Below are positions 1-64,000 of a DNA stretch of 64,000 nucleotides, piece after piece. Position 1 is the first letter of the stretch; every line of letters begins with the position of its first letter. The DNA is from Gammaproteobacteria bacterium (GTDB lineage Bacteria > Gemmatimonadota > Gemmatimonadetes > Longimicrobiales > Gaopeijiaceae): assembly GCA_028819075.1 (NCBI GenBank), contig JAPPMM010000038.1, positions 62,001 to 126,000 of the forward strand. The letters run 5' to 3'. The position numbers and the translations under genes are program-made. Below the pieces are notes generated by a model, which worked only from the letters and a program-made list of their open reading frames with translations, made no database searches and was not told where the DNA came from.

Positions 1-357
1 AACCAGACCGGAATGGCAGCGGCTGCGGCCGCCCTCAACGAGCGCTGGGGCGAGACCAAGGCGCACCACATCGCGGGCTACTACGACAACGCCGGCGTGG
101 TGGCGCGCATGAACGAGTTGGGGGTGGAGGAAGGCCCCGGCGACGGCTATCACGACACCTACTGGCTGACCTCCATGCAGATGACGGTCGATCCCTCGAC
201 CGTGCGCTACGACGAGCGGGTCGCGGCCGGGAAGGCAACGATCAACGGCGTCTCGATCGCTCCCAAGGAGGAGACCATCGCTCTGGGCGAGCAGTTGATG
301 GAGTGGCGCAACAACAAGACCGTGGAGCTGATCCGCGAGGCGATCGCCGGGAACTAG
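1..357 (+). CDS. creatininase-like protein, C-terminal fragment (cut by window start)
   Basis: The reading frame is open from base 1, so the gene begins outside the window and only the last 118 residues are visible. The visible part matches the C-terminal half of the other creatininase-like proteins here (13408-14304 and both halves of 16033-17823): an N-Q-x-G segment, then an E/I-x-x-Y-Y turn, the phrase DPSTVRYDERVAAGKATING, and a final helix ending in IREAIAG. The closest match by eye is the N-terminal half of the tandem protein, which shares RxDERVAAGKATINGVSI. The family is a set of amidohydrolase-like metal enzymes (creatininase, MftE, FAPy deformylase), but this subgroup lacks several usual ligands in its complete members. 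The stop codon runs directly into a hairpin at 355-379. Substrate unknown. Confidence 0.8.
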   Translation, partial: NQTGMAAAAAALNERWGETKAHHIAGYYDNAGVVARMNELGVEEGPGDGYHDTYWLTSMQMTVDPSTVRYDERVAAGKATINGVSIAPKEETIALGEQLMEWRNNKTVELIREAIAGN

Positions 358-379
358 CTTAGTTTATCGGACTAAGCTA
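355..379 (+). terminator. 9-bp stem hairpin at the stop codon; shares a 15/19 motif with 31718-31740
   Basis: A perfect 9-bp inverted repeat (355-363 with 371-379, 7-nt loop) begins inside the TAG stop of the upstream gene. Its core, CTTAGTT-N4-GGACTAAG, recurs after the stop codon of the DUF2723 gene on the other strand. There is no U-tract, so it is either an atypical terminator, an RNA-stabilising 3' hairpin or a protein-binding palindrome. It lies between convergent genes. Confidence 0.45.
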
Positions 380-420
380 ACACGGACCCTACTGCCCGGC
401 GCACGGCGCGGGGGCGCAGG

Positions 421-2319
421 TCAGAACGCGAATCCCGCCCTGCGGAAGGCCGCGTTCCCGTCCACCAGCGTGAGCAGGACGCGGTCGCCCAGCTCGAGAA
501 TCCCGTCGGGCTCGCGCTCCAGCTCCCACAGGTCCTCGAGGTCGAGCACCACCAGGTCGGCCACCTTGCCCGGCTCCAGGCTGCCCGCCCAGTCGTCCGA
601 ATAGGTCAGGTAGGCGTTGTCGATGGTCATCCCGCGCAGCGCCTCCTCGAGCGTGACGATCTGCTCCGGTCCGTGCTGGTCTCCCCAGAGATCCGTGCGC
701 GTGAGCAGAGCGTAGAGCCCGATCCAGGGGCTGTAGGGGGAGGTGCCGTAGTCGGAGCCCACCGCGATGCGCACGCCTGAGTCCAGGTAGCTGCGCATCG
801 GCTTCAGCCGGGCCATGCGCTCCGGGCTCAGGTTGGCGGAGAAAGAACGGCCCTGGTGGTAGATGAACGACGGGTTGACGGCCGCGATGATGCCGTATTC
901 GGCCATCTTGTCGAGCACGCTGGTTTCTTCCTCCATGGGCAGGTAGGCGTGGATGACGCTCCAGCGCAGATCGGCATCGGGGTCTTCGGCCCGGATGGAG
1001 TCCATCAGCTTCGCGTAGATGTCGACCGTCTGCTTCATGCCCAGGTCGCCGGTCGAATGGATGTGGGGCTCCCAGCCACGGTCGACGGTCGGGCGCAACT
1101 GGGCCTCGCGCACGTCGTCTTCCACCCAGTGGTACCCGTAGTTGGGCTCGCCTTCGATGGTCTCCCAGTCAACGAAGGGCTGTGAGACCCATGAGCTGCG
1201 CGTGCCCGCTCCGCCGTCGATCTGCCACTTGGTGCCCCGCCAGCGCAGGAAGCGGTCGCCGAGGTTGTTGAAGGGGAGGGTGGCGAAGTGGGCGTCGATC
1301 TCCTCCGGGGACTGGGTGTTCCACATGCCCTCGTAGACCTGCAGGATGCGGAAATGGAGCAGGCCGCGGTCGCGGGCGTCCTGGTAGGCGCGCATCACCC
1401 GTCCGCCGCCGCCGGGATCCACGATGCTGGTCACGCCCAGGCTGGTCATCTCGCGGCTCCCGTAGTCGATGGCGCGAATCTGCGCCTCGTAGTCGCGCTG
1501 TGGCGGGCTCACCGTGACCAGTTGCACCGCGTTGCCCAGGAACATCCCGGTGGGGACCTCCACGTCGCGTGTCTCACCATCCACCGTCAGCGTGCGCATC
1601 TCGCGGAAGACTCTGTCCTCGTAGTTGAACCAGTCCAGGTCCTGGAGCCACCAGTCGGGCCAGGTGGAGGAGTCGGAGTCGTCGATGCCCATCAGGCGGA
1701 AGGCGGCGGTGTTGACCGCGACGCCGCGGTACACCCGGCCGAGGCGGACCGGGTTGTCCGGCGTATGCTCGTCGATCTGCCAGCGGGTGAAGGGCCGCTC
1801 GTACTTGTGCTCGTCCCAGCCGCGGCTCGTGACCCATTCGCCGGGCTCGGGGTCGAGGCGCTCCATCAGGTCGGCGACCAGTTGCACGATCTCGCCGGTG
1901 CTCATCGCGTAGCGCAGGTCGTTCTCGAACTCCGCCTCGATCCCCAACTGGGAGAAATGGAGATGCGAGTCGATCAGGCCCGGCAGGACGACACGGCCCT
2001 CCAGGTCGGTCACGCGCGTGTCGGGTCCGGCGAGGGCGAGAACCTCCTCGTCGCCGCCGACCCGCATGATCTCCGAGCCGTTCGGGCCCTGGCGCCAGGC
2101 GATGGCCTCCGCAATCGAGAAGTCGTCGTCGACGGTGACGACCTGGCCGTTGTGCAGGATGCGGTCGGGGGTGACGGCGCCCGTGGACGCGCCCTGCTCG
2201 CACGCGGCCGCGCCGAGCAGCAGCACGCCCGCCAGGAACGCGGGAAACAGGCCGGCCCGGTGATGCGGGAAGAGGGAATCCGGGTGCCCGGGGGAGCGGT
2301 CGAAGCTGGATGCGCGCAT
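421..2319 (-). CDS. amidohydrolase family 3 (YtcJ-like) lipoprotein
   Basis: A 632-residue metal-dependent hydrolase of the amidohydrolase superfamily, YtcJ/N-acyl-D-amino-acid-deacylase type. A lipobox (LLGAAAC) near residue 40 suggests it is tethered to a membrane facing the periplasm or outside. Seen: beta-sandwich start (HNGQVVTVDD), metal-binding HxH in DSHLHFSQ, a later histidine in EPHIHSTGD, and the catalytic Asp in GSDYGTSPYSP, followed by the C-terminal strand-rich segment (EPGKVADLVVLD). I chose the ATG at 2319 because it puts the signal peptide at the N-terminus; an upstream in-frame GTG at 2355 adds 12 residues without a better ribosome site. The gene is convergent with the creatininase fragment and lies beyond the terminator of the metal operon, so it is probably a separate unit. 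Substrate not predictable. Confidence 0.85.
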   Translation of the reverse strand: MRASSFDRSPGHPDSLFPHHRAGLFPAFLAGVLLLGAAACEQGASTGAVTPDRILHNGQVVTVDDDFSIAEAIAWRQGPNGSEIMRVGGDEEVLALAGPDTRVTDLEGRVVLPGLIDSHLHFSQLGIEAEFENDLRYAMSTGEIVQLVADLMERLDPEPGEWVTSRGWDEHKYERPFTRWQIDEHTPDNPVRLGRVYRGVAVNTAAFRLMGIDDSDSSTWPDWWLQDLDWFNYEDRVFREMRTLTVDGETRDVEVPTGMFLGNAVQLVTVSPPQRDYEAQIRAIDYGSREMTSLGVTSIVDPGGGGRVMRAYQDARDRGLLHFRILQVYEGMWNTQSPEEIDAHFATLPFNNLGDRFLRWRGTKWQIDGGAGTRSSWVSQPFVDWETIEGEPNYGYHWVEDDVREAQLRPTVDRGWEPHIHSTGDLGMKQTVDIYAKLMDSIRAEDPDADLRWSVIHAYLPMEEETSVLDKMAEYGIIAAVNPSFIYHQGRSFSANLSPERMARLKPMRSYLDSGVRIAVGSDYGTSPYSPWIGLYALLTRTDLWGDQHGPEQIVTLEEALRGMTIDNAYLTYSDDWAGSLEPGKVADLVVLDLEDLWELEREPDGILELGDRVLLTLVDGNAAFRRAGFAF

Positions 2320-2465
2320 CTGTCGTTCCGGTTGTGAGTGGCTGGCAGGAGACACCCGACCAACTTAGGCACCGATCGCCATCATCGCCCGAAATCCGCG
2401 CGCGCACTCCGTCGTCCCGAAACCGATCTCCCGGTCAGTTGGGGCTGGTGGTGGGCGAAAGCAAC

Positions 2466-2496
2466 CCCCTCCCCGGAAGCCGGCTCCGGAGAGGGG
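2466..2496 (-). terminator. GC-rich terminator hairpin closing the metal operon
   Basis: Positions 2466-2476 pair with 2486-2496 (10 of 11 base pairs, 9-nt loop). On the minus strand it lies about 30 nt past the stop of the acidic lipoprotein gene, the last gene of the metal operon, and is followed by a short T-richer stretch (TTGCTTTCG). Confidence 0.5.
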
Positions 2497-2526
2497 TGCC
2501 CGCGTGGCGCAGCTGCCCGCGCCGGG

Positions 2527-2991
2527 TCAGCGCACGTGCACGTCAAGCGGCTCGGTCACGAAGTCGGCATGCCCCGCGCCCACGGGGCCGTGCATGAGGC
2601 TGAAGACGACCGTCGTCTCGCCTGCCGCTTCACCGTGCAGATGTCCGCCGAACTCACCCGGGGTGTCCTGTTCGAACTCGGCAATGGACTCGTCCGCCAC
2701 TTCGACCTGCAGATGGAAGTCCTCATCCAGCTCGACCTCGTTTCCTTCGTGGTCCACGAAGTTCACGTTGATGTGAGCCGATTCCTCCCCGACCTGGCCT
2801 TCCAGTTCTCCGCTCCAGGCGCCCTCTTCGCCGTCGTACGACGCGATGGTGCGACCACTCATCACCAGGATGACGCCCTCGACCTCCTCACCATGTTCCT
2901 CCTCCGGTTCGGTGGCGCTCTCGCATGCCGAGAGAGCGAGGATTCCCGCGGTCAGCAGGGCGAACGACAGGCTGTGTCTCGTATGTGCCAT
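2527..2991 (-). CDS. small acidic lipoprotein, last gene of metal operon
   Basis: A 154-residue protein with a clear lipoprotein signal (ILALSACES) followed by a Glu/Asp/His-rich mature part (for example EPEEEHGEEVEGV and GGHLHGEAAGE). I recognise no family. Predicted secondary structure by eye is beta-rich, like a small immunoglobulin-like fold. The ATG at 2991 has AGGAAA at a suitable distance; the ATG at 3006 does not. It sits 75 bp downstream of the TonB receptor on the same strand and at the end of an efflux operon, so a role as a periplasmic or surface metal-binding accessory is an inference from context and from the acidic/His content only. Confidence 0.7.
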   Translation of the reverse strand: MAHTRHSLSFALLTAGILALSACESATEPEEEHGEEVEGVILVMSGRTIASYDGEEGAWSGELEGQVGEESAHINVNFVDHEGNEVELDEDFHLQVEVADESIAEFEQDTPGEFGGHLHGEAAGETTVVFSLMHGPVGAGHADFVTEPLDVHVR

Positions 2992-3066
2992 TGTACTTTT
3001 CCTCATGGAGTCAAATGTGTGTAGATGATGGCGCGCAGCGTCTCCATGGCGATCCGGGTGATCCGT

Positions 3067-5319
3067 CTAGAAGACGACGCGATATGCCACGCTGATGGAT
3101 CTTCCCGCTTCGGGCATGATCTCCTTCACGCGGGACAGGTGGTTTCTGTACTCGGTATTGCCAAGGTTTTCCCCCCGCACGGTGATCACGTTCAGCCGCC
3201 CTCCGACCGTGATGCGGATTCCCGCGGAGAGATCGAAAACAGCGTATCCGTCGGTTGCGCTCTCGAAGGGACCGGTCCGGTCCTGGCGGGCCGCAACCCG
3301 GGTCTCGGCCTCGACGAACCAGTCGCGCGGCGCGTAGCCGACGGCGAACCGCCCCTGCAGTGGCGGAATCAGCGGAAGCGCTCCGAGCGTACTCCGCTCG
3401 CGCACGTCATGCTGATGCTCCTCCGTGGCTGCTATCCTGCCGCGCACGTAGGATGCCACCGCCTCCACGGTCAGATCGCCGACCACCGCCCATTCGAGCG
3501 CGCTCTCGAAGCCGGCCAGGACGGCGTCTTCCCCATGGAACTGGAAGATGGGCAGCCGCACCCGGCTCAGCTCTCCGGTTTCGAGAGGGAAGACGTATCC
3601 CGAGATGGCGTTGCGGAACAACGTCATCTCCGCGTTGAGCCGGTTTCCGGTGACGCGAGCGAAGAGGTCGATGCCGGTTCCGAGCTCGGTATCGAGCGAC
3701 GGGTTGCCGACTTCGAAGGCATATGCGGCCAGATGGGGACCCTCGGAGTAGAGTTCGTTGATGCTGGGGGTGCGGAAGGCCCGGGCGAGAGAGGCGCCCA
3801 CCGTGAGACTGCTCGTCACCCGTGCCAGAGCGCCCACCGATCCCGATGCCGCGGCGAAGGATCTGGTGCGGATGTGGCCGATGTCGGATGAGGTATCCTC
3901 CCGGTGCGGTCGCGCGCGCGCCCAGTCGTAGCGCAGGCCGGCTTCCAGGCGCACCGGCTCCAGATCGACCTCTTCCAGCCCGAATACGGCAAAGGAGGTA
4001 TGCGTGGAATTGGGGGTGTAGAGTCCGCCCCCGAAACCGAAGCTCTCCCAGGATGCCCGCGACCCCACCCCTCCCGACGAAAACGGACCCCAACTCGCGT
4101 GGCGGGCCAGGATCTCGCCGCTTACGGTCTGGCGATCGAAGAGCGTTCCCAGAATGTTGGGGGGTTCGATCTCCCTGTGCTCATACCAGGTGTGTCCCGC
4201 GTCGATCTCGATGGTCTCGAAGGCGCGCTCGGGCCGAAAGAGACTGCGGAACCGGGTCGCCGTTCGCTCCATCTCGACGCGAACCCCGGCTTCGTGACCT
4301 CCGACGAACCCTCCGGGAATGCCATAGTCATTGTCGTAGTAACGGAAGGTGGCGCCGACATGGCCCCAGTCATCCACCCAGGATGTCCCGCCGGAGAGCT
4401 CCAGCAGGTCCGTGCTCGTGTTCTTCAGCGTTCCGACCGGAGTCTTCAGGTCGCCGCCGGTGCGACGCGTGAATTCCAGCCGTACGGGGATGTGGTCGGT
4501 CAGGCCATAGGTGGCGTTCAGACTCCCGCTCGCCGCGTTGCTGGCGCTTTGGCCCTGCAGTGTGAACGCGCCCGTAAAGTGGTGCGGCACGGACGAGGGC
4601 ACGTCATCGCGCACGACGTTGATGACGCCGCCGAGAGCATTGCTTCCGTAAAGAATCGCGCCCGGTCCGCGGATTACCTCGATTCGGCGCGCGGACGATG
4701 GATCGAGCGCGGTGGCGTGGTCGGGCCCGCTCGCAAACTGGTCGCCGACCCGTTCCCCGTCCTCGAGCATCAGGATGCGGTCTCCGCTGAGCCCCCGGAT
4801 CACCGGCTGCGCGGAACCCGGTCCCATGCTGGTCACCGCCAGTCCGGGCTCGGACGCCAGGGTTTCCGCCAGGCTTCCGGCAAGCCGGCGCTGCAGATCC
4901 TCTCCCGCGAATACGGTGGTCGGGCGCAACGTCTCGTTGGCCGCTCGCGCCACGAGCGACCCGGTCGCCACCACGGCCGGCAGGGCGATGGGATTGGCTT
5001 CCAACGCCACCTGCAGCACTTCCGCCCTGGAGGCATCCACTTCGAGCGAAACCGTTCGATAGCCCAGGCGTTCGACGCGCACCGTGAAGATGCCCAGCCC
5101 GGGCACGGGCACGTGGAAAGTTCCGTCACCATGGGTGATGGCCATGCGCGCCGTGCCGTCGACGGACACCAGGGCGCCGGCGAGAGGCTCGCTCGAGTCC
5201 GCATCGCGCACGACGCCCTCGATCTCGCCCTCGTGCTCGACCTGAGCGGACGAGCTCACGGGCCCGAAAGCCATTGCCAGCACTGCCGGAATCGAACCGG
5301 CCAGACTCCTCATCGACAT
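3067..5319 (-). CDS. TonB-dependent outer-membrane receptor, probable metal type
   Basis: A 750-residue outer-membrane transporter driven by TonB. After a signal peptide ending near SSAQ come a carboxypeptidase-regulatory-like domain (about residues 30-110), a plug domain (about 125-240, with VIRGLSGDRILML and EVIRGPGAILYGSNALGGVINVV), and a 22-strand-type barrel ending in Phe. A His-containing loop (EEHQHD) and a GALPLIPP segment resemble receptors of the ZnuD kind. The ATG at 5319 has AAAGG upstream; an ATG at 5358 has none. It lies within a metal-efflux operon, 165 bp after the small Cys/His protein, with hairpins in between. A receptor beside an exporter is common in metal-homeostasis loci; zinc is my best guess, but an organic substrate is not excluded. 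Confidence 0.85.
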   Translation of the reverse strand: MSMRSLAGSIPAVLAMAFGPVSSSAQVEHEGEIEGVVRDADSSEPLAGALVSVDGTARMAITHGDGTFHVPVPGLGIFTVRVERLGYRTVSLEVDASRAEVLQVALEANPIALPAVVATGSLVARAANETLRPTTVFAGEDLQRRLAGSLAETLASEPGLAVTSMGPGSAQPVIRGLSGDRILMLEDGERVGDQFASGPDHATALDPSSARRIEVIRGPGAILYGSNALGGVINVVRDDVPSSVPHHFTGAFTLQGQSASNAASGSLNATYGLTDHIPVRLEFTRRTGGDLKTPVGTLKNTSTDLLELSGGTSWVDDWGHVGATFRYYDNDYGIPGGFVGGHEAGVRVEMERTATRFRSLFRPERAFETIEIDAGHTWYEHREIEPPNILGTLFDRQTVSGEILARHASWGPFSSGGVGSRASWESFGFGGGLYTPNSTHTSFAVFGLEEVDLEPVRLEAGLRYDWARARPHREDTSSDIGHIRTRSFAAASGSVGALARVTSSLTVGASLARAFRTPSINELYSEGPHLAAYAFEVGNPSLDTELGTGIDLFARVTGNRLNAEMTLFRNAISGYVFPLETGELSRVRLPIFQFHGEDAVLAGFESALEWAVVGDLTVEAVASYVRGRIAATEEHQHDVRERSTLGALPLIPPLQGRFAVGYAPRDWFVEAETRVAARQDRTGPFESATDGYAVFDLSAGIRITVGGRLNVITVRGENLGNTEYRNHLSRVKEIMPEAGRSISVAYRVVF

Positions 5320-5413
5320 GCGCAGCCTTTCTTGAGCCCCACCGACGTGCCTGCTCATCGTGCAACGGGCCGTGGCGGATATCGCCGAAAACGCTTAAGC
5401 GGGTAGCGTGAAT

Positions 5414-5481
5414 CGCGGGATGCACCCACTCCCGCGTAACGAACCGGGTGGAGACTTCCGGGAGGGCCAGCCGCCCGGAAG
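5414..5481 (-). other. two hairpins between small Cys/His gene and TonB receptor
   Basis: Two perfect stems: 5455-5462 with 5474-5481 (8 bp, 11-nt loop) and 5414-5420 with 5430-5436 (7 bp, 9-nt loop). A 10-bp palindrome CGCTTAAGCG follows near 5392-5401. On the minus strand they lie between the stop of the small exported protein and the receptor start, so they may act as a partial terminator or a structured leader of the receptor mRNA. No known riboswitch consensus was recognised. Confidence 0.4.
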
Positions 5482-5484
5482 CGG

Positions 5485-5895
5485 TCAGACTCGCGGGGGG
5501 GCCCTCGGACCGCTCCCGCCCGGTGGAATCGGGCGGTTGGCCCAGGCAGTCGCGGTCGGGGTGCCGAGGCTGGCTTCGGATACCAGCCTGAAGTCGATCG
5601 GAATCGCGGTTCCAATGCCTGAAGAGAGCGTGCGCGTCAACTGACACAGCAGATGGCTGTGTCCCGTGTCGCAGTGCTCGCTGCCCTCCCCCTCGACGTG
5701 CACGACGGTGCTTGACCCCCGGGCTTCCAGCACCGCATCGGCCGCGGGCAGGGCGGCGAAAACGGCGCACTGAAGCAGCGCGAGGGCCAGGACGCCGAAG
5801 CGGCGGGAATCCCGCGAATGAGGAGAGATGTGCTTCAAGGAACTGGCCGTATGGCTGGGCCGCCAATCAAGGGGCGACCTGTCTGGGGCGAACAA
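5485..5895 (-). CDS. small exported Cys/His protein in metal operon
   Basis: A protein of up to 136 residues with one hydrophobic signal segment (VLALALLQCAVFAAL) and a short metal-ligand-like cluster in the mature part: HVEGEGSEHC, then GHSHLLCQL. The cluster is reminiscent of small periplasmic proteins next to copper or zinc loci (such as the DUF2946 type), but I cannot assign a family. The C-terminus is Pro/Gly-rich and looks disordered. The start is uncertain: the frame opens with TTG at 5895 and has no internal ATG; an internal TTG near residue 20 is possible. It lies 55 bp after the RND pump gene and before the TonB receptor on the same strand, so it is probably co-transcribed and involved in metal handling. 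Confidence 0.6.
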   Translation of the reverse strand: MFAPDRSPLDWRPSHTASSLKHISPHSRDSRRFGVLALALLQCAVFAALPAADAVLEARGSSTVVHVEGEGSEHCDTGHSHLLCQLTRTLSSGIGTAIPIDFRLVSEASLGTPTATAWANRPIPPGGSGPRAPPRV

Positions 5896-5950
5896 TCGTT
5901 GTCAAGCGCCCGGAAGCCCGGAACTGGTGGGCACAGCCGGACACCTTCCG

Positions 5951-8900
5951 TCATGGGGCACGTGAGGTCTCCGGGGATGTACCCGGGGTACCCGGGGAAG
6001 TACCCACGGAGATCCTGCCGTAGCGCATGAACAGAGCGGGGACCACGATCATGTTCAGGACGGTGGAGGTGGTCAGGCCGCCGAGCACGACCACGGCCAG
6101 CGGCGCCTGGATTTCCTTGCCCGGCTCTCCGATCCCCAGCGCAAGCGGGATAAGCGCGAGCCCCGCTGTCAGGGCCGTCATCAGAATGGGACTGAGACGC
6201 TCCACCGAGCCCCGCCGGATGCTGTCGGCGAGTGGAACCCCGCTCGCGCACAGATCCTGGTACCGGCTCACAAGGAGCATCCCGTTGCGCACCGCGATTC
6301 CGAAGAGCGTGATGAAGCCGACCAGCGTGGCGACGTTCACCGTTCCACCGATCAGCAATACGGCGATCACGCCCCCCGTCAGGGCCAGCGGCAGATTCAC
6401 CATCAGGAACATTGCAGTCCTGAAGCTTCCGAAGGCGCGAAACATGATGAGAAAGATCGCGCCGACGGAGAACAGCGACAGGACCGTAATGCGGCGGGTG
6501 GCGGACTGGCCGCTCTCGAACTGGCCTCCGTATTGGAGGTAGTACTCGGGCTCGAGGTCCAGGTCGGCGGCGATATGCTCCTGGAGTTCGGTCACGGCCC
6601 CGATGACATCGCGTTCCGCGACGTTTGCGCTGACCACGATTTTCCGCTGCACGTTCTCCCGGGTGATCATGTTCGGGCCGTGCGCCTGTACGATGGAGCC
6701 GAGTTGCGACAGGGGGACGATCGGCCCGGCGGGGGTGGCCATGAGGGCGCTGCCGATGGCCTCCGGATCGGTCCGGTACTCGTCGGCGTAGCGAACCAGC
6801 AGGTCGAAGGTTCGCTCTCCCTCGCGCACGATGGATACCGCCTGACCCTGCATCGCGATATTGACGGCGTCCGCCAGAGTCCCCGGGGTGACCCCGTAGC
6901 GGGCCATGGTGCGGCGGTTCGCGCGGACCTGCAGCTGCGGCACCTCCGCCTGCTGTTCCATGGAGATGTCCACGAGACCCTCGACCTCATGGGCGATGGT
7001 CTCGATCAGGCCGGCGATGTCGCGCAATTCACGGAGGTCGGGTCCGAAAACGCTGATTGCGATCGCGGCGCGCGTGCCGGAAAGCATGTGATCGATGCGA
7101 TGGCCGATGGGTTGTCCCACGGTGATGCTCGTGCCCGGTATGCCGGCGAGACTTTCGCGCACCTCGGCCAGCACTTCGGCGAGTTCACGCTCCTCGAGGT
7201 CCAACTGGGCTTCGACGTGCGAGGTGTTGACGCCCTGTGCTTCCTCGTCGAGTTCGGCGCGGCCCGTCCGCCTTGCAGTGGAAACCACGCCGGGCACCTC
7301 GAGCAGCCGCCGCTCCACGCGCCGGCCGATCTCGTCGGATTCCTGCAGCGACGTCCCCGGCACGCTGATGATCGCGATCGTGAGCGAGCCCTCCTGGAAC
7401 TCCGGCAGAAACTCCCGGCCCAGGGTGGGAACGACCGCCAGGGTTCCGGCCAGCAGAATCGCCGAGCCAATGAGGACCCTTCCCGAGCGCCGCAGTGCCC
7501 AGTCCAGGACCCCCCGGTAGAGGAATTCGAGTCCCCGGACCAGCCAGGGCTCGTGTCTCCGCCTGATCGAGCGGTCGGTCGGCAGCAGCAGGTAACAGAG
7601 CGCCGGGGTCACGGTCACCGCGATGAACAGCGACGACAGAATGCTGATGATGTATGCTTCGCCGAGCGGCCTGAGCATCCGGCCTTCCACGCCGGTGAGG
7701 AAGAACAGCGGCACGAAGACGATGGTGATGATGAGCGTCGCATTCAGGATGGGATCCCGGATCTCGCTGGCGGCGCTGCGAATGATGGACAGGGGAGGAC
7801 TGCGCTGGCCGTGCGGACGCCGGCGGTTGTCGCGCAGGCGCCGGTGCACGTTCTCCACAAAGATGATCGCGTCGTCGACGAGGGCCCCGATCGCGATGGC
7901 CATCCCGCCCAGCGTCATGGTGTTCACGGTGCCGCCGAGCGCACGCATCACGATGATCGCCACAGCCAGCGAAAGGGGGATGGCGACCACGGAGATGAGC
8001 GTGGTGCGGACGTTCCACAGGAAGAACACCAGGATGGCGATCACGAACAGGGCGCCGTCCCGCAGCGCGAGGATCACGTTGTCCACCGCGAGCGAAATGA
8101 AGTCCGCCTGCCGGAATATCTGTCGGTCCAGGGCGATGCCCTCCGGAAGATCGGCCTGGATCTGATCCAGCTCGGCGTCGATCCTGCTCGTGAGTTCCAG
8201 GGTGTTGGCGCCCGCCTGCTTCTGGATCGACAGGATGACCGCGGGTTCCGCGTTCACCGACCCGGTCCCGTACGTGATCCTGGGGCCGATCCGTACTTCG
8301 GCGACATCTTCGATGAGAACCGGGATTCCGCCTCTGGTCGCCACCACGGTGGCGGCGATGTCGTCGACGTCGGCGGGGCGCACGATCCCGCGAATCAGCA
8401 CCTCGCGGCCGCTCGACCAGTAGATTCCCCCGGACACGTTCTCGCTGGATCCGGAGGTGGCGGCCAGCACGTCCTCGAGGCCCACCTGGTAGGCCAGCAA
8501 CCGCTGCGGGTCGACCAGAACCTGGTACTCTCTCACGTCGCCGCCCTGAGTGATGACCTGGGAAACGCCAGGCACCGCAAGCAGTCGGCGGCGCACCACC
8601 CAGTCCGCCAGGGTGCGCACCTCCATGAGCTGCGATGCAGGCCCGCTCAGGCCGACGAGCATGATCTCGCCCATGATCGAGCTTATGGGCGCGAGCACCG
8701 GGGGATTGACGCCTTCCGGAAGGTCGAGCGCCTGGGCCTGCAGCCTCGCGCTCACGATCTGCCGGGCGAGGAAGATGTCCGTGCCCCACTCGAAATCGGC
8801 CCAGACGATGCTGATGCCGTGGGCCGACCGCGACCGCACCCGCCGCACCCCCAGCGCACCGTTCAGGGCGGTTTCGATAGGGAAGGTGATCGAGATCTCG

Positions 8901-9106
8901 ACGTCTTCCGGGGCCAGCCCCTGGGCATCCGTCACCACCGTGACGGTTGGAGCCGTCAGGTCGGGAAAGACATCGACCGGAAACGTGGCCGCGATCCAGC
9001 TGCCCCCCACGAAGAGGCCCATCGCGAAAATCAGCGCGAGGAAGGGATTCTTGAGGGAGGCGCCGACAAAGAGGTCGAGGAAGCCGCGCTGCTCGGACGG
9101 ACTCAT
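5951..9106 (-). CDS. CusA/CzcA-family heavy-metal RND efflux pump
   Basis: A 1051-residue inner-membrane proton/metal antiporter of the heavy-metal-efflux RND family, the central unit of a tripartite pump. Seen: N-terminal TM1 then the porter segment with DVFPDLTAPTVTVVTDAQG, the conserved DFEWGTD phrase, TM4 segment GALVDDAIIFVENV with the acidic relay residues, and the second half starting near residue 515 with FLPEFQEGSLT. Family sub-signatures for zinc-cobalt-cadmium pumps (VDGAVVMVEN) and copper-silver pumps (VDAAIVMIEN) are both imperfectly matched, so the metal is not fixed by sequence. AGGGAG lies 8 nt before the ATG and overlaps the end of the adaptor gene (12-nt gap), which indicates one operon. 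Length is typical. Confidence 0.95.
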   Translation of the reverse strand: MSPSEQRGFLDLFVGASLKNPFLALIFAMGLFVGGSWIAATFPVDVFPDLTAPTVTVVTDAQGLAPEDVEISITFPIETALNGALGVRRVRSRSAHGISIVWADFEWGTDIFLARQIVSARLQAQALDLPEGVNPPVLAPISSIMGEIMLVGLSGPASQLMEVRTLADWVVRRRLLAVPGVSQVITQGGDVREYQVLVDPQRLLAYQVGLEDVLAATSGSSENVSGGIYWSSGREVLIRGIVRPADVDDIAATVVATRGGIPVLIEDVAEVRIGPRITYGTGSVNAEPAVILSIQKQAGANTLELTSRIDAELDQIQADLPEGIALDRQIFRQADFISLAVDNVILALRDGALFVIAILVFFLWNVRTTLISVVAIPLSLAVAIIVMRALGGTVNTMTLGGMAIAIGALVDDAIIFVENVHRRLRDNRRRPHGQRSPPLSIIRSAASEIRDPILNATLIITIVFVPLFFLTGVEGRMLRPLGEAYIISILSSLFIAVTVTPALCYLLLPTDRSIRRRHEPWLVRGLEFLYRGVLDWALRRSGRVLIGSAILLAGTLAVVPTLGREFLPEFQEGSLTIAIISVPGTSLQESDEIGRRVERRLLEVPGVVSTARRTGRAELDEEAQGVNTSHVEAQLDLEERELAEVLAEVRESLAGIPGTSITVGQPIGHRIDHMLSGTRAAIAISVFGPDLRELRDIAGLIETIAHEVEGLVDISMEQQAEVPQLQVRANRRTMARYGVTPGTLADAVNIAMQGQAVSIVREGERTFDLLVRYADEYRTDPEAIGSALMATPAGPIVPLSQLGSIVQAHGPNMITRENVQRKIVVSANVAERDVIGAVTELQEHIAADLDLEPEYYLQYGGQFESGQSATRRITVLSLFSVGAIFLIMFRAFGSFRTAMFLMVNLPLALTGGVIAVLLIGGTVNVATLVGFITLFGIAVRNGMLLVSRYQDLCASGVPLADSIRRGSVERLSPILMTALTAGLALIPLALGIGEPGKEIQAPLAVVVLGGLTTSTVLNMIVVPALFMRYGRISVGTSPGTPGTSPETSRAP

Positions 9107-9118
9107 CCCGGCTCCCTG

Positions 9119-10666
9119 CTAGTGAGCGTGGCCATCGGACGGCTCGATGGTGCCCAGCGCGGCGAGATTGACCTGATAGGCTCCCGTGGTCACCACCTGC
9201 TCCCCGATCTCGAGGCCGGAGGCGACGAGGGTCCACGATCCGTCCGAGGCACCCTCGTCGATCACCCGGCGGTCGAATGTGTCGCCGGTCACTTTGACAT
9301 AGACGACGGAGAGGCCGTTCTCATCCTGAATCGCCGATGCCGGCACCGCCGGACCCCGCACCGGATCGCCGACGAGGATCTGCCCCTCCGCCAGCATCCC
9401 CACCTTCAGGGCCCGTTCGGCGTTCGCGACCGCGAACCGTACCGGAAGGGTGCGGCTGGCCGGGTCGATCACGTCTCCAACGGAAAGGACACGGGTTGCG
9501 GTGTAGGTGCTCGAGCCCCCTTCCACGGTGAACCAGGCACCCCGGATCCGGCTCGTCTCCGACGCGTAGCGGGCGGGGACCCTGGCCACGAACCAGAGCG
9601 TCGCCGCGTTCACGATCGTGAACGCGTGCTCCCCGACCGCGACCTGCTGGCCGAGCGCCATGTCCCGGGCTGCGACCACGCCGTCGATGGGACTGCGAAG
9701 GCGATAGAGATCGGAATCGGGATCATCGCCGTCGACGCTGCCCGGAGCGCCTCCGATCGCCTCGAACGCCGAAACCGCGACGTTGAGATCCCGCCTCGCC
9801 TCCTCCAGCCGGCGCGCGGGGATGGCGCCGGCCGAAAGGAGGCGCTCGGCCCTCTCGGCCTCGCGTTCCGCCGCGACCACGTCGGCGCGTGTCCGCGCAT
9901 ACGACTCGTTCAGGCTGGTGGGCGCGATGAGGGCCAGGACCTGTCCGTTTCGGACGAAGTCGCCCGGCCCGAGCGACGGTCCGTCCACTTGCACGAGCCC
10001 GGCAACCGGAGAGGAAACGTGCACCAGGCCGCCGGGAGGGGCCACGAGTTCGCCCGCCGCGGCAAAGGAGGCGGGAATCTCGCGCTCTTCCGCGACCGCG
10101 ATCGCGAACGGAAACGACCACTGCTCTTCCTTGGCCAGCGTGATCGACCCCGTGACCTGTTCCGCGTGCACCTCGTCTTCCGCGTGGTCGTGTCCTTCGT
10201 GCGAATCGACCTCGTCCTCGTCCCCGAACACCTCGATCTCGCCTGCGTGTATCGCGTAATCGCGGCCGTCGACCGACAACGCGAAGTCGACGCTCCAGTC
10301 TCCGGCTGCCGGCACCATGGGAGAAACGATGTACACGCCGGGAATCTCGGGCTCCGCCGGGATCTCCTCGCGCATGCCGCCGGGTCCGGACATGGACATC
10401 GTCACGGTCGCGCCGTCGACGGGCCGCCAGCCTTCCACCCAGGTGAAATGGACTTCCCAGGGCTCCTCGCTCTCCGCGCCCTCGATCAGGTGCGGGTACT
10501 CGACGAAGAGCTCGATCCCGTCCGCGAGCCGCGTAAAGAACCCCCCGCCCACGTGCGGATCGTGGGCCGGGTCGGCCGCGCTTTCGTCCGCACCTCCGCC
10601 GCAGCCCAGGAATCCCAGGGCCAGCAACGAAACCAATATCCGGGCATCCACTACCTTGCGTATCAT
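9119..10666 (-). CDS. RND efflux periplasmic adaptor lipoprotein (CusB/CzcB type)
   Basis: A 515-residue membrane-fusion protein linking the RND pump to the outer-membrane channel. It has a lipobox (LGFLGCGGG), an N-terminal beta-domain of about 110 residues (FTWVEGWRPVDGATVTM) of the kind seen in several metal adaptors, a His/Asp-rich stretch (HEGHDHAEDEVHAE) likely to bind metal, then the lipoyl half-motifs around VHVSSPVAGLVQVDG, a coiled-coil hairpin (about residues 255-310), and the beta-barrel/membrane-proximal domains. The ATG at 10666 is preceded by GGAGGAGG and overlaps the stop of the channel gene as ATGA, which shows translational coupling. An in-frame ATG 57 nt upstream lacks this support. 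The C-terminus ends in DGHAH. Confidence 0.93.
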   Translation of the reverse strand: MIRKVVDARILVSLLALGFLGCGGGADESAADPAHDPHVGGGFFTRLADGIELFVEYPHLIEGAESEEPWEVHFTWVEGWRPVDGATVTMSMSGPGGMREEIPAEPEIPGVYIVSPMVPAAGDWSVDFALSVDGRDYAIHAGEIEVFGDEDEVDSHEGHDHAEDEVHAEQVTGSITLAKEEQWSFPFAIAVAEEREIPASFAAAGELVAPPGGLVHVSSPVAGLVQVDGPSLGPGDFVRNGQVLALIAPTSLNESYARTRADVVAAEREAERAERLLSAGAIPARRLEEARRDLNVAVSAFEAIGGAPGSVDGDDPDSDLYRLRSPIDGVVAARDMALGQQVAVGEHAFTIVNAATLWFVARVPARYASETSRIRGAWFTVEGGSSTYTATRVLSVGDVIDPASRTLPVRFAVANAERALKVGMLAEGQILVGDPVRGPAVPASAIQDENGLSVVYVKVTGDTFDRRVIDEGASDGSWTLVASGLEIGEQVVTTGAYQVNLAALGTIEPSDGHAH

Positions 10667-11922
10667 CGTTCCTCCTCCGGGGCCGTCCCCATGGCGCGAA
10701 GCAGGTCGTAGTAGGCGATCCATGCTTCCGATCGCAGAGACAGCGCGCTCAAGCGTGCGTCCTGGAACGCGCTGGCGGCGTCGAGCAACTCCAGGAGCGT
10801 CATTTCGTTCTCGCCGTAGGCGGCTGTCGCGGACGAAAGCAGGGCCTCGCCATCCGCCAGGAGTACATCCGCCGCCACCTCGACGCGGGCGCGGCTGGCC
10901 GCATAGCGATCCGCAGCGTTGAGGAGGTCGTTCTCCGCCAGCCGCCGCCTCAGGTCGAGCCGATACGCCGCCGCGGAACTCTGGGCCGCCGCCTCTTCGC
11001 GAGCCCCCGCTCCCCGATCGAACAGCGGAAGCGGAAGATCCAGACCCAGGCTGGCCCCGGCGAAGCCGTCGAGATGATGCCTGTATCCGACGCCGAAGAC
11101 AGGGGCCGGTACCCAGTAGGAACCGGCAATGTCGACTTCAGCCTGCGCGGCGTCGAGTTCCCGTGCCGCCGCTTCCAGGTCCGGCCTTGCAGGCAGAAGG
11201 CGCAGTGCGTCCTCGCGCGCGATCGGCGGCGGCACGCCCCGCAGCGCCGCCGACGGCCCCACCTCTTCCGCCTCCCTCCCGGGTGCGATGAGCGCGGCCA
11301 GCTGCCTGCGCGCAGCCCGGGTCCGGATCCCCGCCTCCGTCACATCCTGTTCCGCCCGCACCCGCTCCAGCCGCAACCTCCGGGCTTCGTACGCGGAGAT
11401 GTCTCCCGCTTCCAGACGGACCTCGGCGTCCTCCGCCACACCCCGTATCACATCGGCAGCCTGGCGTATGGTTAGTTCCGACTCTTCGGAGAGCCACGCC
11501 ATGGCATACGACTCCCGAACTTCGAAGGCGAGCTGAATCGAGTCCGCCCGGAGGCGGGCCGCACCGGCATTGATGGTGTGGGTGGCGGCACGGCCGCGCG
11601 CCGAAGTCCGGCCCGGCCATTCAACCTGCTGAACGAACTGCATGGTCTCTTCCCAGAACTTCTCCGACCCATGCCCCAGGTCGTCGCGGCCGATGGTGAA
11701 CGACGGGTTCGCGTACGCCCGCGACTGGCGCGCGGCTCCCGCGGTCCGGGCGGCCTCGGAACGCGCGATCTTCAACGCCAGGCTGTTCTCGGCGAACTCC
11801 CGGAGAGCTTCGGTCAGGGTGACGCGACGGACGGCGTCCTGAGGGGCCGCCGAGCGGGGCAGGCAGAGAAGGCCGACGAGCCCCAGAACCGCGAGAAGCG
11901 TTCGCGGAGCCGACTCCAGCAT
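10663..11922 (-). CDS. TolC-family outer-membrane efflux channel (CusC/CzcC type)
   Basis: A 419-residue outer-membrane factor with a signal peptide ending near RSAAPQDA, and two halves of long helices typical of TolC proteins: LTEALREFAENSLALKIARS in the first, and GIRTRAARRQLAALI plus the second-half repeat with YGENEMTLLELLDAASAFQ. The ATG at 11922 is directly preceded by GGAGGAGAGGA; a GTG at 11976, which overlaps the CDF stop as GTGA, is the alternative and would add 18 residues before the signal peptide. It is the second gene of the metal operon and forms the exit duct for the pump encoded downstream. Confidence 0.92.
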   Translation of the reverse strand: MLESAPRTLLAVLGLVGLLCLPRSAAPQDAVRRVTLTEALREFAENSLALKIARSEAARTAGAARQSRAYANPSFTIGRDDLGHGSEKFWEETMQFVQQVEWPGRTSARGRAATHTINAGAARLRADSIQLAFEVRESYAMAWLSEESELTIRQAADVIRGVAEDAEVRLEAGDISAYEARRLRLERVRAEQDVTEAGIRTRAARRQLAALIAPGREAEEVGPSAALRGVPPPIAREDALRLLPARPDLEAAARELDAAQAEVDIAGSYWVPAPVFGVGYRHHLDGFAGASLGLDLPLPLFDRGAGAREEAAAQSSAAAYRLDLRRRLAENDLLNAADRYAASRARVEVAADVLLADGEALLSSATAAYGENEMTLLELLDAASAFQDARLSALSLRSEAWIAYYDLLRAMGTAPEEER

Positions 11923-11972
11923 TCCTCTCCTCCCCGGACCGGCCATGACGAATCCCACGGCCGCACTCTCGT

Positions 11973-13004
11973 TCACATGCGTGCGGTCGCCAGCAGGTGG
12001 TCGACGTGGTGCGCCTCGAGACAGCGGCCCGCCCTGGTTTCAAGCTGCACGGTGATGTGGTGTATGTTGAATTCCTGGTACGCGATATCCCGGATCTGGT
12101 CCAGCAGCGATTCGTGCCCGACATCCGACTCGTAGCCGGGCTCGACAAGAATATGGGCGGTGAGGGCATCGTACCCCGGAGCCAGGGTCCAGCAGTGGAC
12201 ATCGTGGATGACCGTAACCCCGTCCAGCTGTTCGATCCGGTGGCAGAGCGAATAGACGTCGATGTGTTCCGGGGTGCCCTCCAGGAGCACCTGAACCACC
12301 TTGGACAGCAGGCGCCAGGTGCTGGACAGGATCAGGACGCCGATCAGAAGGCTCAGGGCCGGGTCGGCGCCATGCCACCCGAACGCCCAGACCAGCACGC
12401 CGGCCACGACGACCGCGACGGACCCCAGCAGGTCGGTGATCATGTGCTGATGCACGCCTTCGACGTTGACGCTCTTCTGAGCCGACCCGTGCATGATCCA
12501 GAGCGCCGATATGTTCACGACGAGCCCGATCGATCCCACGATCAGCATGAGCCCGCCCTGAACTTCCGGGGCATCGGAAAGGCGACGATACGCTTCAAGG
12601 AGGACAGCGACGGAAATCCCCCAAAGCGTCAGCGCGTTGATGAGACCTGCGAGAACTTCCGTCCGATGGAACCCGTACGTGCGCTCCGCGGTGGCGGACT
12701 GAGCGGAGAAACGCATGGCCACCAGCGCCAGCCCGATGGAGACGGCGTCCGCGAGCATGTGTCCGGCGTGGGCGAGCAGGACGAGGCTCCCCGACAGGTA
12801 CCCGGCGGTCACTTCCGCGATCATGTATCCGACGATCAGCACCAGCGCGATCGTCAGGCTCTTCCTGCCTTCGGCCGCCGAGGCGTCCGGTCGGTCCGGA
12901 CCGCCCTGCAGGAGATCGTGGTGACCCTGTGCGGAGTGATCGTGAAGGGCCGGGTTTCCCACCTGGGAACCGGCATCGGGACCACCTGACGTCGTCAATG
13001 TCAT
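11973..13004 (-). CDS. cation diffusion facilitator, zinc-type (CzcD-like)
   Basis: A 343-residue inner-membrane metal/proton antiporter. After a His-rich N-terminal tail (ALHDHSAQGHHDLL) come six membrane helices; helix 2 carries HMLAD and helix 5 carries HMITD, the HxxxD pairs that form the zinc/cadmium site in this family. The C-terminal cytoplasmic domain (about residues 250-343) has the usual ferredoxin-like fold with HDVHCWTLAPG and a His-rich end. The ATG at 13004 has AGGTCAG upstream; the first ATG of the frame at 13061 has no ribosome site. It is the first gene of the metal operon, moving Zn2+/Cd2+ into the periplasm for onward export by the tripartite pump. Confidence 0.93.
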   Translation of the reverse strand: MTLTTSGGPDAGSQVGNPALHDHSAQGHHDLLQGGPDRPDASAAEGRKSLTIALVLIVGYMIAEVTAGYLSGSLVLLAHAGHMLADAVSIGLALVAMRFSAQSATAERTYGFHRTEVLAGLINALTLWGISVAVLLEAYRRLSDAPEVQGGLMLIVGSIGLVVNISALWIMHGSAQKSVNVEGVHQHMITDLLGSVAVVVAGVLVWAFGWHGADPALSLLIGVLILSSTWRLLSKVVQVLLEGTPEHIDVYSLCHRIEQLDGVTVIHDVHCWTLAPGYDALTAHILVEPGYESDVGHESLLDQIRDIAYQEFNIHHITVQLETRAGRCLEAHHVDHLLATARM

Positions 13005-13407
13005 CTGACCTGCCCGGTCCGGGAAGACGGGAAGCGTGGCTGCCGGGTCACCTGCCACCATCGATTCGGCATGCGCGACATGCGTCTATTCATGACTCCC
13101 AACGCTGCAAAGAGCAAGCGACATTTCTTCGGCGGAATGCGACCTTTTCGGATGGCCGTCGGGTCAGGAAGCAGTATGCGACCACCTTCCGGCGAGCGTC
13201 AACAGGCCCGGAGACTGCCTTGTGACGTGCGCTGACGGCGAACGTGGAGCAACCCGGTCGGCTTGACGACGGATGACGCCTGCGCCGCGAGGAGGGCGCG
13301 CGCCGTCCACCAGGCGTTTGACCACTGCCCCCGCGCGGTTCACAATATCGGAACGCCCGGACTTGAGGGGGCGGTGACGACGGATCTGCCTGAGAGGAGC
13401 GGACGAC
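13005..13407. other. 403-bp divergent intergenic region
   Basis: This lies between the metal operon (minus) and the creatininase-like gene (plus) and should hold both promoters. I see an 8-bp direct repeat ATGCGACC at 13137-13144 and 13176-13183 that could be a regulator site for the metal operon, and a promoter-like pair for the plus strand (listed separately). No MerR-type or ArsR-type regulator gene is present here. No convincing small gene was found. Confidence 0.5.
13318..13346 (+). promoter_or_regulatory. candidate sigma70-type promoter for creatininase-like gene
   Basis: TTGACC at 13318-13323 and CACAAT at 13341-13346 are separated by 17 nt, giving a start about 55 nt before the ATG at 13408. 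The match is five of six at -35 and four of six at -10. It is a visual match only. Confidence 0.35.
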
Positions 13408-14304
13408 ATGAAATCGGCGAAATGGATCCTCGGAGTATTGGTGCTCACGCTGCTCCCGGCCTCCCCGGCCGAAGCGCAGGCCGGCCGCAACCTGACTCCC
13501 GAGCAGCAGGCCGACCGGCAGCGCCGCATGCAGGAAATGAGGACAGCCGCACGGCCCATCGAGGGCATCAATTCCATCTGGATCGACGAGCTGACCTGGA
13601 TGGAAGCGCGCGACGAAATCGCGTCCGGGAAGACCATCGGCATCATCGCGACCGGGGGCGTCGAGCAGAACGGCCCCTACATGGCGGGCGGCAAGCATAA
13701 CTACGTGCTCGAGGCGATGTGCGACGCGATCGCGCGCGAGCTCGGCAACGCGCTGTGCGCGCCGGTGATGAAGTACGTGCCCGAGGGGGATCCGGAGAAC
13801 ATCCGCTATCCGGGCACCCTGAGCGTGCGCCAGGAAACCTTCCGCATGGTGCTCGAGGATGTGGCCAACAGCCTGAAGAGCCAGGGGTTCACGGATGTCG
13901 TCTTCATCGGTGACAGTGGCGGGAATCAGAACGGCATGTCGGACACGGCGGAAAAACTCAACGAGTACTGGGGCGGCACCGCGCGGGCCCACTACATCGA
14001 GGAGTATTACCGCGAGGACATCTGGAGCTGTGAGTTCCTGGAGGAGGAACTCGGGATCTTCCAGAAGCCGGACATCTGCTCCGCCACGCGCGACATCTAT
14101 CACGACGACGTGCACTATTCGTCGATCGTGGCCACCACGGATCCGGAACGCATCCGCGCTCGGCAGCGGATGGAGGCGGGGCTCTACTCGATCAACGAGG
14201 TGGAGTTGGGGCCGGTGGAGCGGACCATCGAGATCGGCGAGGCGCTGATTGCGTACCGCACCGAAATCACGGTGCGCGCGATCCGGGAGAGCATGGGGCG
14301 GTAG
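13408..14304 (+). CDS. secreted creatininase-like protein, single domain
   Basis: A 298-residue exported protein with a Sec signal peptide (LVLTLLPASPAEAQA) and a ribosome site GAGAGGAG before the ATG. The domain follows the creatininase fold order: WIDELTWMEARDEI, the first ligand segment GGVEQNGPYMAGGKHN, then LSVRQETF and FIGDSGGNQNG. In creatininase and MftE these segments read roughly E-x-H-G-P-H-L-P-x-x-T-D and N-G-H-[GY]-[GE]-N. Here the first Glu is kept, but the His two residues on is Asn, the Asp position is His, and the later His is Ser. The family role (hydrolysis of a cyclic or linear amide) is therefore uncertain. Secretion, and the amidase on the opposite strand just downstream, suggest use of an extracellular amide. 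Confidence 0.8.
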   Translation: MKSAKWILGVLVLTLLPASPAEAQAGRNLTPEQQADRQRRMQEMRTAARPIEGINSIWIDELTWMEARDEIASGKTIGIIATGGVEQNGPYMAGGKHNYVLEAMCDAIARELGNALCAPVMKYVPEGDPENIRYPGTLSVRQETFRMVLEDVANSLKSQGFTDVVFIGDSGGNQNGMSDTAEKLNEYWGGTARAHYIEEYYREDIWSCEFLEEELGIFQKPDICSATRDIYHDDVHYSSIVATTDPERIRARQRMEAGLYSINEVELGPVERTIEIGEALIAYRTEITVRAIRESMGR

Positions 14305-14330
14305 CCCCCCCAGTGGGGCCGGGGGTTTAT
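14305..14330 (+). terminator. C-run/G-run hairpin followed by T-rich bases
   Basis: Directly after the stop codon, a C-run (14305-14311) can pair with G-runs at 14315-14318 or 14321-14325, and TTTAT follows at 14326-14330. This is a plausible intrinsic terminator for the creatininase-like gene; it lies before the convergent amidase. Confidence 0.4.
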
Positions 14331-14366
14331 CCGCTCGAGGGTCGGGAGGAGTTCGTCCGGGGGCTC

Positions 14367-15998
14367 CTATCCCAGTGTGGGCGCGAAGGTCGGCGCCCGG
14401 CGGTGCTGCGTGGCCTGCTCGAAGGCGTAGGCGATTCGGATGAGCACGGGCTCGCTCCAGGCGCGTCCGAAGAATGAGACCCCCGCCGGCAGCCCCGACA
14501 CGAAGCCCATGGGCACGCTGATGTCCGGGTAGCCCGCGATGGCGGCGGGGCCGGCGCTGCTCCCGCCGTCGAGCCGGTCTCCCTTGATGTGGTCGGTGGT
14601 CCAGGGGAGGTCGCGGGTGGGGGCGACGATGGCGTCCAGTTGGTGCTCGTTCATCAGGGCGTCGATGCCCTCTTCCCGGTTGCCTCGCTGGATGGTGCGC
14701 ACCGCGTTCAGGTAGACCTCGTCGGTCAGCGGGCCTCGCGCCTGTGACGCGATCATGCGCTGCTGGCCGAAGTAGGGCATCTCCAGTTCGGCGTTCTGCT
14801 CGTTGAACTCGATGATCTCCGCCAGGGTGCGCACCGGCGCATCCGGTCCCAGCGTCGCCAGGTACGCGTTCAGGTCTGTCTTGAACTCGTATTCGAGTAC
14901 GATGAGCGGGAGTTCGTCCCTCCAGTTGGCCACCGGAAGGTTGGCGGGGTCCACGATCACGGCGCCCGCGTCGCGCATCGCCTGGATGGCATCCTCGAAG
15001 AGCGCCATGACGCGCGGATCGAAGCCGGTGAAGGAGCGTGCCACGCCGATGCGCGCCCCTTCGAGGCCGGCGGAGTCGAGGAACTGGGTATAGTCGGTGT
15101 GGAAGTTCCCCTCGCTGCGCGAGGTGGCTTCGTCGCGCGGGTCGACGCCCACGGCTCCGCCCAGCAGGATGGCAGCGTCGCGCACGGTGCGGGTCATTGG
15201 CCCCGCCGTGTCCTGGGAGTGGGAGATGGGGATGATGCCCGACCGGCTCCACAGCCCCACGGTGGGCTTGATGCCCACGATGCCGTTGCTGGAGGAGGGG
15301 CACATGATGGAGCCCCCGGTCTCGGTGCCGACGGTGAGGGCGCACAGGTTGGCCGAGGCCGCCACCCCGGAGCCGGAGCTTGAGCCGCAGGGGTTGCGGT
15401 TGAGGGCGTAGGGGTTCACGCACTGGCCGCCCCGCGCGCTCCACCCGCTGGTGGCCCGCTCCCCCCGGAAGTAGGCCCACTCGCTCATGTTGGCCTTGCC
15501 CAGCAGGATGGCCCCGGCGGCGCGCAGGCGCTCTGCCACGAAGGAATCGCGCGGCGGGATGGAGCCCTCGAGCGCGAGCGACCCCGCCGTGGTGGTCATG
15601 CGGTCGTGGGTGTCGAGGTTGTCCTTGAGCGCGACCGGAATTCCGTGCAGCGGCCCGCGCGGCCCGCCGGCGCGGCGCTCGGCGTCCAGCTCGTCGGCGA
15701 TCTCGAGCGCGTCCGGGTTGATCTCGATCATCGAGCGAAGCTCCGGGCCCTGCCGGTCCATCGCCTCGATGCGGTCGATGTACGCCTGCGTGATGGAGCG
15801 GGCGGTATGCTCGCCCGACTCCATCATGCGCTGCAGATCGTCGACCGTGACTTCGTCGAACTCGAAGGGCGGGATTTCCCCCGCTGCCTGCCCGCTGGAG
15901 TCGACGGGCGAGTCGGAGGCGGGCGGGGCACACGCGGAGGTCAGCGCCAGTCCCGCACCGCCTGCCGCGGTCGTGCCTATGAAGGTCCTTCGATCCAT
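14367..15998 (-). CDS. Tat-exported amidase (amidase signature family)
   Basis: A 543-residue amidase of the Ser-Ser-Lys family. The N-terminus is a twin-arginine-type signal (MDRRTFIGTTAAGGAG) that ends in a lipobox-like LTSAC. Catalytic Lys sits in VALKDNLDTHD, the amidase signature with the cis-Ser and nucleophilic Ser in CGSSSGSGVAAS and the following TGGSIMCPSSSNGIVGIKPT segment. The ATG at 15998 is preceded by GGAAGGAGAGCGAGC; the longer frame up to 16121 overlaps the upstream gene and is not used. Same strand as, and 34 bp downstream of, the tandem creatininase-like gene, so the two probably form an operon for breaking down an exported or external amide. A second amidase of the same class is at 45857-47473. 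Confidence 0.93.
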   Translation of the reverse strand: MDRRTFIGTTAAGGAGLALTSACAPPASDSPVDSSGQAAGEIPPFEFDEVTVDDLQRMMESGEHTARSITQAYIDRIEAMDRQGPELRSMIEINPDALEIADELDAERRAGGPRGPLHGIPVALKDNLDTHDRMTTTAGSLALEGSIPPRDSFVAERLRAAGAILLGKANMSEWAYFRGERATSGWSARGGQCVNPYALNRNPCGSSSGSGVAASANLCALTVGTETGGSIMCPSSSNGIVGIKPTVGLWSRSGIIPISHSQDTAGPMTRTVRDAAILLGGAVGVDPRDEATSRSEGNFHTDYTQFLDSAGLEGARIGVARSFTGFDPRVMALFEDAIQAMRDAGAVIVDPANLPVANWRDELPLIVLEYEFKTDLNAYLATLGPDAPVRTLAEIIEFNEQNAELEMPYFGQQRMIASQARGPLTDEVYLNAVRTIQRGNREEGIDALMNEHQLDAIVAPTRDLPWTTDHIKGDRLDGGSSAGPAAIAGYPDISVPMGFVSGLPAGVSFFGRAWSEPVLIRIAYAFEQATQHRRAPTFAPTLG

Positions 15999-16032
15999 GC
16001 TCGCTCTCCTTCCCTGTCGCCCCGCGATGGTC

Positions 16033-17823
16033 CTACCTGTTCCTGATGCTCTCCTCGACGAGGCGAGCGGTGCGCTCGGTGCGGGCGTCGGCGATCTGCC
16101 GCGCAACTTCGAGCGCCGCACCCAGGTCGGCGATGGAAACGCCGTTGATGACCGCCTGGCCCGTCCTCACCCGCTCCGCCCATCGCACCGAGGCCGGGTC
16201 GTCGAGCATCATGTTGAAGGTGATGCCGGGGCTGTCGTGCAGGCCGTCACGCGGCATGTCGTCGGTGACGATGCCCAGGTCGCGCAGCACATTCGGGGTG
16301 CCCGGCGGGGTGCGGTAGTACTCGGGGATGAAGTGCACGGCGGCCTCGTCGCCCCAGGCATCGTTCAGGGCGTTGGCCACGTTGTCCATGCCGCGCTGGT
16401 TCCCGCCGCTGTCGCCGATCAGGACGATGTTCTCGAAGCCGTGCATCTTCAGGCTGTGCGCGACGTCGGTCAGCACCGCCTCGAAGGTCTCCTGGCGCAG
16501 GCTGATGGTGCCCGGGCTGGTCATGTGGCCGCTGGGCGGATCGATGTTGCCTTCCGGCACGGTCTCGATGACGGGGGCGCAGAGCGCGTTCCCGAGCTTC
16601 TTCGCGATGGCGGGGCAGTTGGCGCGCAACACGTAGTTGTGCTTGCCGGTGACCAGCCAGGGGCCGTTGGGCTCGACGCCGCCGGTGGAGATGATTGCCG
16701 TGGTCTTGCCGTTGGCGAGGGCGTCGCGGACGTCCATCCACGTCATCTCCTCGATCCAGGGCGTGCTCACCTCGGGCAGCGGGTTGGGGGTGTCCACGCA
16801 GTTGTAGGCGTTGGCGCTGCAGTTGCCTCCGCCCATGGAGCGGGGATCGGGTTCGGGGCGCTGCGGCGGACCACCACCGCCCGCGGCCCGCATGGCCTCG
16901 AAGCGGGCGCGCATCGCGGACCTGTCGGGCGCCGGCAGCGTGCCCCGGTTGGCGATCGCGTTGCGGATGGCGCCCGCGGTATGCTCGGCGCGGAACTCCA
17001 CGATCTCACGGGCCCACTCGAGCGACTGCACGCGGTCCTCGATGGAGACACCGTTGATGGTCGCCTTGCCCGCGGCAACCCGCTCGTCGAAGCGCACCGA
17101 GAACGGATCGTCGTAGAACATGTTGAGGGTGATGATCGGGTCGTCGTGGAGGCTGTCGCTCTCGCCGTCTTCGAGTCCCCGGAAGGCCATGTAGCGGGTG
17201 ACGGAGTTGTAGTCGTAGTACTCCTGCACGTGCGCCACGACGGCGGCGCCCGCGAACTGCTCGTTCAGCCGCTCGGCGACGGCGCGCTGGCCACCCTGAT
17301 TCCCGCCGCTGTCGCCGATGAAGATGATGTTTCGGAAGCCGTGCATCTTCAGGCTGTGGGCGACATCCGTGAGCAGCGCCTCGAAGGTCTCCTGCCGGAG
17401 GCTCAGGGTGCCGGGGCTGGTCATGTGCCCGCTGGGCGGATCGATGCTGCCCTCGGGGACCAGCTTGATGACCGGAGCGCACAGGGCATCGCCCAGCTCG
17501 CGCGCGATGGCGTCGCAGTTGGCGCGCAGCACGAAGTTGTGCTTGCCGGTGGCCAGCCAGGGGCCGTTGGGCTCGACGCCGCCGGTGGGGATGATGGCCG
17601 TGGTCTTGCCGTCGGCGAGGGCGTCGCGGACGTCCATCCACGTCATCTCCTCGATCCAGACCGTGTTCGTTTCGGGCAGCGGGTTGGGCGTGTCCCGGCA
17701 GTTGTAGACGTTGGCGGCGCAGTCGCCGCCCCCCATGCTGTTCGGGTCGCGCTCGGGGCGCTGCTGCGCCGTGGCGGCGGTCGAGGTGACGAGCAGGGCT
17801 CCGATGAACAGGGCGGTCTTCAT
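16033..17823 (-). CDS. secreted protein with two tandem creatininase-like domains
   Basis: A 596-residue exported protein (signal peptide ending near STAATAQ). It consists of two copies of the same module: each starts with a Cys-containing leader (SMGGGxCxANxYNCxDTPNP), then WIEEMTWMDVRDALA, GGVEPNGPWL-x-TGKHN, SGHMTSPGT-[IL]-SLRQETF and IGDSGGNQ. The copies are joined by a Gly/Pro linker near residues 300-315 (AAGGGGPPQRPEPDP). Usual family ligands are altered in both copies in the same way as in the single-domain protein at 13408-14304, and the paired Cys residues suggest disulphides. The ATG at 17823 follows CAGGAGGAGAGG. The duplication is intragenic, and the DNA of the two halves is still alike over several stretches, so it is fairly recent or kept by gene conversion. 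It is followed by the amidase on the same strand. Confidence 0.85.
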   Translation of the reverse strand: MKTALFIGALLVTSTAATAQQRPERDPNSMGGGDCAANVYNCRDTPNPLPETNTVWIEEMTWMDVRDALADGKTTAIIPTGGVEPNGPWLATGKHNFVLRANCDAIARELGDALCAPVIKLVPEGSIDPPSGHMTSPGTLSLRQETFEALLTDVAHSLKMHGFRNIIFIGDSGGNQGGQRAVAERLNEQFAGAAVVAHVQEYYDYNSVTRYMAFRGLEDGESDSLHDDPIITLNMFYDDPFSVRFDERVAAGKATINGVSIEDRVQSLEWAREIVEFRAEHTAGAIRNAIANRGTLPAPDRSAMRARFEAMRAAGGGGPPQRPEPDPRSMGGGNCSANAYNCVDTPNPLPEVSTPWIEEMTWMDVRDALANGKTTAIISTGGVEPNGPWLVTGKHNYVLRANCPAIAKKLGNALCAPVIETVPEGNIDPPSGHMTSPGTISLRQETFEAVLTDVAHSLKMHGFENIVLIGDSGGNQRGMDNVANALNDAWGDEAAVHFIPEYYRTPPGTPNVLRDLGIVTDDMPRDGLHDSPGITFNMMLDDPASVRWAERVRTGQAVINGVSIADLGAALEVARQIADARTERTARLVEESIRNR

Positions 17824-18143
17824 GATCCTCTCCTCCTGGTTCCGATAGGCGCACGGGCGGAACGAGCCACACGTGCACGGGCAGAAGCACATCGTACTTC
17901 ATGGGTGGTTTCGGTGCGAGGTCCCCGCGTAAGCAGGGACAGGGGACGACCGCTTAACGTTCGCCCTGCCCACCGCCGGGCGCGACCCCGGCGGGGGTGT
18001 CGGAAGCCCCTGCGTCCGGTAACTTGCCTCCATGATGCCGGCACGCAGGATCGGCGCGAGTTTGCGCATCGCGCGCCCTCACGCGCTCGCCCCACGCTCT
18101 CCGGCCGTCCGTATTGTCCCGCGACCCCTTCAGGAAGCATCCG
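17824..18143. other. 320-bp divergent intergenic region with strong hairpin
   Basis: This region separates the tandem creatininase-like gene (minus) from the TolB/amidohydrolase gene (plus) and should carry both promoters. A perfect 8-bp GC stem lies at 17973-17980 with 17987-17994 (6-nt loop). No clear promoter hexamers or small gene were found. Confidence 0.45.
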
Positions 18144-21100
18144 ATGCACAGTTGTCGCCTTTTCCCGCTCGCCCAGGCAATTCTCCTGGCGCTCGCTTTT
18201 GCCGGCGCCTCGGCCCTCGCCCCTCAGCGTGCGCTGGCGCAGAATCCAACGTCCGCCGACGCGGAGGACGACGCCCCGGAGAACGAGGACCTTCCCCTCC
18301 CCGTCGACCGCACCGTGTCCATCGACATGACCGAAGGCAGCTGGATCTCGCTGGACGTGAGCCCCGACGGGCAGACCATCGTCTTCGACTTCCTGGGCGA
18401 CCTCTTCACCATCCCCTTCGAGGGGGGAACCGCCACCCAGCTCACGTCCGGGATGGCGTTCGACGCCCAGCCCCGTTTCTCGCCCGACGGCACGCGCATC
18501 GTGTACACCTCGGACTACGACGGGGGCCAGAACGTCTGGATCATGTCGCTGGACGGCTCCGACACGGTGCAGGTGTCGCGCGGCGCGTCGAATCGCACCG
18601 AATCGCCCGAGTGGATGCCCGACGGGGACTACGTCGTCGCGGCCATCGGTAACTTCCGGGGCGGGAATCTGCCGAAGCTGAAGATGTTCCACGTGGACGG
18701 GGGCGGCGGGATCGAGCTCGTCTCGGAGCCCGACAACATGAAGGTGACGGGGCCCGCGGTCTCGCCCGACGGACGCCACATCTGGTACGCGCGCCGCACC
18801 GGCGACTGGCAGTACAACGCGCAGTTCCCGCAGTACCAGCTCGAGGCCTACGACCGCGAGGACGGCGAGCGCTATCCGAAGTCGTCGCGCTACGGGTCCG
18901 CCGTGCGCCCCACGCTCTCGCCCGACGGGCGCTGGGTGGTATTCGGAACCCGCCACGACGACCACACCGGCCTCCTGATCCGCGACCTGGAGACGAGCGA
19001 GGAGCGCTGGCTGGCGTATCCGGTGCAGCACGACGACCAGGAGTCGCGTGCGACGCTGGACGTGCTTCCGGGCATGTCGTTCACGCCGGACTCGCGGTAC
19101 CTGGTGGTGTCCTACGGCGGCAGGATGTGGAAGCTGCCGGTCGAGGGAGGGGACGCAGAGGAGATCCCGTTCCGGGTGCAGATGGAGCTGACGCTCGGCC
19201 CGCGGGTCGACTTCGACTACCCGATCGAGGACACCCCCACCTTCACGGTGCGCCAGATTCGCGACGCGGCGCCGTCGCCCGGCGGCGAAATGCTCGCGTT
19301 CACCGCGCTCGACCGGCTGTGGGTCTCCGACGCCGACGGCTCGAACCCGAGGCGGGTCACCGACGCCGGCCGCTCCGAGCACTTCCCGGCGTGGTCACCG
19401 GACGGGGAATGGATCGCGTACTCGACGTGGGACGGCGAGGTCGGACACCTGTACAAGTCCCGCGCCGACGGCGGGGGAGACCCCGAGCGGCTGACCCGCG
19501 AGCCGGCCGCCTATTTCTCGCCGGCGTGGGGGCCCGGAGACCGGCTGGTTGCGCTCCGGGGCTTCATTCGCGCGTACGAGAGCCAGGGCGAGGCCGGTAC
19601 CCCGGGCAACGAGATCGTGCAGGTGTCGACGGAGCCCGACGATGATGACGGGGGTCCTGTGACCGTGATCGCGCCCAGCGACGGCAGGCGCGACCTCCAC
19701 TTCGTGGAAGGCGAGGAGGACCGCATCCACATGTTCCGCCCGCCCGATCTGCTGGTGTCGATTCGCTGGGACGGGAGCGACGAGAAGGAACACGTGCGCG
19801 TGCGGGGCGCCACCCTCACCGGCGCAACCCAGGGACTCGCGCCCACGACCGTGCAGATGGCGCCGCGCGGGGATCAGGCGCTGGTGGAGTTGCAGCGCCA
19901 GATCTACAGCGTGACCGTCCCGAGCATCGGCATCACGCCCACCATCAACGTGTCCAACCCGGACAACGCCGCCTTCCCGGCCCGCCAACTGACCGACATC
20001 GGCGGGGAGTTCCCGGCCTGGGGCGCCGATGGCCGCTCGGTCCACTGGTCGCTCGGCAACGCGCACTTCGTTTACGACCTGGATGCCGGCGAGGCCTTCG
20101 AGGACAGCGTGGCGGCTGCGGAGGAGGAGGAAGAAGAGGCCGAAGAGGAGGAAGCCGGGGAGGAGGCGGAAGCGGAGGCGCAGGACGAAGCGGACGACGA
20201 GTACCGCGCCGCGGAGCTCCGGGTGCTCATCGACGCGACCCGTGATATTCCCGAAGGCGTGGCCGTGCTCCGGGGCGGGCGCGCGATCACCATGAACGGC
20301 GACGAGGTCATCGAGAACGCCGACATCGTGGTGCGCAACAACCGGATCGAAGCGGTGGGCGCGACCGGGTCGGTGGTGGTTCCGGACGGCGCCATGATGA
20401 TTGACGTGTCCGGGCGCACCGTCGTGCCCGGCTACGTCGACACCCATTCTCACCTGCGCGCGCGCGACGAGCTGCACCGGACCGACGTGTGGCCCTACCT
20501 GGCCAACCTGGCCTACGGAGTGACCACCACCCGCGATCCCCAGACCGGCAACACGGAAGTCCTCTCATACGCGGACATGGTGCGCACCGGCTCGATACTC
20601 GGCCCGCGCGTCTACTCGACCGGACCGGGCGTTTTCTGGCAGGACCAGATCGACACCGCCGAAGAGGCGCACGACGTCCTGAAGCGCTACTCCGACTATT
20701 TCGACACCAAGACCATCAAGATGTATGTGGCGGCCGCGCGGAAGGGCCGCCAGCACATCATCATGGCGGCGCGCGAGCTCGGGCTCATGCCCACCACCGA
20801 GGGCTCGCTCAACATCCGGCAAAACCTGACCGAGACCCTCGATGGATATCCGGGGCTGGAGCATTCCATTCCGATCTTCCCGGTATATGACGACTACGTG
20901 CGGCTGTTCGCCGAGACCGGCCGCGTATACACGCCGACGCTGCTGGTGACGTACGGCGGTCCCTGGGCGGAGAACTACTTCTACAGCCGCGAGAACCCGC
21001 ACGACGACGCCAAGCTGCGCCGCTTCACCCCCCACGACGAGATCGACAGCCGCACCCTGCGCCGCCCGCAGTGGTTCCGCAGCGACCAGCACACCTTCTC

Positions 21101-21509
21101 GCGCCACGGTGAGTTCGTGAAGGAGCTGGTCGCGGGCGGGGGCAAGGCGGGGGTCGGCAGCCACGGACAGCTGCAGGGGCTCGGGTACCACTGGGAGCTG
21201 TGGGCGATGGCCGCCGCGGACATGGACGAGCACGACGCGCTGCGCATGGCCACCATCTTCGGGGCCGAGGCGATCGGGCTGGACCAGGACCTGGGCACCA
21301 TCGAGGCGGGCAAGCTGGCGGACCTGGTGATCCTCGAGGCCAATCCGCTCGACGATCTGCGCAACACCAACGCCATCGACCGGGTGATGCTGAACGGCCG
21401 GCTCTACGACGGCGACACGCTCGACGAACTCTACCCGCGGCAGAGGCCGCTGGCGCCGCAATGGTGGTGGGACGACGAGCCGAACGGGGTGCCGGGGGTG
21501 GGGCGGTAG
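18144..21509 (+). CDS. TolB-type propeller fused to amidohydrolase, secreted
   Basis: A 1121-residue exported protein. After a signal peptide (ending near RALAQ), residues about 50-620 contain repeated TolB/PD40 blades (SPDGQTIVFDF, FSPDGTRIVYTSD, LSPDGRWVVFGT, WSPDGEWIAYST) that form a beta-propeller. An acidic linker (about residues 655-690, almost all Glu/Ala) leads to an amidohydrolase domain (about 700-1095) with the metal-binding HxH in DTHSHLRARDE and the closing EAGKLADLVIL strand. Enzymes of this build hydrolyse amide or ester bonds, with the propeller probably gating access; the exact substrate is not known. The ATG at 18144 follows GGAAG; an earlier TTG at 18114 is less likely. Transcribed away from the creatininase/amidase pair. 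Confidence 0.9.
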   Translation: MHSCRLFPLAQAILLALAFAGASALAPQRALAQNPTSADAEDDAPENEDLPLPVDRTVSIDMTEGSWISLDVSPDGQTIVFDFLGDLFTIPFEGGTATQLTSGMAFDAQPRFSPDGTRIVYTSDYDGGQNVWIMSLDGSDTVQVSRGASNRTESPEWMPDGDYVVAAIGNFRGGNLPKLKMFHVDGGGGIELVSEPDNMKVTGPAVSPDGRHIWYARRTGDWQYNAQFPQYQLEAYDREDGERYPKSSRYGSAVRPTLSPDGRWVVFGTRHDDHTGLLIRDLETSEERWLAYPVQHDDQESRATLDVLPGMSFTPDSRYLVVSYGGRMWKLPVEGGDAEEIPFRVQMELTLGPRVDFDYPIEDTPTFTVRQIRDAAPSPGGEMLAFTALDRLWVSDADGSNPRRVTDAGRSEHFPAWSPDGEWIAYSTWDGEVGHLYKSRADGGGDPERLTREPAAYFSPAWGPGDRLVALRGFIRAYESQGEAGTPGNEIVQVSTEPDDDDGGPVTVIAPSDGRRDLHFVEGEEDRIHMFRPPDLLVSIRWDGSDEKEHVRVRGATLTGATQGLAPTTVQMAPRGDQALVELQRQIYSVTVPSIGITPTINVSNPDNAAFPARQLTDIGGEFPAWGADGRSVHWSLGNAHFVYDLDAGEAFEDSVAAAEEEEEEAEEEEAGEEAEAEAQDEADDEYRAAELRVLIDATRDIPEGVAVLRGGRAITMNGDEVIENADIVVRNNRIEAVGATGSVVVPDGAMMIDVSGRTVVPGYVDTHSHLRARDELHRTDVWPYLANLAYGVTTTRDPQTGNTEVLSYADMVRTGSILGPRVYSTGPGVFWQDQIDTAEEAHDVLKRYSDYFDTKTIKMYVAAARKGRQHIIMAARELGLMPTTEGSLNIRQNLTETLDGYPGLEHSIPIFPVYDDYVRLFAETGRVYTPTLLVTYGGPWAENYFYSRENPHDDAKLRRFTPHDEIDSRTLRRPQWFRSDQHTFSRHGEFVKELVAGGGKAGVGSHGQLQGLGYHWELWAMAAADMDEHDALRMATIFGAEAIGLDQDLGTIEAGKLADLVILEANPLDDLRNTNAIDRVMLNGRLYDGDTLDELYPRQRPLAPQWWWDDEPNGVPGVGR

Positions 21510-21572
21510 GGATTGGCGGGTCGATGAACGGCTGGAACCTCAAAACGCACGGCCGCCCCCCGGGACCGTGTC

Positions 21573-21593
21573 GCGGAGGTCTTGGGCCTCCGC
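21573..21593. terminator. 7-bp hairpin in convergent gap
   Basis: GCGGAGG at 21573-21579 pairs with CCTCCGC at 21587-21593 across a 7-nt loop, 63 nt after the stop of the propeller-amidohydrolase gene. It is one of two stems in this 197-bp convergent gap; it lacks a T-tract. Confidence 0.35.
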
Positions 21594-21654
21594 TTCCGCC
21601 ACCCTAGGAGGTGCCTGGCACCCCGCGACGGTAGGATCCCGGGAGCGGCCGTCA

Positions 21655-21680
21655 GGGTCCGTGTTGTCGCCTACGGACCC
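21655..21680. terminator. 8-bp hairpin in convergent gap
   Basis: GGGTCCGT at 21655-21662 pairs perfectly with ACGGACCC at 21673-21680 across a 10-nt loop, about 26 nt past the stop of the minus-strand membrane-protein gene. It probably ends that transcript, or both. Confidence 0.4.
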
Positions 21681-21706
21681 CGTGCCGGGTTCAGGAGCGT
21701 CCTGCG

Positions 21707-22090
21707 CTAGCCGTCGGATCCTCCACTGACCATGGCGATCGCCGCGCCCGAGGCTGCCAAGAGGATGGCGCTGCCGATGGCCGCCCCGACGAGTTCGGCG
21801 TCGATCATTCCCGCCTCGACGCTGTGCGTCACGCTCAGCAACGCGCCGTAGACGGCCCCGCCCTTCGCGCCGTCCTTGGCATCGCTCACGCCCCTCCACC
21901 CGAGCACCACCGCGAGCACCAGGCCATGGAATAGGGCGCCGAGAAGGCCGAAGACCGACATATCGGCGTGTTCGTGATGCCCGTGCGGATGGTGGCCGCC
22001 GATGAACGGCACCATGTCGAGGATGAAGTCGGCCACAACGAACGCGATGGCCGCGACGACGGAGGCTGTCACCAGTTTCTTCATGTCCAC
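21707..22090 (-). CDS. small His-rich membrane protein, unknown function
   Basis: A 127-residue protein with about four hydrophobic segments: residues 4-20, 45-65, 80-95 and 100-122. Between the first two lies a His-rich loop, GGHHPHGHHEHADMS, that probably faces the periplasm and could bind a metal. I recognise no named family, though similar small proteins with a conserved first helix (VVADFILDMVPF) occur as uncharacterised membrane proteins. The start is either GTG at 22090 or ATG at 22084; GGGAGAG stands 5 nt or 11 nt upstream. It appears to be a single-gene unit facing the propeller-amidohydrolase gene. Confidence 0.65.
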   Translation of the reverse strand: MDMKKLVTASVVAAIAFVVADFILDMVPFIGGHHPHGHHEHADMSVFGLLGALFHGLVLAVVLGWRGVSDAKDGAKGGAVYGALLSVTHSVEAGMIDAELVGAAIGSAILLAASGAAIAMVSGGSDG

Positions 22091-22300
22091 AGTATCTCTC
22101 CCTGTTGGAGTGGACGGAGGGTGGCGGCAACGGGTGCAACGTGGGAACGAAAACGTGTCCCCGCAAGTATGAGCAAGGTTTGGCGATGATTTCGGGCTGC
22201 GATTTCTCCGGTCCCCGTCGCAGTTTCTCGCCCGTTCACGGCCCGTCAGGAGAGGGAGTTTTGCCTGCCGGCGGGGGGCCGGGGCGTGGATTGCGCGTGC

Positions 22301-22894
22301 CTATCCCTTGCGCTTCTCCACCCAGCGCATCAGGGGGATCACCTTCCCGCTGGCGCTGGACTCGATGAGGATGCCCAGGCGGCGCAGGCGGGTCTCCTCC
22401 TTCTTGGCGCTTACCACCCAGCGCGCCACCTGCTTGCGGTAGGAAGGGCGCGCGTTGCGGAAGTACTTCCAGGCTGCCGGCTCGGCCCTGATCCGGCTCT
22501 CGTACTCGGGTGGCAGCGCGGCGACATCCGGTTCGTACGCTGCCCTGTCCTTGCTCTTGTCGCGCCTTTCGTAGGCGGCCAGCCCCGGTTCGGCCACGAC
22601 TCCCTGCGCGAGCAGTTGCTTCATGCGCCCCAGGTTGCGGGCGCTCCACTGGCTGCGGCGTCGGCGCGGGGTGAAGCGGATCTTGTAGGCCTTGTCGTCG
22701 ACGGAGCGTTTCAGGCCGTCGATCCATCCGAAGCAGAGGGCGGCATCCACGGATTCGCCGACGGTGACGCTGGGGAGCTTCGTGGCCTTCTTGTAGTACC
22801 CGACCCACATCACGTCAACCATGTCGTGGTTGGCCTCGAACCAGGCGCGCAGGTCCCCGGGTGTGGGAAAGAAGTGAGGAGTGGTGTCTTCCAT
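22301..22894 (-). CDS. YdeI/OmpD-associated (OmdA) family protein
   Basis: A 197-residue cytoplasmic protein of the YdeI/OmdA family (bacteriocin-protection-like). Seen: the N-terminal module with DLRAWFEANHD, VDVMWVGYYKK and ALCFGWIDGLKR, then the basic KIRFTPRRRRSQWSARN segment, and the C-terminal OmdA helical part with AWKYFRNARPSYRKQVARWV. The biochemical role of the family is not established; some members affect resistance to antimicrobial peptides. The gene is preceded by an AT-rich repeat region (22909-22938), probably its promoter. Confidence 0.88.
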   Translation of the reverse strand: MEDTTPHFFPTPGDLRAWFEANHDMVDVMWVGYYKKATKLPSVTVGESVDAALCFGWIDGLKRSVDDKAYKIRFTPRRRRSQWSARNLGRMKQLLAQGVVAEPGLAAYERRDKSKDRAAYEPDVAALPPEYESRIRAEPAAWKYFRNARPSYRKQVARWVVSAKKEETRLRRLGILIESSASGKVIPLMRWVEKRKG

Positions 22895-22908
22895 GGCGGG
22901 AGCGACTG

Positions 22909-22938
22909 ATTACGTAATTTGCGTATTTTGTGTAATCT
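22909..22938. repeat. three 9-bp tandem repeats with 10-bp palindrome, likely YdeI promoter region
   Basis: Positions 22912-22938 hold three adjacent 9-mers of the form RYGTAWTYT (ACGTAATTT, GCGTATTTT, GTGTAATCT). The first overlaps the perfect palindrome ATTACGTAAT at 22909-22918. The stretch is far more AT-rich than its surroundings and lies in the 44-bp gap between the GMC oxidoreductase stop and the YdeI-family start, both on the minus strand. It could be a promoter with an operator, or a degenerate iteron. Confidence 0.5.
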
Positions 22939-24636
22939 CTAGATTTCGCCCCGGCGCGAGGCCCACACGGCGTAGTGACTCGTGCGGGCTGCGAGCGCCA
23001 TGTAGGTCAGCGACGGGTTCTGGCATCCGGACGAGGTCATCGCCGCTCCGTCGATGACGAAGAGGTTGGGTACGTCCCACGCCTGGTTGAAGCCGTTCAG
23101 CACCGAGGTGGCCGGGTCGCGGCCCATGCGCGCGGTTCCCATTTCGTGGATGGCCAACCCCGGAGGAGAGATGACCGGCTGGGGCCTGACGTCCCGACCG
23201 CCGGCCGCCTCCAGCATTTCGGCGGCCTGGTCGACGGCCTCGCGCATCATCGCGCGCTCGTTCCCGCTCCACTCGCAGCGGATGCGGAGCGTGGGGATGC
23301 CCCAGGCGTCGACCTGCTCCGGGTCGAGGGCCACATGGTTCTCCTCCCGCGGGAGGCACTCGCCGAAGGCGTGCAGCCGGAACTGCCAGGGTCCCGGGCG
23401 CATGAGCTCGCGCTTGAAGTCGGCTCCGAAGCCCGGCATGGAGACCCCGCGTCCCCATCCCACCCGCTCCGCCGCGCCCTGGAACCCGTAGCCGCGCACG
23501 AAATCGGAGGATGGCTCGGTGACGTTGGCGAAACGCGCGATGTAGATGCCGTTGGGACGCCGGCCGCGCGTGGTGCGATCCTCCCAGCCGTCGAAGACGG
23601 CCGTCGTGTCGTCGCACATGGCGTGGTCCATGAGGTACTTGCCGAGCACGCCGCTCGAGTTGGCCAGGCCTTCGGGGAAGTCGGACGACGTCGAGTTGAG
23701 CAGGATGCGTGTCGATTCCAGGGCCGAAGCTCCGAGGAAGACGGTGCGGGCGTGGAACTCAAGCTGTTCGTGGCTCTCGCGGTCGATGACGCGCACGCCG
23801 GTTACCCGTCCCCGCTGCGGGTCCCAGATGACGCTGGGCACCACGCTGTTGGGGCGGAGGGTCAGGCGGCCGGTCGCCTCCGCCGCGGGCAGGGTCGCGT
23901 TGATGGAGCTGAAGTAGCTGCGGGTGCGGCAGCCGCGGTGGCAGGGACCGCAGTAGTGGCAGGCGCGGCGGCCCTTGTGGTCGCGTGTGAGCACTGCGGT
24001 ACGGCCGATGGTCATGCGCCGGGTGCCGCCGAACGCGCTCTCGATCGAGTCGCGCATGTGCTCCTCGACGCACGACATCGGCATGGGCGGCAGGAAGACC
24101 CCGTCCGGCACCTGGGCCAGCCCCTCGGCCTGTCCACTGATGCCGACAAAGGCCTCGACGTGGTCGTACCAGGGTGCGATGTCGGCGTAGCGGATGGGCC
24201 AGTCGATGCCGTGGCCATCGCGGGCGTTGGCCTCGAAGTCGAGGTCGCTCAGCCGGTAGCACTGGCGCGCCCACATGATCGAGCGGCCTCCCACCTGGCG
24301 CCCGCGGATCCAGAGGAAGGGCTCCTCCGAGTCGCTGGTGTAGGGGTGCTCGTTGTCGTTGACGAAGAACTTGCGCGCCACTTCGTCGCAGGCGTAGCAC
24401 TGGCTCTGGATGGGCTGGTCGGCGGCCAAGGCCTTGCGGTCGTTCCAGCCCCGGTAGGGCATCTCCGACGGGCGGGTGTGCTCGGCGTAGTCCCGTTCGG
24501 GCACGATCGCGGGCCCGGCTTCGAGGACCAGGACGGTCGCGCCCAGCTCGGTGAGCTCCTTGGCCGCCCAGCCCCCGGACATCCCCGAGCCGACGACGAT
24601 GGCGTCGTATTCCTGGCGCCTGCGGCGGACGTTCAT
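22939..24636 (-). CDS. GMC-family oxidoreductase, large subunit of sugar/alcohol dehydrogenase type
   Basis: A 565-residue FAD-dependent oxidoreductase. Near the N-terminus is the FAD-binding GxGxxG (VVGSGMSGGWAAKEL); the middle carries a Cys cluster (CHYCGPCHRGC) typical of the gluconate-2-dehydrogenase-like branch; the C-terminus has the GMC_oxred_C catalytic region with HEMGTARMG and CQNPSLTYMALAAR. It oxidises a hydroxyl group of a sugar, polyol or similar compound and passes electrons to a cytochrome or other carrier. The ATG at 24636 overlaps the stop of the small-subunit gene as ATGA, so the two subunits are translationally coupled. The protein itself has no signal; it probably travels by Tat with its partner. 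Confidence 0.92.
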   Translation of the reverse strand: MNVRRRRQEYDAIVVGSGMSGGWAAKELTELGATVLVLEAGPAIVPERDYAEHTRPSEMPYRGWNDRKALAADQPIQSQCYACDEVARKFFVNDNEHPYTSDSEEPFLWIRGRQVGGRSIMWARQCYRLSDLDFEANARDGHGIDWPIRYADIAPWYDHVEAFVGISGQAEGLAQVPDGVFLPPMPMSCVEEHMRDSIESAFGGTRRMTIGRTAVLTRDHKGRRACHYCGPCHRGCRTRSYFSSINATLPAAEATGRLTLRPNSVVPSVIWDPQRGRVTGVRVIDRESHEQLEFHARTVFLGASALESTRILLNSTSSDFPEGLANSSGVLGKYLMDHAMCDDTTAVFDGWEDRTTRGRRPNGIYIARFANVTEPSSDFVRGYGFQGAAERVGWGRGVSMPGFGADFKRELMRPGPWQFRLHAFGECLPREENHVALDPEQVDAWGIPTLRIRCEWSGNERAMMREAVDQAAEMLEAAGGRDVRPQPVISPPGLAIHEMGTARMGRDPATSVLNGFNQAWDVPNLFVIDGAAMTSSGCQNPSLTYMALAARTSHYAVWASRRGEI

Positions 24637-25244
24637 GGGCCCCGTTCCGCCGCGGTCAGCGGGGCGCACCCCTCGAAGGCCGGGAAGGTGGTGCGGTAAC
24701 CGATGGCCTCCAGGCCGACCTCCGAGGTGAAGTACGCGGTCAGGGTGAACCGCTTCACGTCGTGGAAGAAGTGCTGCGTCTCGTCCGAATCGGGGTCGTC
24801 GCGGAGGCGGGTCAGCTCGGCGTCGAGGTCGCCCACCAGGGCGGCCTGCTGGGTCGCGGTGCAGTCCGCGAAGTCGCGTCCGAAGCGGTCGCGGGCCGAC
24901 GGATTCACGGTGTCAAGGCCGGCGAGGAAACGGTCGCGGTCGTCGTCGTCCAGCCACCCATCCACCAGGGCGGCCACGAATTCCGTCACCCCGGCCTCCG
25001 ATGCACCCGGGGTGTCGGTCGCGGGGATGATCGCCTCGGCGATGGCGGCCATGGAGCGCGCGCGGGGTGGGGTGAGGAGGCTCGCGGCCACTTGTGGCGC
25101 AGCCTCGTTCGTCCCCACGGGCGACCCGGCGGAGGCGCGCACCCGGTCGGCCCAGGCGACCAGCTCCGCAAAGGCGCCTTCCGGCGCGAGCAGGGGACCG
25201 CCCACGATCCCGCCGAGCACGCCGATGGCCCGCCTTCGCTTCAT
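24633..25244 (-). CDS. gluconate 2-dehydrogenase subunit 3-like protein with Tat-type signal
   Basis: A 203-residue protein with an N-terminal basic/hydrophobic leader (MKRRRAIGVLGGIVGG) resembling a Tat signal. The mature part matches the subunit-3 family that partners GMC oxidoreductases (MAAIAEAIIPATDTPGASEAGV, FVAALVDGWL, DRDRFLAGLDTVN, and an acidic, His-containing end). It likely escorts the FAD subunit through the Tat pathway and stabilises it. It is the first gene of a two-gene operon with the large subunit (4-nt overlap) and is divergent from the isomerase-like gene with only 75 bp between the starts. Confidence 0.88.
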   Translation of the reverse strand: MKRRRAIGVLGGIVGGPLLAPEGAFAELVAWADRVRASAGSPVGTNEAAPQVAASLLTPPRARSMAAIAEAIIPATDTPGASEAGVTEFVAALVDGWLDDDDRDRFLAGLDTVNPSARDRFGRDFADCTATQQAALVGDLDAELTRLRDDPDSDETQHFFHDVKRFTLTAYFTSEVGLEAIGYRTTFPAFEGCAPLTAAERGP

Positions 25245-25319
25245 GGGTTACCGTTTCCGCCGCCTGACGCGGCCGTGTCGGGACGAGGTTTCTCCGAACG
25301 AATTGGAGGCTTGGGAACG

Positions 25320-26192
<873 letters not shown>

Positions 26193-26315
26193 GCGGAACG
26201 AGAACGTAGCCCTGGGGATGGAAGCGGTCGGGGCTCTCGTCTCGTCGAGGCGGCCATCCTCTATGAGGGAGTAGATTGCCCCATGGCCATCGATCACTTG
26301 GGCAAGGAGAACAGC

Positions 26316-26636
26316 ATGGCCAAGTACATGTTCCGAACCAGCTATACGCGATCCGGCCTGGAGGGGCTGCTCGCCGAGGGGGGCAGCGGCCGCGAGGCTG
26401 CCCTGCGTCAGACCGTCGAGAGCGTTGGCGGAAGTCTGGAGGGGTTCTACTACGCCTTCGGCGACACGGACCTCATTCTGATCGTCGACCTTCCCGACGA
26501 GGCGGCCGCGACGGCGCTCTCGCTCAACATCGCCGCCGCGGGTGCGCTCACGGTGTCCGTGACCGTTCTGCTAACCCCGGAGACCGTGGACAAAGCGGTA
26601 GGCCAGTCCGTGTCGTACCGGTTGCCGGGGGCCTGA
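26316..26636 (+). CDS. GYD-domain protein
   Basis: A 106-residue cytoplasmic protein of the GYD family, a small alpha/beta ferredoxin-like fold: MAKYMFRTSYTRSGLEGLL, then SVGGSLEGFYYAFGDTDL and LIVDLPDEAAATALSLNI, followed by TVSVTVLLTPE. The family name comes from a conserved Gly-Tyr-Asp-like stretch; here it reads AFGDTD. No enzymatic role is established. The ATG at 26316 is preceded by AAGGAG; an ATG 33 nt upstream is less well placed. It appears to be monocistronic. Confidence 0.88.
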   Translation: MAKYMFRTSYTRSGLEGLLAEGGSGREAALRQTVESVGGSLEGFYYAFGDTDLILIVDLPDEAAATALSLNIAAAGALTVSVTVLLTPETVDKAVGQSVSYRLPGA

Positions 26637-26664
26637 GGTTGCGGAAAGCAGGCGCCGTGGCCTG

Positions 26665-27723
26665 TTAGTACATCCGCTCGCTCCGGAAGACGTTGCGCAT
26701 GTCGCCCAGGCGTCCGTCCAGGTAGCAGCGGAGGTTGTGGCGGAAGATGTCGGTGATCTTCCGGTTCTCGCTTGCGGCGTTCGCAGAGGAGTGGGGGCTG
26801 ACGATCACGTTGGGCATGTCCCAGAAGGGGCTGTCGGGCGGGAGCGGCTCATCCGCGAACACGTCGAGGCCGGCGAGGGCGATACGTCCGTCGCCCAAAG
26901 CCTCGAGGAGGGCTGGCTCGTCCACGACTCCGCCCCGCGCCACGTTGACCAGCACCGCACCCGGCTTGAGCGCCCGCAACGCGGCGTCGTCGATGAGCCT
27001 GTCGGTCTCCGGCGTGTGGGGGACGCTGAGGACCAGCGCGTCGGTTTCCGCCAGCATCTCGTGCATGGCGTCGTTCGGATGGAGCGCGTCCACGCCAAGC
27101 TCTGCGGCTGAGCGGCGCGATCCCGGGCTGGCCAGCGCCACGATCCTCATCCCGAAGCTTCGGCCGACCCGCGCCACCTGGCGGCCGACTTCCCCCGCTC
27201 CGATGGTGGCAAGCGTCCTGCCCTCCAGCTCCTCTCCGCAGAAACGTTCCCACAGGTGCCGGCGTTGGAGGTCGGCGAGATGCGCGAACTTGCGCACGTG
27301 TGCGAGCAGGATCAGGAAGACGAACTCCGCCAGCGGGCCGCCGTGCACGCCGCGCGCGGTCGTGATGAGCAGATCCGAGTCCAGGAGGCCCAACGCTTCG
27401 ACCGTGCGGCCCACACCTGAACTGGTCCCCTGGATCCAGCGCACGTTGGGCGCGTATGCGAGCCCCCCGCTGCCGTCCGGATTGCGTGGCGGGAAGTCCC
27501 AGAGGATGTCGGCGCGCCCGAGATGCGCCCGCCAGCGAGCCTGCTGTTCCGGTGTGCGGCGGAAGTCGGCCGGACCGGTGTGGTCGGCTTCGTAGCGTTT
27601 GGGGGGAAGGACATCCGGGTCATGGACGACTTCGAGCCGCTCGGGGTCGACGGCGCGGATGCGCTCCACCTGTTCGGGCTCGAGCGGGCTGGCGATGAAG
27701 ATGTTGAGGCGGTTCCGAGTCAT
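26665..27723 (-). CDS. D-2-hydroxyacid dehydrogenase (NAD-dependent)
   Basis: A 352-residue cytoplasmic oxidoreductase of the D-isomer-specific 2-hydroxyacid dehydrogenase family. Seen: nucleotide-binding GAGEVGRQVARVGRSFGM, the second signature around VNVARGGVVDEPALLEAL that contains the catalytic Arg, an acidic catalytic segment DVFADEPLPPDSP, and the catalytic His in VSPHSSANAA. It would interconvert a 2-keto acid and a D-2-hydroxy acid; the substrate cannot be fixed. The ATG at 27723 starts the conserved part (MTRNRLNIFIAS); the longer frame up to 27825 adds a low-complexity leader. Convergent with the GYD gene. Confidence 0.9.
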   Translation of the reverse strand: MTRNRLNIFIASPLEPEQVERIRAVDPERLEVVHDPDVLPPKRYEADHTGPADFRRTPEQQARWRAHLGRADILWDFPPRNPDGSGGLAYAPNVRWIQGTSSGVGRTVEALGLLDSDLLITTARGVHGGPLAEFVFLILLAHVRKFAHLADLQRRHLWERFCGEELEGRTLATIGAGEVGRQVARVGRSFGMRIVALASPGSRRSAAELGVDALHPNDAMHEMLAETDALVLSVPHTPETDRLIDDAALRALKPGAVLVNVARGGVVDEPALLEALGDGRIALAGLDVFADEPLPPDSPFWDMPNVIVSPHSSANAASENRKITDIFRHNLRCYLDGRLGDMRNVFRSERMY

Positions 27724-28038
27724 TGGAGATGCTGGGGGATGTGCGGAATGGCGGGAGTCCATGGATTGGGCAGGGGTCAGAGCCCCCGCGTCCTCACAGG
27801 CCGTTGGGGAACGGCCCTCGAACAACCTACACGCCTGAGCCTCAGGCGCAGATGGGCGGCATCATGTCGGATGCCCGAGCTGCCGCCAACGCCGTGCCCC
27901 TCATCCCCTGTTCGGGCTCCCGCATGTTCCGGTAACCCCGCCGCCTCCTTAGAATCATCCGGTTCCGTCCGCGTGTCCTCTGGCTCCGCTCGCGTTGCGC
28001 GGACCACGCACGCCTGACCCCCATCCTCCGCGAGAATC
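27724..28038. other. 315-bp divergent intergenic region with two palindromes
   Basis: Between the hydroxyacid dehydrogenase and the M14 peptidase. A 7-bp stem with a GGGG loop lies at 27799-27805/27810-27816. A near-perfect 17-bp palindrome (CGCCTGAG-C-CTCAGGCG) lies at 27832-27848 and could be an operator for one or both divergent promoters. No convincing small gene was seen. Confidence 0.45.
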
Positions 28039-30660
28039 ATGCTTGCCACCATCGCCCTCGCCGCCCTGCTGCAGCTCCCCGGTCCCCAGGCGCCCGCCTC
28101 GCCGGGCGAGTTCGTTCCCGGTACGACGTACGACGCCGCCATCCCCACGATACAGTCCGTGGTGGGGCACGAGGTCTGGGAGGTGGTTACGCCGCCCGAC
28201 CAGGTCGTGCGCTACTTCGAGGTGCTGGCCGAGGCGGCTCCGGACCGCACCCACCTGATCCACTACGCCGACAGCTGGGAGGGGCGGCCGCTGGTCATCA
28301 TGGTGATCGGGTCGCCGGAGCGGATCGCGTCGCTGGAGGAGGTGAAGGCCGGACTGGCGCGGCTGGCCTACCCCGAAGGGCTGTCGGACGCCGAGGCCGA
28401 CGAGCTCATCGCCGGGCTGCCGGTGGTTACCGCGCTCATGCACGGCATCCATGGGAACGAGATCAGCTCGAGCGGGGCGGCCATGATGGAGGCCTACCAC
28501 CTGCTGGCCGCTCAGAACGACCCCGACGTCGACCTCATCTTCGCCGAATCGCTGGTGCTCATCGATCCGAACGAGAACCCGGACGGGCGCAACCGCTTCG
28601 TCCAGGAAAACACCATGGCGGCGGCGGTCCGACCCAACGTCGAAGCGTACTCGGCGGAGCACGACGAGCGCTGGCCGGGAGGCCGCGTCAACCACTACCT
28701 GTTCGACCTGAACCGCGACCTGTTCATCCAGAGCCAGTCGGAAACGCAGGGCAAGGTGCGCGTGTTCCTGGAGTACTGGCCGCAGATCGTCGCCGATCTG
28801 CACGAGATGGGCGGCGACGCCACCTACTTCTTCCCGCCCACTGCGCCCCCGGAGAACCCATGGTACGGAGAGCGCCAGATCGCGCTCATGGACGTGTTCG
28901 GGCGCGCCAACGCCGCCGCCTTCGACGCGCGGGGCTTCGCCTATTTCAACCGGGACGTCTACGACGCCTTTTATCCGGGCTACGTGGACATGTGGCCCAT
29001 GAATCACGGCGCGCTTGGCATGACCTACGAACAGGCGTCGGCGCGGGCGCTGGTGCTCGAGCAGTCCGATGGCGACATGCTGACCTACGGGGACGGCGTC
29101 CTGCACCACTTCACGGCCGCGATGGCCACGGCGCACACGTCCGCCGTCAACCGCGAGAGCATCCTCCGCGACTACCTGGCCTTCCGCCGCGAGGGCATCG
29201 AACTGGGCGGCCAGGGCGTGGCCGAGTACGTGCTCCACTCGGCGCACGACCCGGGGATGGCGGATCGGCTGGCTCGCATGCTGGTGCGCAACGGCATCGA
29301 GGTGCGCGAGGCCGATGGGTCGGTCAACGTGGCGGGCAGGCAACTTCCGACCGAGGGGACCTTCATCGTCCCCATGGACCAGCCGGCCCACCGCTTCGCG
29401 CGCAACCTGCTCGACGCGCACGTGCCGATGGCGGAGGACTTCGTCCAGGAGCAGATCGAACGCCGCGCCCGGCGCGAGCCCGACCAGATCTACGACCTGA
29501 CCGCGTGGAGCCAGTCGCTGCTCTGGGATGTGGAGGCGATCACCGTCGACCGTCCAACCGGGGCAGCCGGCGACCTCGTCGCCGCCAACCGCGAGCCGGA
29601 GGCGCTGGTGCTTCCCGCCGCCACCGTCGGCTACCTCCTGCCGTGGGGCACCAACGCGGCCGGCGCGGTCGTGGAAGCCCTGCGCGAAGGCGTGCGTGTG
29701 CGGGCCGCCGGTGCCCGCTTCACCCTGGACGGGCGCGAATTCCCGATGGGCACCGCGATCGTGCGCACGGCCGAGAACGGACCCGACCTGCGCGCGACGC
29801 TGGGGCGCATCGCCGGGGCCCACGGGGCGGAAGTGGTCCCGATCGACGACGCCTACGTGACCGAGGGAGCGTCGCTGGGCAGCCGGTCCACGCGGGGGCT
29901 GCGCGAGCCGAGGGTGCTGCTGGTCTACGACGAGCCCGGCCAGACCTACTCGGTGGGCTGGACCCGCTACGTCCTGGAGCGCCGCTACGCCCAGGCCACC
30001 ACGGTCGTGCGCGCCTCCAGCCTGGGACGCGCTGACCTCAACCGCTACGACGTGATCGTCTTCCCCAGCGGCAACTACTCGGGCGCGGTCGGCGGCGGCC
30101 TGCAGGACCGGCTGAGCGAGTGGATGCGCGGGGGCGGCACCCTGATCACCATGGCCGAGTCGACCCGCTGGGCCACGCGGGCGGGGCTGCTCGCCAGCAC
30201 CGCCGAGCGCCGCGGCGGCCGTGCCGAGGCCGACGATCCCCCGGACCCGGGCACGCCCGACCAGCCCATCGAATACCTGGATGCCATCGTCCCCGCGGAC
30301 GAAGCTCCGGCATCCGTGCCCGGCGCAATCCTCAGGGTGCTGCTCGACGACGAGCACTGGCTCGCCTCCGGCACCGACGGCGAGATCGGAGTCCTGGTCG
30401 AGGGCTCGCGGGTGTTCCGCCCTGTGACCCTGGATGACGGAACCAACGTCGGGCGCTACGCGGACGAGGACGATCTCCTCCTGGGCGGGATCGTCTGGGA
30501 GGAATCCCGGCCCCAACTGGCCAACAAGGCCTTCCTGGTCCATCAGCCCGTCGGGTCCGGCCAGATCGTGGCATTCGCGGAGGATCCCAACTACCGTGCG
30601 TACGCGGAGGCGACCCAGCTTCTGTTCATGAACGCCGTCCTGCTCGGGCCGGGCCGCTGA
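28039..30660 (+). CDS. secreted M14-family zinc metallopeptidase with C-terminal amidotransferase-like domain
   Basis: An 873-residue exported peptidase. After a short signal peptide, the carboxypeptidase domain (about residues 40-340) has zinc ligands in HGIHGNEISS and, after NENPDGRNR and NHYLFDLNRD, in ADLHEMGG; the catalytic Glu is probably in MTYEQASARAL. Residues about 460-600 form a middle domain. Residues about 625-730 look like a class I glutamine-amidotransferase fold (RVLLVYDEPGQ, YDVIVFPSGNYSG, WMRGGGTLITMAE) without an evident catalytic Cys, so it is probably structural. A role in digesting external peptides is likely. The opposite strand has a long spurious frame; the protein motifs identify the true strand. 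The ketopantoate-reductase-like gene follows on the same strand after 67 bp. Confidence 0.92.
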   Translation: MLATIALAALLQLPGPQAPASPGEFVPGTTYDAAIPTIQSVVGHEVWEVVTPPDQVVRYFEVLAEAAPDRTHLIHYADSWEGRPLVIMVIGSPERIASLEEVKAGLARLAYPEGLSDAEADELIAGLPVVTALMHGIHGNEISSSGAAMMEAYHLLAAQNDPDVDLIFAESLVLIDPNENPDGRNRFVQENTMAAAVRPNVEAYSAEHDERWPGGRVNHYLFDLNRDLFIQSQSETQGKVRVFLEYWPQIVADLHEMGGDATYFFPPTAPPENPWYGERQIALMDVFGRANAAAFDARGFAYFNRDVYDAFYPGYVDMWPMNHGALGMTYEQASARALVLEQSDGDMLTYGDGVLHHFTAAMATAHTSAVNRESILRDYLAFRREGIELGGQGVAEYVLHSAHDPGMADRLARMLVRNGIEVREADGSVNVAGRQLPTEGTFIVPMDQPAHRFARNLLDAHVPMAEDFVQEQIERRARREPDQIYDLTAWSQSLLWDVEAITVDRPTGAAGDLVAANREPEALVLPAATVGYLLPWGTNAAGAVVEALREGVRVRAAGARFTLDGREFPMGTAIVRTAENGPDLRATLGRIAGAHGAEVVPIDDAYVTEGASLGSRSTRGLREPRVLLVYDEPGQTYSVGWTRYVLERRYAQATTVVRASSLGRADLNRYDVIVFPSGNYSGAVGGGLQDRLSEWMRGGGTLITMAESTRWATRAGLLASTAERRGGRAEADDPPDPGTPDQPIEYLDAIVPADEAPASVPGAILRVLLDDEHWLASGTDGEIGVLVEGSRVFRPVTLDDGTNVGRYADEDDLLLGGIVWEESRPQLANKAFLVHQPVGSGQIVAFAEDPNYRAYAEATQLLFMNAVLLGPGR

Positions 30661-30727
30661 AGAGCGGCGACAGGAACGCGCGCCGGCAGAATGCGTGCCG
30701 GCACCATCTCAACATGGGAACGACAGA

Positions 30728-31711
30728 ATGAAGATCTGCGTGGTGGGCGCGGGAGCCATCGGCGGACTGCTCGCCGTGAAGCTCGCGAATGCGGGGGAGG
30801 ACGTGACGGTCATCGACCAGGGTCCGCACCTGGATGCCATACGGGAGGGCGGACTCAAGCTGATCATGGCCGACGGCTCCGAGCACCATGCCGTGCTCGA
30901 CGCCCGCGGCGACATGGACGGTGTGGGCGAGCAGGACCTCGTCATTCTGGCGGTGAAGGCGCAGGTGCTGCCGGTGGTGGCGCCGGGGGTCCGCGGCATG
31001 CTCGGTCCCGAGACGATGGTCGTCCCGGTTCAGAACGGGCTGCCCTGGTGGTACTTCGAGAAGCACGGCGGGCCGTTCGCAGGGCACCGGCTGCAGTCGC
31101 TGGATCCCGACGGCGTCCTGGCCGACAGCATCCCCGTCGACAACATCGTGGGCACCGTGACCTTCCCGGCGGGCGAGATCGCATCACCCGGGGTGGTGCG
31201 CCACACCGAGGGCAACCGCTTCCCCATCGGCGAGCTCGACGGCTCGCGCACGGAGCGCGCCCAGCAGCTCGTGGACTTGCTCACGCGCGCCGGCTTCAAG
31301 TCGTTCGTCATCGAGGACATCCGCGCCGAGATGTGGCTCAAGCTCTGGGGCAACCTCTCGTTCAACCCGATCAGCGCCCTCACCCGCGCCACGCTGGTGG
31401 ACATCTGCCAGTACCCGCTCACGCGTCAACTGGCGCGCACGCTGATGGAGGAGGCCCAGGAGGTGGCGGGCAAGCTGGGGATCACCTTCCGGGTCGGGAT
31501 CGAGCGGCGCATCGCGGGCGCGGAGCGTGTCGGCGCGCACAAGACCTCCATGCTCCAGGACGTCGAGGCGGGCCGCTCGCTCGAGATCGACGCCATCATA
31601 GGCGTGGTCTCCGAGCTCGGCCAACTGGTGGAGGTGCCGACGCCGAGCGTCGACGCCATCCAGGCGCTGGTGGCGCTGCTCGACAAGGGTGTGCGGGAGG
31701 GGACGGTCTAA
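30728..31711 (+). CDS. ketopantoate reductase-family protein
   Basis: A 327-residue NADPH-dependent reductase of the 2-dehydropantoate 2-reductase (ApbA/PanE) family. N-terminal Rossmann motif GAGAIGG, a conserved KAQVLPVVAPGV segment, AQNG-like VPVQNGLPWWYFE, and the catalytic Lys in KLWGNLSFNPISAL are visible. The classical enzyme makes pantoate for coenzyme A; many paralogues reduce other 2-keto acids. This one is not beside pan genes, so I leave the symbol blank. The ATG at 30728 opens the Rossmann motif. It lies after the M14 gene and is convergent with the DUF2723 operon. Confidence 0.88.
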   Translation: MKICVVGAGAIGGLLAVKLANAGEDVTVIDQGPHLDAIREGGLKLIMADGSEHHAVLDARGDMDGVGEQDLVILAVKAQVLPVVAPGVRGMLGPETMVVPVQNGLPWWYFEKHGGPFAGHRLQSLDPDGVLADSIPVDNIVGTVTFPAGEIASPGVVRHTEGNRFPIGELDGSRTERAQQLVDLLTRAGFKSFVIEDIRAEMWLKLWGNLSFNPISALTRATLVDICQYPLTRQLARTLMEEAQEVAGKLGITFRVGIERRIAGAERVGAHKTSMLQDVEAGRSLEIDAIIGVVSELGQLVEVPTPSVDAIQALVALLDKGVREGTV

Positions 31712-31717
31712 AATATA

Positions 31718-31740
31718 GACTTAGTCCACAGAACTAAGTC
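31718..31740 (-). terminator. 8-bp hairpin after DUF2723 stop; second copy of CTTAGTT-N4-GGACTAAG element
   Basis: A perfect stem pairs 31718-31725 with 31733-31740 across 7 nt. On the minus strand it begins 8 nt after the DUF2723 stop codon and is followed by a T/A-rich run, so it may be an intrinsic terminator. Its core (31720-31738, minus) matches the element at 358-376 in 15 of 19 positions, including asymmetric loop-edge bases. Confidence 0.5.
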
Positions 31741-31747
31741 CGATGTC

Positions 31748-34018
31748 CTACAGCCCCAGCTCGTTCCAGGCCTCCATCCGCTCCAGCATCCGGTTGGCGG
31801 TCGCGGTGTCTCCGCGCAGGCCGGCTTCCCGGTAGAGAGCGAAATAGGCGAGGGCGTAGTAGGTGGGGATTCCCAGGCTGCTTGGATCGCGCCAGTAGTC
31901 CCACCCCTCGGGGAGGCCGCTCCGGTGCACGTACACCTCGTCCACCAGCGTGCGCGTGCGCTCGGTATCCAACCACACTCCGACCCCCGACACCCGGTTC
32001 GGGTCACCCACCTGGGCGATCCCCCGGGCCTGCAGCGGCGCCGGGTCCCCGGGCCAGAGCCGATAGGCCACACCCTGCCGGACGATGTACCTGCGCAGCC
32101 CCATGTCCTCCGGGGCTCCGACGGCGGAGGCGAAGTAGATGGGCCGGTCGTCGATGGAGTTGGCGATGAAGGACAGCGCGAACTGCATCCACGGCTGCAT
32201 CTGGCGCCCCTGCGCGACCGTGGCCGTGACCGGGCCCAGGCGAAAACGGCGCTCCTCGGCGAGCGGCGCGACGCCGGTCATGACGACCCGTTCGATCATG
32301 TCGTCGGTCAGCTCGGTGCTGACCACCGCTCGCGTCGGGGGCGAAATCGGCTCGCGCAGCACCAGCGGCACCAGTCCCGCGGCCTGCGCCGAGGCCGGGT
32401 TGTCGGTGTACAGCGCGCCCGTGCCCACGGGGGTGTAGGGGCGCTGGCAGAGGATGCGGGTCGGGTCCGCGTCCGGATCCTCGCCGGGGCCGCAGGGACG
32501 GCTCAGGCCCCGCAACTGCTTCACGTACCAGTCGGTGTTCAGGTACGACGTCACCGCGACGACGACATCGCGCCGGATGCCCTCCACCTCCTGCAGATAC
32601 CAGAGGGGGAAGGTGTCGTTGTCGCCGTTCGTGAAGATGAGCGCGTAGGGTTCCACGCTCATGAGCAGATTGTAGGCCCAGTCGCGCGCGGAATAGTCGT
32701 CCGAACGGCTCGCGCGCTGGAAGTTGAGGACCAGCGGCAGCAGCGCCAGCAGGAGCACCGGCGAGGCCATCTTCATCGACCCCAGGTTTCTCGACAGCGA
32801 CTTCCACAGGCCCGCGAGGCCGATCCCCGAGATGAGGCCCCAGACCGAGAAACCGACGACGAAGAAGTAGTCGCGCTCGCGCACTTCCTTCTCGATTCCC
32901 TGGTCGGGGAAGGAATAACCGAGCCTGAAGTTCAGATAGTAGACCAGCCCGACGGAGAGGATGCCGAAGAGCGAGGCCAGATAGAGCCAGCTGGCACGGT
33001 CCTTCCGGTAGTGCTCGCGCAGGCCGAGTGCGCCCAGCGCCAGGAACAGCAGCGTGAAGAGGAGCCGGCTGGGAGGAAAGCGGTTGTCCGCGAAGGCCAC
33101 GCCGCGGGCCCACTGCCAGTCGAAATACTGCATCCAGTTGCCGTACTGGGCGAGGAGCGGCGCCTGACGGGGAACGAGCGGCGGCTTGGCGTACTGCTCC
33201 CGCTTGAGCGCCGATGACAGCTCCTCGCATCCCGCGTTGCCGTAGGTGGCGACGCTCACCAGCGCGTCGGAGACCCCTTCGCAGGTCGGCTGAGCCTCGT
33301 TGATGACCGGGTCGAGGTCGGAGCGGATGGGCAGGAAGAGGTGGATGCTCAGCCCGAGGAGGACCGCCACCAGCGAACTCGCGTAGAGGCGCGGGCTGAG
33401 GAGCGTGCGTGCGCGCACCGCGAGGATGAAGAGGAAGAGGGAGGGCAGCACCAGCAGCGCCATGAGGTGGTTCCCCACGGAGAGCGCCATGATGAACGCC
33501 ATCAATACCAGCAGGTTGTCTTCCCTTCCCTTTCCGAGGTTCTCCTGCCAGCGGAAGGTGAGCCAGGTCAGGAGGGCGATGGTGAGGAGGGAGACGGTGT
33601 AGACCTTCTCGTTCACGTTGGACTGGTTCCAGACCGTGAACGCCGTCGCGCTGATCAGGACCGCCGCGCACGCCCCCACCAGCCGGAAGCGCCGGTCGGA
33701 GGAAAAGAAGCGCAGGATGTGATGGACGACGAGGAACCAGAAGCCGTGGGCGGCCGCGCTCACCGCCGCCGAGAGGAGGTTGATGCGGACTGCGGTCGAG
33801 ATTCCCAGGGGAGCCAGCAGGATGTCCCAGGCGCGGGCGAGCACGACGAAGAGCGGGTTCCCCGGAGGGTGCGGGATGCCGAGCATGTGCCCGGTGGCGA
33901 TGTATTCGCTCGTGTCCCAGAACGCCGTGGTGGGAGCCACGGTCGCCGCGTAGAGGAGGAACACGGCGCCCGCCACCCCGGCCGCCCAGCGGTAGGGAGG
34001 TGTGTTGCCCGAGGCCAC
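31748..34018 (-). CDS. DUF2723-family polytopic membrane protein
   Basis: A 756-residue inner-membrane protein of the DUF2723 family (GT-C-like fold; members include protein O-mannosyltransferase-like enzymes). N-terminal motif seen: AATVAPTTAFWDTSEYIATG followed by HPPGNPLFV, and about ten to twelve hydrophobic helices in the first 480 residues. A soluble C-terminal domain contains FTNGDNDTFPLWYLQEVEG and tetratricopeptide-like helices near the end. The acidic residues in FWDTSEY match the usual catalytic Asp site of GT-C enzymes. The GTG at 34018 shares a base with the stop of the propeller gene upstream (TAGTG), so it is translationally coupled to it. Likely role: transferring a lipid-linked sugar to an exported protein. 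Confidence 0.88.
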   Translation of the reverse strand: MASGNTPPYRWAAGVAGAVFLLYAATVAPTTAFWDTSEYIATGHMLGIPHPPGNPLFVVLARAWDILLAPLGISTAVRINLLSAAVSAAAHGFWFLVVHHILRFFSSDRRFRLVGACAAVLISATAFTVWNQSNVNEKVYTVSLLTIALLTWLTFRWQENLGKGREDNLLVLMAFIMALSVGNHLMALLVLPSLFLFILAVRARTLLSPRLYASSLVAVLLGLSIHLFLPIRSDLDPVINEAQPTCEGVSDALVSVATYGNAGCEELSSALKREQYAKPPLVPRQAPLLAQYGNWMQYFDWQWARGVAFADNRFPPSRLLFTLLFLALGALGLREHYRKDRASWLYLASLFGILSVGLVYYLNFRLGYSFPDQGIEKEVRERDYFFVVGFSVWGLISGIGLAGLWKSLSRNLGSMKMASPVLLLALLPLVLNFQRASRSDDYSARDWAYNLLMSVEPYALIFTNGDNDTFPLWYLQEVEGIRRDVVVAVTSYLNTDWYVKQLRGLSRPCGPGEDPDADPTRILCQRPYTPVGTGALYTDNPASAQAAGLVPLVLREPISPPTRAVVSTELTDDMIERVVMTGVAPLAEERRFRLGPVTATVAQGRQMQPWMQFALSFIANSIDDRPIYFASAVGAPEDMGLRRYIVRQGVAYRLWPGDPAPLQARGIAQVGDPNRVSGVGVWLDTERTRTLVDEVYVHRSGLPEGWDYWRDPSSLGIPTYYALAYFALYREAGLRGDTATANRMLERMEAWNELGL

Positions 34019-35199
34019 TAGCTGGCTCCGGGAACCAGCGTGATGCCCCCCGCCTGCTTGCCTGTCTCCGCCATTCCCACTCGCTCGTAGGTCGCGAGGT
34101 CGATGACCTCGACGATGCCCGGCTGTCCCCCGATTCCTTCGACGGTGACGAAGGCGAAGCGGTTGTCCGACGTCACGACGACCCCGTGGGTAACCTCCTG
34201 GGTGCTCTCGATCTTCGCCAGCTGCTCGCCGGTGTCGAGATCCCACACCGCCAAGTGGCCGCTGCCCTTGAGGGTCGCGAGCAGACGCGAGCCGTCGTGG
34301 GTGAGGGCCAGGTTGTAGGGCGCGCCCTCGGCGGCGATGCGCCGGGCCACGCTCCAGGACTCGATGTCCACCTGGACGATCTCGTTGCCGCGGTTGCAGG
34401 CCACGTAGACGAAGCGCCCGTCGCCGGAGAGCGTGGTCCAGGTCGGGGAGCAGGCGGCCATGCCGGAGCCGCCCATCCCGCCGGCCATGTCACTGGTGGC
34501 TCCGCCGCCCATCCTGCCGCCCATCCTCGCGCCGTGGGCGACCGGCTCGTCGACCGGCTCTCCCGTCACCAGGTTGAGCCGCCGGGTCACCTCGAGCGAG
34601 AAGGTGGACATCTCCACCAGCTGGTCGTCCATCATGCACGCCGAGTAGTTGTACATGCCGTCCGGCGACATGCGCGACCCGTGCGGCATGGTGCAGGTGG
34701 TCACCTGCTCGATCTCGTACATGTCCTCGGTGTCCACCACCGACACCGTGCTCGGGACGTGGTCGCCGTAGAAGTTCGAGTTGACCGCGAAGGCCAGCAC
34801 GCCGTCGGGGGTGAGCGACACGGTCGCGGGGAAGAACCCGAGCTCGGTGGCGGCCACCACCGTGTCGGGGCCGGTCTCGTACTTGAGCAGGTAGCCGTTC
34901 GGGAAGCCGTGCCCGAGCGTCAGGTACCAGTATTCGCCGGACGGGTCGAAAAACATCCCGTGCGGCCCCTCGATCTCGGCGGGCCAGCGGCCCACCCGGA
35001 TGACCTTCTCCACCGAGAGCCCGGCTTCGGGCGTGAACTCGAGCACCGCCACCTCGTCCTCCGACTCCGCGGCCACGTATGCCCGGTACGACTGCGCCTG
35101 GGCTGGTTCGGGCGCGACGACAAGCACCGCCAGCAGCGCGGCGGCCGCGAGCCGGAGTGACTCGACGCGGCGATGGCGCCGCGACAGGCCCTTCGTCAC
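34018..35199 (-). CDS. secreted YVTN-type beta-propeller protein
   Basis: A 393-residue exported protein. A signal peptide ends near PAQAQ. The rest has seven or so blades of YVTN/lactonase-like propeller repeats (LSGDGRFVYVACNRGNEIVQVD, LTHDGSRLLATLK, VTSDNRFAFVTVEG). An unusual Gly/Met-rich insertion sits between blades (about residues 235-262, MGGRMGGGATSDMAGGMGGS). The GTG at 35199 overlaps the stop of the LVIVD gene as GTGA, and its own stop overlaps the DUF2723 start, which ties three genes into one coupled unit. Propellers of this kind bind ligands or partners; no catalytic site is apparent. Confidence 0.85.
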   Translation of the reverse strand: MTKGLSRRHRRVESLRLAAAALLAVLVVAPEPAQAQSYRAYVAAESEDEVAVLEFTPEAGLSVEKVIRVGRWPAEIEGPHGMFFDPSGEYWYLTLGHGFPNGYLLKYETGPDTVVAATELGFFPATVSLTPDGVLAFAVNSNFYGDHVPSTVSVVDTEDMYEIEQVTTCTMPHGSRMSPDGMYNYSACMMDDQLVEMSTFSLEVTRRLNLVTGEPVDEPVAHGARMGGRMGGGATSDMAGGMGGSGMAACSPTWTTLSGDGRFVYVACNRGNEIVQVDIESWSVARRIAAEGAPYNLALTHDGSRLLATLKGSGHLAVWDLDTGEQLAKIESTQEVTHGVVVTSDNRFAFVTVEGIGGQPGIVEVIDLATYERVGMAETGKQAGGITLVPGAS

Positions 35200-37181
35200 G
35201 GAACCAGCGTCCTCCTCGGCTGCAGCCTCACCGACCAGAGCCCGGAGTGGTGCTCGGCGATGAACAGGTGTCCCTTGTGAATCTGCGGGCCCCAGCTGAA
35301 TGGCGCGTTGGGCACGAAGGCGTCGGGATCGTTGGCGGCGTAGTGCGCGATCTCGCGGCCCTGCAGCCCCAGGTTGCCCTTGAGCTCGCCGGAGATGTCG
35401 ATGACGCGGGTGCCACCGTTGTAATACGCTGCGTAGAGGCGGTCTCCGTCGATCCACATGTTGTGCGACCCGGCCTCCGGGATCTCGTAGCGCGCGACCT
35501 CTTCGGGGTTGTTGGGGTCGGTGAAGTCGACGACGTGGATGTAGCCGGCCATGCGCGGGGGCGTGCGCTCGGCGTCCAGGTCGTTGAAGCCGGGGCGGCC
35601 GATCTCGTCGCCCATGAAGATGTAGAAGCGGCCGGTCGGGCTCCAGTACGGGAAGGCCGCGTGGGTCGCCCCGCCGATGTCGGCGAAACGGCTCATCAGC
35701 ACCGGGTTCGAGGGGCTGCCGCCCCGGTCGCCCCCGCCCACGTCGATGACCGCCACCCCGTCGGCCCAGTTGGACGTATACGCGATCCCGTCCACAATCC
35801 AGATGTCGTGAATGCCGTGGCCGGGGGTGTCCAGCTCGAAGCGGCCCACCCGGTGCGGGCTGGTCGGGTCCTCGATGTTGATCACGTCGAAGCGGACGCC
35901 GTTGTTCACCGCGTACACGTGGTTGTCGTAGACGAAGACGTTGTGGACGCCGCCGGTCAGCTCGTCGTCGAAGGTGGAGAGGATTTCCACGTTGCGCGGG
36001 TCCGAGCAGTCCACGATGACGATGCCGTTGCGCCGGTTGGAGGCGCCCTCGCGCGAGATCACGCAGACGCGGCCGTCCTCTGAGACCTTCACGTCGTTGG
36101 TGGTGCGCGCGTCCACCACCAGCGAGTCGGTCATGACCGGAGCCGCCGGATCGGTCACGTCCCACCAGTAGGTCGCGCCGTAGGCGCCCCAGGTGCCGGT
36201 GATGGCGTAGTCGCGGCCGTCGACCCCCTCCCACACCCACAGGTCGGAAGTGGGCACGTCGCGCACGGCGCCCTGGCCGATGAACTCCACCGTCTCGCTC
36301 ACGTTGCGCGGTTCGATGCGGATGGTCTGGTTGGCAGAGTGGCCCGGAACGGTGGCCATGACCGTGTACACGCCCGGCCGGTACGCCACGAAGCGGCCCT
36401 GCTGGTCGATCTCGGCGGGCGCGAAGTCCGCGGTGGCCTCGATGTCCGCGTAGGGCACGACCGAATAGGTCACGGGGACGTCGCTGGCCTCGTCGCCTCC
36501 CATCGGGGTGGCTTCGAAGCGGATTACGTCGCCGGTACGACCCACCTCCTGGCTCCCCGACAGCGCAATCGAGGTGACCGGGCTCGCGACCACGTCGTAG
36601 ACCACCTCTCCGGCGATCCCCTCGGCGGCCGCGGTCAGGGTGACCCGGCCGGGTGCGTGCGCGCTGAACACGCCGAAGCGGTCGACGCTGGCCACCGACT
36701 CGTCGCTGGTGCTCCAGCCCAGCTCCACGTCGCCGCGGACATCGTCGACCGCGTCGTACACGGCGGCCCGGTGGCGCATCACCGTGCCCACGTAGAAGCG
36801 CCCGTTCTCGCCCGGCGAGATCTCGACCCGGTCGAGGGCCGGGTACGGCACCGAGACGGTCATCTCCGCGCGGATGTTGCGGTCGGTGGCGACCATCAGC
36901 GTCACCAGGTAGTCACCCCCGTACACCGCCTCGACGGTGCCGGTGGTTCTGTTCACGTCCAAGCGCCCGCGCGCGCCCCGGGCCATGTACATGATCGGGG
37001 CATCGACGGCGTTCCCGTCGGCATCGACAACGCTGGCCGTGATCTGTCCGCTCTCACCGGGCTGGAGGGTGAGCACCCCTTCCTCCACGACGATGCGCGC
37101 AGGTTCCTGGGCGGTGAGGGACGACGCGCCGAGCGCGAGAAGGGCGAGGAAGCAGAGGACGCTGGCAGGACGGATCTTCAT
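35196..37181 (-). CDS. secreted protein with Ig-like domains and LVIVD propeller
   Basis: A 661-residue exported protein. After a signal peptide (ASSLTAQ) residues about 25-300 contain bacterial Ig-like (BIG2-type) repeats, for example ESGQITASVVDADGNAVD, TPMGGDEASDVPVTYSV and VTSIALSGSQEVG. Residues about 310-655 carry LVIVD/choice-of-anchor-type repeats (NRRNGIVIVDCSDPRN, VRFDVINIEDPTSPHRVG, DGVAVIDVGGG, THVIDIS-like blocks) forming a propeller. Such proteins are surface or periplasmic, with adhesive or scaffolding roles. The ATG at 37181 follows GGAG. First gene of the three-gene unit with the YVTN propeller and DUF2723 protein; co-expression with a putative glycosyltransferase suggests that it may be glycosylated. 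Confidence 0.85.
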   Translation of the reverse strand: MKIRPASVLCFLALLALGASSLTAQEPARIVVEEGVLTLQPGESGQITASVVDADGNAVDAPIMYMARGARGRLDVNRTTGTVEAVYGGDYLVTLMVATDRNIRAEMTVSVPYPALDRVEISPGENGRFYVGTVMRHRAAVYDAVDDVRGDVELGWSTSDESVASVDRFGVFSAHAPGRVTLTAAAEGIAGEVVYDVVASPVTSIALSGSQEVGRTGDVIRFEATPMGGDEASDVPVTYSVVPYADIEATADFAPAEIDQQGRFVAYRPGVYTVMATVPGHSANQTIRIEPRNVSETVEFIGQGAVRDVPTSDLWVWEGVDGRDYAITGTWGAYGATYWWDVTDPAAPVMTDSLVVDARTTNDVKVSEDGRVCVISREGASNRRNGIVIVDCSDPRNVEILSTFDDELTGGVHNVFVYDNHVYAVNNGVRFDVINIEDPTSPHRVGRFELDTPGHGIHDIWIVDGIAYTSNWADGVAVIDVGGGDRGGSPSNPVLMSRFADIGGATHAAFPYWSPTGRFYIFMGDEIGRPGFNDLDAERTPPRMAGYIHVVDFTDPNNPEEVARYEIPEAGSHNMWIDGDRLYAAYYNGGTRVIDISGELKGNLGLQGREIAHYAANDPDAFVPNAPFSWGPQIHKGHLFIAEHHSGLWSVRLQPRRTLVP

Positions 37182-37263
37182 CTCGGTTACTCCATGCAAC
37201 GGATCGACTGTCGGGCCTGAAAAAGTCGAAAGACCCGCGGGTTTGCGCAAATGCAACCCCGTC

Positions 37264-38112
37264 CTAGAAATTCACCACCAGAGCCATGGTGAGCACCCGG
37301 TCCGACTTGTCCAGCGGGATGGGCACCTTGCCCGCAGACTCCCCCTGCATGCTGGTGAGCGGGACGTCGACCAGCGACGGCCGGTTGTCGAACTGGTACT
37401 GGAACTTGGCCTGCAGCCCGAAGTGCTCGCTCATCGAAACGCCCAGCGAGGTCACCCAGTCCGCGCGCAGGTCCGCCGGATTGAAGCCGTTCTCGTCCAC
37501 CACCAGGGTGCTCTTCAACTCCGTGTTGTCGGTCAGCTGGATCTCGTATTCGCCGGAGACCTGGAGTCCGATGAAGGTGTTGGCTGCGTCGGGATCGGGC
37601 ACCACGTCGTCCTGCCTGGTCACGGTGAGCCCGTAGGAGCTGCGCAGCTGGTGCACTTCATCCTCCAGCCAGCGCGTCGACATGCCGGCGACCAGCACGT
37701 AGCGGCCATCGATGCCGGTGAAGGTGTTGCGGGTCCATCCAAGCTGGCCGAACACCGACGACCGCTCCGAGAACTCGCGGTCGCCGCGGAAGCGGATGTG
37801 GTAGTTCTCTGCGGAAACCCGGGTCTCGCTTTCCTCTTCGACCCTGTAATCGTCGGCGGTGCCGATGGCGGAGCGCTTGAAGCGGCTGGTGTTGGTGCGC
37901 AGAGCTCCGAACTCCAGCCTGGTCTCGGTCCGCTCCCACTCCGTAATCAGTTCGTTGGCGAGCCCGAACGTGGTCGACTCGGTGTTGCCCCGGGTCTGGA
38001 TGAAGCTGAACTCGCTGGAGTTGGACCACTCCGGGGGGAGAGGAATCTGAGGGATCTGAGCGCTGGCGGCGGCGGTGCCAAGCAGAAGCGCGAGCACCAG
38101 GGAGAAAGGCAT
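37264..38112 (-). CDS. DUF481-family outer-membrane beta-barrel protein
   Basis: A 282-residue outer-membrane protein with signal peptide (LGTAAASAQ). The sequence matches the DUF481 (YdiY-like) pattern: alternating beta strands starting WSNSSEFSFIQTRGNTEST, conserved NxYxL-like strands such as YHIRFRGDREFSERS and FGQLGWTRNTF, and a C-terminal Phe (ALVVNF) typical of barrel insertion. The role of the family is unclear; some members respond to acid or salt. The ATG at 38112 opens the signal peptide. It is on the same strand as, and 47 bp downstream of, the rhodanese. Confidence 0.85.
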   Translation of the reverse strand: MPFSLVLALLLGTAAASAQIPQIPLPPEWSNSSEFSFIQTRGNTESTTFGLANELITEWERTETRLEFGALRTNTSRFKRSAIGTADDYRVEEESETRVSAENYHIRFRGDREFSERSSVFGQLGWTRNTFTGIDGRYVLVAGMSTRWLEDEVHQLRSSYGLTVTRQDDVVPDPDAANTFIGLQVSGEYEIQLTDNTELKSTLVVDENGFNPADLRADWVTSLGVSMSEHFGLQAKFQYQFDNRPSLVDVPLTSMQGESAGKVPIPLDKSDRVLTMALVVNF

Positions 38113-38159
38113 GCAGCCGCCCACCCCCGGCGGGCGCCCAGTCGACAAACGACCTCGTG

Positions 38160-38615
38160 TTACCAAACGCCCTCGTATCCGTCCGCGGCGAGATTCCACC
38201 TGGGCCCGTACACGTGAAGCCTCGTCGTCTGTGACGAGCCGTCGGTGAGTTCGCCGCCCGCGTGCGTCCAGGCGAGCAGGCTTCCCTCCAGGTTCAGCAC
38301 CGGCACGCCCTTCCTGCTCATGCGGCGTGCGTACTTCGAGCTCCGCGCGCCCACAGTGCAGTAGGCGACCACGGTACAGTCTCCCAGTTCCTCGAGCTGG
38401 CCCTCGAACTCCTCGGGGATGATCGCTCCGGGCAGGGTGGACACCGCCCGTTCCGCCGGAGAGCGCACGTCGACGAGCACGGTATCGTTGGCGGGCAAGC
38501 GCTCGCGGAGCTCCGCCGCGCTGATGGTCCTGACCTCGGGAAAGCGACGGCCGACCTGCGAAATCATCCTCTCCAGCGCCCGCCTTCTGTCTTCCTGCGA
38601 AGCCGCGTTCTTCAC
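38160..38615 (-). CDS. rhodanese-like sulfurtransferase domain protein
   Basis: A 151-residue cytoplasmic protein with one rhodanese domain: TISAAELRERLP, VLVDVRSPAERAVSTLPGA, and the active-site loop CTVGARSSKYA with the persulfide-forming Cys in VAYCTV. No signal peptide; the N-terminal 25 residues are helical and basic. Single-domain rhodaneses move sulfur or act in redox or cyanide handling. It is 55 bp after the formyltransferase-like gene on the same strand and probably shares its transcript. Confidence 0.88.
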   Translation of the reverse strand: MKNAASQEDRRRALERMISQVGRRFPEVRTISAAELRERLPANDTVLVDVRSPAERAVSTLPGAIIPEEFEGQLEELGDCTVVAYCTVGARSSKYARRMSRKGVPVLNLEGSLLAWTHAGGELTDGSSQTTRLHVYGPRWNLAADGYEGVW

Positions 38616-38670
38616 GCCGTGTCCCCTGGTCCCAGGTGCATGCAGCCGTCTCTCGAATACGTTCCGTCCA

Positions 38671-39585
38671 TCAAATGAAGAACATGCCTTTTGCCAACCC
38701 GGCCGACTCCGCCCACTCGCCCGCGGCCATCTTCTTCCCCCCTTCGGGCCGCACCTTGGCGATCAGCAACTGGCCGTCGGGTGCCGCGACGCGAATCCCC
38801 TTCGGGCCGATGCCGGTGACCTGCCCCGGGCGAATCGAAAGCGCCTCGTCGATCCGCGAAGCGCCGTAGAGCTTGACCCAGGCGCCGTTGAACGTACTCC
38901 ACGCCCCCGGCTGGGGATCCGCGCCGCGCACGAGGTTCCACGTCCGGCGCAGCGGCAGATTCCAGGACACCCGCACGTGCTCGTGTTTGCACCATCCCTC
39001 GTAGGTGGCCGCGGAATGATCCTGCGGGATCTTAGGCGCCTCGCCCGCGCGCACCAGGTCCACGCCCTCGAGCATGGCGTCGACGCCCATGGGGAAGAGG
39101 TGGTTGAAGTAGAGGCTGCCCAGGGTGTGATCCCCGACATCGACTTCCTTCTGAAGGAGAATCGGGCCCTCGTCGAGCCCGTCGTCGGGCCAGAAGATCG
39201 AGAGTCCCGTCTTCTCCCTGCCCCAGATGATGGGCCAGTTGATGGAGCTGGGGCCGCGATGGAGCGGGAGCAGCGAGGGGTGATACTGGATGGTCCCGTG
39301 GGTCGGGATGTCGAGGGCCTGCTCGGGCACGAAGAGGGTCACGTAGGCCATCACCCCCAGATCGGGGCGAAGCGCCTTCATCTGAGCCCAGGTGTCCTCG
39401 TTCTTGAAGGAGGAGGGCTGGAAGAGGGGCAGGCCGTGTTGGCGGGCCGCTTCCGCGAGGGGGTCGGGGCGCTGACCGGGCTTTTCGGGACGGGTGTAGA
39501 CGCCCACGATGTCCTCGCCGCGCTCGACCAGCGCCTTGAGGACGCTCGCGCCGAAGGCCTGCTGGCCGTTGACGATGATTCTCAT
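38671..39585 (-). CDS. formyltransferase-fold protein like the hydrolase domain of 10-formyl-THF dehydrogenase
   Basis: A 304-residue cytoplasmic protein of the methionyl-tRNA formyltransferase fold. The central motif is YHPSLLPLHRGPSSINW, then GLSIFWPDDGLDEGPILLQ. These match more closely, from memory, the N-terminal formyl-THF-hydrolysing domain of 10-formyltetrahydrofolate dehydrogenase (IYHPSLLPRHRG...FWADDGLDTG) than Fmt (its motif starts NLH.SLLP). The catalytic His (YHP) and Asp (DDG) are present. It lacks the acyl-carrier and aldehyde-dehydrogenase parts, so it is a stand-alone formyl transfer or hydrolysis enzyme. The start is only 3 nt after the S9 peptidase stop, so it is in that operon. 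Confidence 0.82.
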   Translation of the reverse strand: MRIIVNGQQAFGASVLKALVERGEDIVGVYTRPEKPGQRPDPLAEAARQHGLPLFQPSSFKNEDTWAQMKALRPDLGVMAYVTLFVPEQALDIPTHGTIQYHPSLLPLHRGPSSINWPIIWGREKTGLSIFWPDDGLDEGPILLQKEVDVGDHTLGSLYFNHLFPMGVDAMLEGVDLVRAGEAPKIPQDHSAATYEGWCKHEHVRVSWNLPLRRTWNLVRGADPQPGAWSTFNGAWVKLYGASRIDEALSIRPGQVTGIGPKGIRVAAPDGQLLIAKVRPEGGKKMAAGEWAESAGLAKGMFFI

Positions 39586-39588
39586 CCT

Positions 39589-41628
39589 TCAGCTCACCGG
39601 ACGGTTGGCGTTCATGACCCAGCGGTCGTACCAGGCGAGGTAGCGCTCGTAGCGGTCCTTCTGGTAGCTGGGGACGCGGATGCCGTGGCTCTGGCCCGGA
39701 TAGACCACGAGCTGGGTGGGCACGCCCCGCCGGCGCAGCGCCTGGTAGAGCTGCTCGGAGTTGAGGATGGGCACGTTCCAGTCGACCTCTCCGCCCATGA
39801 TGAGGGTCGGGGTGGTGACCTCGTGCACCTTGTTGAAGGGGCTGATGCGCTCCCAGTTGTCGCGGTTGTCGCCCTCCCAGGGGAGCCCGAGCTCGGCCTC
39901 CCACTGCCGCTGGTAGTGGTCGTGCCCGTAGTTGGCGATGTAGAGCACTTCGCTGGCCCCGGTGATGGCGCCCTCGAAGCGGTCGGTCTGGGTGATGACG
40001 TAGTTGGTGAGGATACCGCCGTACGACCAGCCGCCCACGCCGAGCCGGTCGGGGTCGGTCCAGCCCTGCTGGATGGCGTAGTCGATGCCCGCCATCACGT
40101 CCTTGAAGTCGGGGTTGCCCCAGTCCGCCCACAGTGCCGCCGAGAAGTCCTGTCCGTAGCCGGACGAGCCGCGCGGGTTGGTGCGCACGACCACGTAGCC
40201 GTGGGCCGCGAAGAGCTGCGACTCGAACTGGAAGGAGTGGCTGTACTGGGAGACCGGGCCCCCGTGGATGCGCAGGATGGTGGGATAGGCCCGTCCTTCC
40301 TCGTAGTCAGGCGGGAAGGTGACGAACCCCTCGACTTCGATCCCGCCCTCGGAGGGGAACTGGATGTTGCGGGTCTCGGCGATGTTGACCGTCTCGAGGA
40401 AGTCGTCGTTGTGGCCCGTGATGCGGCGGAGCGAGGCTTGTCCGTCATCGAAGTCCTCGACGGCGTAGATCTCGCCGGGGCGGTCCAGGTGGTTGACCAG
40501 GGCCGCGAAGGTGCCGCCGCGCCCGTCGAAACCCGAAGCCGACAGTCCTCCGGAAACCGGCCGCTCCAGATCCGAGCCGTCGGGACGAATGCGGGCGATG
40601 TGGTTTTCGGAGGAGTCCTCGAGCCCGAACCAGATCCATTCGCCGTCCGGCGAGAAGCGCGGGGAACGCACGTTGCGGTCCAGCTCCGTGGTGAGCAGGC
40701 GGGGCTCGCCCCCGTCCGCCGAGACCACGGCGAGGTGCGTGGTGGCGTACCAGATCAGGTCGGGGCGGATACCGGTGGAATAGGCGATCCAGCGTCCGTC
40801 CGGGCTCCACTGCGGTGAGCCGTCGGAACCGGGGTTGGTTGTGATTTGCCGGGGAGCGTCGGTGGGCTCCTCCAGGTCCGCCGAGACCACCCAGATGTCG
40901 TTGTTGGCGTTCAGGTCGGGATCTTCCGTCCGGTTGGAGACGAACGCGATCTGCGTGCCGTCCGGGCTCCAGACGCCCAGGGACTCATTCCAGCGCCCGG
41001 TGGTGAGCTGCCGCAACTCCTTGGCATCGATCTTGTAGACATACAGGTGCGTCATGCGTGAGCCGGTCAGGTATCCGGCTCCGTCCCGCTTGAACTGGAT
41101 GCGGTCGATGACCCACGGATCCTGGGGAGCGTTGGGCTTCGCATCCTCATTCTCTTCCTCGGCATCGCGGATGGTGAGGAGGAGGCGCGTGCCGTCGGGC
41201 GACCAGCGGTATCCGCCGACGCCCTGCTCGACGTCGGTCAGGGGGAAGGCTTCGCCGCCGCGCCGGTCGAGCGCCCACACCTGGGTCGGGTCGCCGTCGC
41301 GCGCCGCCGTGAAGGTGAGGTATCGGCCGTCCGGGCTCCAGGCGGGGGAGCCGGCAGACTGCTTGTCGCGCGTGAGCGGGACGGGGTCGCCGCCCGCGAC
41401 CGGCGCCATGTAGACGCGGGTATAGGAGCGTTCATCCTCCAGGGAGGTGCGAGAGACCGTGTACGCGACCCAGTCGCCCTCGGGACTGACCACCGGCGAG
41501 CCGACGTTCTCCAGCTCGAACAGATCGTCGACCGTGATGTTGCGCCGCTCCTGCGCGAGCGCGGCCGGGGGCGCGAGCGCCGACGCGAACAACGCGAAGA
41601 CGAGGGCTGCCGTTGCGAGAGCCTTCAT
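39589..41628 (-). CDS. secreted S9-family serine peptidase (acylaminoacyl-peptidase-like)
   Basis: A 679-residue exported peptidase. Signal peptide ends near AALAQ. Residues about 30-410 form a TolB-like propeller (WSPDGRYLTFTA, WSPDGTRLLLT, FSPDGEWIWFG). The hydrolase domain (about 420-679) has the nucleophile Ser535 in GGWSYGG, the Asp in GGEVDWNVP and the His in QSHGIRVP. Such enzymes remove dipeptides or acylated residues from short peptides. The ATG at 41628 is preceded by CAGGAGTT; the longer frame up to 41949 overlaps the divergent gene and is not used. First gene of an operon with the formyltransferase-like and rhodanese genes. Confidence 0.93.
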   Translation of the reverse strand: MKALATAALVFALFASALAPPAALAQERRNITVDDLFELENVGSPVVSPEGDWVAYTVSRTSLEDERSYTRVYMAPVAGGDPVPLTRDKQSAGSPAWSPDGRYLTFTAARDGDPTQVWALDRRGGEAFPLTDVEQGVGGYRWSPDGTRLLLTIRDAEEENEDAKPNAPQDPWVIDRIQFKRDGAGYLTGSRMTHLYVYKIDAKELRQLTTGRWNESLGVWSPDGTQIAFVSNRTEDPDLNANNDIWVVSADLEEPTDAPRQITTNPGSDGSPQWSPDGRWIAYSTGIRPDLIWYATTHLAVVSADGGEPRLLTTELDRNVRSPRFSPDGEWIWFGLEDSSENHIARIRPDGSDLERPVSGGLSASGFDGRGGTFAALVNHLDRPGEIYAVEDFDDGQASLRRITGHNDDFLETVNIAETRNIQFPSEGGIEVEGFVTFPPDYEEGRAYPTILRIHGGPVSQYSHSFQFESQLFAAHGYVVVRTNPRGSSGYGQDFSAALWADWGNPDFKDVMAGIDYAIQQGWTDPDRLGVGGWSYGGILTNYVITQTDRFEGAITGASEVLYIANYGHDHYQRQWEAELGLPWEGDNRDNWERISPFNKVHEVTTPTLIMGGEVDWNVPILNSEQLYQALRRRGVPTQLVVYPGQSHGIRVPSYQKDRYERYLAWYDRWVMNANRPVS

Positions 41629-41785
41629 GATGAACTCCTGTACAGATTGAGTGACGATCCTGACCGAGAGGGAGGCGAAGATGAGTGATGAAGCCGGGGG
41701 AATCCGGGCGCACGCAAGAATAACAGCGACTGAACGGAGGGCGCGACCCGAATCGGCCGCGCGCCTGAAGCGCATGGAGGCAGCG

Positions 41786-42259
41786 ATGACGATGGGGGGA
41801 TCGGAAGTGTCCACCGCGGTGGACAGTGCCGCACCCGGGAGAGTCGGCGGAGTGGCACTTTTCCTCATGCGGGCGATGCTGGTGACTGCGGTGACCGCGC
41901 TCGCCACCGCATGCGCCGCCCGCGCCGGCGAGGGGAACCCGGCCATCACGCCCGGCCTCGAGAATCAGATCGAGATCCGGATCATCAACAACAACTTCAG
42001 CGATGCGCGGATGTACGCGGTGCACCAGCGCGGGCGCGAGTACATCGGCATGCTCACGGGGAAGACCGAGGCCAACTACACTCTCGACTGGGATATCTCG
42101 CAGACGCTCTCGATCGAGATCTCGCTGCTCGCGGGCGGCACCTGCACGACGGAGGAACTGATCGTGGATCCCGGCGAGGCCCTCTTCCTGAGCATCGATT
42201 CCACGCTGGCCACGATGACCAACTGTCGGCCGACCGCGACGGGGATCGGCGGGGGTTAG
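41786..42259 (+). CDS. small lipoprotein, unknown function
   Basis: A 157-residue protein with a lipoprotein-like signal (TALATACAA) starting about residue 28. The mature part is beta-rich, with [39 protein letters not shown] and two Cys ([15 protein letters not shown]) that may form a disulphide. No family recognised. I take the ATG at 41786 because GGAGG lies 5 nt upstream; an ATG at 41867 is also possible. Its stop codon overlaps the stop of the convergent DprA-like gene by 4 bp (42256-42259), so this is the exact left edge of the defence-like island. Confidence 0.65.
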
Positions 42260-43689
42260 TTGCCGGTTGGCGTCAGGCCGAGTTCCTTGAGGTGATCACG
42301 GCCCACTTGGGTTAGCCGAAACCGCTGGTTGACGCTGCTTGGCTTCTCGGGAATCGTCATCTCGATCCAGCCCTGCTCAAGGCAGGGCTTGAGATACCGC
42401 TTACGCAGGTTTCCGAGGTTCCGGAGCCCCAACGCGGTCAAGATGTCTTGGCGGCTCATGTCGCCCGAGATGGACAGCAGCAGTTTCTCTCGAGGTGTGG
42501 CGAGGGAAGCAGTCTCAGCCAACTCGGGTCGGTGCTCGACGGCAGCGGTTAACGTACCGTCCTCCGGTCCATCGCTGGTCGCGTCCTCGCCTTGTGCCTT
42601 GGTCGACTGGTCCGGCCGATCCTCCCGTACTTCCGAGGACTCGGCAAGGGAAAGATCGTACTGCCCGGATTTGGTTGGAGCAGATGCGGGGGACTGATCT
42701 TCGAGGGGTTCACCTCGGAGAACTCGTTCCAATTCGTCTGGTGTCCGGGGATTCGGCCATGACGTGGCACCACGGTCAAGCAGGCCTTCGAGGCCTTTGG
42801 AGCGCCTGCCGCTGGCGCGCACGTAAACCGACACGAACCTCAGCTTGTCCAGTTGGTCGGTTGCCCCTGCCCAGGTACCCCCATGCCCATGGTCCGAGTT
42901 TACCACAAGGGCGGCGTCCGACAGCGCGTAGATGAGCTTGTTGCGCTGCATGGCATGGCCCACCACGAAGCGGGCTGCGGGATCGTAGGGACAAACAAGC
43001 ACCAGTTGTCCCTCCATCAGGGCACTGCGGTTTCCTCGGTTCAGGGCCGCCCGTTCGAGCCCGTTGGCCAGGACGCCGACCGACCGACCTCCTGCCTCCA
43101 ACGCACCCCTCATCGCGGCCTGGTCGACTCCGCGCGCGCAGCCGGAGATGATCGTCGTGTTGGCTTCAGCGCTGAGCTTGCCAACGTCTTCCGTGTACTC
43201 GATGAGGTCTTCCTTGACCTTCCTGGAACCCACAACCGCCAGCCCGCCACCGTCCAGAATCGTGCGATCCCCGCACCCGTAGAGGACCGGCGGGGCGTTT
43301 CCTCGCATCCGGGTCTTCAGCTTTCGCGGATAGTCCGGATCAGCCCGGGTAACCACCCACAGGGCGCGGGTACGCCATCGTTCGACCGCCTGCGCCAGGA
43401 GGAATCCGCGGCCAAGAAGCCGGTGAATTCGCTCGGCGTCCAGGCTGGCGAGGGATTCCCGCACCGTTTCCCGAGCGTCACTACCGAGCAAATCGGCTGG
43501 CTCGCGGCGGATGGCCCGAAGCCGCTTGGCGAAATCGCGATACTCAGCGGTGCTCAGTGGACGCAGCTTGGCCGCACCCACGCTCCCTCGCTGGGTCCGC
43601 GGCCTCGGAGGGCGTCTCCGCCGGCCCGCGAGCAACGGCGCGGTCAACAGCAGAATCGCCTGCGCGTTCGGGCTGAGATCGGCGTTCAT
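42256..43689 (-). CDS. DprA/SMF-like Rossmann protein, PsyrA/RqlI-type antitoxin candidate
   Basis: A 477-residue protein. Residues about 100-290 are a DprA (SMF) Rossmann domain: [33 protein letters not shown], and [18 protein letters not shown] followed by GHGGTWAGA. They match the DprA signatures SG-x-A-x-G-[IV]-D and RN-x-[IL]. A linker rich in Ser/Asp/Glu (about 310-395) joins it to a C-terminal winged-helix segment ([20 protein letters not shown]). This is longer than housekeeping DprA and lacks its usual setting. The ATG at 43689 shares one base with the stop of the helicase gene (TGATG), so the two are coupled. RecQ-PRTase plus DprA-like pairs are known as PsyrTA/RqlHI, where the DprA-like partner is the antitoxin. 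GC content is visibly lower than in neighbouring genes. Confidence 0.85.
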
Positions 43690-45767
43690 CAGCTCCCTCG
43701 CAGTGATGAGAGGGCGAGCGGCCACACCTCGCCGCTTCCGTGGCGGCGCAAGAGCCATGCGGCCACGGTGAAGGTCCAGCGCGAACCGACGACATCGTCC
43801 ACCAGAAGAACGGGCCCAGGCAGTGGCTCCTCGTGCACTTCCAGCACACCATCGAGGTTTAGTGCCTGCTGCAGGCTGTTGGCCATCGACTTTTGCTCTT
43901 CGGGCTCACCGGTCTGTTGGAGGACTGCGCGAAACGGCAAGCGCAGGGCACGTGCAAGCCGTCGGGCAAAGTCTGGAACCAGATCCGGGTGCCGGCGCGA
44001 GGGTATGCAGGTGATCCACTCCGGTGCAGATTGCGGCCTCCATCGTTGCAGCAGCCGGACGCAGGCGTCAACAAGTTCATCGTCGAATCTTCCTGCGTGT
44101 TTTCCCTGCCGGACCAACTCGCCCCATCCCCCATCGCGCCACACGGAGAGCGCCCTCCCTTCGTTCGCACGAAGCTCATCGGGAATCTTCCCCTTGATCT
44201 CGTATTGGGGCAATCCGCCAGCTGGCCACATCTTGCGCGGCTCGATCACCAGAGCCCGGCGGCGGAGGAATGCCACGGCCTCTCGCACGAGAACAGGGGC
44301 AACGCTCGTGGACAGTAACGGCAGATCCGGCGGTTCAAACGCTTCAGGGTCACCGTCGAGCGCTCGAACCAGGAATTCCATGTGTCCAGACCGGAGTGCG
44401 ACGTATTCCTGCATCTCACGCTGCTCCTCTCGTCGCAACTCGGTCAATCGCTCGGCGCGGTCCCAGAAGGCCTGTCCCAGGGTTGCCGCCGTAAGCTGCC
44501 ACTTCGAACCCTGCTTGACGACTGGCGGTGGCGACTCAAGAGACAGCAGTTTCATCGTCTGCTTGATACGGCCACCGCTGATGTTAAGGCTACGCCGCAG
44601 ATCTGTTGGCGTTGCCCCCTGCGGTGACTCTTCGAGCGTGTCGATCACTCGTTGTACCTGATTGCGGGTAGGGAATGCGGTGTCGATGAAGTAGTCCGTG
44701 ATGTCCGTCTCCTCGTCTCCGCTCAGCAGCACTCCGTAGGCGGTCTCCAGAGCCCGCCCGGCGCGGCCTACCTGCTGGTAGTAGAACACGACGGACCCCG
44801 GCGTCTGGTAGTGGATCACGAAACCGAGGTCGGGCTTGTCGAATCCCATGCCTAATGCGACGGTCGCAACCAGGGCCTTGACCTGGTTCTTGAGCAACGC
44901 ACGTTCCAACTCCTCCTTTTCCTCTGTCTCCTTCTTCGCCGTATAGGCGTGTACGTCCAGACCCTGTGATTGGAGCCACTCCGCCACCAGCTCCGCATCG
45001 CGGACGGTCAGCGTGTAGATGATTCCGTGACCTGCAAGTTGCGGGACCGTCCCGGCGAGCCAAGCCAGCCGCTCCTCCTGACGACGTAGCCGGATCGTTT
45101 GCAGAAAGAGGGACGGCCGCGACAAGCTGCCTTGGTGGACCGTCAAATCGGGTCCGAGGACCTCCCGGAGGTCCTGCATTACGCGGTGATTCGCCGTGGC
45201 TGTCGTTGCGAGGAGTCTCAGGTTTCGGGGGAGCGTCCGGGCCATGCGTTCGATCAGTCGGTAGTCGGGCCGGAAATCGTGCCCCCAGTCGGAGATGCAG
45301 TGCGCCTCGTCAATGACGAGCAACGCAATGCGCTCGGCCATGTGGGAGAGGACATCGTCACGAAAGTGCTCGTTGGCCAATCGCTCCGGGGCAACCAGCA
45401 GGAGGTCCACCTCGTCACGGACCAGGAGTTCTTCCACCTCGGGCCATTCGTTCATGTTGGCCGAGGTTATCCACTCGGCACGGACTCCCATCCGCTTCGC
45501 GGCGGAAATCTGGTTACGCATCAAGGCGAGCAAGGGAGAGATCAAGAGGGTCGGTCCAGCCCCCATTTCCCGCAGCAGCTTGGTCGCGATGAAGTAGACG
45601 AAGCTCTTGCCCCAACCCGTCTTCTGCACAACGAGGAGTCGGCCGTCGCCTCTAACCACATGGCGGACTGCTTCTTCCTGTCCAGGGCGGAATCCGGCAT
45701 CAGGAAGACCAGTACCAATTCTGAGTAGTCCAAGAGCACGGCTGCCATCGTATCTTGATCGCCACAT
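43689..45767 (-). CDS. RecQ-like helicase fused to phosphoribosyltransferase, PsyrT/RqlH-type
   Basis: A 692-residue protein. The helicase part (about residues 20-360) has Q-motif-like [11 protein letters not shown], Walker [17 protein letters not shown] box [24 protein letters not shown] motif III, and QQVGRAGRA motif VI, typical of RecQ. A winged-helix region follows (about 380-450). The C-terminal ~150 residues are a ComF-like phosphoribosyltransferase: [19 protein letters not shown] and the PRPP loop [21 protein letters not shown]. RecQ plus PRTase next to a DprA-like gene is the PsyrTA/RqlHI toxin-antitoxin arrangement; the helicase-PRTase is the toxin. The ATG at 45767 starts the conserved part; a TTG at 45818 is an alternative. 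It precedes and is coupled to the DprA-like gene. Mode of toxicity and triggering are not visible in sequence. Confidence 0.88.
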
Positions 45768-45830
45768 GTCAGACTCTCTTGCAGCGGACGTGGACCCCAA
45801 GAACGCGAGTGTGCTCAAACAGAATCGCCG

Positions 45831-45847
45831 GCGGACTCGCTGTCCGC
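45831..45847 (-). terminator. short hairpin 10 nt past amidase stop
   Basis: GCGGAC at 45831-45836 pairs with GTCCGC at 45842-45847 across a 5-nt loop. On the minus strand it sits 9-26 nt after the amidase stop and before the helicase-PRTase start, so it probably ends the amidase transcript. Confidence 0.4.
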
Positions 45848-45856
45848 GTCGAGTCG

Positions 45857-47473
45857 CTAGCCCAGCGGTGGGGCGCTTTCTGGCGGGCGCCGGTGCCCCG
45901 TGGCCTGCTCGAAAGCATAGCCGAAGCGAATCAGCATCCCTTCAGCAAAGGGGCGGCCCAGGAACTCGATGCCGATAGGCAGGCCGTCCGGGGTGAAGCC
46001 GGCGGGAACGGTGAGCGCGGGCCAGCCGGTCAGCGGGCTGAGCAGGCGGTTGTCGCCAAGGCCGTAGTCGTCGGCCGGGGAGGGATTGGTCTCGACGTCC
46101 GGGGCGATGAGGGACGGCGGGTGGTCAAAGGTGGTGTGCACCAGCGCGTCGAGGTCGTGGTCGGCCATCACCTGGTAGATATCCTGGCGGAGCTGGCCGC
46201 GGGCCAGCAGGTAGGCCAGATAGCCGGGGTCGCGGGTGGTCTTTCCGAGTGAGTTCGCCAGCCCGGTCGCCCGCCAGGGCGTCACGCGACCGCTGAGCAG
46301 GATGGAGCGCAGGGTGGTGTGGGGCGGGTCGTCGAGCTCCGCCAGGTAGGCGTCGGTGGCGGTCTCGGTCTCGTGGGAGTTCATGGAGTAGATGGCGTTG
46401 ACCCCGTCGACTCCGGGGAGGGCCACGCCGTCCACCACCTCGGCGCCGAGCGCGCGCAGCTGTTCGACGGCCGCATCGACGATCGCGCGAGCCTGCCGGT
46501 ATCCCTCCGAATCCGTGTCCAGCGCCTGGTCCATGGGGTCGCGGATGATGCCGATGCGGGCCCCGTCGAGCCCATCCCCGGAGAGCCCGTCGCTGTAGGA
46601 ATCGGGAACCTGGCCCGCCGACATCGCGGTCACCGGATCGTTGGGGTCGTACCCGGCGATGGCGTCCAGCAGGATGGCCGCGTCCATCACCGTGCGGGTC
46701 ATCGGCCCCATGGTGTCGGTGGTGGGGTTGGCGGGCATCATCCCGTAGCGGCTGACCAGCTGGAGGGTGGGCCTGAGCCCGACCAGCGCATGCACCGCCG
46801 ACGGGCCGCGGATGGAGCCGCCGGTGTCCTCACCGATACCGATCATGCCCAGGTTCGCGGCCACGCCCGCGCCCGTCCCCCCGGACGAGCCGCTCGGGTT
46901 GCGCCGCGGGTCGTACGGGTTGCGGATGAAGCCGAAGCCCGAGCCCACGTAGCGCGATGCGAACTCGCCCATGTTGGTCTTGGCGATGATGAGCGCGCCC
47001 GCATCCTTCATCCGGGTGACGATGGTGGCGTCCCGGGAGGACACGAAGTCCGCGAAGAGCGCCGATCCGTATGTGGTGGGCATGTCGCGGGTCTCGACCT
47101 GGTCCTTGAGGAGGACGGGGATGCAGTGCAGCGGCCCGCTGAGTCCGCCGCCGGCGAGGGCCTGATCGAGGCGAGCTGCTTCGTCGAGGGCGGCGGGGTT
47201 CAGGTTGGCGATCGTGTTGAGCCGCCGTCCCCGCTGGTCGTAGGCCTCGATGCGGTCCAGGTAGCCCTGCACCAGTTGCACGCAGGTCAAGTCACCGGAG
47301 AGGAAGGCGGCGTGCACCTCGGCGATGGTCGCCTCCTCGATTTCGAAGTCCTGGGCGAACGTCACGCCCGGCGCGGCCAGGAGCAGGCCTGCGGCCAGCA
47401 GGAGCCTGATCGGGCGCAAGGTGCGAGAGCGGGAGCGAGTCGTCCATGTCACAGGAAGCGATCCGGGATTCAT
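45857..47473 (-). CDS. secreted amidase (amidase signature family)
   Basis: A 538-residue amidase with a Sec signal peptide ([18 protein letters not shown]). Catalytic Lys is in [12 protein letters not shown], the signature with cis-Ser and nucleophilic Ser is in [16 protein letters not shown], and [21 protein letters not shown] follows. The motif set is shared with the amidase at 14367-15998, but signal type and flanks differ, so it is a distinct paralogue. The ATG at 47473 follows GGAGAAACCCG. The unit is divergent from the hydroxyisobutyrate-dehydrogenase-like gene and upstream of the PsyrTA-like pair on the same strand. Expected role: hydrolysis of an external amide. Confidence 0.93.
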
Positions 47474-47646
47474 CGGGTTTCTCCGGCGTGGTTGCGCGTT
47501 GGCAGAACTCGGTCGCGCGTCGGAAGAAGGGGGATGGAAGCGGAGCTTGCCGGTTCCGCGAGGGCGCTGACGATTGCCCCGGGCATCCGGCTCCAACACT
47601 ATCGTGTCCATCACGCATCCTCCACAACCTGGCAGAGACCGAAGAC

Positions 47647-48567
47647 ATGGCTGATCTCGACATTCAACCAGGCAGGACCCGCATCGGCTGGATCGGGCTG
47701 GGCGTCATGGGCCGCAGCATGTGCGCGCACGTCATGGACCACGGGTTCGACGCGACCGTCTTCACCAGGACTCGGGCGACGGCCGCTTCGGTGCTTGAGA
47801 AGGGCGCGTCATGGGCCGACAGCCCGCGCGCGGTAGCCGAGCGGAGCGACGTGATCTTCAGCATCGTCGGCTTCCCGCGCGACGTGCGCGAGGTGATCCT
47901 GGGCGAGGACGGCGCCCTCGCGGGGTGCGAGCCCGGAAACGTGCTCGTGGACATGACCACCAGCGAGCCCTCGCTCGCGGTCGAGATCTACGAGGCCGCG
48001 CGCGCGAAGGGGGTGGCCAGCGTGGACGCCCCCGTGTCGGGAGGCGACATCGGGGCCCGCGAGGGCCGCCTGTCGATCATGATCGGCGGCGACGAGGACG
48101 TGGTGGAGGCGCTGGATCCGTGCTGGCGGGCGATGGGGAAGGCCATCGTGCGCCAGGGAGGACCGGGGGCGGGCCAGCACGCCAAGATGGTGAACCAGGT
48201 GCTGATCGGCCCGCTGATGATCGGGATGTGCGAGGGGCTGCTCTACGCCTACCGGTCAGGGCTGGATCTTGAGACGGTGATGCAGTCGGTGGCTCCCGGG
48301 GCCGCCGGAAGCTGGTCGCTCTCCAACTACGGCCCGCGCGTGATCGCCAACGATTTCGACCCCGGATTCTTCGTCGAGCACTTCGTCAAGGACATGGAGA
48401 TCGCGCTCGCCGAGGCAGGCCGCATGAAGCTGGCGCTTCCGGGACTGGCGCTGGCGCACCAGCTGTATAACGCCCTTCGCGCGCAGGGGAAGGGACACAG
48501 GGGAACCCACGCGCTCCAGCTCGCGCTGGCCCATCTGTCCGACATCGACTGGATGGGACGGGACTGA
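47647..48567 (+). CDS. beta-hydroxyacid dehydrogenase (3-hydroxyisobutyrate dehydrogenase family)
   Basis: A 306-residue NAD(P)-dependent oxidoreductase. Rossmann motif [14 protein letters not shown], substrate motif [22 protein letters not shown], catalytic Lys in [13 protein letters not shown], and the helical C-terminal domain ([22 protein letters not shown]) are all present. Family members oxidise 3-hydroxyisobutyrate, tartronate semialdehyde or similar compounds. Together with the methylmalonate-semialdehyde dehydrogenase at 56551-58029 it could serve valine breakdown, but the genes are 8 kb apart and the substrate is not certain. The ATG at 47647 opens the conserved part. A tandem repeat lies between this gene and the convergent acylase. 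Confidence 0.9.
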
Positions 48568-48584
48568 CGCGCTTTGCCCCGGCC

Positions 48585-48628
48585 CTGACATCTACTGACA
48601 ACTACACTGACATCTGCTGGAAACTATC
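48585..48628. repeat. two imperfect 22-bp tandem repeats in convergent gap
   Basis: Units 48585-48606 and 48607-48628 agree at 17 of 22 positions (both open CTGACATCT and contain AACTA). They fill most of the 65-bp gap between convergent genes and end 4 bp before the acylase stop. The stretch is lower in GC than its neighbours. Function unknown. Confidence 0.6.
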
Positions 48629-48632
48629 TGGT

Positions 48633-50939
48633 TTACGACCCTCCCGGAGCCAGCACCAGCCGATTCTCCGCCTGCGCCTCCACGGCTTCGCGCGAGAAGA
48701 GCATCGGGAAGTACTCCCGGTTGGCCCAGTCATCGGTGAGGTTGCCGTAGTAGGGGCTTCCCGGCCGGCCAGACTGTCCCGGCGCGTTGGTGAACAGCGA
48801 CCCGTCCAGGTCGGCGAAGTCGACGATGTGCCGGTAGGTGGCCCCCGTCGCCGCCACCGTGCCCGCGCCCCCGGAGCGCTCCGCCGACGGCAGGTCGTAG
48901 GCCGTCACCAGGGCGTGCGGGAACTCGTTCGTGTGGTCGCGACCCCAGCGCCACTGGGCGGGGTCGTCGCCCTGGTCGAGTGCGATGCGGTCCAGGGCGG
49001 CGGCTAAGGCCGCCTCCAGCGCGGCTGCTGAATCCCCGCCCCCATCGCCCGCCGCCCGGTCGAGCACGTCCCCGTCGATGCGGCGGTAGATCGCGGCCGC
49101 CCGGCTGTCGCGGTCGAAGACGCCGTTCCAGGCCGCGAGTTCGGCCCGGTATGTCTCCACTGCCGCGTCGCTCGCCGTCCATCCCCCGAAGAGGGCCGCG
49201 TGGGCCGCGCCCGACGCCGAGTACGCGTCCTGCTGGAGCACCCGCGAGTCGTCGAGCGTGAAGTCGCTGCCCGCGTTCAACACCTCCTGCACGCGCGCGA
49301 AGCGGGCGAAGGGGCCGGCGGTCTTGAAAAAGAGCGGCGGGTCGTAGCCCGGCGGGTGGATGTCGTGGTTGGCCGTCCCCACCCAGCCGCGCTCCGGGTT
49401 GTACTCGGTGGGCAGATCATCGCGGAAGCCATCCCATTCGTATTCCCCGGTCCCGGGCACCGGCAGCCGCCCGTGCCAGTTGGGGCGGCTCGGCGAGAGC
49501 GCGGCGGCCTGCCAGGCGATGTTCCCGTCCGCGTCGCCGCAGATCATGTTCTCCGTCGGTGCCAGCCAGTAGCGCATCTCCTCCAGAAACGCGCTGCAGT
49601 CGGAGACCACGTTGAGCCGCAGACCTGCCAGGTATCCCGTGGTTCCCGGTTCGTGCATGGTCGAGCGCATGGCGTAGGCGAGGTTGTTCCCGGGATCCCG
49701 ATGGAAGATCGGGCCGTGCCGCGAGAACTCGAGTTCCAGGGTCACGGGCTCGCCGTCCCTGACCTGGACGGTTTCGGTGATGGTCCGCACTTCCTCCCAG
49801 CCGTCGCCCCAGCGCACCTGCTTCGGGTTGTCCGGGTTCACCTGCTCGACGTACACGTCGGACTGGTCGGTGCCGACGATGGTGAGGCCCCAGGCGATGC
49901 GTCCGTTGTGCCCGATGGCCACGCCGGGCAGCACCGGCTCGGTCGAGCCGATTGTGGTCCACCCGGGCGCGTCCAGATGCACCACGTAGCGGAGCGACGG
50001 GTTCGTCACCCCGCGATGCGGGTCGTTGGCCACGATCGCATGGCCGCTCGCCGTGTGGCTCCCGTGAATCGCCCAGTTGTTGCTCCCGGGGGAGGTTTCG
50101 CGCGCCCCCAGGTTGAGCGCCATCTCCGACCCGGTCCAGCCGTCGTAGGGCGCCGCCAGCGGCGGGCTGCTCATCGCGTTGCGGAACCCGGTGACGCCCG
50201 CCAGCACTTCGCCCGAGATCAGCGACATGTCGACGCCGTCGGGGACGGCCAGCTCCCGCCACGGGGTCGGATTCGCCTGCCGGTTGGCTTCCTCCGCGCC
50301 CAGATCGGCCACGCGCAGCGCCAACTGCAGCTCCCGCCGCACATCCGCCACCGGCATCGCCGTCTGCATGCGCAGCAAAGGCGTCTCGGCGCTCCAGTAT
50401 TCGGGCTCCAGACCCGTGAGCAGGAACTCCACGGGCAGCTCCCCGGCCGCCGTCGCATGGTCGATGTACGCGTTGATCCCCGAGGCGAAAGCCTCCAGGA
50501 TGCGCCGGCCCTCCGGGTGGTAGGTGGTGAACTCGGCGTCGTCGAACGGACCCCGGAACATGAGCAGGCGCGCGACGCGGTCATGCTGCAGCGCCTCCGC
50601 GCCCAGCAGCTCGCTCAGCCGCCCCTCGCCGGCCCTCCGGTACATCTCCATCTGCCAGAGGCGGTCCTGCGCCTGGACGAAGCCCTGCGCGAAGAACAGG
50701 TCGTCGATGCCCGAGGCGTAGATGTGGGGGATCCCCCAGGGATCGCGCAGGACCTCGACTTCGGCTTCGAGTCCCGGAACTTCGATACGCCCGTCGATCT
50801 GGGGCAGCTGCCCCCGGGCCAGCTCCTCGAAGCTCGCGGCGGGCCCATCCGCGCACGCGCTGATGAAGGCCAGGAAGCCGAATGTGGCGATGGCGACGCC
50901 GGGGCGCCGGGTGAATCCGGAGATACGGATGGGGCGCAT
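48633..50939 (-). CDS. penicillin acylase-family N-terminal-nucleophile hydrolase, lipoprotein
   Basis: A 768-residue exported hydrolase of the penicillin amidase family. It has a lipobox (AFISACADG), an alpha-subunit region with VLRDPWGIPHIYA and FAQGFVQAQDRLWQMEM, and the cleavage/nucleophile site in SPGSNNWAIHG, where Ser286 should become the N-terminal catalytic residue of the beta subunit after autocleavage. IVANDPHRG and AGVAIGHNGRIAWG-like segments follow. Family members hydrolyse acyl amides, including acyl-homoserine lactones and beta-lactams; which one applies here cannot be told. CTGGAG stands before the ATG. Monocistronic and convergent with the dehydrogenase. Confidence 0.92.
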   Translation of the reverse strand: MRPIRISGFTRRPGVAIATFGFLAFISACADGPAASFEELARGQLPQIDGRIEVPGLEAEVEVLRDPWGIPHIYASGIDDLFFAQGFVQAQDRLWQMEMYRRAGEGRLSELLGAEALQHDRVARLLMFRGPFDDAEFTTYHPEGRRILEAFASGINAYIDHATAAGELPVEFLLTGLEPEYWSAETPLLRMQTAMPVADVRRELQLALRVADLGAEEANRQANPTPWRELAVPDGVDMSLISGEVLAGVTGFRNAMSSPPLAAPYDGWTGSEMALNLGARETSPGSNNWAIHGSHTASGHAIVANDPHRGVTNPSLRYVVHLDAPGWTTIGSTEPVLPGVAIGHNGRIAWGLTIVGTDQSDVYVEQVNPDNPKQVRWGDGWEEVRTITETVQVRDGEPVTLELEFSRHGPIFHRDPGNNLAYAMRSTMHEPGTTGYLAGLRLNVVSDCSAFLEEMRYWLAPTENMICGDADGNIAWQAAALSPSRPNWHGRLPVPGTGEYEWDGFRDDLPTEYNPERGWVGTANHDIHPPGYDPPLFFKTAGPFARFARVQEVLNAGSDFTLDDSRVLQQDAYSASGAAHAALFGGWTASDAAVETYRAELAAWNGVFDRDSRAAAIYRRIDGDVLDRAAGDGGGDSAAALEAALAAALDRIALDQGDDPAQWRWGRDHTNEFPHALVTAYDLPSAERSGGAGTVAATGATYRHIVDFADLDGSLFTNAPGQSGRPGSPYYGNLTDDWANREYFPMLFSREAVEAQAENRLVLAPGGS

Positions 50940-51040
50940 GGGTTTCTCCAGGGGAAGTGTTGCGGCTGGACGCGGTGCCGGAACGCGCGCAGGCTACTAG
51001 CTTCGGGACGAAGCCGGGTCCACGCAAACAGGAACAATCG

Positions 51041-51682
51041 ATGAACTGCGATTCCAGGTCGACGAGGTGCGCTTCGTCGTTGTCCGCACTCGTTTCAGGG
51101 TTCCTTCTCCTGTGCGGCTTCGCCATGGGTGTGGCGCGCGTCGCGCATGCCCAGGGGCCGGAGATGGGCTTCGAGCATCTGGCGGGCATCGACGTCGTCC
51201 TCGCCTTCGACGATCCAACTGCCAATCGCGTGCTGGAAGCGGCGTTTCAGGAGTCGCTCGGACGCCGCATCGGGATCAACCTCCTCGCCACCGCGCAGCC
51301 GGATGCGCTGTCGGTGGTGGTGGTTGCGACCTGCGTGCCGCAGGACTGTGCGAGCGCCGAGTTCTACTCCGTGGCGCTTCTCCTGTCGAATCACTACGAC
51401 GCCACCTGGGCCATCGAGTTGCTGTCCCACGAATCGCAGGAACTCGCCGACCTCTATGCCCCAAGGGTAGCCGAACTCATGGAGCCGCTCGGGATCTGGG
51501 CCGAGGCCTGGCGCCCCGGCGAATACCGGGCGCAGGTGGACGCGTTCGTGGATCAGCTCGAGGCCAGGTGCTTCGGGCCGGCCCTGGCCCGGCGGGGGAT
51601 CATCGCGGCTCTGGCGCTCGGGGACAGCGCGCGCGCCCAACGGCTGGATCAGGTGGCCAGCGACGAGCGGGCGCTCTGTTAA
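51041..51682 (+). CDS. secreted protein of unknown function
   Basis: A 213-residue protein with a signal peptide (SGFLLLCGFAMGVARVAHAQ). The mature part is mixed alpha/beta with a Cys pair in ATCVPQDCASAEF and a final Cys, so one or two disulphides are likely. No family recognised. The ATG at 51041 follows AGGAACAATCG. It is divergent from the penicillin-acylase gene and convergent with the epimerase-like gene. Base composition is like that of its neighbours. Confidence 0.65.
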   Translation: MNCDSRSTRCASSLSALVSGFLLLCGFAMGVARVAHAQGPEMGFEHLAGIDVVLAFDDPTANRVLEAAFQESLGRRIGINLLATAQPDALSVVVVATCVPQDCASAEFYSVALLLSNHYDATWAIELLSHESQELADLYAPRVAELMEPLGIWAEAWRPGEYRAQVDAFVDQLEARCFGPALARRGIIAALALGDSARAQRLDQVASDERALC

Positions 51683-51690
51683 GGACCCCG

Positions 51691-52875
51691 TTACGCGCCA
51701 GCCGCCCTCCACGCATCCAGAACCTCCCGCTCCCGCGCGCGGCTTATCCCGGCGCGCCGGTTGAGGCGCTCGTCCTCGGGCCGCGTCCCATCCCAGTCCA
51801 CGGTGTCGCGGCTGGTCTCGGCCAGCGGACGGAAGGTGAGGCCGGCCGCGAGTGCGCGGTCGATGTCCACGTACATCAGGTCGGCTCCGGGCGCCCACGC
51901 CGGCAGATCGCCGAAGGGCCTCACCCCCTGGGCCTCCAGGAAGTCCTCGGGGACCCAGGTGAACTCGACCGGGGTCGAGGTGGCCGCGCGAATGCCGTAG
52001 AGCATCTCGGCCATCGACATGCGGGCGGCCGGGCCGGTGGCGTTGAAGTCGCCGGCGACCCCGTTCTCGGCCAGGCGCACGATCCATTCGGTGATGTCGC
52101 GCTGGTCGATGATCTGGTTGGCGTGCTCGGGGTTGCCGGGGGCGAGCACCTCGCCGCCCTCGAAGATCCGCAGCGGCCAGTAAGTGAAGCGGTCGGTCCG
52201 GTCGCCCGGTCCCACGATCAGGCCGGGACGCACGATGGTGGCGCGCCCCGGGAAGGCGGCGTGGGCGATGTCCTCGCTCAGCGCCTTCATGAGCCCGTAG
52301 TGGGCGTCGTCCCCGTCCTGCCAGCCGTCGGGAGGCGTGAAGCGCTCCGAGTCCTCGTTGATGATATGCTCGTAGAGGACGCGGTCCTTGTGCTCGTACG
52401 CGAGCCCGGGACTGATATAGGCCGAAATCGAGGAGACGAAGATGTACTGCTCGACGGCGTCCCGCAGCAGTTCGGTGCTCAACTGCGCCCAGCGGTAGTT
52501 CTGGGTGTTGTTGTCGAGCACGACGTCCCAGCTGCGCCCCTCGAGGGCCCCGAGGTCCCCGGCGCGGTCGCCGATGAGATGCTCCACGTCGGGCAGGTCC
52601 GCCTGCGCCCGGCCTCGCGTGAAGATGGTCACCTCGTGTCCGCGCTCCACCGCGTAGCGAACCATGTGCGGCCCGATGAAGCCGGTGCCGCCCAGGATGA
52701 GGAGCCTCTTGGGCGTGGGCGCCTGCTGGGGCCGCGGGCCGGATGCGGTGCCGGCTCGACGCCTGCGGCTACCGCTGCTGGAGGCGAGGCCGATTCCGGG
52801 GATGCCCAGCCCGAGTCCCAGTCCGGCCCCGGCGACGCCGGCTGTGCGCAGGAAGTCCCGTCGCGTCGGGTTCAT
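51691..52875 (-). CDS. Tat-exported NAD-dependent epimerase/dehydratase-family protein
   Basis: A 394-residue protein of the extended SDR family. A twin-arginine signal (NPTRRDFLRTAGVAGAG) leads into a low-complexity linker, then the Rossmann motif ILGGTGFIGPHMV, DVVLDNNTQNYRW, and FVSSISAYISPGLAYEHKD with a likely Tyr/Lys active region. The C-terminal half has GVAGDFNATGPAARMSM and an EDFLEAQGV segment. Export of a nucleotide-binding SDR by Tat is unusual but recurs in this window (see 25320-26192). The ATG at 52875 follows CAGGGAG. The acidic small lipoprotein gene (52892-53347) lies just upstream on the same strand with a 16-bp gap. Confidence 0.88.
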   Translation of the reverse strand: MNPTRRDFLRTAGVAGAGLGLGLGIPGIGLASSSGSRRRRAGTASGPRPQQAPTPKRLLILGGTGFIGPHMVRYAVERGHEVTIFTRGRAQADLPDVEHLIGDRAGDLGALEGRSWDVVLDNNTQNYRWAQLSTELLRDAVEQYIFVSSISAYISPGLAYEHKDRVLYEHIINEDSERFTPPDGWQDGDDAHYGLMKALSEDIAHAAFPGRATIVRPGLIVGPGDRTDRFTYWPLRIFEGGEVLAPGNPEHANQIIDQRDITEWIVRLAENGVAGDFNATGPAARMSMAEMLYGIRAATSTPVEFTWVPEDFLEAQGVRPFGDLPAWAPGADLMYVDIDRALAAGLTFRPLAETSRDTVDWDGTRPEDERLNRRAGISRAREREVLDAWRAAGA

Positions 52876-52891
52876 GGTGTGTTCTCCCTGG

Positions 52892-53347
52892 TTATAGACG
52901 GGTCAGCGAGCCCGACAGGATTACGCGCCCGCAGAAGTCGGTGTCGGCATGCTCGGAAACCTCCGCGCTTCTCGCGAAGAACCTGACGGTCGAACTGAGC
53001 GTTCTGGTGGGACCGCAGAACTCCTCGTTGACCGAGGCGGAGAAGCCTCCACCGGTCAACTCGAGGAATCCGGTGGCGTCCAGTGTTCCTGTGACGGAGG
53101 GAATCTCGGCCGTGCCGCCGGCAGCCCGGATCTCCCCGGTAATCGTCACGCTCTCCCCGGCCTGTGCGACGACGACCTCCATCGATCCCTGTATGCCCTG
53201 CTGGTTCAGCAGGAACTGGACGATGAACGATCCGGTGTAGGTGCCCGCCACATCGGGAAGGGGTCCGGTCGGCTCATCGTCGCCGCATGCCGCGCCGGAC
53301 AGCATGAGTACGGCTGCCGCAAGGCATCGTCGCCATGGCTGAGTCAT
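52892..53347 (-). CDS. small lipoprotein, unknown function
   Basis: A 151-residue protein with a lipobox (LMLSGAACGDD). The mature part is beta-rich and repeats short strands such as VAGTYTGSFIVQFLLN and TGTLDATGFLELTGGG, resembling a small beta-barrel or lipocalin-like fold. Two Cys residues (EFCGPT, DFCGRV) may pair. No family recognised. It is 16 bp upstream of the Tat-exported epimerase-like gene on the same strand and likely co-transcribed. Confidence 0.7.
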   Translation of the reverse strand: MTQPWRRCLAAAVLMLSGAACGDDEPTGPLPDVAGTYTGSFIVQFLLNQQGIQGSMEVVVAQAGESVTITGEIRAAGGTAEIPSVTGTLDATGFLELTGGGFSASVNEEFCGPTRTLSSTVRFFARSAEVSEHADTDFCGRVILSGSLTRL

Positions 53348-53534
53348 GATCGTGTCCGACCTCCTCTCACGTCCAGCTTGTTCTGAGCCGATCGCCTGCC
53401 CGGAAAGAGCCTAGCCACGGCATGGATGGGCTGCAACGGGTTCGAGCGGGGCTGGACGTTCCATTGGCGGCTCGCCATGGTGCCCGGGTGGCGATGGAGG
53501 CAGGTGCTGGCAGGCATCATTGAGGGGGTAAGGC

Positions 53535-54221
53535 GTGGAAAAAGGCCGGGAGAGTGGACTCCCGTGGCGCTTGCGCGGCCATCTGTATCGGCGCATTCGC
53601 GATTCGGGGCTCGTCCCCAGCCGTGCGGAACTGGGCGAGGGACTCGGAGCGGGAGCTGGCGAAGTGGACCGGGCGCTGGCTCTGCTCGCAGAATCTCACG
53701 TTCTGGTTCTGGACGAGGCGGGCGACGTGCGGATGGCCCATCCCTTTTCCGCCGTCGACACGCCCTTCCGCGTGCATGCCGCCGGGACCGACTATTGGGC
53801 CAACTGCGCCTGGGACGCACTCGCGATCCCGCTGCTCCTCGATGTCGACGGACGGACACCGACCGCCTGCCCCCAGTCCGGTGCTCCCATCGACCTGTCG
53901 GTTGCCGACGGGCGTGTCGAACCCGCCGATGGCGCCGTGGTTCGCTTCCCCGTGCCGGCCCGGCGTTTCTGGGACGACATCGGCTTCACCTGACGCAACA
54001 TCGTTGCCTTCCGGTCGGAAGCGGATGCGGCCCGGTGGGCGGCGAGGCGGGGCGTCGACCTCGGCGCGACGGTACCGGTCGAGACGCTGGGAGAGTTGAG
54101 CCGCGGGTGGTATGCGGGCAGGCTCAGCGACCACTGGCGTCCCTCTTCGGCGGCGTCGAAGCAGGCCCTCCTGGGGGAGGCGGGTCTGGATGGACCCTTC
54201 TGGCAGATCCATCCTTCATGA
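53535..54221 (+). CDS. merB-like: MerB-like organomercurial lyase, probable selenoprotein (in-frame UGA at residue 153)
   Basis: Read through one UGA, this frame gives a 228-residue protein with an N-terminal winged-helix part (residues 10-60) and the alkylmercury lyase core. In E. coli MerB (from memory) the catalytic residues are Cys96, Asp99 and Cys159, and Cys117 is conserved in MerBs. Here Cys91 and Asp94 (ANCAWDAL) and Cys112 (CPQSGAP) are at matching spacing. The position equal to Cys159 falls on UGA at 53991-53993: the text reads DDIGFT-UGA-RNIVAFRSEADAARW, against E. coli SFC-CHVHFFAS...EDWAS. Downstream homology continues to a UGA stop at 54219-54221, which overlaps the next gene as ATGA. 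A SECIS-like hairpin follows the UGA. Without read-through the product is a 152-residue protein lacking the second catalytic residue. The start is GTG at 53535 after GGGGGTAAGG. The alternative is a nonsense mutation. Confidence 0.8.
53991..54027 (+). promoter_or_regulatory. UGA codon with bacterial SECIS-like hairpin
   Basis: UGA is at 53991-53993. A perfect 5-bp stem CTTCC/GGAAG (54008-54012 with 54017-54021) holds the loop GGTC (54013-54016), the same four-base loop as the E. coli fdhF SECIS element. A lower stem CATC/GATG (53999-54002 with 54024-54027) closes it around an internal loop with two Us. The loop starts 19 nt after the UGA (18 nt in fdhF), within the usual bacterial range. This is a hand-drawn fold. 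Confidence 0.7.
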
Positions 54222-55267
54222 GAATCGCGACGGTGCTCGTCAGTCTGGCCGCGGCGCTGGCCATCGCCGGATGCGCCGATCCCGCGCCGGCCACCTCGGT
54301 GGAGGGTCCCCTGGAGGGCTGCCCCGACTCCGGCGCAGGCACAACCATCGGGGGCTTCGCGGGCGGCAGCGATGCCACCGCGTCTCCCGTCCGCCGGCTC
54401 GTGCTCATGGGAGGCGGCCCGGAGGAGGACGGCGCCGCGCGCCGTTTCGTCGAGGCGGCCGCCGGGGGCGATGTCGTCGTGTTGCGCGCGACCGGATCGC
54501 TGACCAGCTATCCGGACTACTTCTCGGCCGAGTTGAGTCCCAGCCCGCGCCCGGCCTCGGTGGTCACGATCCGCACCGACACGCCACCGCTGGCGGACCA
54601 CCCGAGCGTCCTTTGCCGCCTCGACAGAGCGGAAGCGATATGGCTCGCGGGCGGAAGCCAGTGGGACTATCTGGGGCGATGGCCGCATCCGGTCCACGTC
54701 GCCATCAGGGAAGCGTGGCGTCGCGGCGCGGCCATGGGCGGAACAAGTGCGGGGGCGGTTTCGATGGGCGAGGCCGCATTCGATGCCCGGCACGGTACCG
54801 TCACATCGGCCGAGGCCCTGGCGGACCCGGCGGACGTCGCGGTCAGCGTCGGGCCATCCAACATGCCCCAGCCCGAGCTTCGCAACATGATCGTGGACTC
54901 CCACTTCACGGAACGCTCCCGCGAGGGGCGGCTGCTCGCGTTCCTCGGGCGCCTGCTGGCTCAGCACCGCTCGGGTTCGTTCGTCGGGATCGGGATCGAC
55001 GAGGGGGCCGCGCTGGAGATCGAGGACGACAGCTACCGGGTGTCCTCGGCGCGAGGCGGCGCGGTCTGGATGTACGAGGCGACGGGTCCCGCCGTCGCTC
55101 AGCCGGGCAGACCACTCTCGCTGGACGGCATACACCGCGTGCGGCTGGCGGACGGAGCCTCGGGCCGCTGGCCCTTCCTGTTCGAGGAGGCGGAGGGCGT
55201 TCAGGAGCTCGTGGTGGAGGAGGGGGTGGTCCGCGTCGATGCGGGGAGCGGCGCGGGAGCGGGCTGA
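54218..55267 (+). CDS. cyanophycinase/S51-like lipoprotein, coupled to MerB-like gene
   Basis: A 349-residue exported protein with a lipobox (ALAIAGCADP). The core resembles the S51 peptidase family (peptidase E/cyanophycinase): LVLMGGGPEEDG, WLAGGSQWDYLG, the nucleophile in MGGTSAGAVSMGE, and NMIVDSHFTERSREGRLLAF and IGIDEGAAL, which match cyanophycinase closely. The ATG at 54218 overlaps the UGA stop of the MerB-like gene as ATGA. The frame upstream of 54218 is open for another ~260 codons but is a shadow. It would hydrolyse beta-aspartyl or other acidic peptides outside the cytoplasm. How this relates to an organomercurial lyase is unclear. The stop abuts the stop of the convergent aminotransferase. 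Confidence 0.88.
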   Translation: MRIATVLVSLAAALAIAGCADPAPATSVEGPLEGCPDSGAGTTIGGFAGGSDATASPVRRLVLMGGGPEEDGAARRFVEAAAGGDVVVLRATGSLTSYPDYFSAELSPSPRPASVVTIRTDTPPLADHPSVLCRLDRAEAIWLAGGSQWDYLGRWPHPVHVAIREAWRRGAAMGGTSAGAVSMGEAAFDARHGTVTSAEALADPADVAVSVGPSNMPQPELRNMIVDSHFTERSREGRLLAFLGRLLAQHRSGSFVGIGIDEGAALEIEDDSYRVSSARGGAVWMYEATGPAVAQPGRPLSLDGIHRVRLADGASGRWPFLFEEAEGVQELVVEEGVVRVDAGSGAGAG

Positions 55268-56557
55268 TCAGTCGGCCTGTCTCCCCGCCTCCACCCGCGC
55301 GCAGGCCCGGCCCAGCCGCTCCATCCCTTCCGCCACCTCCTGCCGGGTGATCAGCATGGATGGGCCTATGCGGATTACGTGCCCCCCCATGCCCCCGAGG
55401 CCGATGAGCACGCCCTCCTCGCGCGCGGCCTCCAGAAGCGCCTTGCCGAGCCTGGCGCTGCGCTTCTTGGTGCCCGGATCTTCCACCAGCTCCAGGGCGA
55501 TCATGAGCCCCATTCCGCGCACGTCGCCGATCCACGGGTAGTCGCGCTGGAGCGCTTCCAGCCCTTCGCGCATCTGGCGTCCACGCGCGGCGGAGCGGGC
55601 GGGGGTGTTTTCCTCGACCATCACGTCCATGGTCGCCCGCGCGGCCACCATGGACACCGGGCTGCCCCCGTAGGTGGAGAAGGTGAGGCCCGTCCAGGCC
55701 GCAGCGATCTCCTCGCGGGCCAGCGTGCCGCCCACGGGGAAGCCGTTCGCCACCCCCTTTGCGACCACCATGATGTCCGGCTCGACCTCCCAGTGCTCGA
55801 TGCCGAACCAGCGGTTGCCGGTGCGCCCCAGCCCGGCCTGGACTTCGTCGCAGATGAACACGCCTCCGTACGCGCGGATCACCTCGGCCGCGCGCTTGTG
55901 GTATCCCGGCGGCGGTACGATGTAGCCTCCCACCCCCTGGATGGTCTCGGCGAGGAGGGCGGCGGGCCGCCCGGTGGTCGTCGTCTCGATGACCTCGACC
56001 AGCTCGTCGATGTAGCGGTCGACGTTGTCGCCGTCGGCATGCCGGTAGGGATACGGCGCGATGGCGTGCCGGATCGGGGCCATCGCGGGAAGCGGCTTCC
56101 ACTGGGCCTGGCCGGTCAGGCTCGTCGCCAGCGTGCTGCGCCCGGAATAGCCGAGCCGCAGGCCGATGATCTCGCTGCGCCGGGTATGCATCTGGGCCAG
56201 CATGACCGCGGTCTCGATGGCCTCGGTGCCGCTGTTGGTGAACATGACCTGGTCGAGGCCGGCGGGGGCGAGACCGGTGAGCCGCTCGGCCGCGGCCACG
56301 TAGGGCTCCGTCACATAGAGGTTCGAGGTGTGGCCCAGGCGCGCGACCTGGTCCTGCACGGCCTCGACGACCCGCGGATGACAGTGCCCGATCGAGGTGG
56401 TGAGGATGCCGGCGAACAGGTCGAGGTATTCACGCCCATCGGCGCCCGTGGCCCGCACGCCCTCTGCCTCCACGAGCACTAGGGGCTCGTCGTACAACGG
56501 CTTTACGCAGGGGAAGATGGAGGCGCGCTGGCGCTCGATCAGTTCCCGCGTTACCAC
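55268..56557 (-). CDS. class III aminotransferase (AGXT2/GabT-like)
   Basis: A 429-residue PLP-dependent aminotransferase of class III: N-terminal DGREYLDLFAGILTTSIGHCHP, substrate/PLP motif FTNSGTEAIETAV, the conserved FICDEVQAGLGRTG segment, and the PLP-binding Lys in MVVAKGVANGFPVGG. Members transfer the amino group from beta-alanine, GABA, beta-aminoisobutyrate or alanine to a 2-oxoacid. The GTG at 56557 overlaps the end of the semialdehyde dehydrogenase gene by 7 nt, so the two are one operon; with an MmsA-type dehydrogenase the substrates beta-alanine or 3-aminoisobutyrate are sensible. Confidence 0.93.
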   Translation of the reverse strand: MVTRELIERQRASIFPCVKPLYDEPLVLVEAEGVRATGADGREYLDLFAGILTTSIGHCHPRVVEAVQDQVARLGHTSNLYVTEPYVAAAERLTGLAPAGLDQVMFTNSGTEAIETAVMLAQMHTRRSEIIGLRLGYSGRSTLATSLTGQAQWKPLPAMAPIRHAIAPYPYRHADGDNVDRYIDELVEVIETTTTGRPAALLAETIQGVGGYIVPPPGYHKRAAEVIRAYGGVFICDEVQAGLGRTGNRWFGIEHWEVEPDIMVVAKGVANGFPVGGTLAREEIAAAWTGLTFSTYGGSPVSMVAARATMDVMVEENTPARSAARGRQMREGLEALQRDYPWIGDVRGMGLMIALELVEDPGTKKRSARLGKALLEAAREEGVLIGLGGMGGHVIRIGPSMLITRQEVAEGMERLGRACARVEAGRQAD

Positions 56558-58029
56558 CGCGTGATCACCACGCGCTTGTCGGTGAAGAACTCGACGGAGT
56601 CGCGGCCCTGGGCCTTGAGGTCGCCGAAGAAGGAGCCGCGCGACCCGCCGAAGGGGAAGAAGGCCATCGGCGCCGCCACGCCGATGTTGACGCCGATCAT
56701 GCTGATGCCGGCGTGGTAGCGGAACTCGCGCGCCGCGCGCCCGCTCGTCGTGAAGATCGAGGTGGCGTTGCCGTACTCGCTCCGGTGCATGAGCTCGATG
56801 GCGTCCTCCACGGAATCGGCCTTGGACATCCCCATCACCGGCCCGAATATCTCGTCCTTGCCGATGGCCATGTCGGGATGCACGTCCTCGAAGATGGTCG
56901 GGCCGACCCAGTTGCCGTCGGGGTAACCGGGCACCCGCGCGCCGCGCCCGTCCATCACCAGCGAGGCGCCGTCCTTCACGCCGCTGTCGATGTAGCCCAT
57001 CACCCGGTCGCGGTGGCGGGCGGAGATCACCGGCCCCATGTCCACCCCGTCCTCGAGCCCGTTGCCCACGCGCAGCGACGCCGAGCGGTCGAGAATCCGC
57101 TCGCGGATGTTCGCGTAGGCGTCGGCCACCCCCACCACGACGCTGCCCGCCAGGCAGCGCTGCCCCGCCGAGCCGAAGATCGACGACACCACCGCGTCCG
57201 CCACCAGGTCGTAGTCCGCGTCCGGGAGCACGATCATGTGGTTCTTGGCCCCGCCGAGCGCCTGCACGCGCTTGCCGGCCGCGCCGGCCTTCCGGTACAG
57301 GATGCGCGCCACCTCGCTCGATCCCACGAAGGAGACCCCGGCGATGCCGGGATGCTCGAGCAGGGCGGTCACGGCCTCACGGTCCCCGTGCACGACGTTG
57401 AGGACGCCGGGGGGCAGCCCGGCCTGCTCGGCCAGGTCGACCACCCGCTGGTGTGTGATCGGATCCTGCTCGCTGGGCTTGAGCACCACCGTGTTGCCCG
57501 CGGCCACGGCGTACGGCCAGAACCAGAGCGGGATCATCACGGGGAAGTTGTACGGGGAGACCACGGCGAAGACGCCCAGCGGCTGCCGGATGGCCTCGCA
57601 GTCGATGCCCGGGGCCACGTCCTCGAGCACGTCGCCCATCATCAGCGTGGGGATGCCGCAGGCGTGTTCGACGTTCTCGATGCCCCGCTGCAGCTCGCCC
57701 CTGCACTCGTCCAGGTTCTTCCCGTGTTCGATGACCAGGGAGCGGGCCAGCGACTCCTTGTGCTCTTCGAGGAGATGCTTCAGGCGGAAGAACACTCGCG
57801 CCCGCTCGACCGGAGGGGTGCGGCGCCATGCCGGGAACGCAGCCGTGGCCGCGGCCACGGCGGTGTCCACGTCCGCTCCCGTGGAAAGCGGCACCCGTCC
57901 CAGCGGCTCACCGGTGGTGGGATTGGTTACCGGCAGCGACCCGGTGCCCGACGGTGCCGTCCACCGGCCCGCGACATAGTTGGAGATGGGCCGGGGGGAG
58001 GCGTCGATGGAGGCGGTATCGGCGGACAT
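56551..58029 (-). CDS. mmsA: CoA-acylating methylmalonate-semialdehyde dehydrogenase
   Basis: A 492-residue aldehyde dehydrogenase of the methylmalonate/malonate-semialdehyde type. Seen: VVSPYNFPVMIPLWFWPYAVAAGN, the Rossmann/NAD segment KPSEQDPITHQ, VSFVGSSEVARILYRK, GAKNHMIVLPDAD, and the catalytic Cys in GSAGQRCLAGS. The family oxidises malonate or methylmalonate semialdehyde to acetyl- or propionyl-CoA. The ATG at 58029 opens the conserved part; the longer frame adds 15 residues. Overlaps the aminotransferase downstream by 7 nt; together they form a plausible beta-alanine or valine-derived amino acid degradation operon. Confidence 0.93.
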   Translation of the reverse strand: MSADTASIDASPRPISNYVAGRWTAPSGTGSLPVTNPTTGEPLGRVPLSTGADVDTAVAAATAAFPAWRRTPPVERARVFFRLKHLLEEHKESLARSLVIEHGKNLDECRGELQRGIENVEHACGIPTLMMGDVLEDVAPGIDCEAIRQPLGVFAVVSPYNFPVMIPLWFWPYAVAAGNTVVLKPSEQDPITHQRVVDLAEQAGLPPGVLNVVHGDREAVTALLEHPGIAGVSFVGSSEVARILYRKAGAAGKRVQALGGAKNHMIVLPDADYDLVADAVVSSIFGSAGQRCLAGSVVVGVADAYANIRERILDRSASLRVGNGLEDGVDMGPVISARHRDRVMGYIDSGVKDGASLVMDGRGARVPGYPDGNWVGPTIFEDVHPDMAIGKDEIFGPVMGMSKADSVEDAIELMHRSEYGNATSIFTTSGRAAREFRYHAGISMIGVNIGVAAPMAFFPFGGSRGSFFGDLKAQGRDSVEFFTDKRVVITRW

Positions 58030-58241
58030 GGCGTCAACTCCCGCAGATGGCGGCAGGGAGGGGCAGGGCGGCAACCTCAGGCCGAAGAATCGCTCTCAAC
58101 CCAAGGTCGAAGGATGGCTCTGAAGTGTCCCATCAGCGCCCTTCCGGGTCAAGGGATCCGGGACCGCAAAGTCGTTGCCCGGCGGGACGCCGTCGGGCCA
58201 TCTTCCTCAAGCAAACCATTTCCCCGCATCGGAGGAAGGCC

Positions 58242-60671
58242 ATGCGGCCGCCAAGAGTGCATCCGACACAACTCGGGATGTCGAGTCTGTTCCTGATTCT
58301 GGCTCCTTTCCTTCTTGCTCTGGCTCCGATCTCCGGTATTGCGCAGGAGGCGCCGCGCGCGCTGACGGCCGAGGACTATGCCCGGGCCGAGCGCCACCTC
58401 GGAGCGAACATGAACCCGCTGGTGTTCAACGGCGCGGTCGATCCCGAGTGGATGCCGGACGGACGCTTCTGGTACCGGAACCAGACCCCGCAGGGCAGCG
58501 AGTACGTGATGGTCGATCCCGGTGCGGGCACCCGCCAACCCGCTTTCGACCACGCGCGGATGGCGAACGCGCTCTCGGGAGTGGCGGGCGCGGGCGCGAC
58601 GGCGGCGGGCCTGCCGGGTGGGCAGTTCATCCCCGGGGCGGCGGTGGTGCTCTTCGCGCCCGAAGGGGACGATTTCAGCGAGGAGGGGCGCGCCTTCCGC
58701 TGCAGCACGATCGGCTACCGCTGCGAGGAACTGGAGGGCTCTCCGGAACAGCGCCGGGCCAACTACATGGCGATCTCCATGGGCTTCGAGGCGGCCTTCC
58801 GCCGCTCCGCCGGCGTCGTCTCGCCCGATCAGGGGCGCGAGGCGTTCATCCGCGACCACAACCTGTGGGTGCGCGGGACCGACACCGGGGAGGAGACGCA
58901 GCTGACCTTCGACGGCGAAGAGGACTTCGGCTACGCGACCAACAACGCGGGCTGGGTGCGGAGCCCCCGGCCGGTCCTGCGCTGGTCTCCCGACGGACGC
59001 AAGATCGCCACCTTCCAGCACGACGCGCGCGGCGTGGGCATGATGTACATGGTGAACACCCAAGTGGGCCATCCCGAGCTGGACGCCTGGCGCTATCCCC
59101 TGCCCGAGGACTCGGTCATCTTCCGCATCCACCGGGTGGTGCTGGACCTGGACGCGCCCGCCGACTCACGCCTGGTGCGCTTCGACATGCCCCCGGACCA
59201 GCACCGCTCCACGGTGTGCGACCATGTCGCCTGTGGAGGCACCTTCGCGGACGTAGAATGGAGCGACGACGCCACCCAGGTCGCCTTCGTGTCGAGTTCC
59301 CGCGACCACAAGGTGGCCACGCTGCGCATCGCCGACGCCGGCACCGGCGAGGTTCGGGATGTCCTGGAGGAGCGGGTGGAGACCTTCTTCGAGTCCGGAG
59401 ACGGGTCGCACAACTGGCGCGTCCTGGAGGAGAGCGGCGAGGTCATCTGGTTTTCCCGGCGCGACAACTGGAGCCATCTCTACCTGTACGACCTGGAATC
59501 GGGCGACGTGAAGCGGCAGATCACCTCCGGGGAGTGGAACGTCCTGGAAGTGCTTGAGATCGATACCGACGCGCGCACCGTGCTCTTTATCGGCAACGAG
59601 CGCGAGGACGGGGATCCCTATTTCCGCTACCTCTACCAGATCGGGCTGGACGGCGGCGACGTGCGGCTGCTCACCCCGGACAGCGCCGACCACACCATCT
59701 CGCGCTCCCCCGACGGCGAGTACTTCGTCGACAGCTGGTCGACGCCCGTGACCCCGCCTGTGAGCGTCGTGCGCGACATGAGCGGGGAGGTCGTGGTGGA
59801 GCTCGAACGGGCCGACGTTTCCGCCCTGCAGGCAGCCGGCTGGCAGCCCCCCATCCCCTTCGAAGTGAAGGCGCGCGACGGCGTCACCGATCTCTACGGG
59901 CTCATGTTCCGCCCCTCCAACTTCGATCCTTCGATGGAATACCCGATCGTCAACTACCTCTACCCCGGGCCGCAGAGCGGCAGCGTCGGGAGCCGCAGTT
60001 TCCGCGCCGCGCACCGGGATCTGCAGGCGATCGCGGAGCTGGGATTCGTGGTGGTGGAGCTCGACGCCATGGGCACGCCCATGCGCTCTCGGAGTTTCCA
60101 CGAGGCGTACTACGGCAACATGGGCGACAACGGCCTCCCCGATCAGATCACCGGAATCCAGCAGCTCGCCGAGCGGCACGAGTGGATGGACATCGACCGG
60201 GTCGGAATCTTCGGGCACTCCGGGGGCGGCTTCGCGTCCACGGCCGGCATCCTGCGCTATCCGGAGTTCTACAAGGTGGCGGTGTCACAGGCCGGAAACC
60301 ACGACAACCGCAACTACGAGGACGACTGGGGCGAGAAGTGGCAGGGGCTGCTCGAGGAATACGACGACGGCACCACCAACTACGACAACCAGGCGAACCA
60401 GTTGGTGGCGGGGAATCTGCAAGGCAAGCTGCTCATCGCCCACGGCACGATGGACACCAACGTGCCGCACTCGAACACCATGCTTGTGGTGGATGCGCTC
60501 ATCGCCGCGAACAAGGACTTCGACCTGGTGCTGTTCCCGAACCGGGGTCACGGATTCGGCAACGAGCCCTACATGATGCGCAAGCGCTGGGACTACTTCG
60601 TGCGCCATCTCATGGGAGCGGAGCCGCCCGCGAACTACGAGTTCGGGCAGCTGCGGCGTCCGTTGGGGTGA
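58242..60671 (+). CDS. secreted S9-family peptidase (dipeptidyl-peptidase IV-like)
   Basis: An 809-residue exported peptidase. Signal peptide (LALAPISGIAQ) is followed by a DPP IV-type N-terminal propeller (about 35-560; RWSPDGRKIATFQHDARG, VEWSDDATQVAFVS) and a C-terminal alpha/beta-hydrolase (about 580-809). Catalytic Ser660 lies in GHSGGGFAS, with Asp in HGTMDTNVPHSNT and His in NRGHGFGNEPY. It cleaves dipeptides, often after Pro, from peptide N-termini. GGAGGAAGG stands before the ATG at 58242. Distinct from the S9 enzyme at 39589-41628, which has an acylaminoacyl-peptidase-like build. Convergent with the tlpA-like gene, 3 bp between the stops. Confidence 0.94.
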   Translation: MRPPRVHPTQLGMSSLFLILAPFLLALAPISGIAQEAPRALTAEDYARAERHLGANMNPLVFNGAVDPEWMPDGRFWYRNQTPQGSEYVMVDPGAGTRQPAFDHARMANALSGVAGAGATAAGLPGGQFIPGAAVVLFAPEGDDFSEEGRAFRCSTIGYRCEELEGSPEQRRANYMAISMGFEAAFRRSAGVVSPDQGREAFIRDHNLWVRGTDTGEETQLTFDGEEDFGYATNNAGWVRSPRPVLRWSPDGRKIATFQHDARGVGMMYMVNTQVGHPELDAWRYPLPEDSVIFRIHRVVLDLDAPADSRLVRFDMPPDQHRSTVCDHVACGGTFADVEWSDDATQVAFVSSSRDHKVATLRIADAGTGEVRDVLEERVETFFESGDGSHNWRVLEESGEVIWFSRRDNWSHLYLYDLESGDVKRQITSGEWNVLEVLEIDTDARTVLFIGNEREDGDPYFRYLYQIGLDGGDVRLLTPDSADHTISRSPDGEYFVDSWSTPVTPPVSVVRDMSGEVVVELERADVSALQAAGWQPPIPFEVKARDGVTDLYGLMFRPSNFDPSMEYPIVNYLYPGPQSGSVGSRSFRAAHRDLQAIAELGFVVVELDAMGTPMRSRSFHEAYYGNMGDNGLPDQITGIQQLAERHEWMDIDRVGIFGHSGGGFASTAGILRYPEFYKVAVSQAGNHDNRNYEDDWGEKWQGLLEEYDDGTTNYDNQANQLVAGNLQGKLLIAHGTMDTNVPHSNTMLVVDALIAANKDFDLVLFPNRGHGFGNEPYMMRKRWDYFVRHLMGAEPPANYEFGQLRRPLG

Positions 60672-60674
60672 AGC

Positions 60675-61217
60675 CTACCTGCCGGTCGATGCCTCCGCCG
60701 CCAGCACGTCGCCCACGGCCTGGACGATGTCCTGCTGAGGGCCGATGCCGGTGTAGGCGACCGTGCCCTCCGCGTCCAGGATGACCACGTAGGCGGTCGC
60801 CGGCGCCAGGAAGGCGCGCGTGGCGTTGCCGCGGGTGTCCCACAGCATCGGGAAGCGGATGGCGTGCCGCTCGAGGTGCCGGCGCACCGCCCGCTGGGTC
60901 TGGGCCACGGCCACCGCGACAGCGAGGAACCCGACCTCGTCGCCGTAGCGTTCGAAGGCGGCGTCCATGCTGGGCTGCAGCGCCTCGCACTGCTCGCACC
61001 AACTGGCCCAGAACTCGAGCAGGAGGGGCCGCTCGCCAACGTAGTCCGCGAGGTTGACGGGTTCCCCGTCGAGGTTCTCGATGGTGGGGGTCGCCGGCGT
61101 CTCGCCCACGGCGATGCCGATCTCGCCCCGTTCCTGCGCGCCCGCGGCGCTGAAGAGCATCACGACGGCGCCGAGCGCCGTCACCGCCGCCAGAAGATTC
61201 CGTCTCACCGTATTCAC
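60675..61217 (-). CDS. TlpA-like periplasmic thioredoxin-fold protein
   Basis: A 180-residue exported thioredoxin-like protein with a signal peptide (AVVMLFSAAGAQ) and the redox motif WASWCEQCEAL, then WDTRGNATRAFLAPATAYVVILD, which is TlpA/AhpC-like. It should transfer reducing power to a periplasmic disulphide partner. The GTG at 61217 overlaps the stop of the CcdA-like gene as GTGA, so the two are coupled: the membrane protein supplies electrons from the cytoplasm. The two follow the FAD-oxidoreductase genes on the same strand. Confidence 0.9.
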   Translation of the reverse strand: MNTVRRNLLAAVTALGAVVMLFSAAGAQERGEIGIAVGETPATPTIENLDGEPVNLADYVGERPLLLEFWASWCEQCEALQPSMDAAFERYGDEVGFLAVAVAVAQTQRAVRRHLERHAIRFPMLWDTRGNATRAFLAPATAYVVILDAEGTVAYTGIGPQQDIVQAVGDVLAAEASTGR

Positions 61218-61942
61218 ATCACCAGTCCCGTTTGAATCAGGTAGTACTCCGCCACACCCAGCATAATGATACCCGCCGCCTTCTTGATCCATACCATCCA
61301 TGCTCCGGACTTGGGCAGCCAGGCAGCGGTGCCCGAGAAGAGCCCGACTGCAACCAGCAGCGAGGTCATCCCCAGCGAGAACACGAAGAGGTAGACGAAC
61401 CCCATGGCGCCGGCCTGGGTCGCCGCCACCCAGGTGAGAACCACGGCGAAGGCGGGGGCGCCGCAGGGTGCGGCCACGATGCCGGAGGTGGCGCCGAGCA
61501 GGAAGACCGCCGGGTAGGACCCGCCGCCCAGCCCTCCCGCCCACTGCAGCAAGCGCTTGGGCGCGCTCACCGGGATCACGTCCAGCATGGCCAGCGCGAA
61601 GATGATGAGCAGGTTGGCGGTGGCGAAGCGCACCCAGGGGTTCGCGCTCACCGTGCCGAAGAGGGTACCGCTCAGCCCTGCCACCAGACCGAGCAGGGCG
61701 TAGAACATCGCGAGCCCCGTCACATAGGTGAGGGTCAGCCCCACGATGCGCGCCCGCGGCGCCTTGTCCCTGGAAGCCCCGGCGATGACCGACGCGGTGA
61801 TGGGGATCATCGGGTAGACGCACGGCGTGAGGCTGGTGAGGACGCCGGCCCAGAAGAGCAGCCCCATGGCCAGCAGGGGGCTCGCGCTCAGGCTCTCGGA
61901 AATGCCTCCGATCTGTGCGGCGGCGGTCCAGATGGCTGACAT
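61214..61942 (-). CDS. CcdA/DsbD-type transmembrane thiol-electron transporter
   Basis: A 242-residue inner-membrane protein with six predicted helices. The two conserved Cys residues are in SLTPCVYPMIPI and VAAPCGAPAF, the redox pair that passes electrons from cytoplasmic thioredoxin to periplasmic partners. Its downstream, coupled gene encodes a TlpA-like thioredoxin, the expected partner. The first ATG (61942) opens the protein; the GlcE-like gene ends 24 bp upstream. Typical length for CcdA. Confidence 0.92.
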   Translation of the reverse strand: MSAIWTAAAQIGGISESLSASPLLAMGLLFWAGVLTSLTPCVYPMIPITASVIAGASRDKAPRARIVGLTLTYVTGLAMFYALLGLVAGLSGTLFGTVSANPWVRFATANLLIIFALAMLDVIPVSAPKRLLQWAGGLGGGSYPAVFLLGATSGIVAAPCGAPAFAVVLTWVAATQAGAMGFVYLFVFSLGMTSLLVAVGLFSGTAAWLPKSGAWMVWIKKAAGIIMLGVAEYYLIQTGLVM

Positions 61943-61966
61943 GGCCGGACTCCCGGGTGCCGCGGG

Positions 61967-63256
61967 CTACGAGGCCGGCCGGGACAGCACCCCGGCGGGA
62001 TCGAAGCTGTCCACGATGCCGCGCGTGACCGCGAGGACGCCCGGAGCGGTGGCGGGTTCGGGGGCGGGCCACCGGGGGATGTTCGCGCGCGAGACCCGGA
62101 AGGTCGCGCCGGCCTCCGCGACGCCGTCACGCAGGCGGTTGAGTGCGTCGAAGGCGGCCGCCGCGGAGGCGCCGGGCCCGCCCACCGTCACCCGCAGCAC
62201 CCCCAGCGACACGTGCGCGGCCACCGTGCCGCACTCCACGGCCGGCTCCACCAGGTCGCCCAGGCGCGAGGGCAGGTGGCTGACGCGCGCCACGGCGGCC
62301 GCGTCGTCCTCGAAGCGCTCCAGCGCCGCGAACCACCGAGCCGATGCCTCGCCCTCCAGGCGCCCGCTGGCGTTCCGTCCCACGCGGGCGTTGAGGATGC
62401 GCTCCGATTCCGCGACCGCCTCGGGCGAGCCGAGCAGGCGCACGGCGACGGTCGGCTCCTCGCCGTGGCCGGCCAGCAGCTCCAGCGCCGGGATGCGCAC
62501 CGGGGCGGTGGCGAGCGAGCGGGCCAGCACCACGGTCAGCGCGAGGCGGGGGGTCTGATAGAGGAGGGTCACATCCCGGACCGGCAACGGGTGCAGGCGC
62601 ACGGTCGCGGAGGTAACGATCCCGAGCCGCCCGCCGCTCCCCACCGCGAGCTTCACCAGGTCGTAGCCGGCGACGTTCTTGACCACCCGCCCGCCCAGCT
62701 CGAGCACGCGCCCGTCGCCGGTCACCAGCGTCAGGCCGAGGACGTGGTCGCGGGGGGTGCCGAACTTGCCCTGCAGCGGCCCGTAAGCCCCGCTCGCCAG
62801 CACGCCTCCAAGGCTCCGCCGGGCCCGCGCGGGCGGGTCGAGGGGGAGCCACTGGCCCTGGTCGCCGGTCAGCCGTTCCAGTTGGCCGAGGGAGACCCCG
62901 GCGTCCGCAGTGAGGGTCAGGTCGGCGGGGTCGTAGGCGTGGACCGTGTCCAGCGCGCGCGTGCTTACCACCAGGTCCACCGGTCCGTCCAGGTAACCGG
63001 GGCGGAGGGAGGTGGCATTGCCGATGAAGCGCACCTGCCGTCCGTCGCGGGACGCGCGCGCCATCAGGTTGCTCAGTTCTCGGACCGTCTGCGGCGCCAC
63101 CACGGGAGCGCCGCCAGCCTCCGTCGCCCGGCCGACCGGCGCAGCTCCGCCGTTCATTGCGCGCGCATCGCCGCGGTTGGCCTCGCCGTCCTCGGGCTCC
63201 TTCCCGCCCTCGTCATCGCGCACCGCGGACGCGTCTTCCAGCGCTTCCACGCTCAT
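61967..63256 (-). CDS. FAD-binding oxidoreductase, GlcE-like subunit of glycolate oxidase type
   Basis: A 429-residue protein with the FAD-binding PCMH fold: VVAPQTVRELSNLMARASRDGRQVRFIGNATSLRPG, LTLTADAGVSLGQLERLTG, LGGVLASGAYGPLQGKFG, and ELGGRVVKNVAGYDLVKLAVGSGGRLGIVTSATVRLHPLP, which match the GlcE subunit of glycolate oxidase. An acidic low-complexity N-terminal tail (about 50 residues) is unlike the usual start. The ATG at 63256 overlaps the stop of the upstream GlcD-like gene as ATGA. The usual third partner (GlcF, iron-sulfur) is not seen in this window. Probable role: oxidation of glycolate or another 2-hydroxy acid. Confidence 0.88.
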   Translation of the reverse strand: MSVEALEDASAVRDDEGGKEPEDGEANRGDARAMNGGAAPVGRATEAGGAPVVAPQTVRELSNLMARASRDGRQVRFIGNATSLRPGYLDGPVDLVVSTRALDTVHAYDPADLTLTADAGVSLGQLERLTGDQGQWLPLDPPARARRSLGGVLASGAYGPLQGKFGTPRDHVLGLTLVTGDGRVLELGGRVVKNVAGYDLVKLAVGSGGRLGIVTSATVRLHPLPVRDVTLLYQTPRLALTVVLARSLATAPVRIPALELLAGHGEEPTVAVRLLGSPEAVAESERILNARVGRNASGRLEGEASARWFAALERFEDDAAAVARVSHLPSRLGDLVEPAVECGTVAAHVSLGVLRVTVGGPGASAAAAFDALNRLRDGVAEAGATFRVSRANIPRWPAPEPATAPGVLAVTRGIVDSFDPAGVLSRPAS

Positions 63257-64000
63257 GCCGTCGCACCCGCGGGCACGGTCGCCCGCGCGCCCTCAGCCTC
63301 GCCCGCGCCCGCGCCCGTCGGGTCCACGGCCCGGATCCGGTCCGGAAGCACCTTGCCCGGGTTGCACAGCCCCGCGGGATCGAAGACGCGGCGCACCGAC
63401 TCCATCGCCCGCAGCGTGTCGTCGGAGTGGATCAGCGACATGTAGTCGCGCTTGTCGAGCCCCACGCCGTGTTCACCGGTGATCGTGCCCCCGGCGTCGA
63501 CACAGATGCGCATGATCTCCTTGGAGGCCAGCTCCACCCGCTCCATCTCGGCGGCGTCGCGCCGGTCGAAGAGGATGTTGGGGTGCAGGTTGCCGTCTCC
63601 GGCGTGGAAGACGTTGGCCACCTTGAGGTCGTAACGCACGCCGATCTGCGCGATCTCGGCCAGGACATCGGGAAGCCGCGTGCGCGGGACGGTTGCGTCC
63701 TGCACCAGCAGGTCGGGGGCGATCCTCCCCATGGCGCCGAAGGCCTTCTTCCTTCCCTTCCAGAGCGCCGCGCGCGCATCCGCGGACGTGGCCCTGCGCA
63801 CCTCGCGCGCCCCGCACTCCAAGCACGCCGCCTCCGCCCGCGCGGCCTCGGCCTCGAGCCCCGCCTCGATGCCGTCGAACTCGACCACCAGCGCCGCAGC
63901 CGCGTCGGTCGGGTAGCCGGCGGCGAAGATGCTCTCCTCCACGGCCCGGATGGTGGCCTGGTCGATGATCTCGAGCGCCGCCGGGAGCAGGCCGTCGGCG
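63253..64000 (-). CDS. FAD-linked oxidase, GlcD-like subunit (cut by window end)
   Basis: The frame stays open to base 64000, so the N-terminal part is beyond the window; about 248 C-terminal residues are visible. They contain NVFHAGDGNLHPNILFD and TGEHGVGLDKRDYMSL, the signature of the FAD-oxidase C-terminal domain in GlcD/D-lactate dehydrogenase. There is no reason to take the first in-window ATG-like codon (a GTG near 63942) as the start. The GlcE-like gene follows with an ATGA overlap, so this is the first visible gene of a glcD-glcE-ccdA-tlpA-like operon. It would catalyse oxidation of a 2-hydroxy acid. Confidence 0.88.
   Translation of the reverse strand, partial: ADGLLPAALEIIDQATIRAVEESIFAAGYPTDAAAALVVEFDGIEAGLEAEAARAEAACLECGAREVRRATSADARAALWKGRKKAFGAMGRIAPDLLVQDATVPRTRLPDVLAEIAQIGVRYDLKVANVFHAGDGNLHPNILFDRRDAAEMERVELASKEIMRICVDAGGTITGEHGVGLDKRDYMSLIHSDDTLRAMESVRRVFDPAGLCNPGKVLPDRIRAVDPTGAGAGEAEGARATVPAGATA

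Follow-up and report, generated by a model that had tools for sequence, protein, structure and literature searches.

A MerB-fold protein with a predicted selenocysteine at the catalytic Cys159 position, a likely organomercurial lyase

The MerB enzymes that cleave carbon-mercury bonds rely on Cys96, Asp99 and Cys159, which PMC8261052, where it deals with these residues, describes as strictly conserved and catalytic; variants at position 117 are reported there, untested. Selenium-containing relatives are also on record. SaoL (NF040728) is catalogued as a MerB-like organometallic lyase and selenoprotein with the selenocysteine motif CU, and the SAO genes are given as an operon with six selenoprotein genes, in the relevant parts of PMC13188914, which names WP_238493467.1 as a SaoL record. 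A MerB-like selenoprotein has an entry in PMC9312934, and a table of selenoproteins in PMC7435645 includes an 'organic mercuric lyase MerB2'. MerB-like selenoproteins are already known, and the protein described here, Sec-MerB, is a further variant of them, present in seven phyla as labelled.

Sec-MerB shares with classical MerB (PDB 1s6l, 3f0o and 3f2f) the Pfam family, the predicted fold, equivalents of Cys96, Asp99 and Cys117 at matching spacing, and column 159. Unlike classical MerB, it carries a predicted selenocysteine (Sec) in place of Cys159 and has no adjacent mer gene, while classical MerB rows hold five extra residues just before the 159 column. The cut-offs of the NCBIfam MerB models NF009710 and NF033555 are not reached (49.6 versus 193 bits and 41.3 versus 200 bits). 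MerB2 (PDB 5c17) differs in another way, with Ser where MerB and Sec-MerB have Asp99 and Asp94, and with Cys rather than selenocysteine. Unlike the SAO genes as PMC13188914 outlines them, Sec-MerB has no such selenoprotein-operon neighbour by Pfam: among the eight neighbouring ORFs, two of them without a match, no ABC transporter or thioredoxin family was found that could represent the SAO companions SaoB, SaoC, SaoP, SaoT and SaoX.

The MerB-family frame and its genomic context

Within the window, the whole 64,000-nucleotide stretch of DNA analysed, the Sec-MerB coding region occupies 53535..54221 on the forward strand. It begins with GTG, preceded by GAGGGGG at 53522-53528, as seen directly in the sequence, and encodes 228 residues with TGA read through. 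The frame contains a single internal TGA, at codon 153, and its terminal TGA (54219-54221) overlaps an ATG at 54218. With the internal TGA read as a residue, the product matches PF03243 at 94.8 bits (cut-off 27, E 5e-27), above the Pfam gathering score, over residues 71-193, so that the match spans the TGA. The frame is that of a MerB-family protein interrupted by one UGA.

HMMER alignments to solved MerB chains, with numbering counted along the 3f2g chain alignment, place this UGA (53991..53993, forward strand), the predicted selenocysteine 153, in the MerB Cys159 column. On the same strand and by the same alignments, the codons of Cys91 (53805..53807), Asp94 (53814..53816) and Cys112 (53868..53870) correspond to MerB Cys96, Asp99 and Cys117. 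All 130 readable Sec rows have both Cys91 and Asp94, and Cys112, which is not strictly kept, is Cys in 119 of 129. The predicted model has the MerB fold and matches Hg-bound MerB and MerB2. The first-pass annotation had placed the UGA at the Cys159 column, equated the other three residues with their MerB counterparts and traced homology past the UGA to a stop overlapping the next ATG; the alignments and the Pfam match confirm all three points.

Immediately downstream, a Peptidase S51 family gene (54218..55267, forward strand; PF03575, E 4e-7), with a lipoprotein-like start by our own reading, overlaps the Sec-MerB stop by ATGA and is perhaps co-transcribed with it. In neighbour clustering, this gene does not recur beside distant Sec-MerB genes. 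Pfam assigns six of the neighbouring ORFs to penicillin amidase, epimerase, peptidase S51, class-III aminotransferase, aldehyde dehydrogenase and DPP-IV/S9 peptidase families, and none of the eight scanned is a mer gene. No shared neighbourhood extends beyond close lineages, the largest cluster holding 12 of 102 loci, some from the same genome. Within close lineages only, synteny involves TRAP transporter, DmpA-like, CaiB-like, enoyl-CoA hydratase and HMG-CoA pathway genes, named by sequence reading. Of 30 Sec-MerB genomes, 4 have a MerA above the cut-off; in the host the best score, 349 bits versus 454, stays below it. The MerA link of Sec-MerB is weak. Because MerA is mostly absent from the 30 genomes tested, Sec-MerB probably acts alone, outside any mer operon.

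Conservation of the codon and of a downstream hairpin

Genome comparisons show which codons occupy the Sec column. The phylum sample comprises 395 genomes, 76 with a match and 319 without, and the 70 loci taken from it, own gene included and weakest matches left out, read TGA in 52 cases (one per genome) and Cys in 14, with four not readable. A contig scan of genomes supplied the best 80 of 231 relatives, a selection that leans towards the Sec family. Together these give 151 aligned rows, 146 of them readable at the Sec column, with some genomes present in both collections. In the DNA of the 146 readable loci, only UGA, UAG or Cys codons occur there: TGA in 127, TAG in four, TGC in 13 and TGT in two, which is the pairing of an in-frame UGA with Cys homologues (15 in all) expected of a selenoprotein. 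The Sec genes in the tree are labelled as Gemmatimonadota, Acidobacteriota, Actinomycetota, Chloroflexota, Fidelibacterota, Myxococcota and Vulcanimicrobiota.

The frame stays open for at least 70 codons past the TGA or TAG in 128 of 131 genes; two of the exceptions hit the contig end after 18 codons and one has 63. Compared with four relatives at 81-86% identity, dN/dS past the codon is 0.22, 0.22, 0.22 and 0.27, and in the 80 codons before the UGA it is 0.15-0.24. Downstream values against three more distant relatives are about 0.35, the upstream part being excluded there for indel misalignment. These ratios indicate purifying selection on the sequence past the Sec codon. G224, a second genome of the species, has the same TGA at the column, which argues against a sequencing error. 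Two full-length database proteins known from proteins alone, P0099 and P0103, have Trp and Gly at the Sec column; these look like TGA that gene callers translated with genetic code 4 or 25, and not like real substitutions.

Two further copies were observed along the way. The homologous stretch at L081:3972-4295 (genome G074) spans residues 67-175 only, contains two TGA codons and looks like a decayed copy. The MAG RHO2_bin_50 (L094), labelled Gammaproteobacteria, carries a copy that shares 99% identity with the window gene; most nearest relatives are labelled Gemmatimonadetes, and the Gammaproteobacteria label is probably wrong.

The non-classical Cys forms, from Gemmatimonadota and a Paraburkholderia plasmid, constitute a sister clade that aligns with Sec-MerB over nearly its whole length and has Cys at column 153. 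Where readable, these proteins differ from Sec-MerB in having Cys in place of Asp94 and Leu or Ile in place of Cys112; they are a possible three-Cys MerB variant. Their nine rows form a single branch with support 100/100, in a tree rooted at its midpoint for drawing, which does not give the direction of the Sec/Cys change. The Cys-form loci are L068, L075-L080, L082-L084, L086 and L093:6001-6648. The last of these is the plasmid locus, where no gene is annotated; it comes from the best of nine records in a plasmid search, the only record examined. selA is present in 4 of 11 Cys-form genomes. Among the seven without it, four give RF01852 matches of 47-50 bits at a cut-off of 47, and the two examined are tRNA-Ser.

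Bacterial SECIS elements are modelled with a loop of 3-9 nt carrying a G in its first two positions, an upper stem of 4-16 bp, a distance of 16-37 nt from codon to loop and an energy of at most -7.5 kcal/mol (PMC13188914, section 5). Downstream of the UGA lies CUUCC GGUC GGAAG (54008..54021, forward strand), the apical hairpin of a putative bacterial SECIS, with a 5-bp stem and a GGUC loop 19 nt after the codon. The loop of E. coli fdhF is also GGUC. Removal of copies and short ends leaves 100 distinct Sec genes and 14 Cys genes. A hairpin with a stem of at least 4 bp and a tetraloop with G in its first two positions, 19 nt after the codon, is found in 96 of the 100 Sec genes (4 miss it), which are related and do not count as independent events, and in 2 of the 14 Cys genes. 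A synonymous-recoding null, with codons redrawn from the genes' own usage in 200 draws, gives a mean of 30.4 and a maximum of 44. Of the 94 rows with Arg at position 160, 93 use CGG (background 30%), and all 96 rows with Ser at position 161 use TCG (background 34%).

Energies were compared over the 19-nt tip, where Sec genes average -8.05 kcal/mol versus -4.33 in 100 redrawn sets, and 66 of 100 reach -7.5 kcal/mol in the tip alone. The tip of the window gene reaches only -5.9 kcal/mol. Its 39 nt after the UGA (53994-54032), the most stable of many stretches examined, give -13.1 kcal/mol when the four inner pairs are enforced. In stem, loop, spacing, this enforced-pair energy and its recurrence across the family, the element fits the SECIS model. 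Folded without constraints, the 50 nt starting at the UGA score no better than shuffled sequences (z 0.15) and show a different structure; the single-sequence fold is uninformative, and the hairpin case rests on comparison.

Selenocysteine machinery and the amber variant

The host genome (4.40 Mb, 97.6% complete) contains a tRNA-Sec with anticodon UCA and has selA, selB and selD each over cut-off. By gene content, the host is able to make selenoproteins. This machinery sits elsewhere in the host genome, so the absence of companion genes from the window does not count against selenocysteine. At E <= 0.001, selA is detected in 50 of 52 UGA-MerB genomes versus 240 of 343 others (Fisher p 7.5e-6), and the two UGA-MerB genomes without it, 89% and 81% complete, have a UCA tRNA-Sec. 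No tRNA-Sec was found in G403, a 1.9-Mb Marinimicrobia MAG with a TGA Sec-MerB, which points either to an incomplete MAG or to another decoding source. The UGA Sec-MerB of this MAG (L113) nonetheless has a hairpin, CUUUUCCGGUCGGAAAAG.

Four actinobacterial isolates, Geodermatophilus saharensis, Geodermatophilus pulveris, Modestobacter excelsi and Blastococcus capsensis (L152, L157, L167 and L172), have TAG at the Sec column, and in all four genes homology runs on past the TAG to a terminal TGA. The tRNA-Sec of each of these genomes has the anticodon CUA, at 64-67 bits. Of the eight TGA genomes tested beside them, seven have a UCA tRNA-Sec and one Marinimicrobia MAG has none. A family-wide search finds matches in 11 of 112 Geodermatophilaceae genomes. 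The six close homologues among them (72-100% identity; L213-L218) all carry TAG at the Sec column, and of the five distant matches the one examined has Cys there. The TAG rows fall within the TGA rows of the tree and require two changes, with weak internal support.

Decoding of UAG by a CUA tRNA-Sec is described in Geodermatophilaceae for formate dehydrogenase, a UGSC-motif protein and AhpC (PMC5330540, in the parts on these proteins), and the TAG Sec-MerB genes resemble those cases in pairing a UAG selenocysteine codon with that tRNA. Neither MerB nor mercur appears as a term in its main text. The literature search, mostly at listing level and without supplements, found no description of selenocysteine in a MerB of Gemmatimonadota or of UAG in a MerB.

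By these comparisons, codon and tRNA-Sec anticodon changed together in Geodermatophilaceae, a joint change for which a true stop or a pseudogene gives no explanation. Because the TAG genes match the CUA tRNA-Sec, readthrough by a different tRNA, or an altered code, is ruled out. The amber variant offers the strongest indication of selenocysteine at this column. The first-pass proposal that the UGA encodes selenocysteine gains support from selA, selB, selC and selD, all present in the host, from a column restricted to UGA, UAG and Cys codons, and from the same UGA in the second genome of the species. On genetic grounds, the predicted selenocysteine at the UGA is close to certain.

Function, rival readings and significance

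The favoured reading, to which we give a probability of about 0.72, is a MerB-fold protein whose UGA at the catalytic Cys159 position is read as selenocysteine and which likely cleaves carbon-mercury bonds. The lyase role is suggested by the retention of Cys91 and Asp94. Selenolates are ionised at neutral pH, at which thiols mostly are not, and selenols bind mercury more tightly than thiols. SelB carrying Sec-tRNA would bind the hairpin, leading to insertion of selenocysteine. The Sec153 selenolate, together with Cys91, would then capture R-Hg+. As in the mechanism of MerB, the leaving carbon would take a proton from Asp94 and depart as R-H. The Hg(II) left on Cys91 and Sec153 would finally be handed to cellular thiols. 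Of the modified organomercurial lyase put forward in the first-pass annotation, the selenocysteine is supported by the column and the sel genes, and lyase activity is likely. By the NCBIfam model, the protein is not SaoL.

It is rather unlikely that this is a genuine MerB-fold selenoprotein with a substrate other than an organomercurial, one that would act on another organometal or organometalloid bond, or bind Hg(II) or another metal without C-Hg cleavage. Such a role would suit the eight neighbouring ORFs without a mer gene, the lack of a shared neighbourhood, the scarcity of MerA, the wide margin by which both curated MerB models are missed and the name of organometallic lyase that PMC13188914, in its entry, gives to SaoL, the described selenocysteine relative. 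Against it, three positions of MerB chemistry are kept, two of them without exception and the third as predicted Sec, and the predicted structure has the fold of Hg-bound MerB and MerB2. Unlikely, too, is that Sec-MerB belongs to a family already described, either SaoL or the 'MerB2' selenoprotein entry. Reviews do list SaoL or MerB-like proteins and 'MerB2' among bacterial selenoproteins, and the SaoL profile matches Sec-MerB at E 5.6e-10. The score, however, is 39.4 bits against a cut-off of 140, and all 131 rows have Thr immediately before Sec, a TU motif, against the Cys of the CU motif listed for SaoL in PMC13188914; SaoL membership was rejected on that score and on the absence of CU. A true SaoL over cut-off was found in none of 400 Chloroflexota genomes. 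By profile score and listed motif, Sec-MerB is probably distinct from the catalogued SaoL.

A broken MerB is extremely improbable. The UGA would then be a true stop that arose by mutation or through a sequencing error, leaving 152 residues as an inert or Hg-binding remnant. Public gene calls do mostly end at the codon: of the 120 homologues listed among 433, 116 have at most 188 residues, and all seven short database proteins examined end in FT or YT, just before it. A true stop, however, is hard to reconcile with TGA or TAG at the same column in 131 of 146 relatives from seven labelled phyla, with purifying selection past the codon, a conserved hairpin and the matched TAG/CUA switch, or with the recurrence of this UGA in G224, from the same species. 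Conservation, selection, the hairpin and that second genome rule out a pseudogene or sequencing error.

Returning to the selenium lyase, we lean slightly towards a broader view, in which an entire branch of the MerB superfamily relies on selenium: Sec at the 159 column would be the rule in seven phyla, with UAG in Geodermatophilaceae and the near Cys forms as one side branch, and the branch would provide stand-alone organomercury demethylation, independent of mer operons and overlooked by databases and merB surveys. If so, it has been overlooked for two reasons: gene calls end at the codon, and screens require Cys159. A 2026 ocean survey, according to the selection step given in PMC12874090, dropped merB sequences without Cys-159. 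Surveys of this kind, together with public proteins cut near the codon, would leave Sec-MerB genes out when methylmercury breakdown is estimated.

The named actinobacterial isolates with the UAG/CUA switch are strains suited to a direct test of the claim. Because selenols hold mercury more tightly than thiols do, a selenocysteine at the mercury-gripping position poses the question of how Hg is released and whether selenium improves demethylation. The stop-type codon at the catalytic Cys of MerB likely marks a selenium version of an organomercury-cleaving enzyme, one missed by surveys that demand that cysteine.
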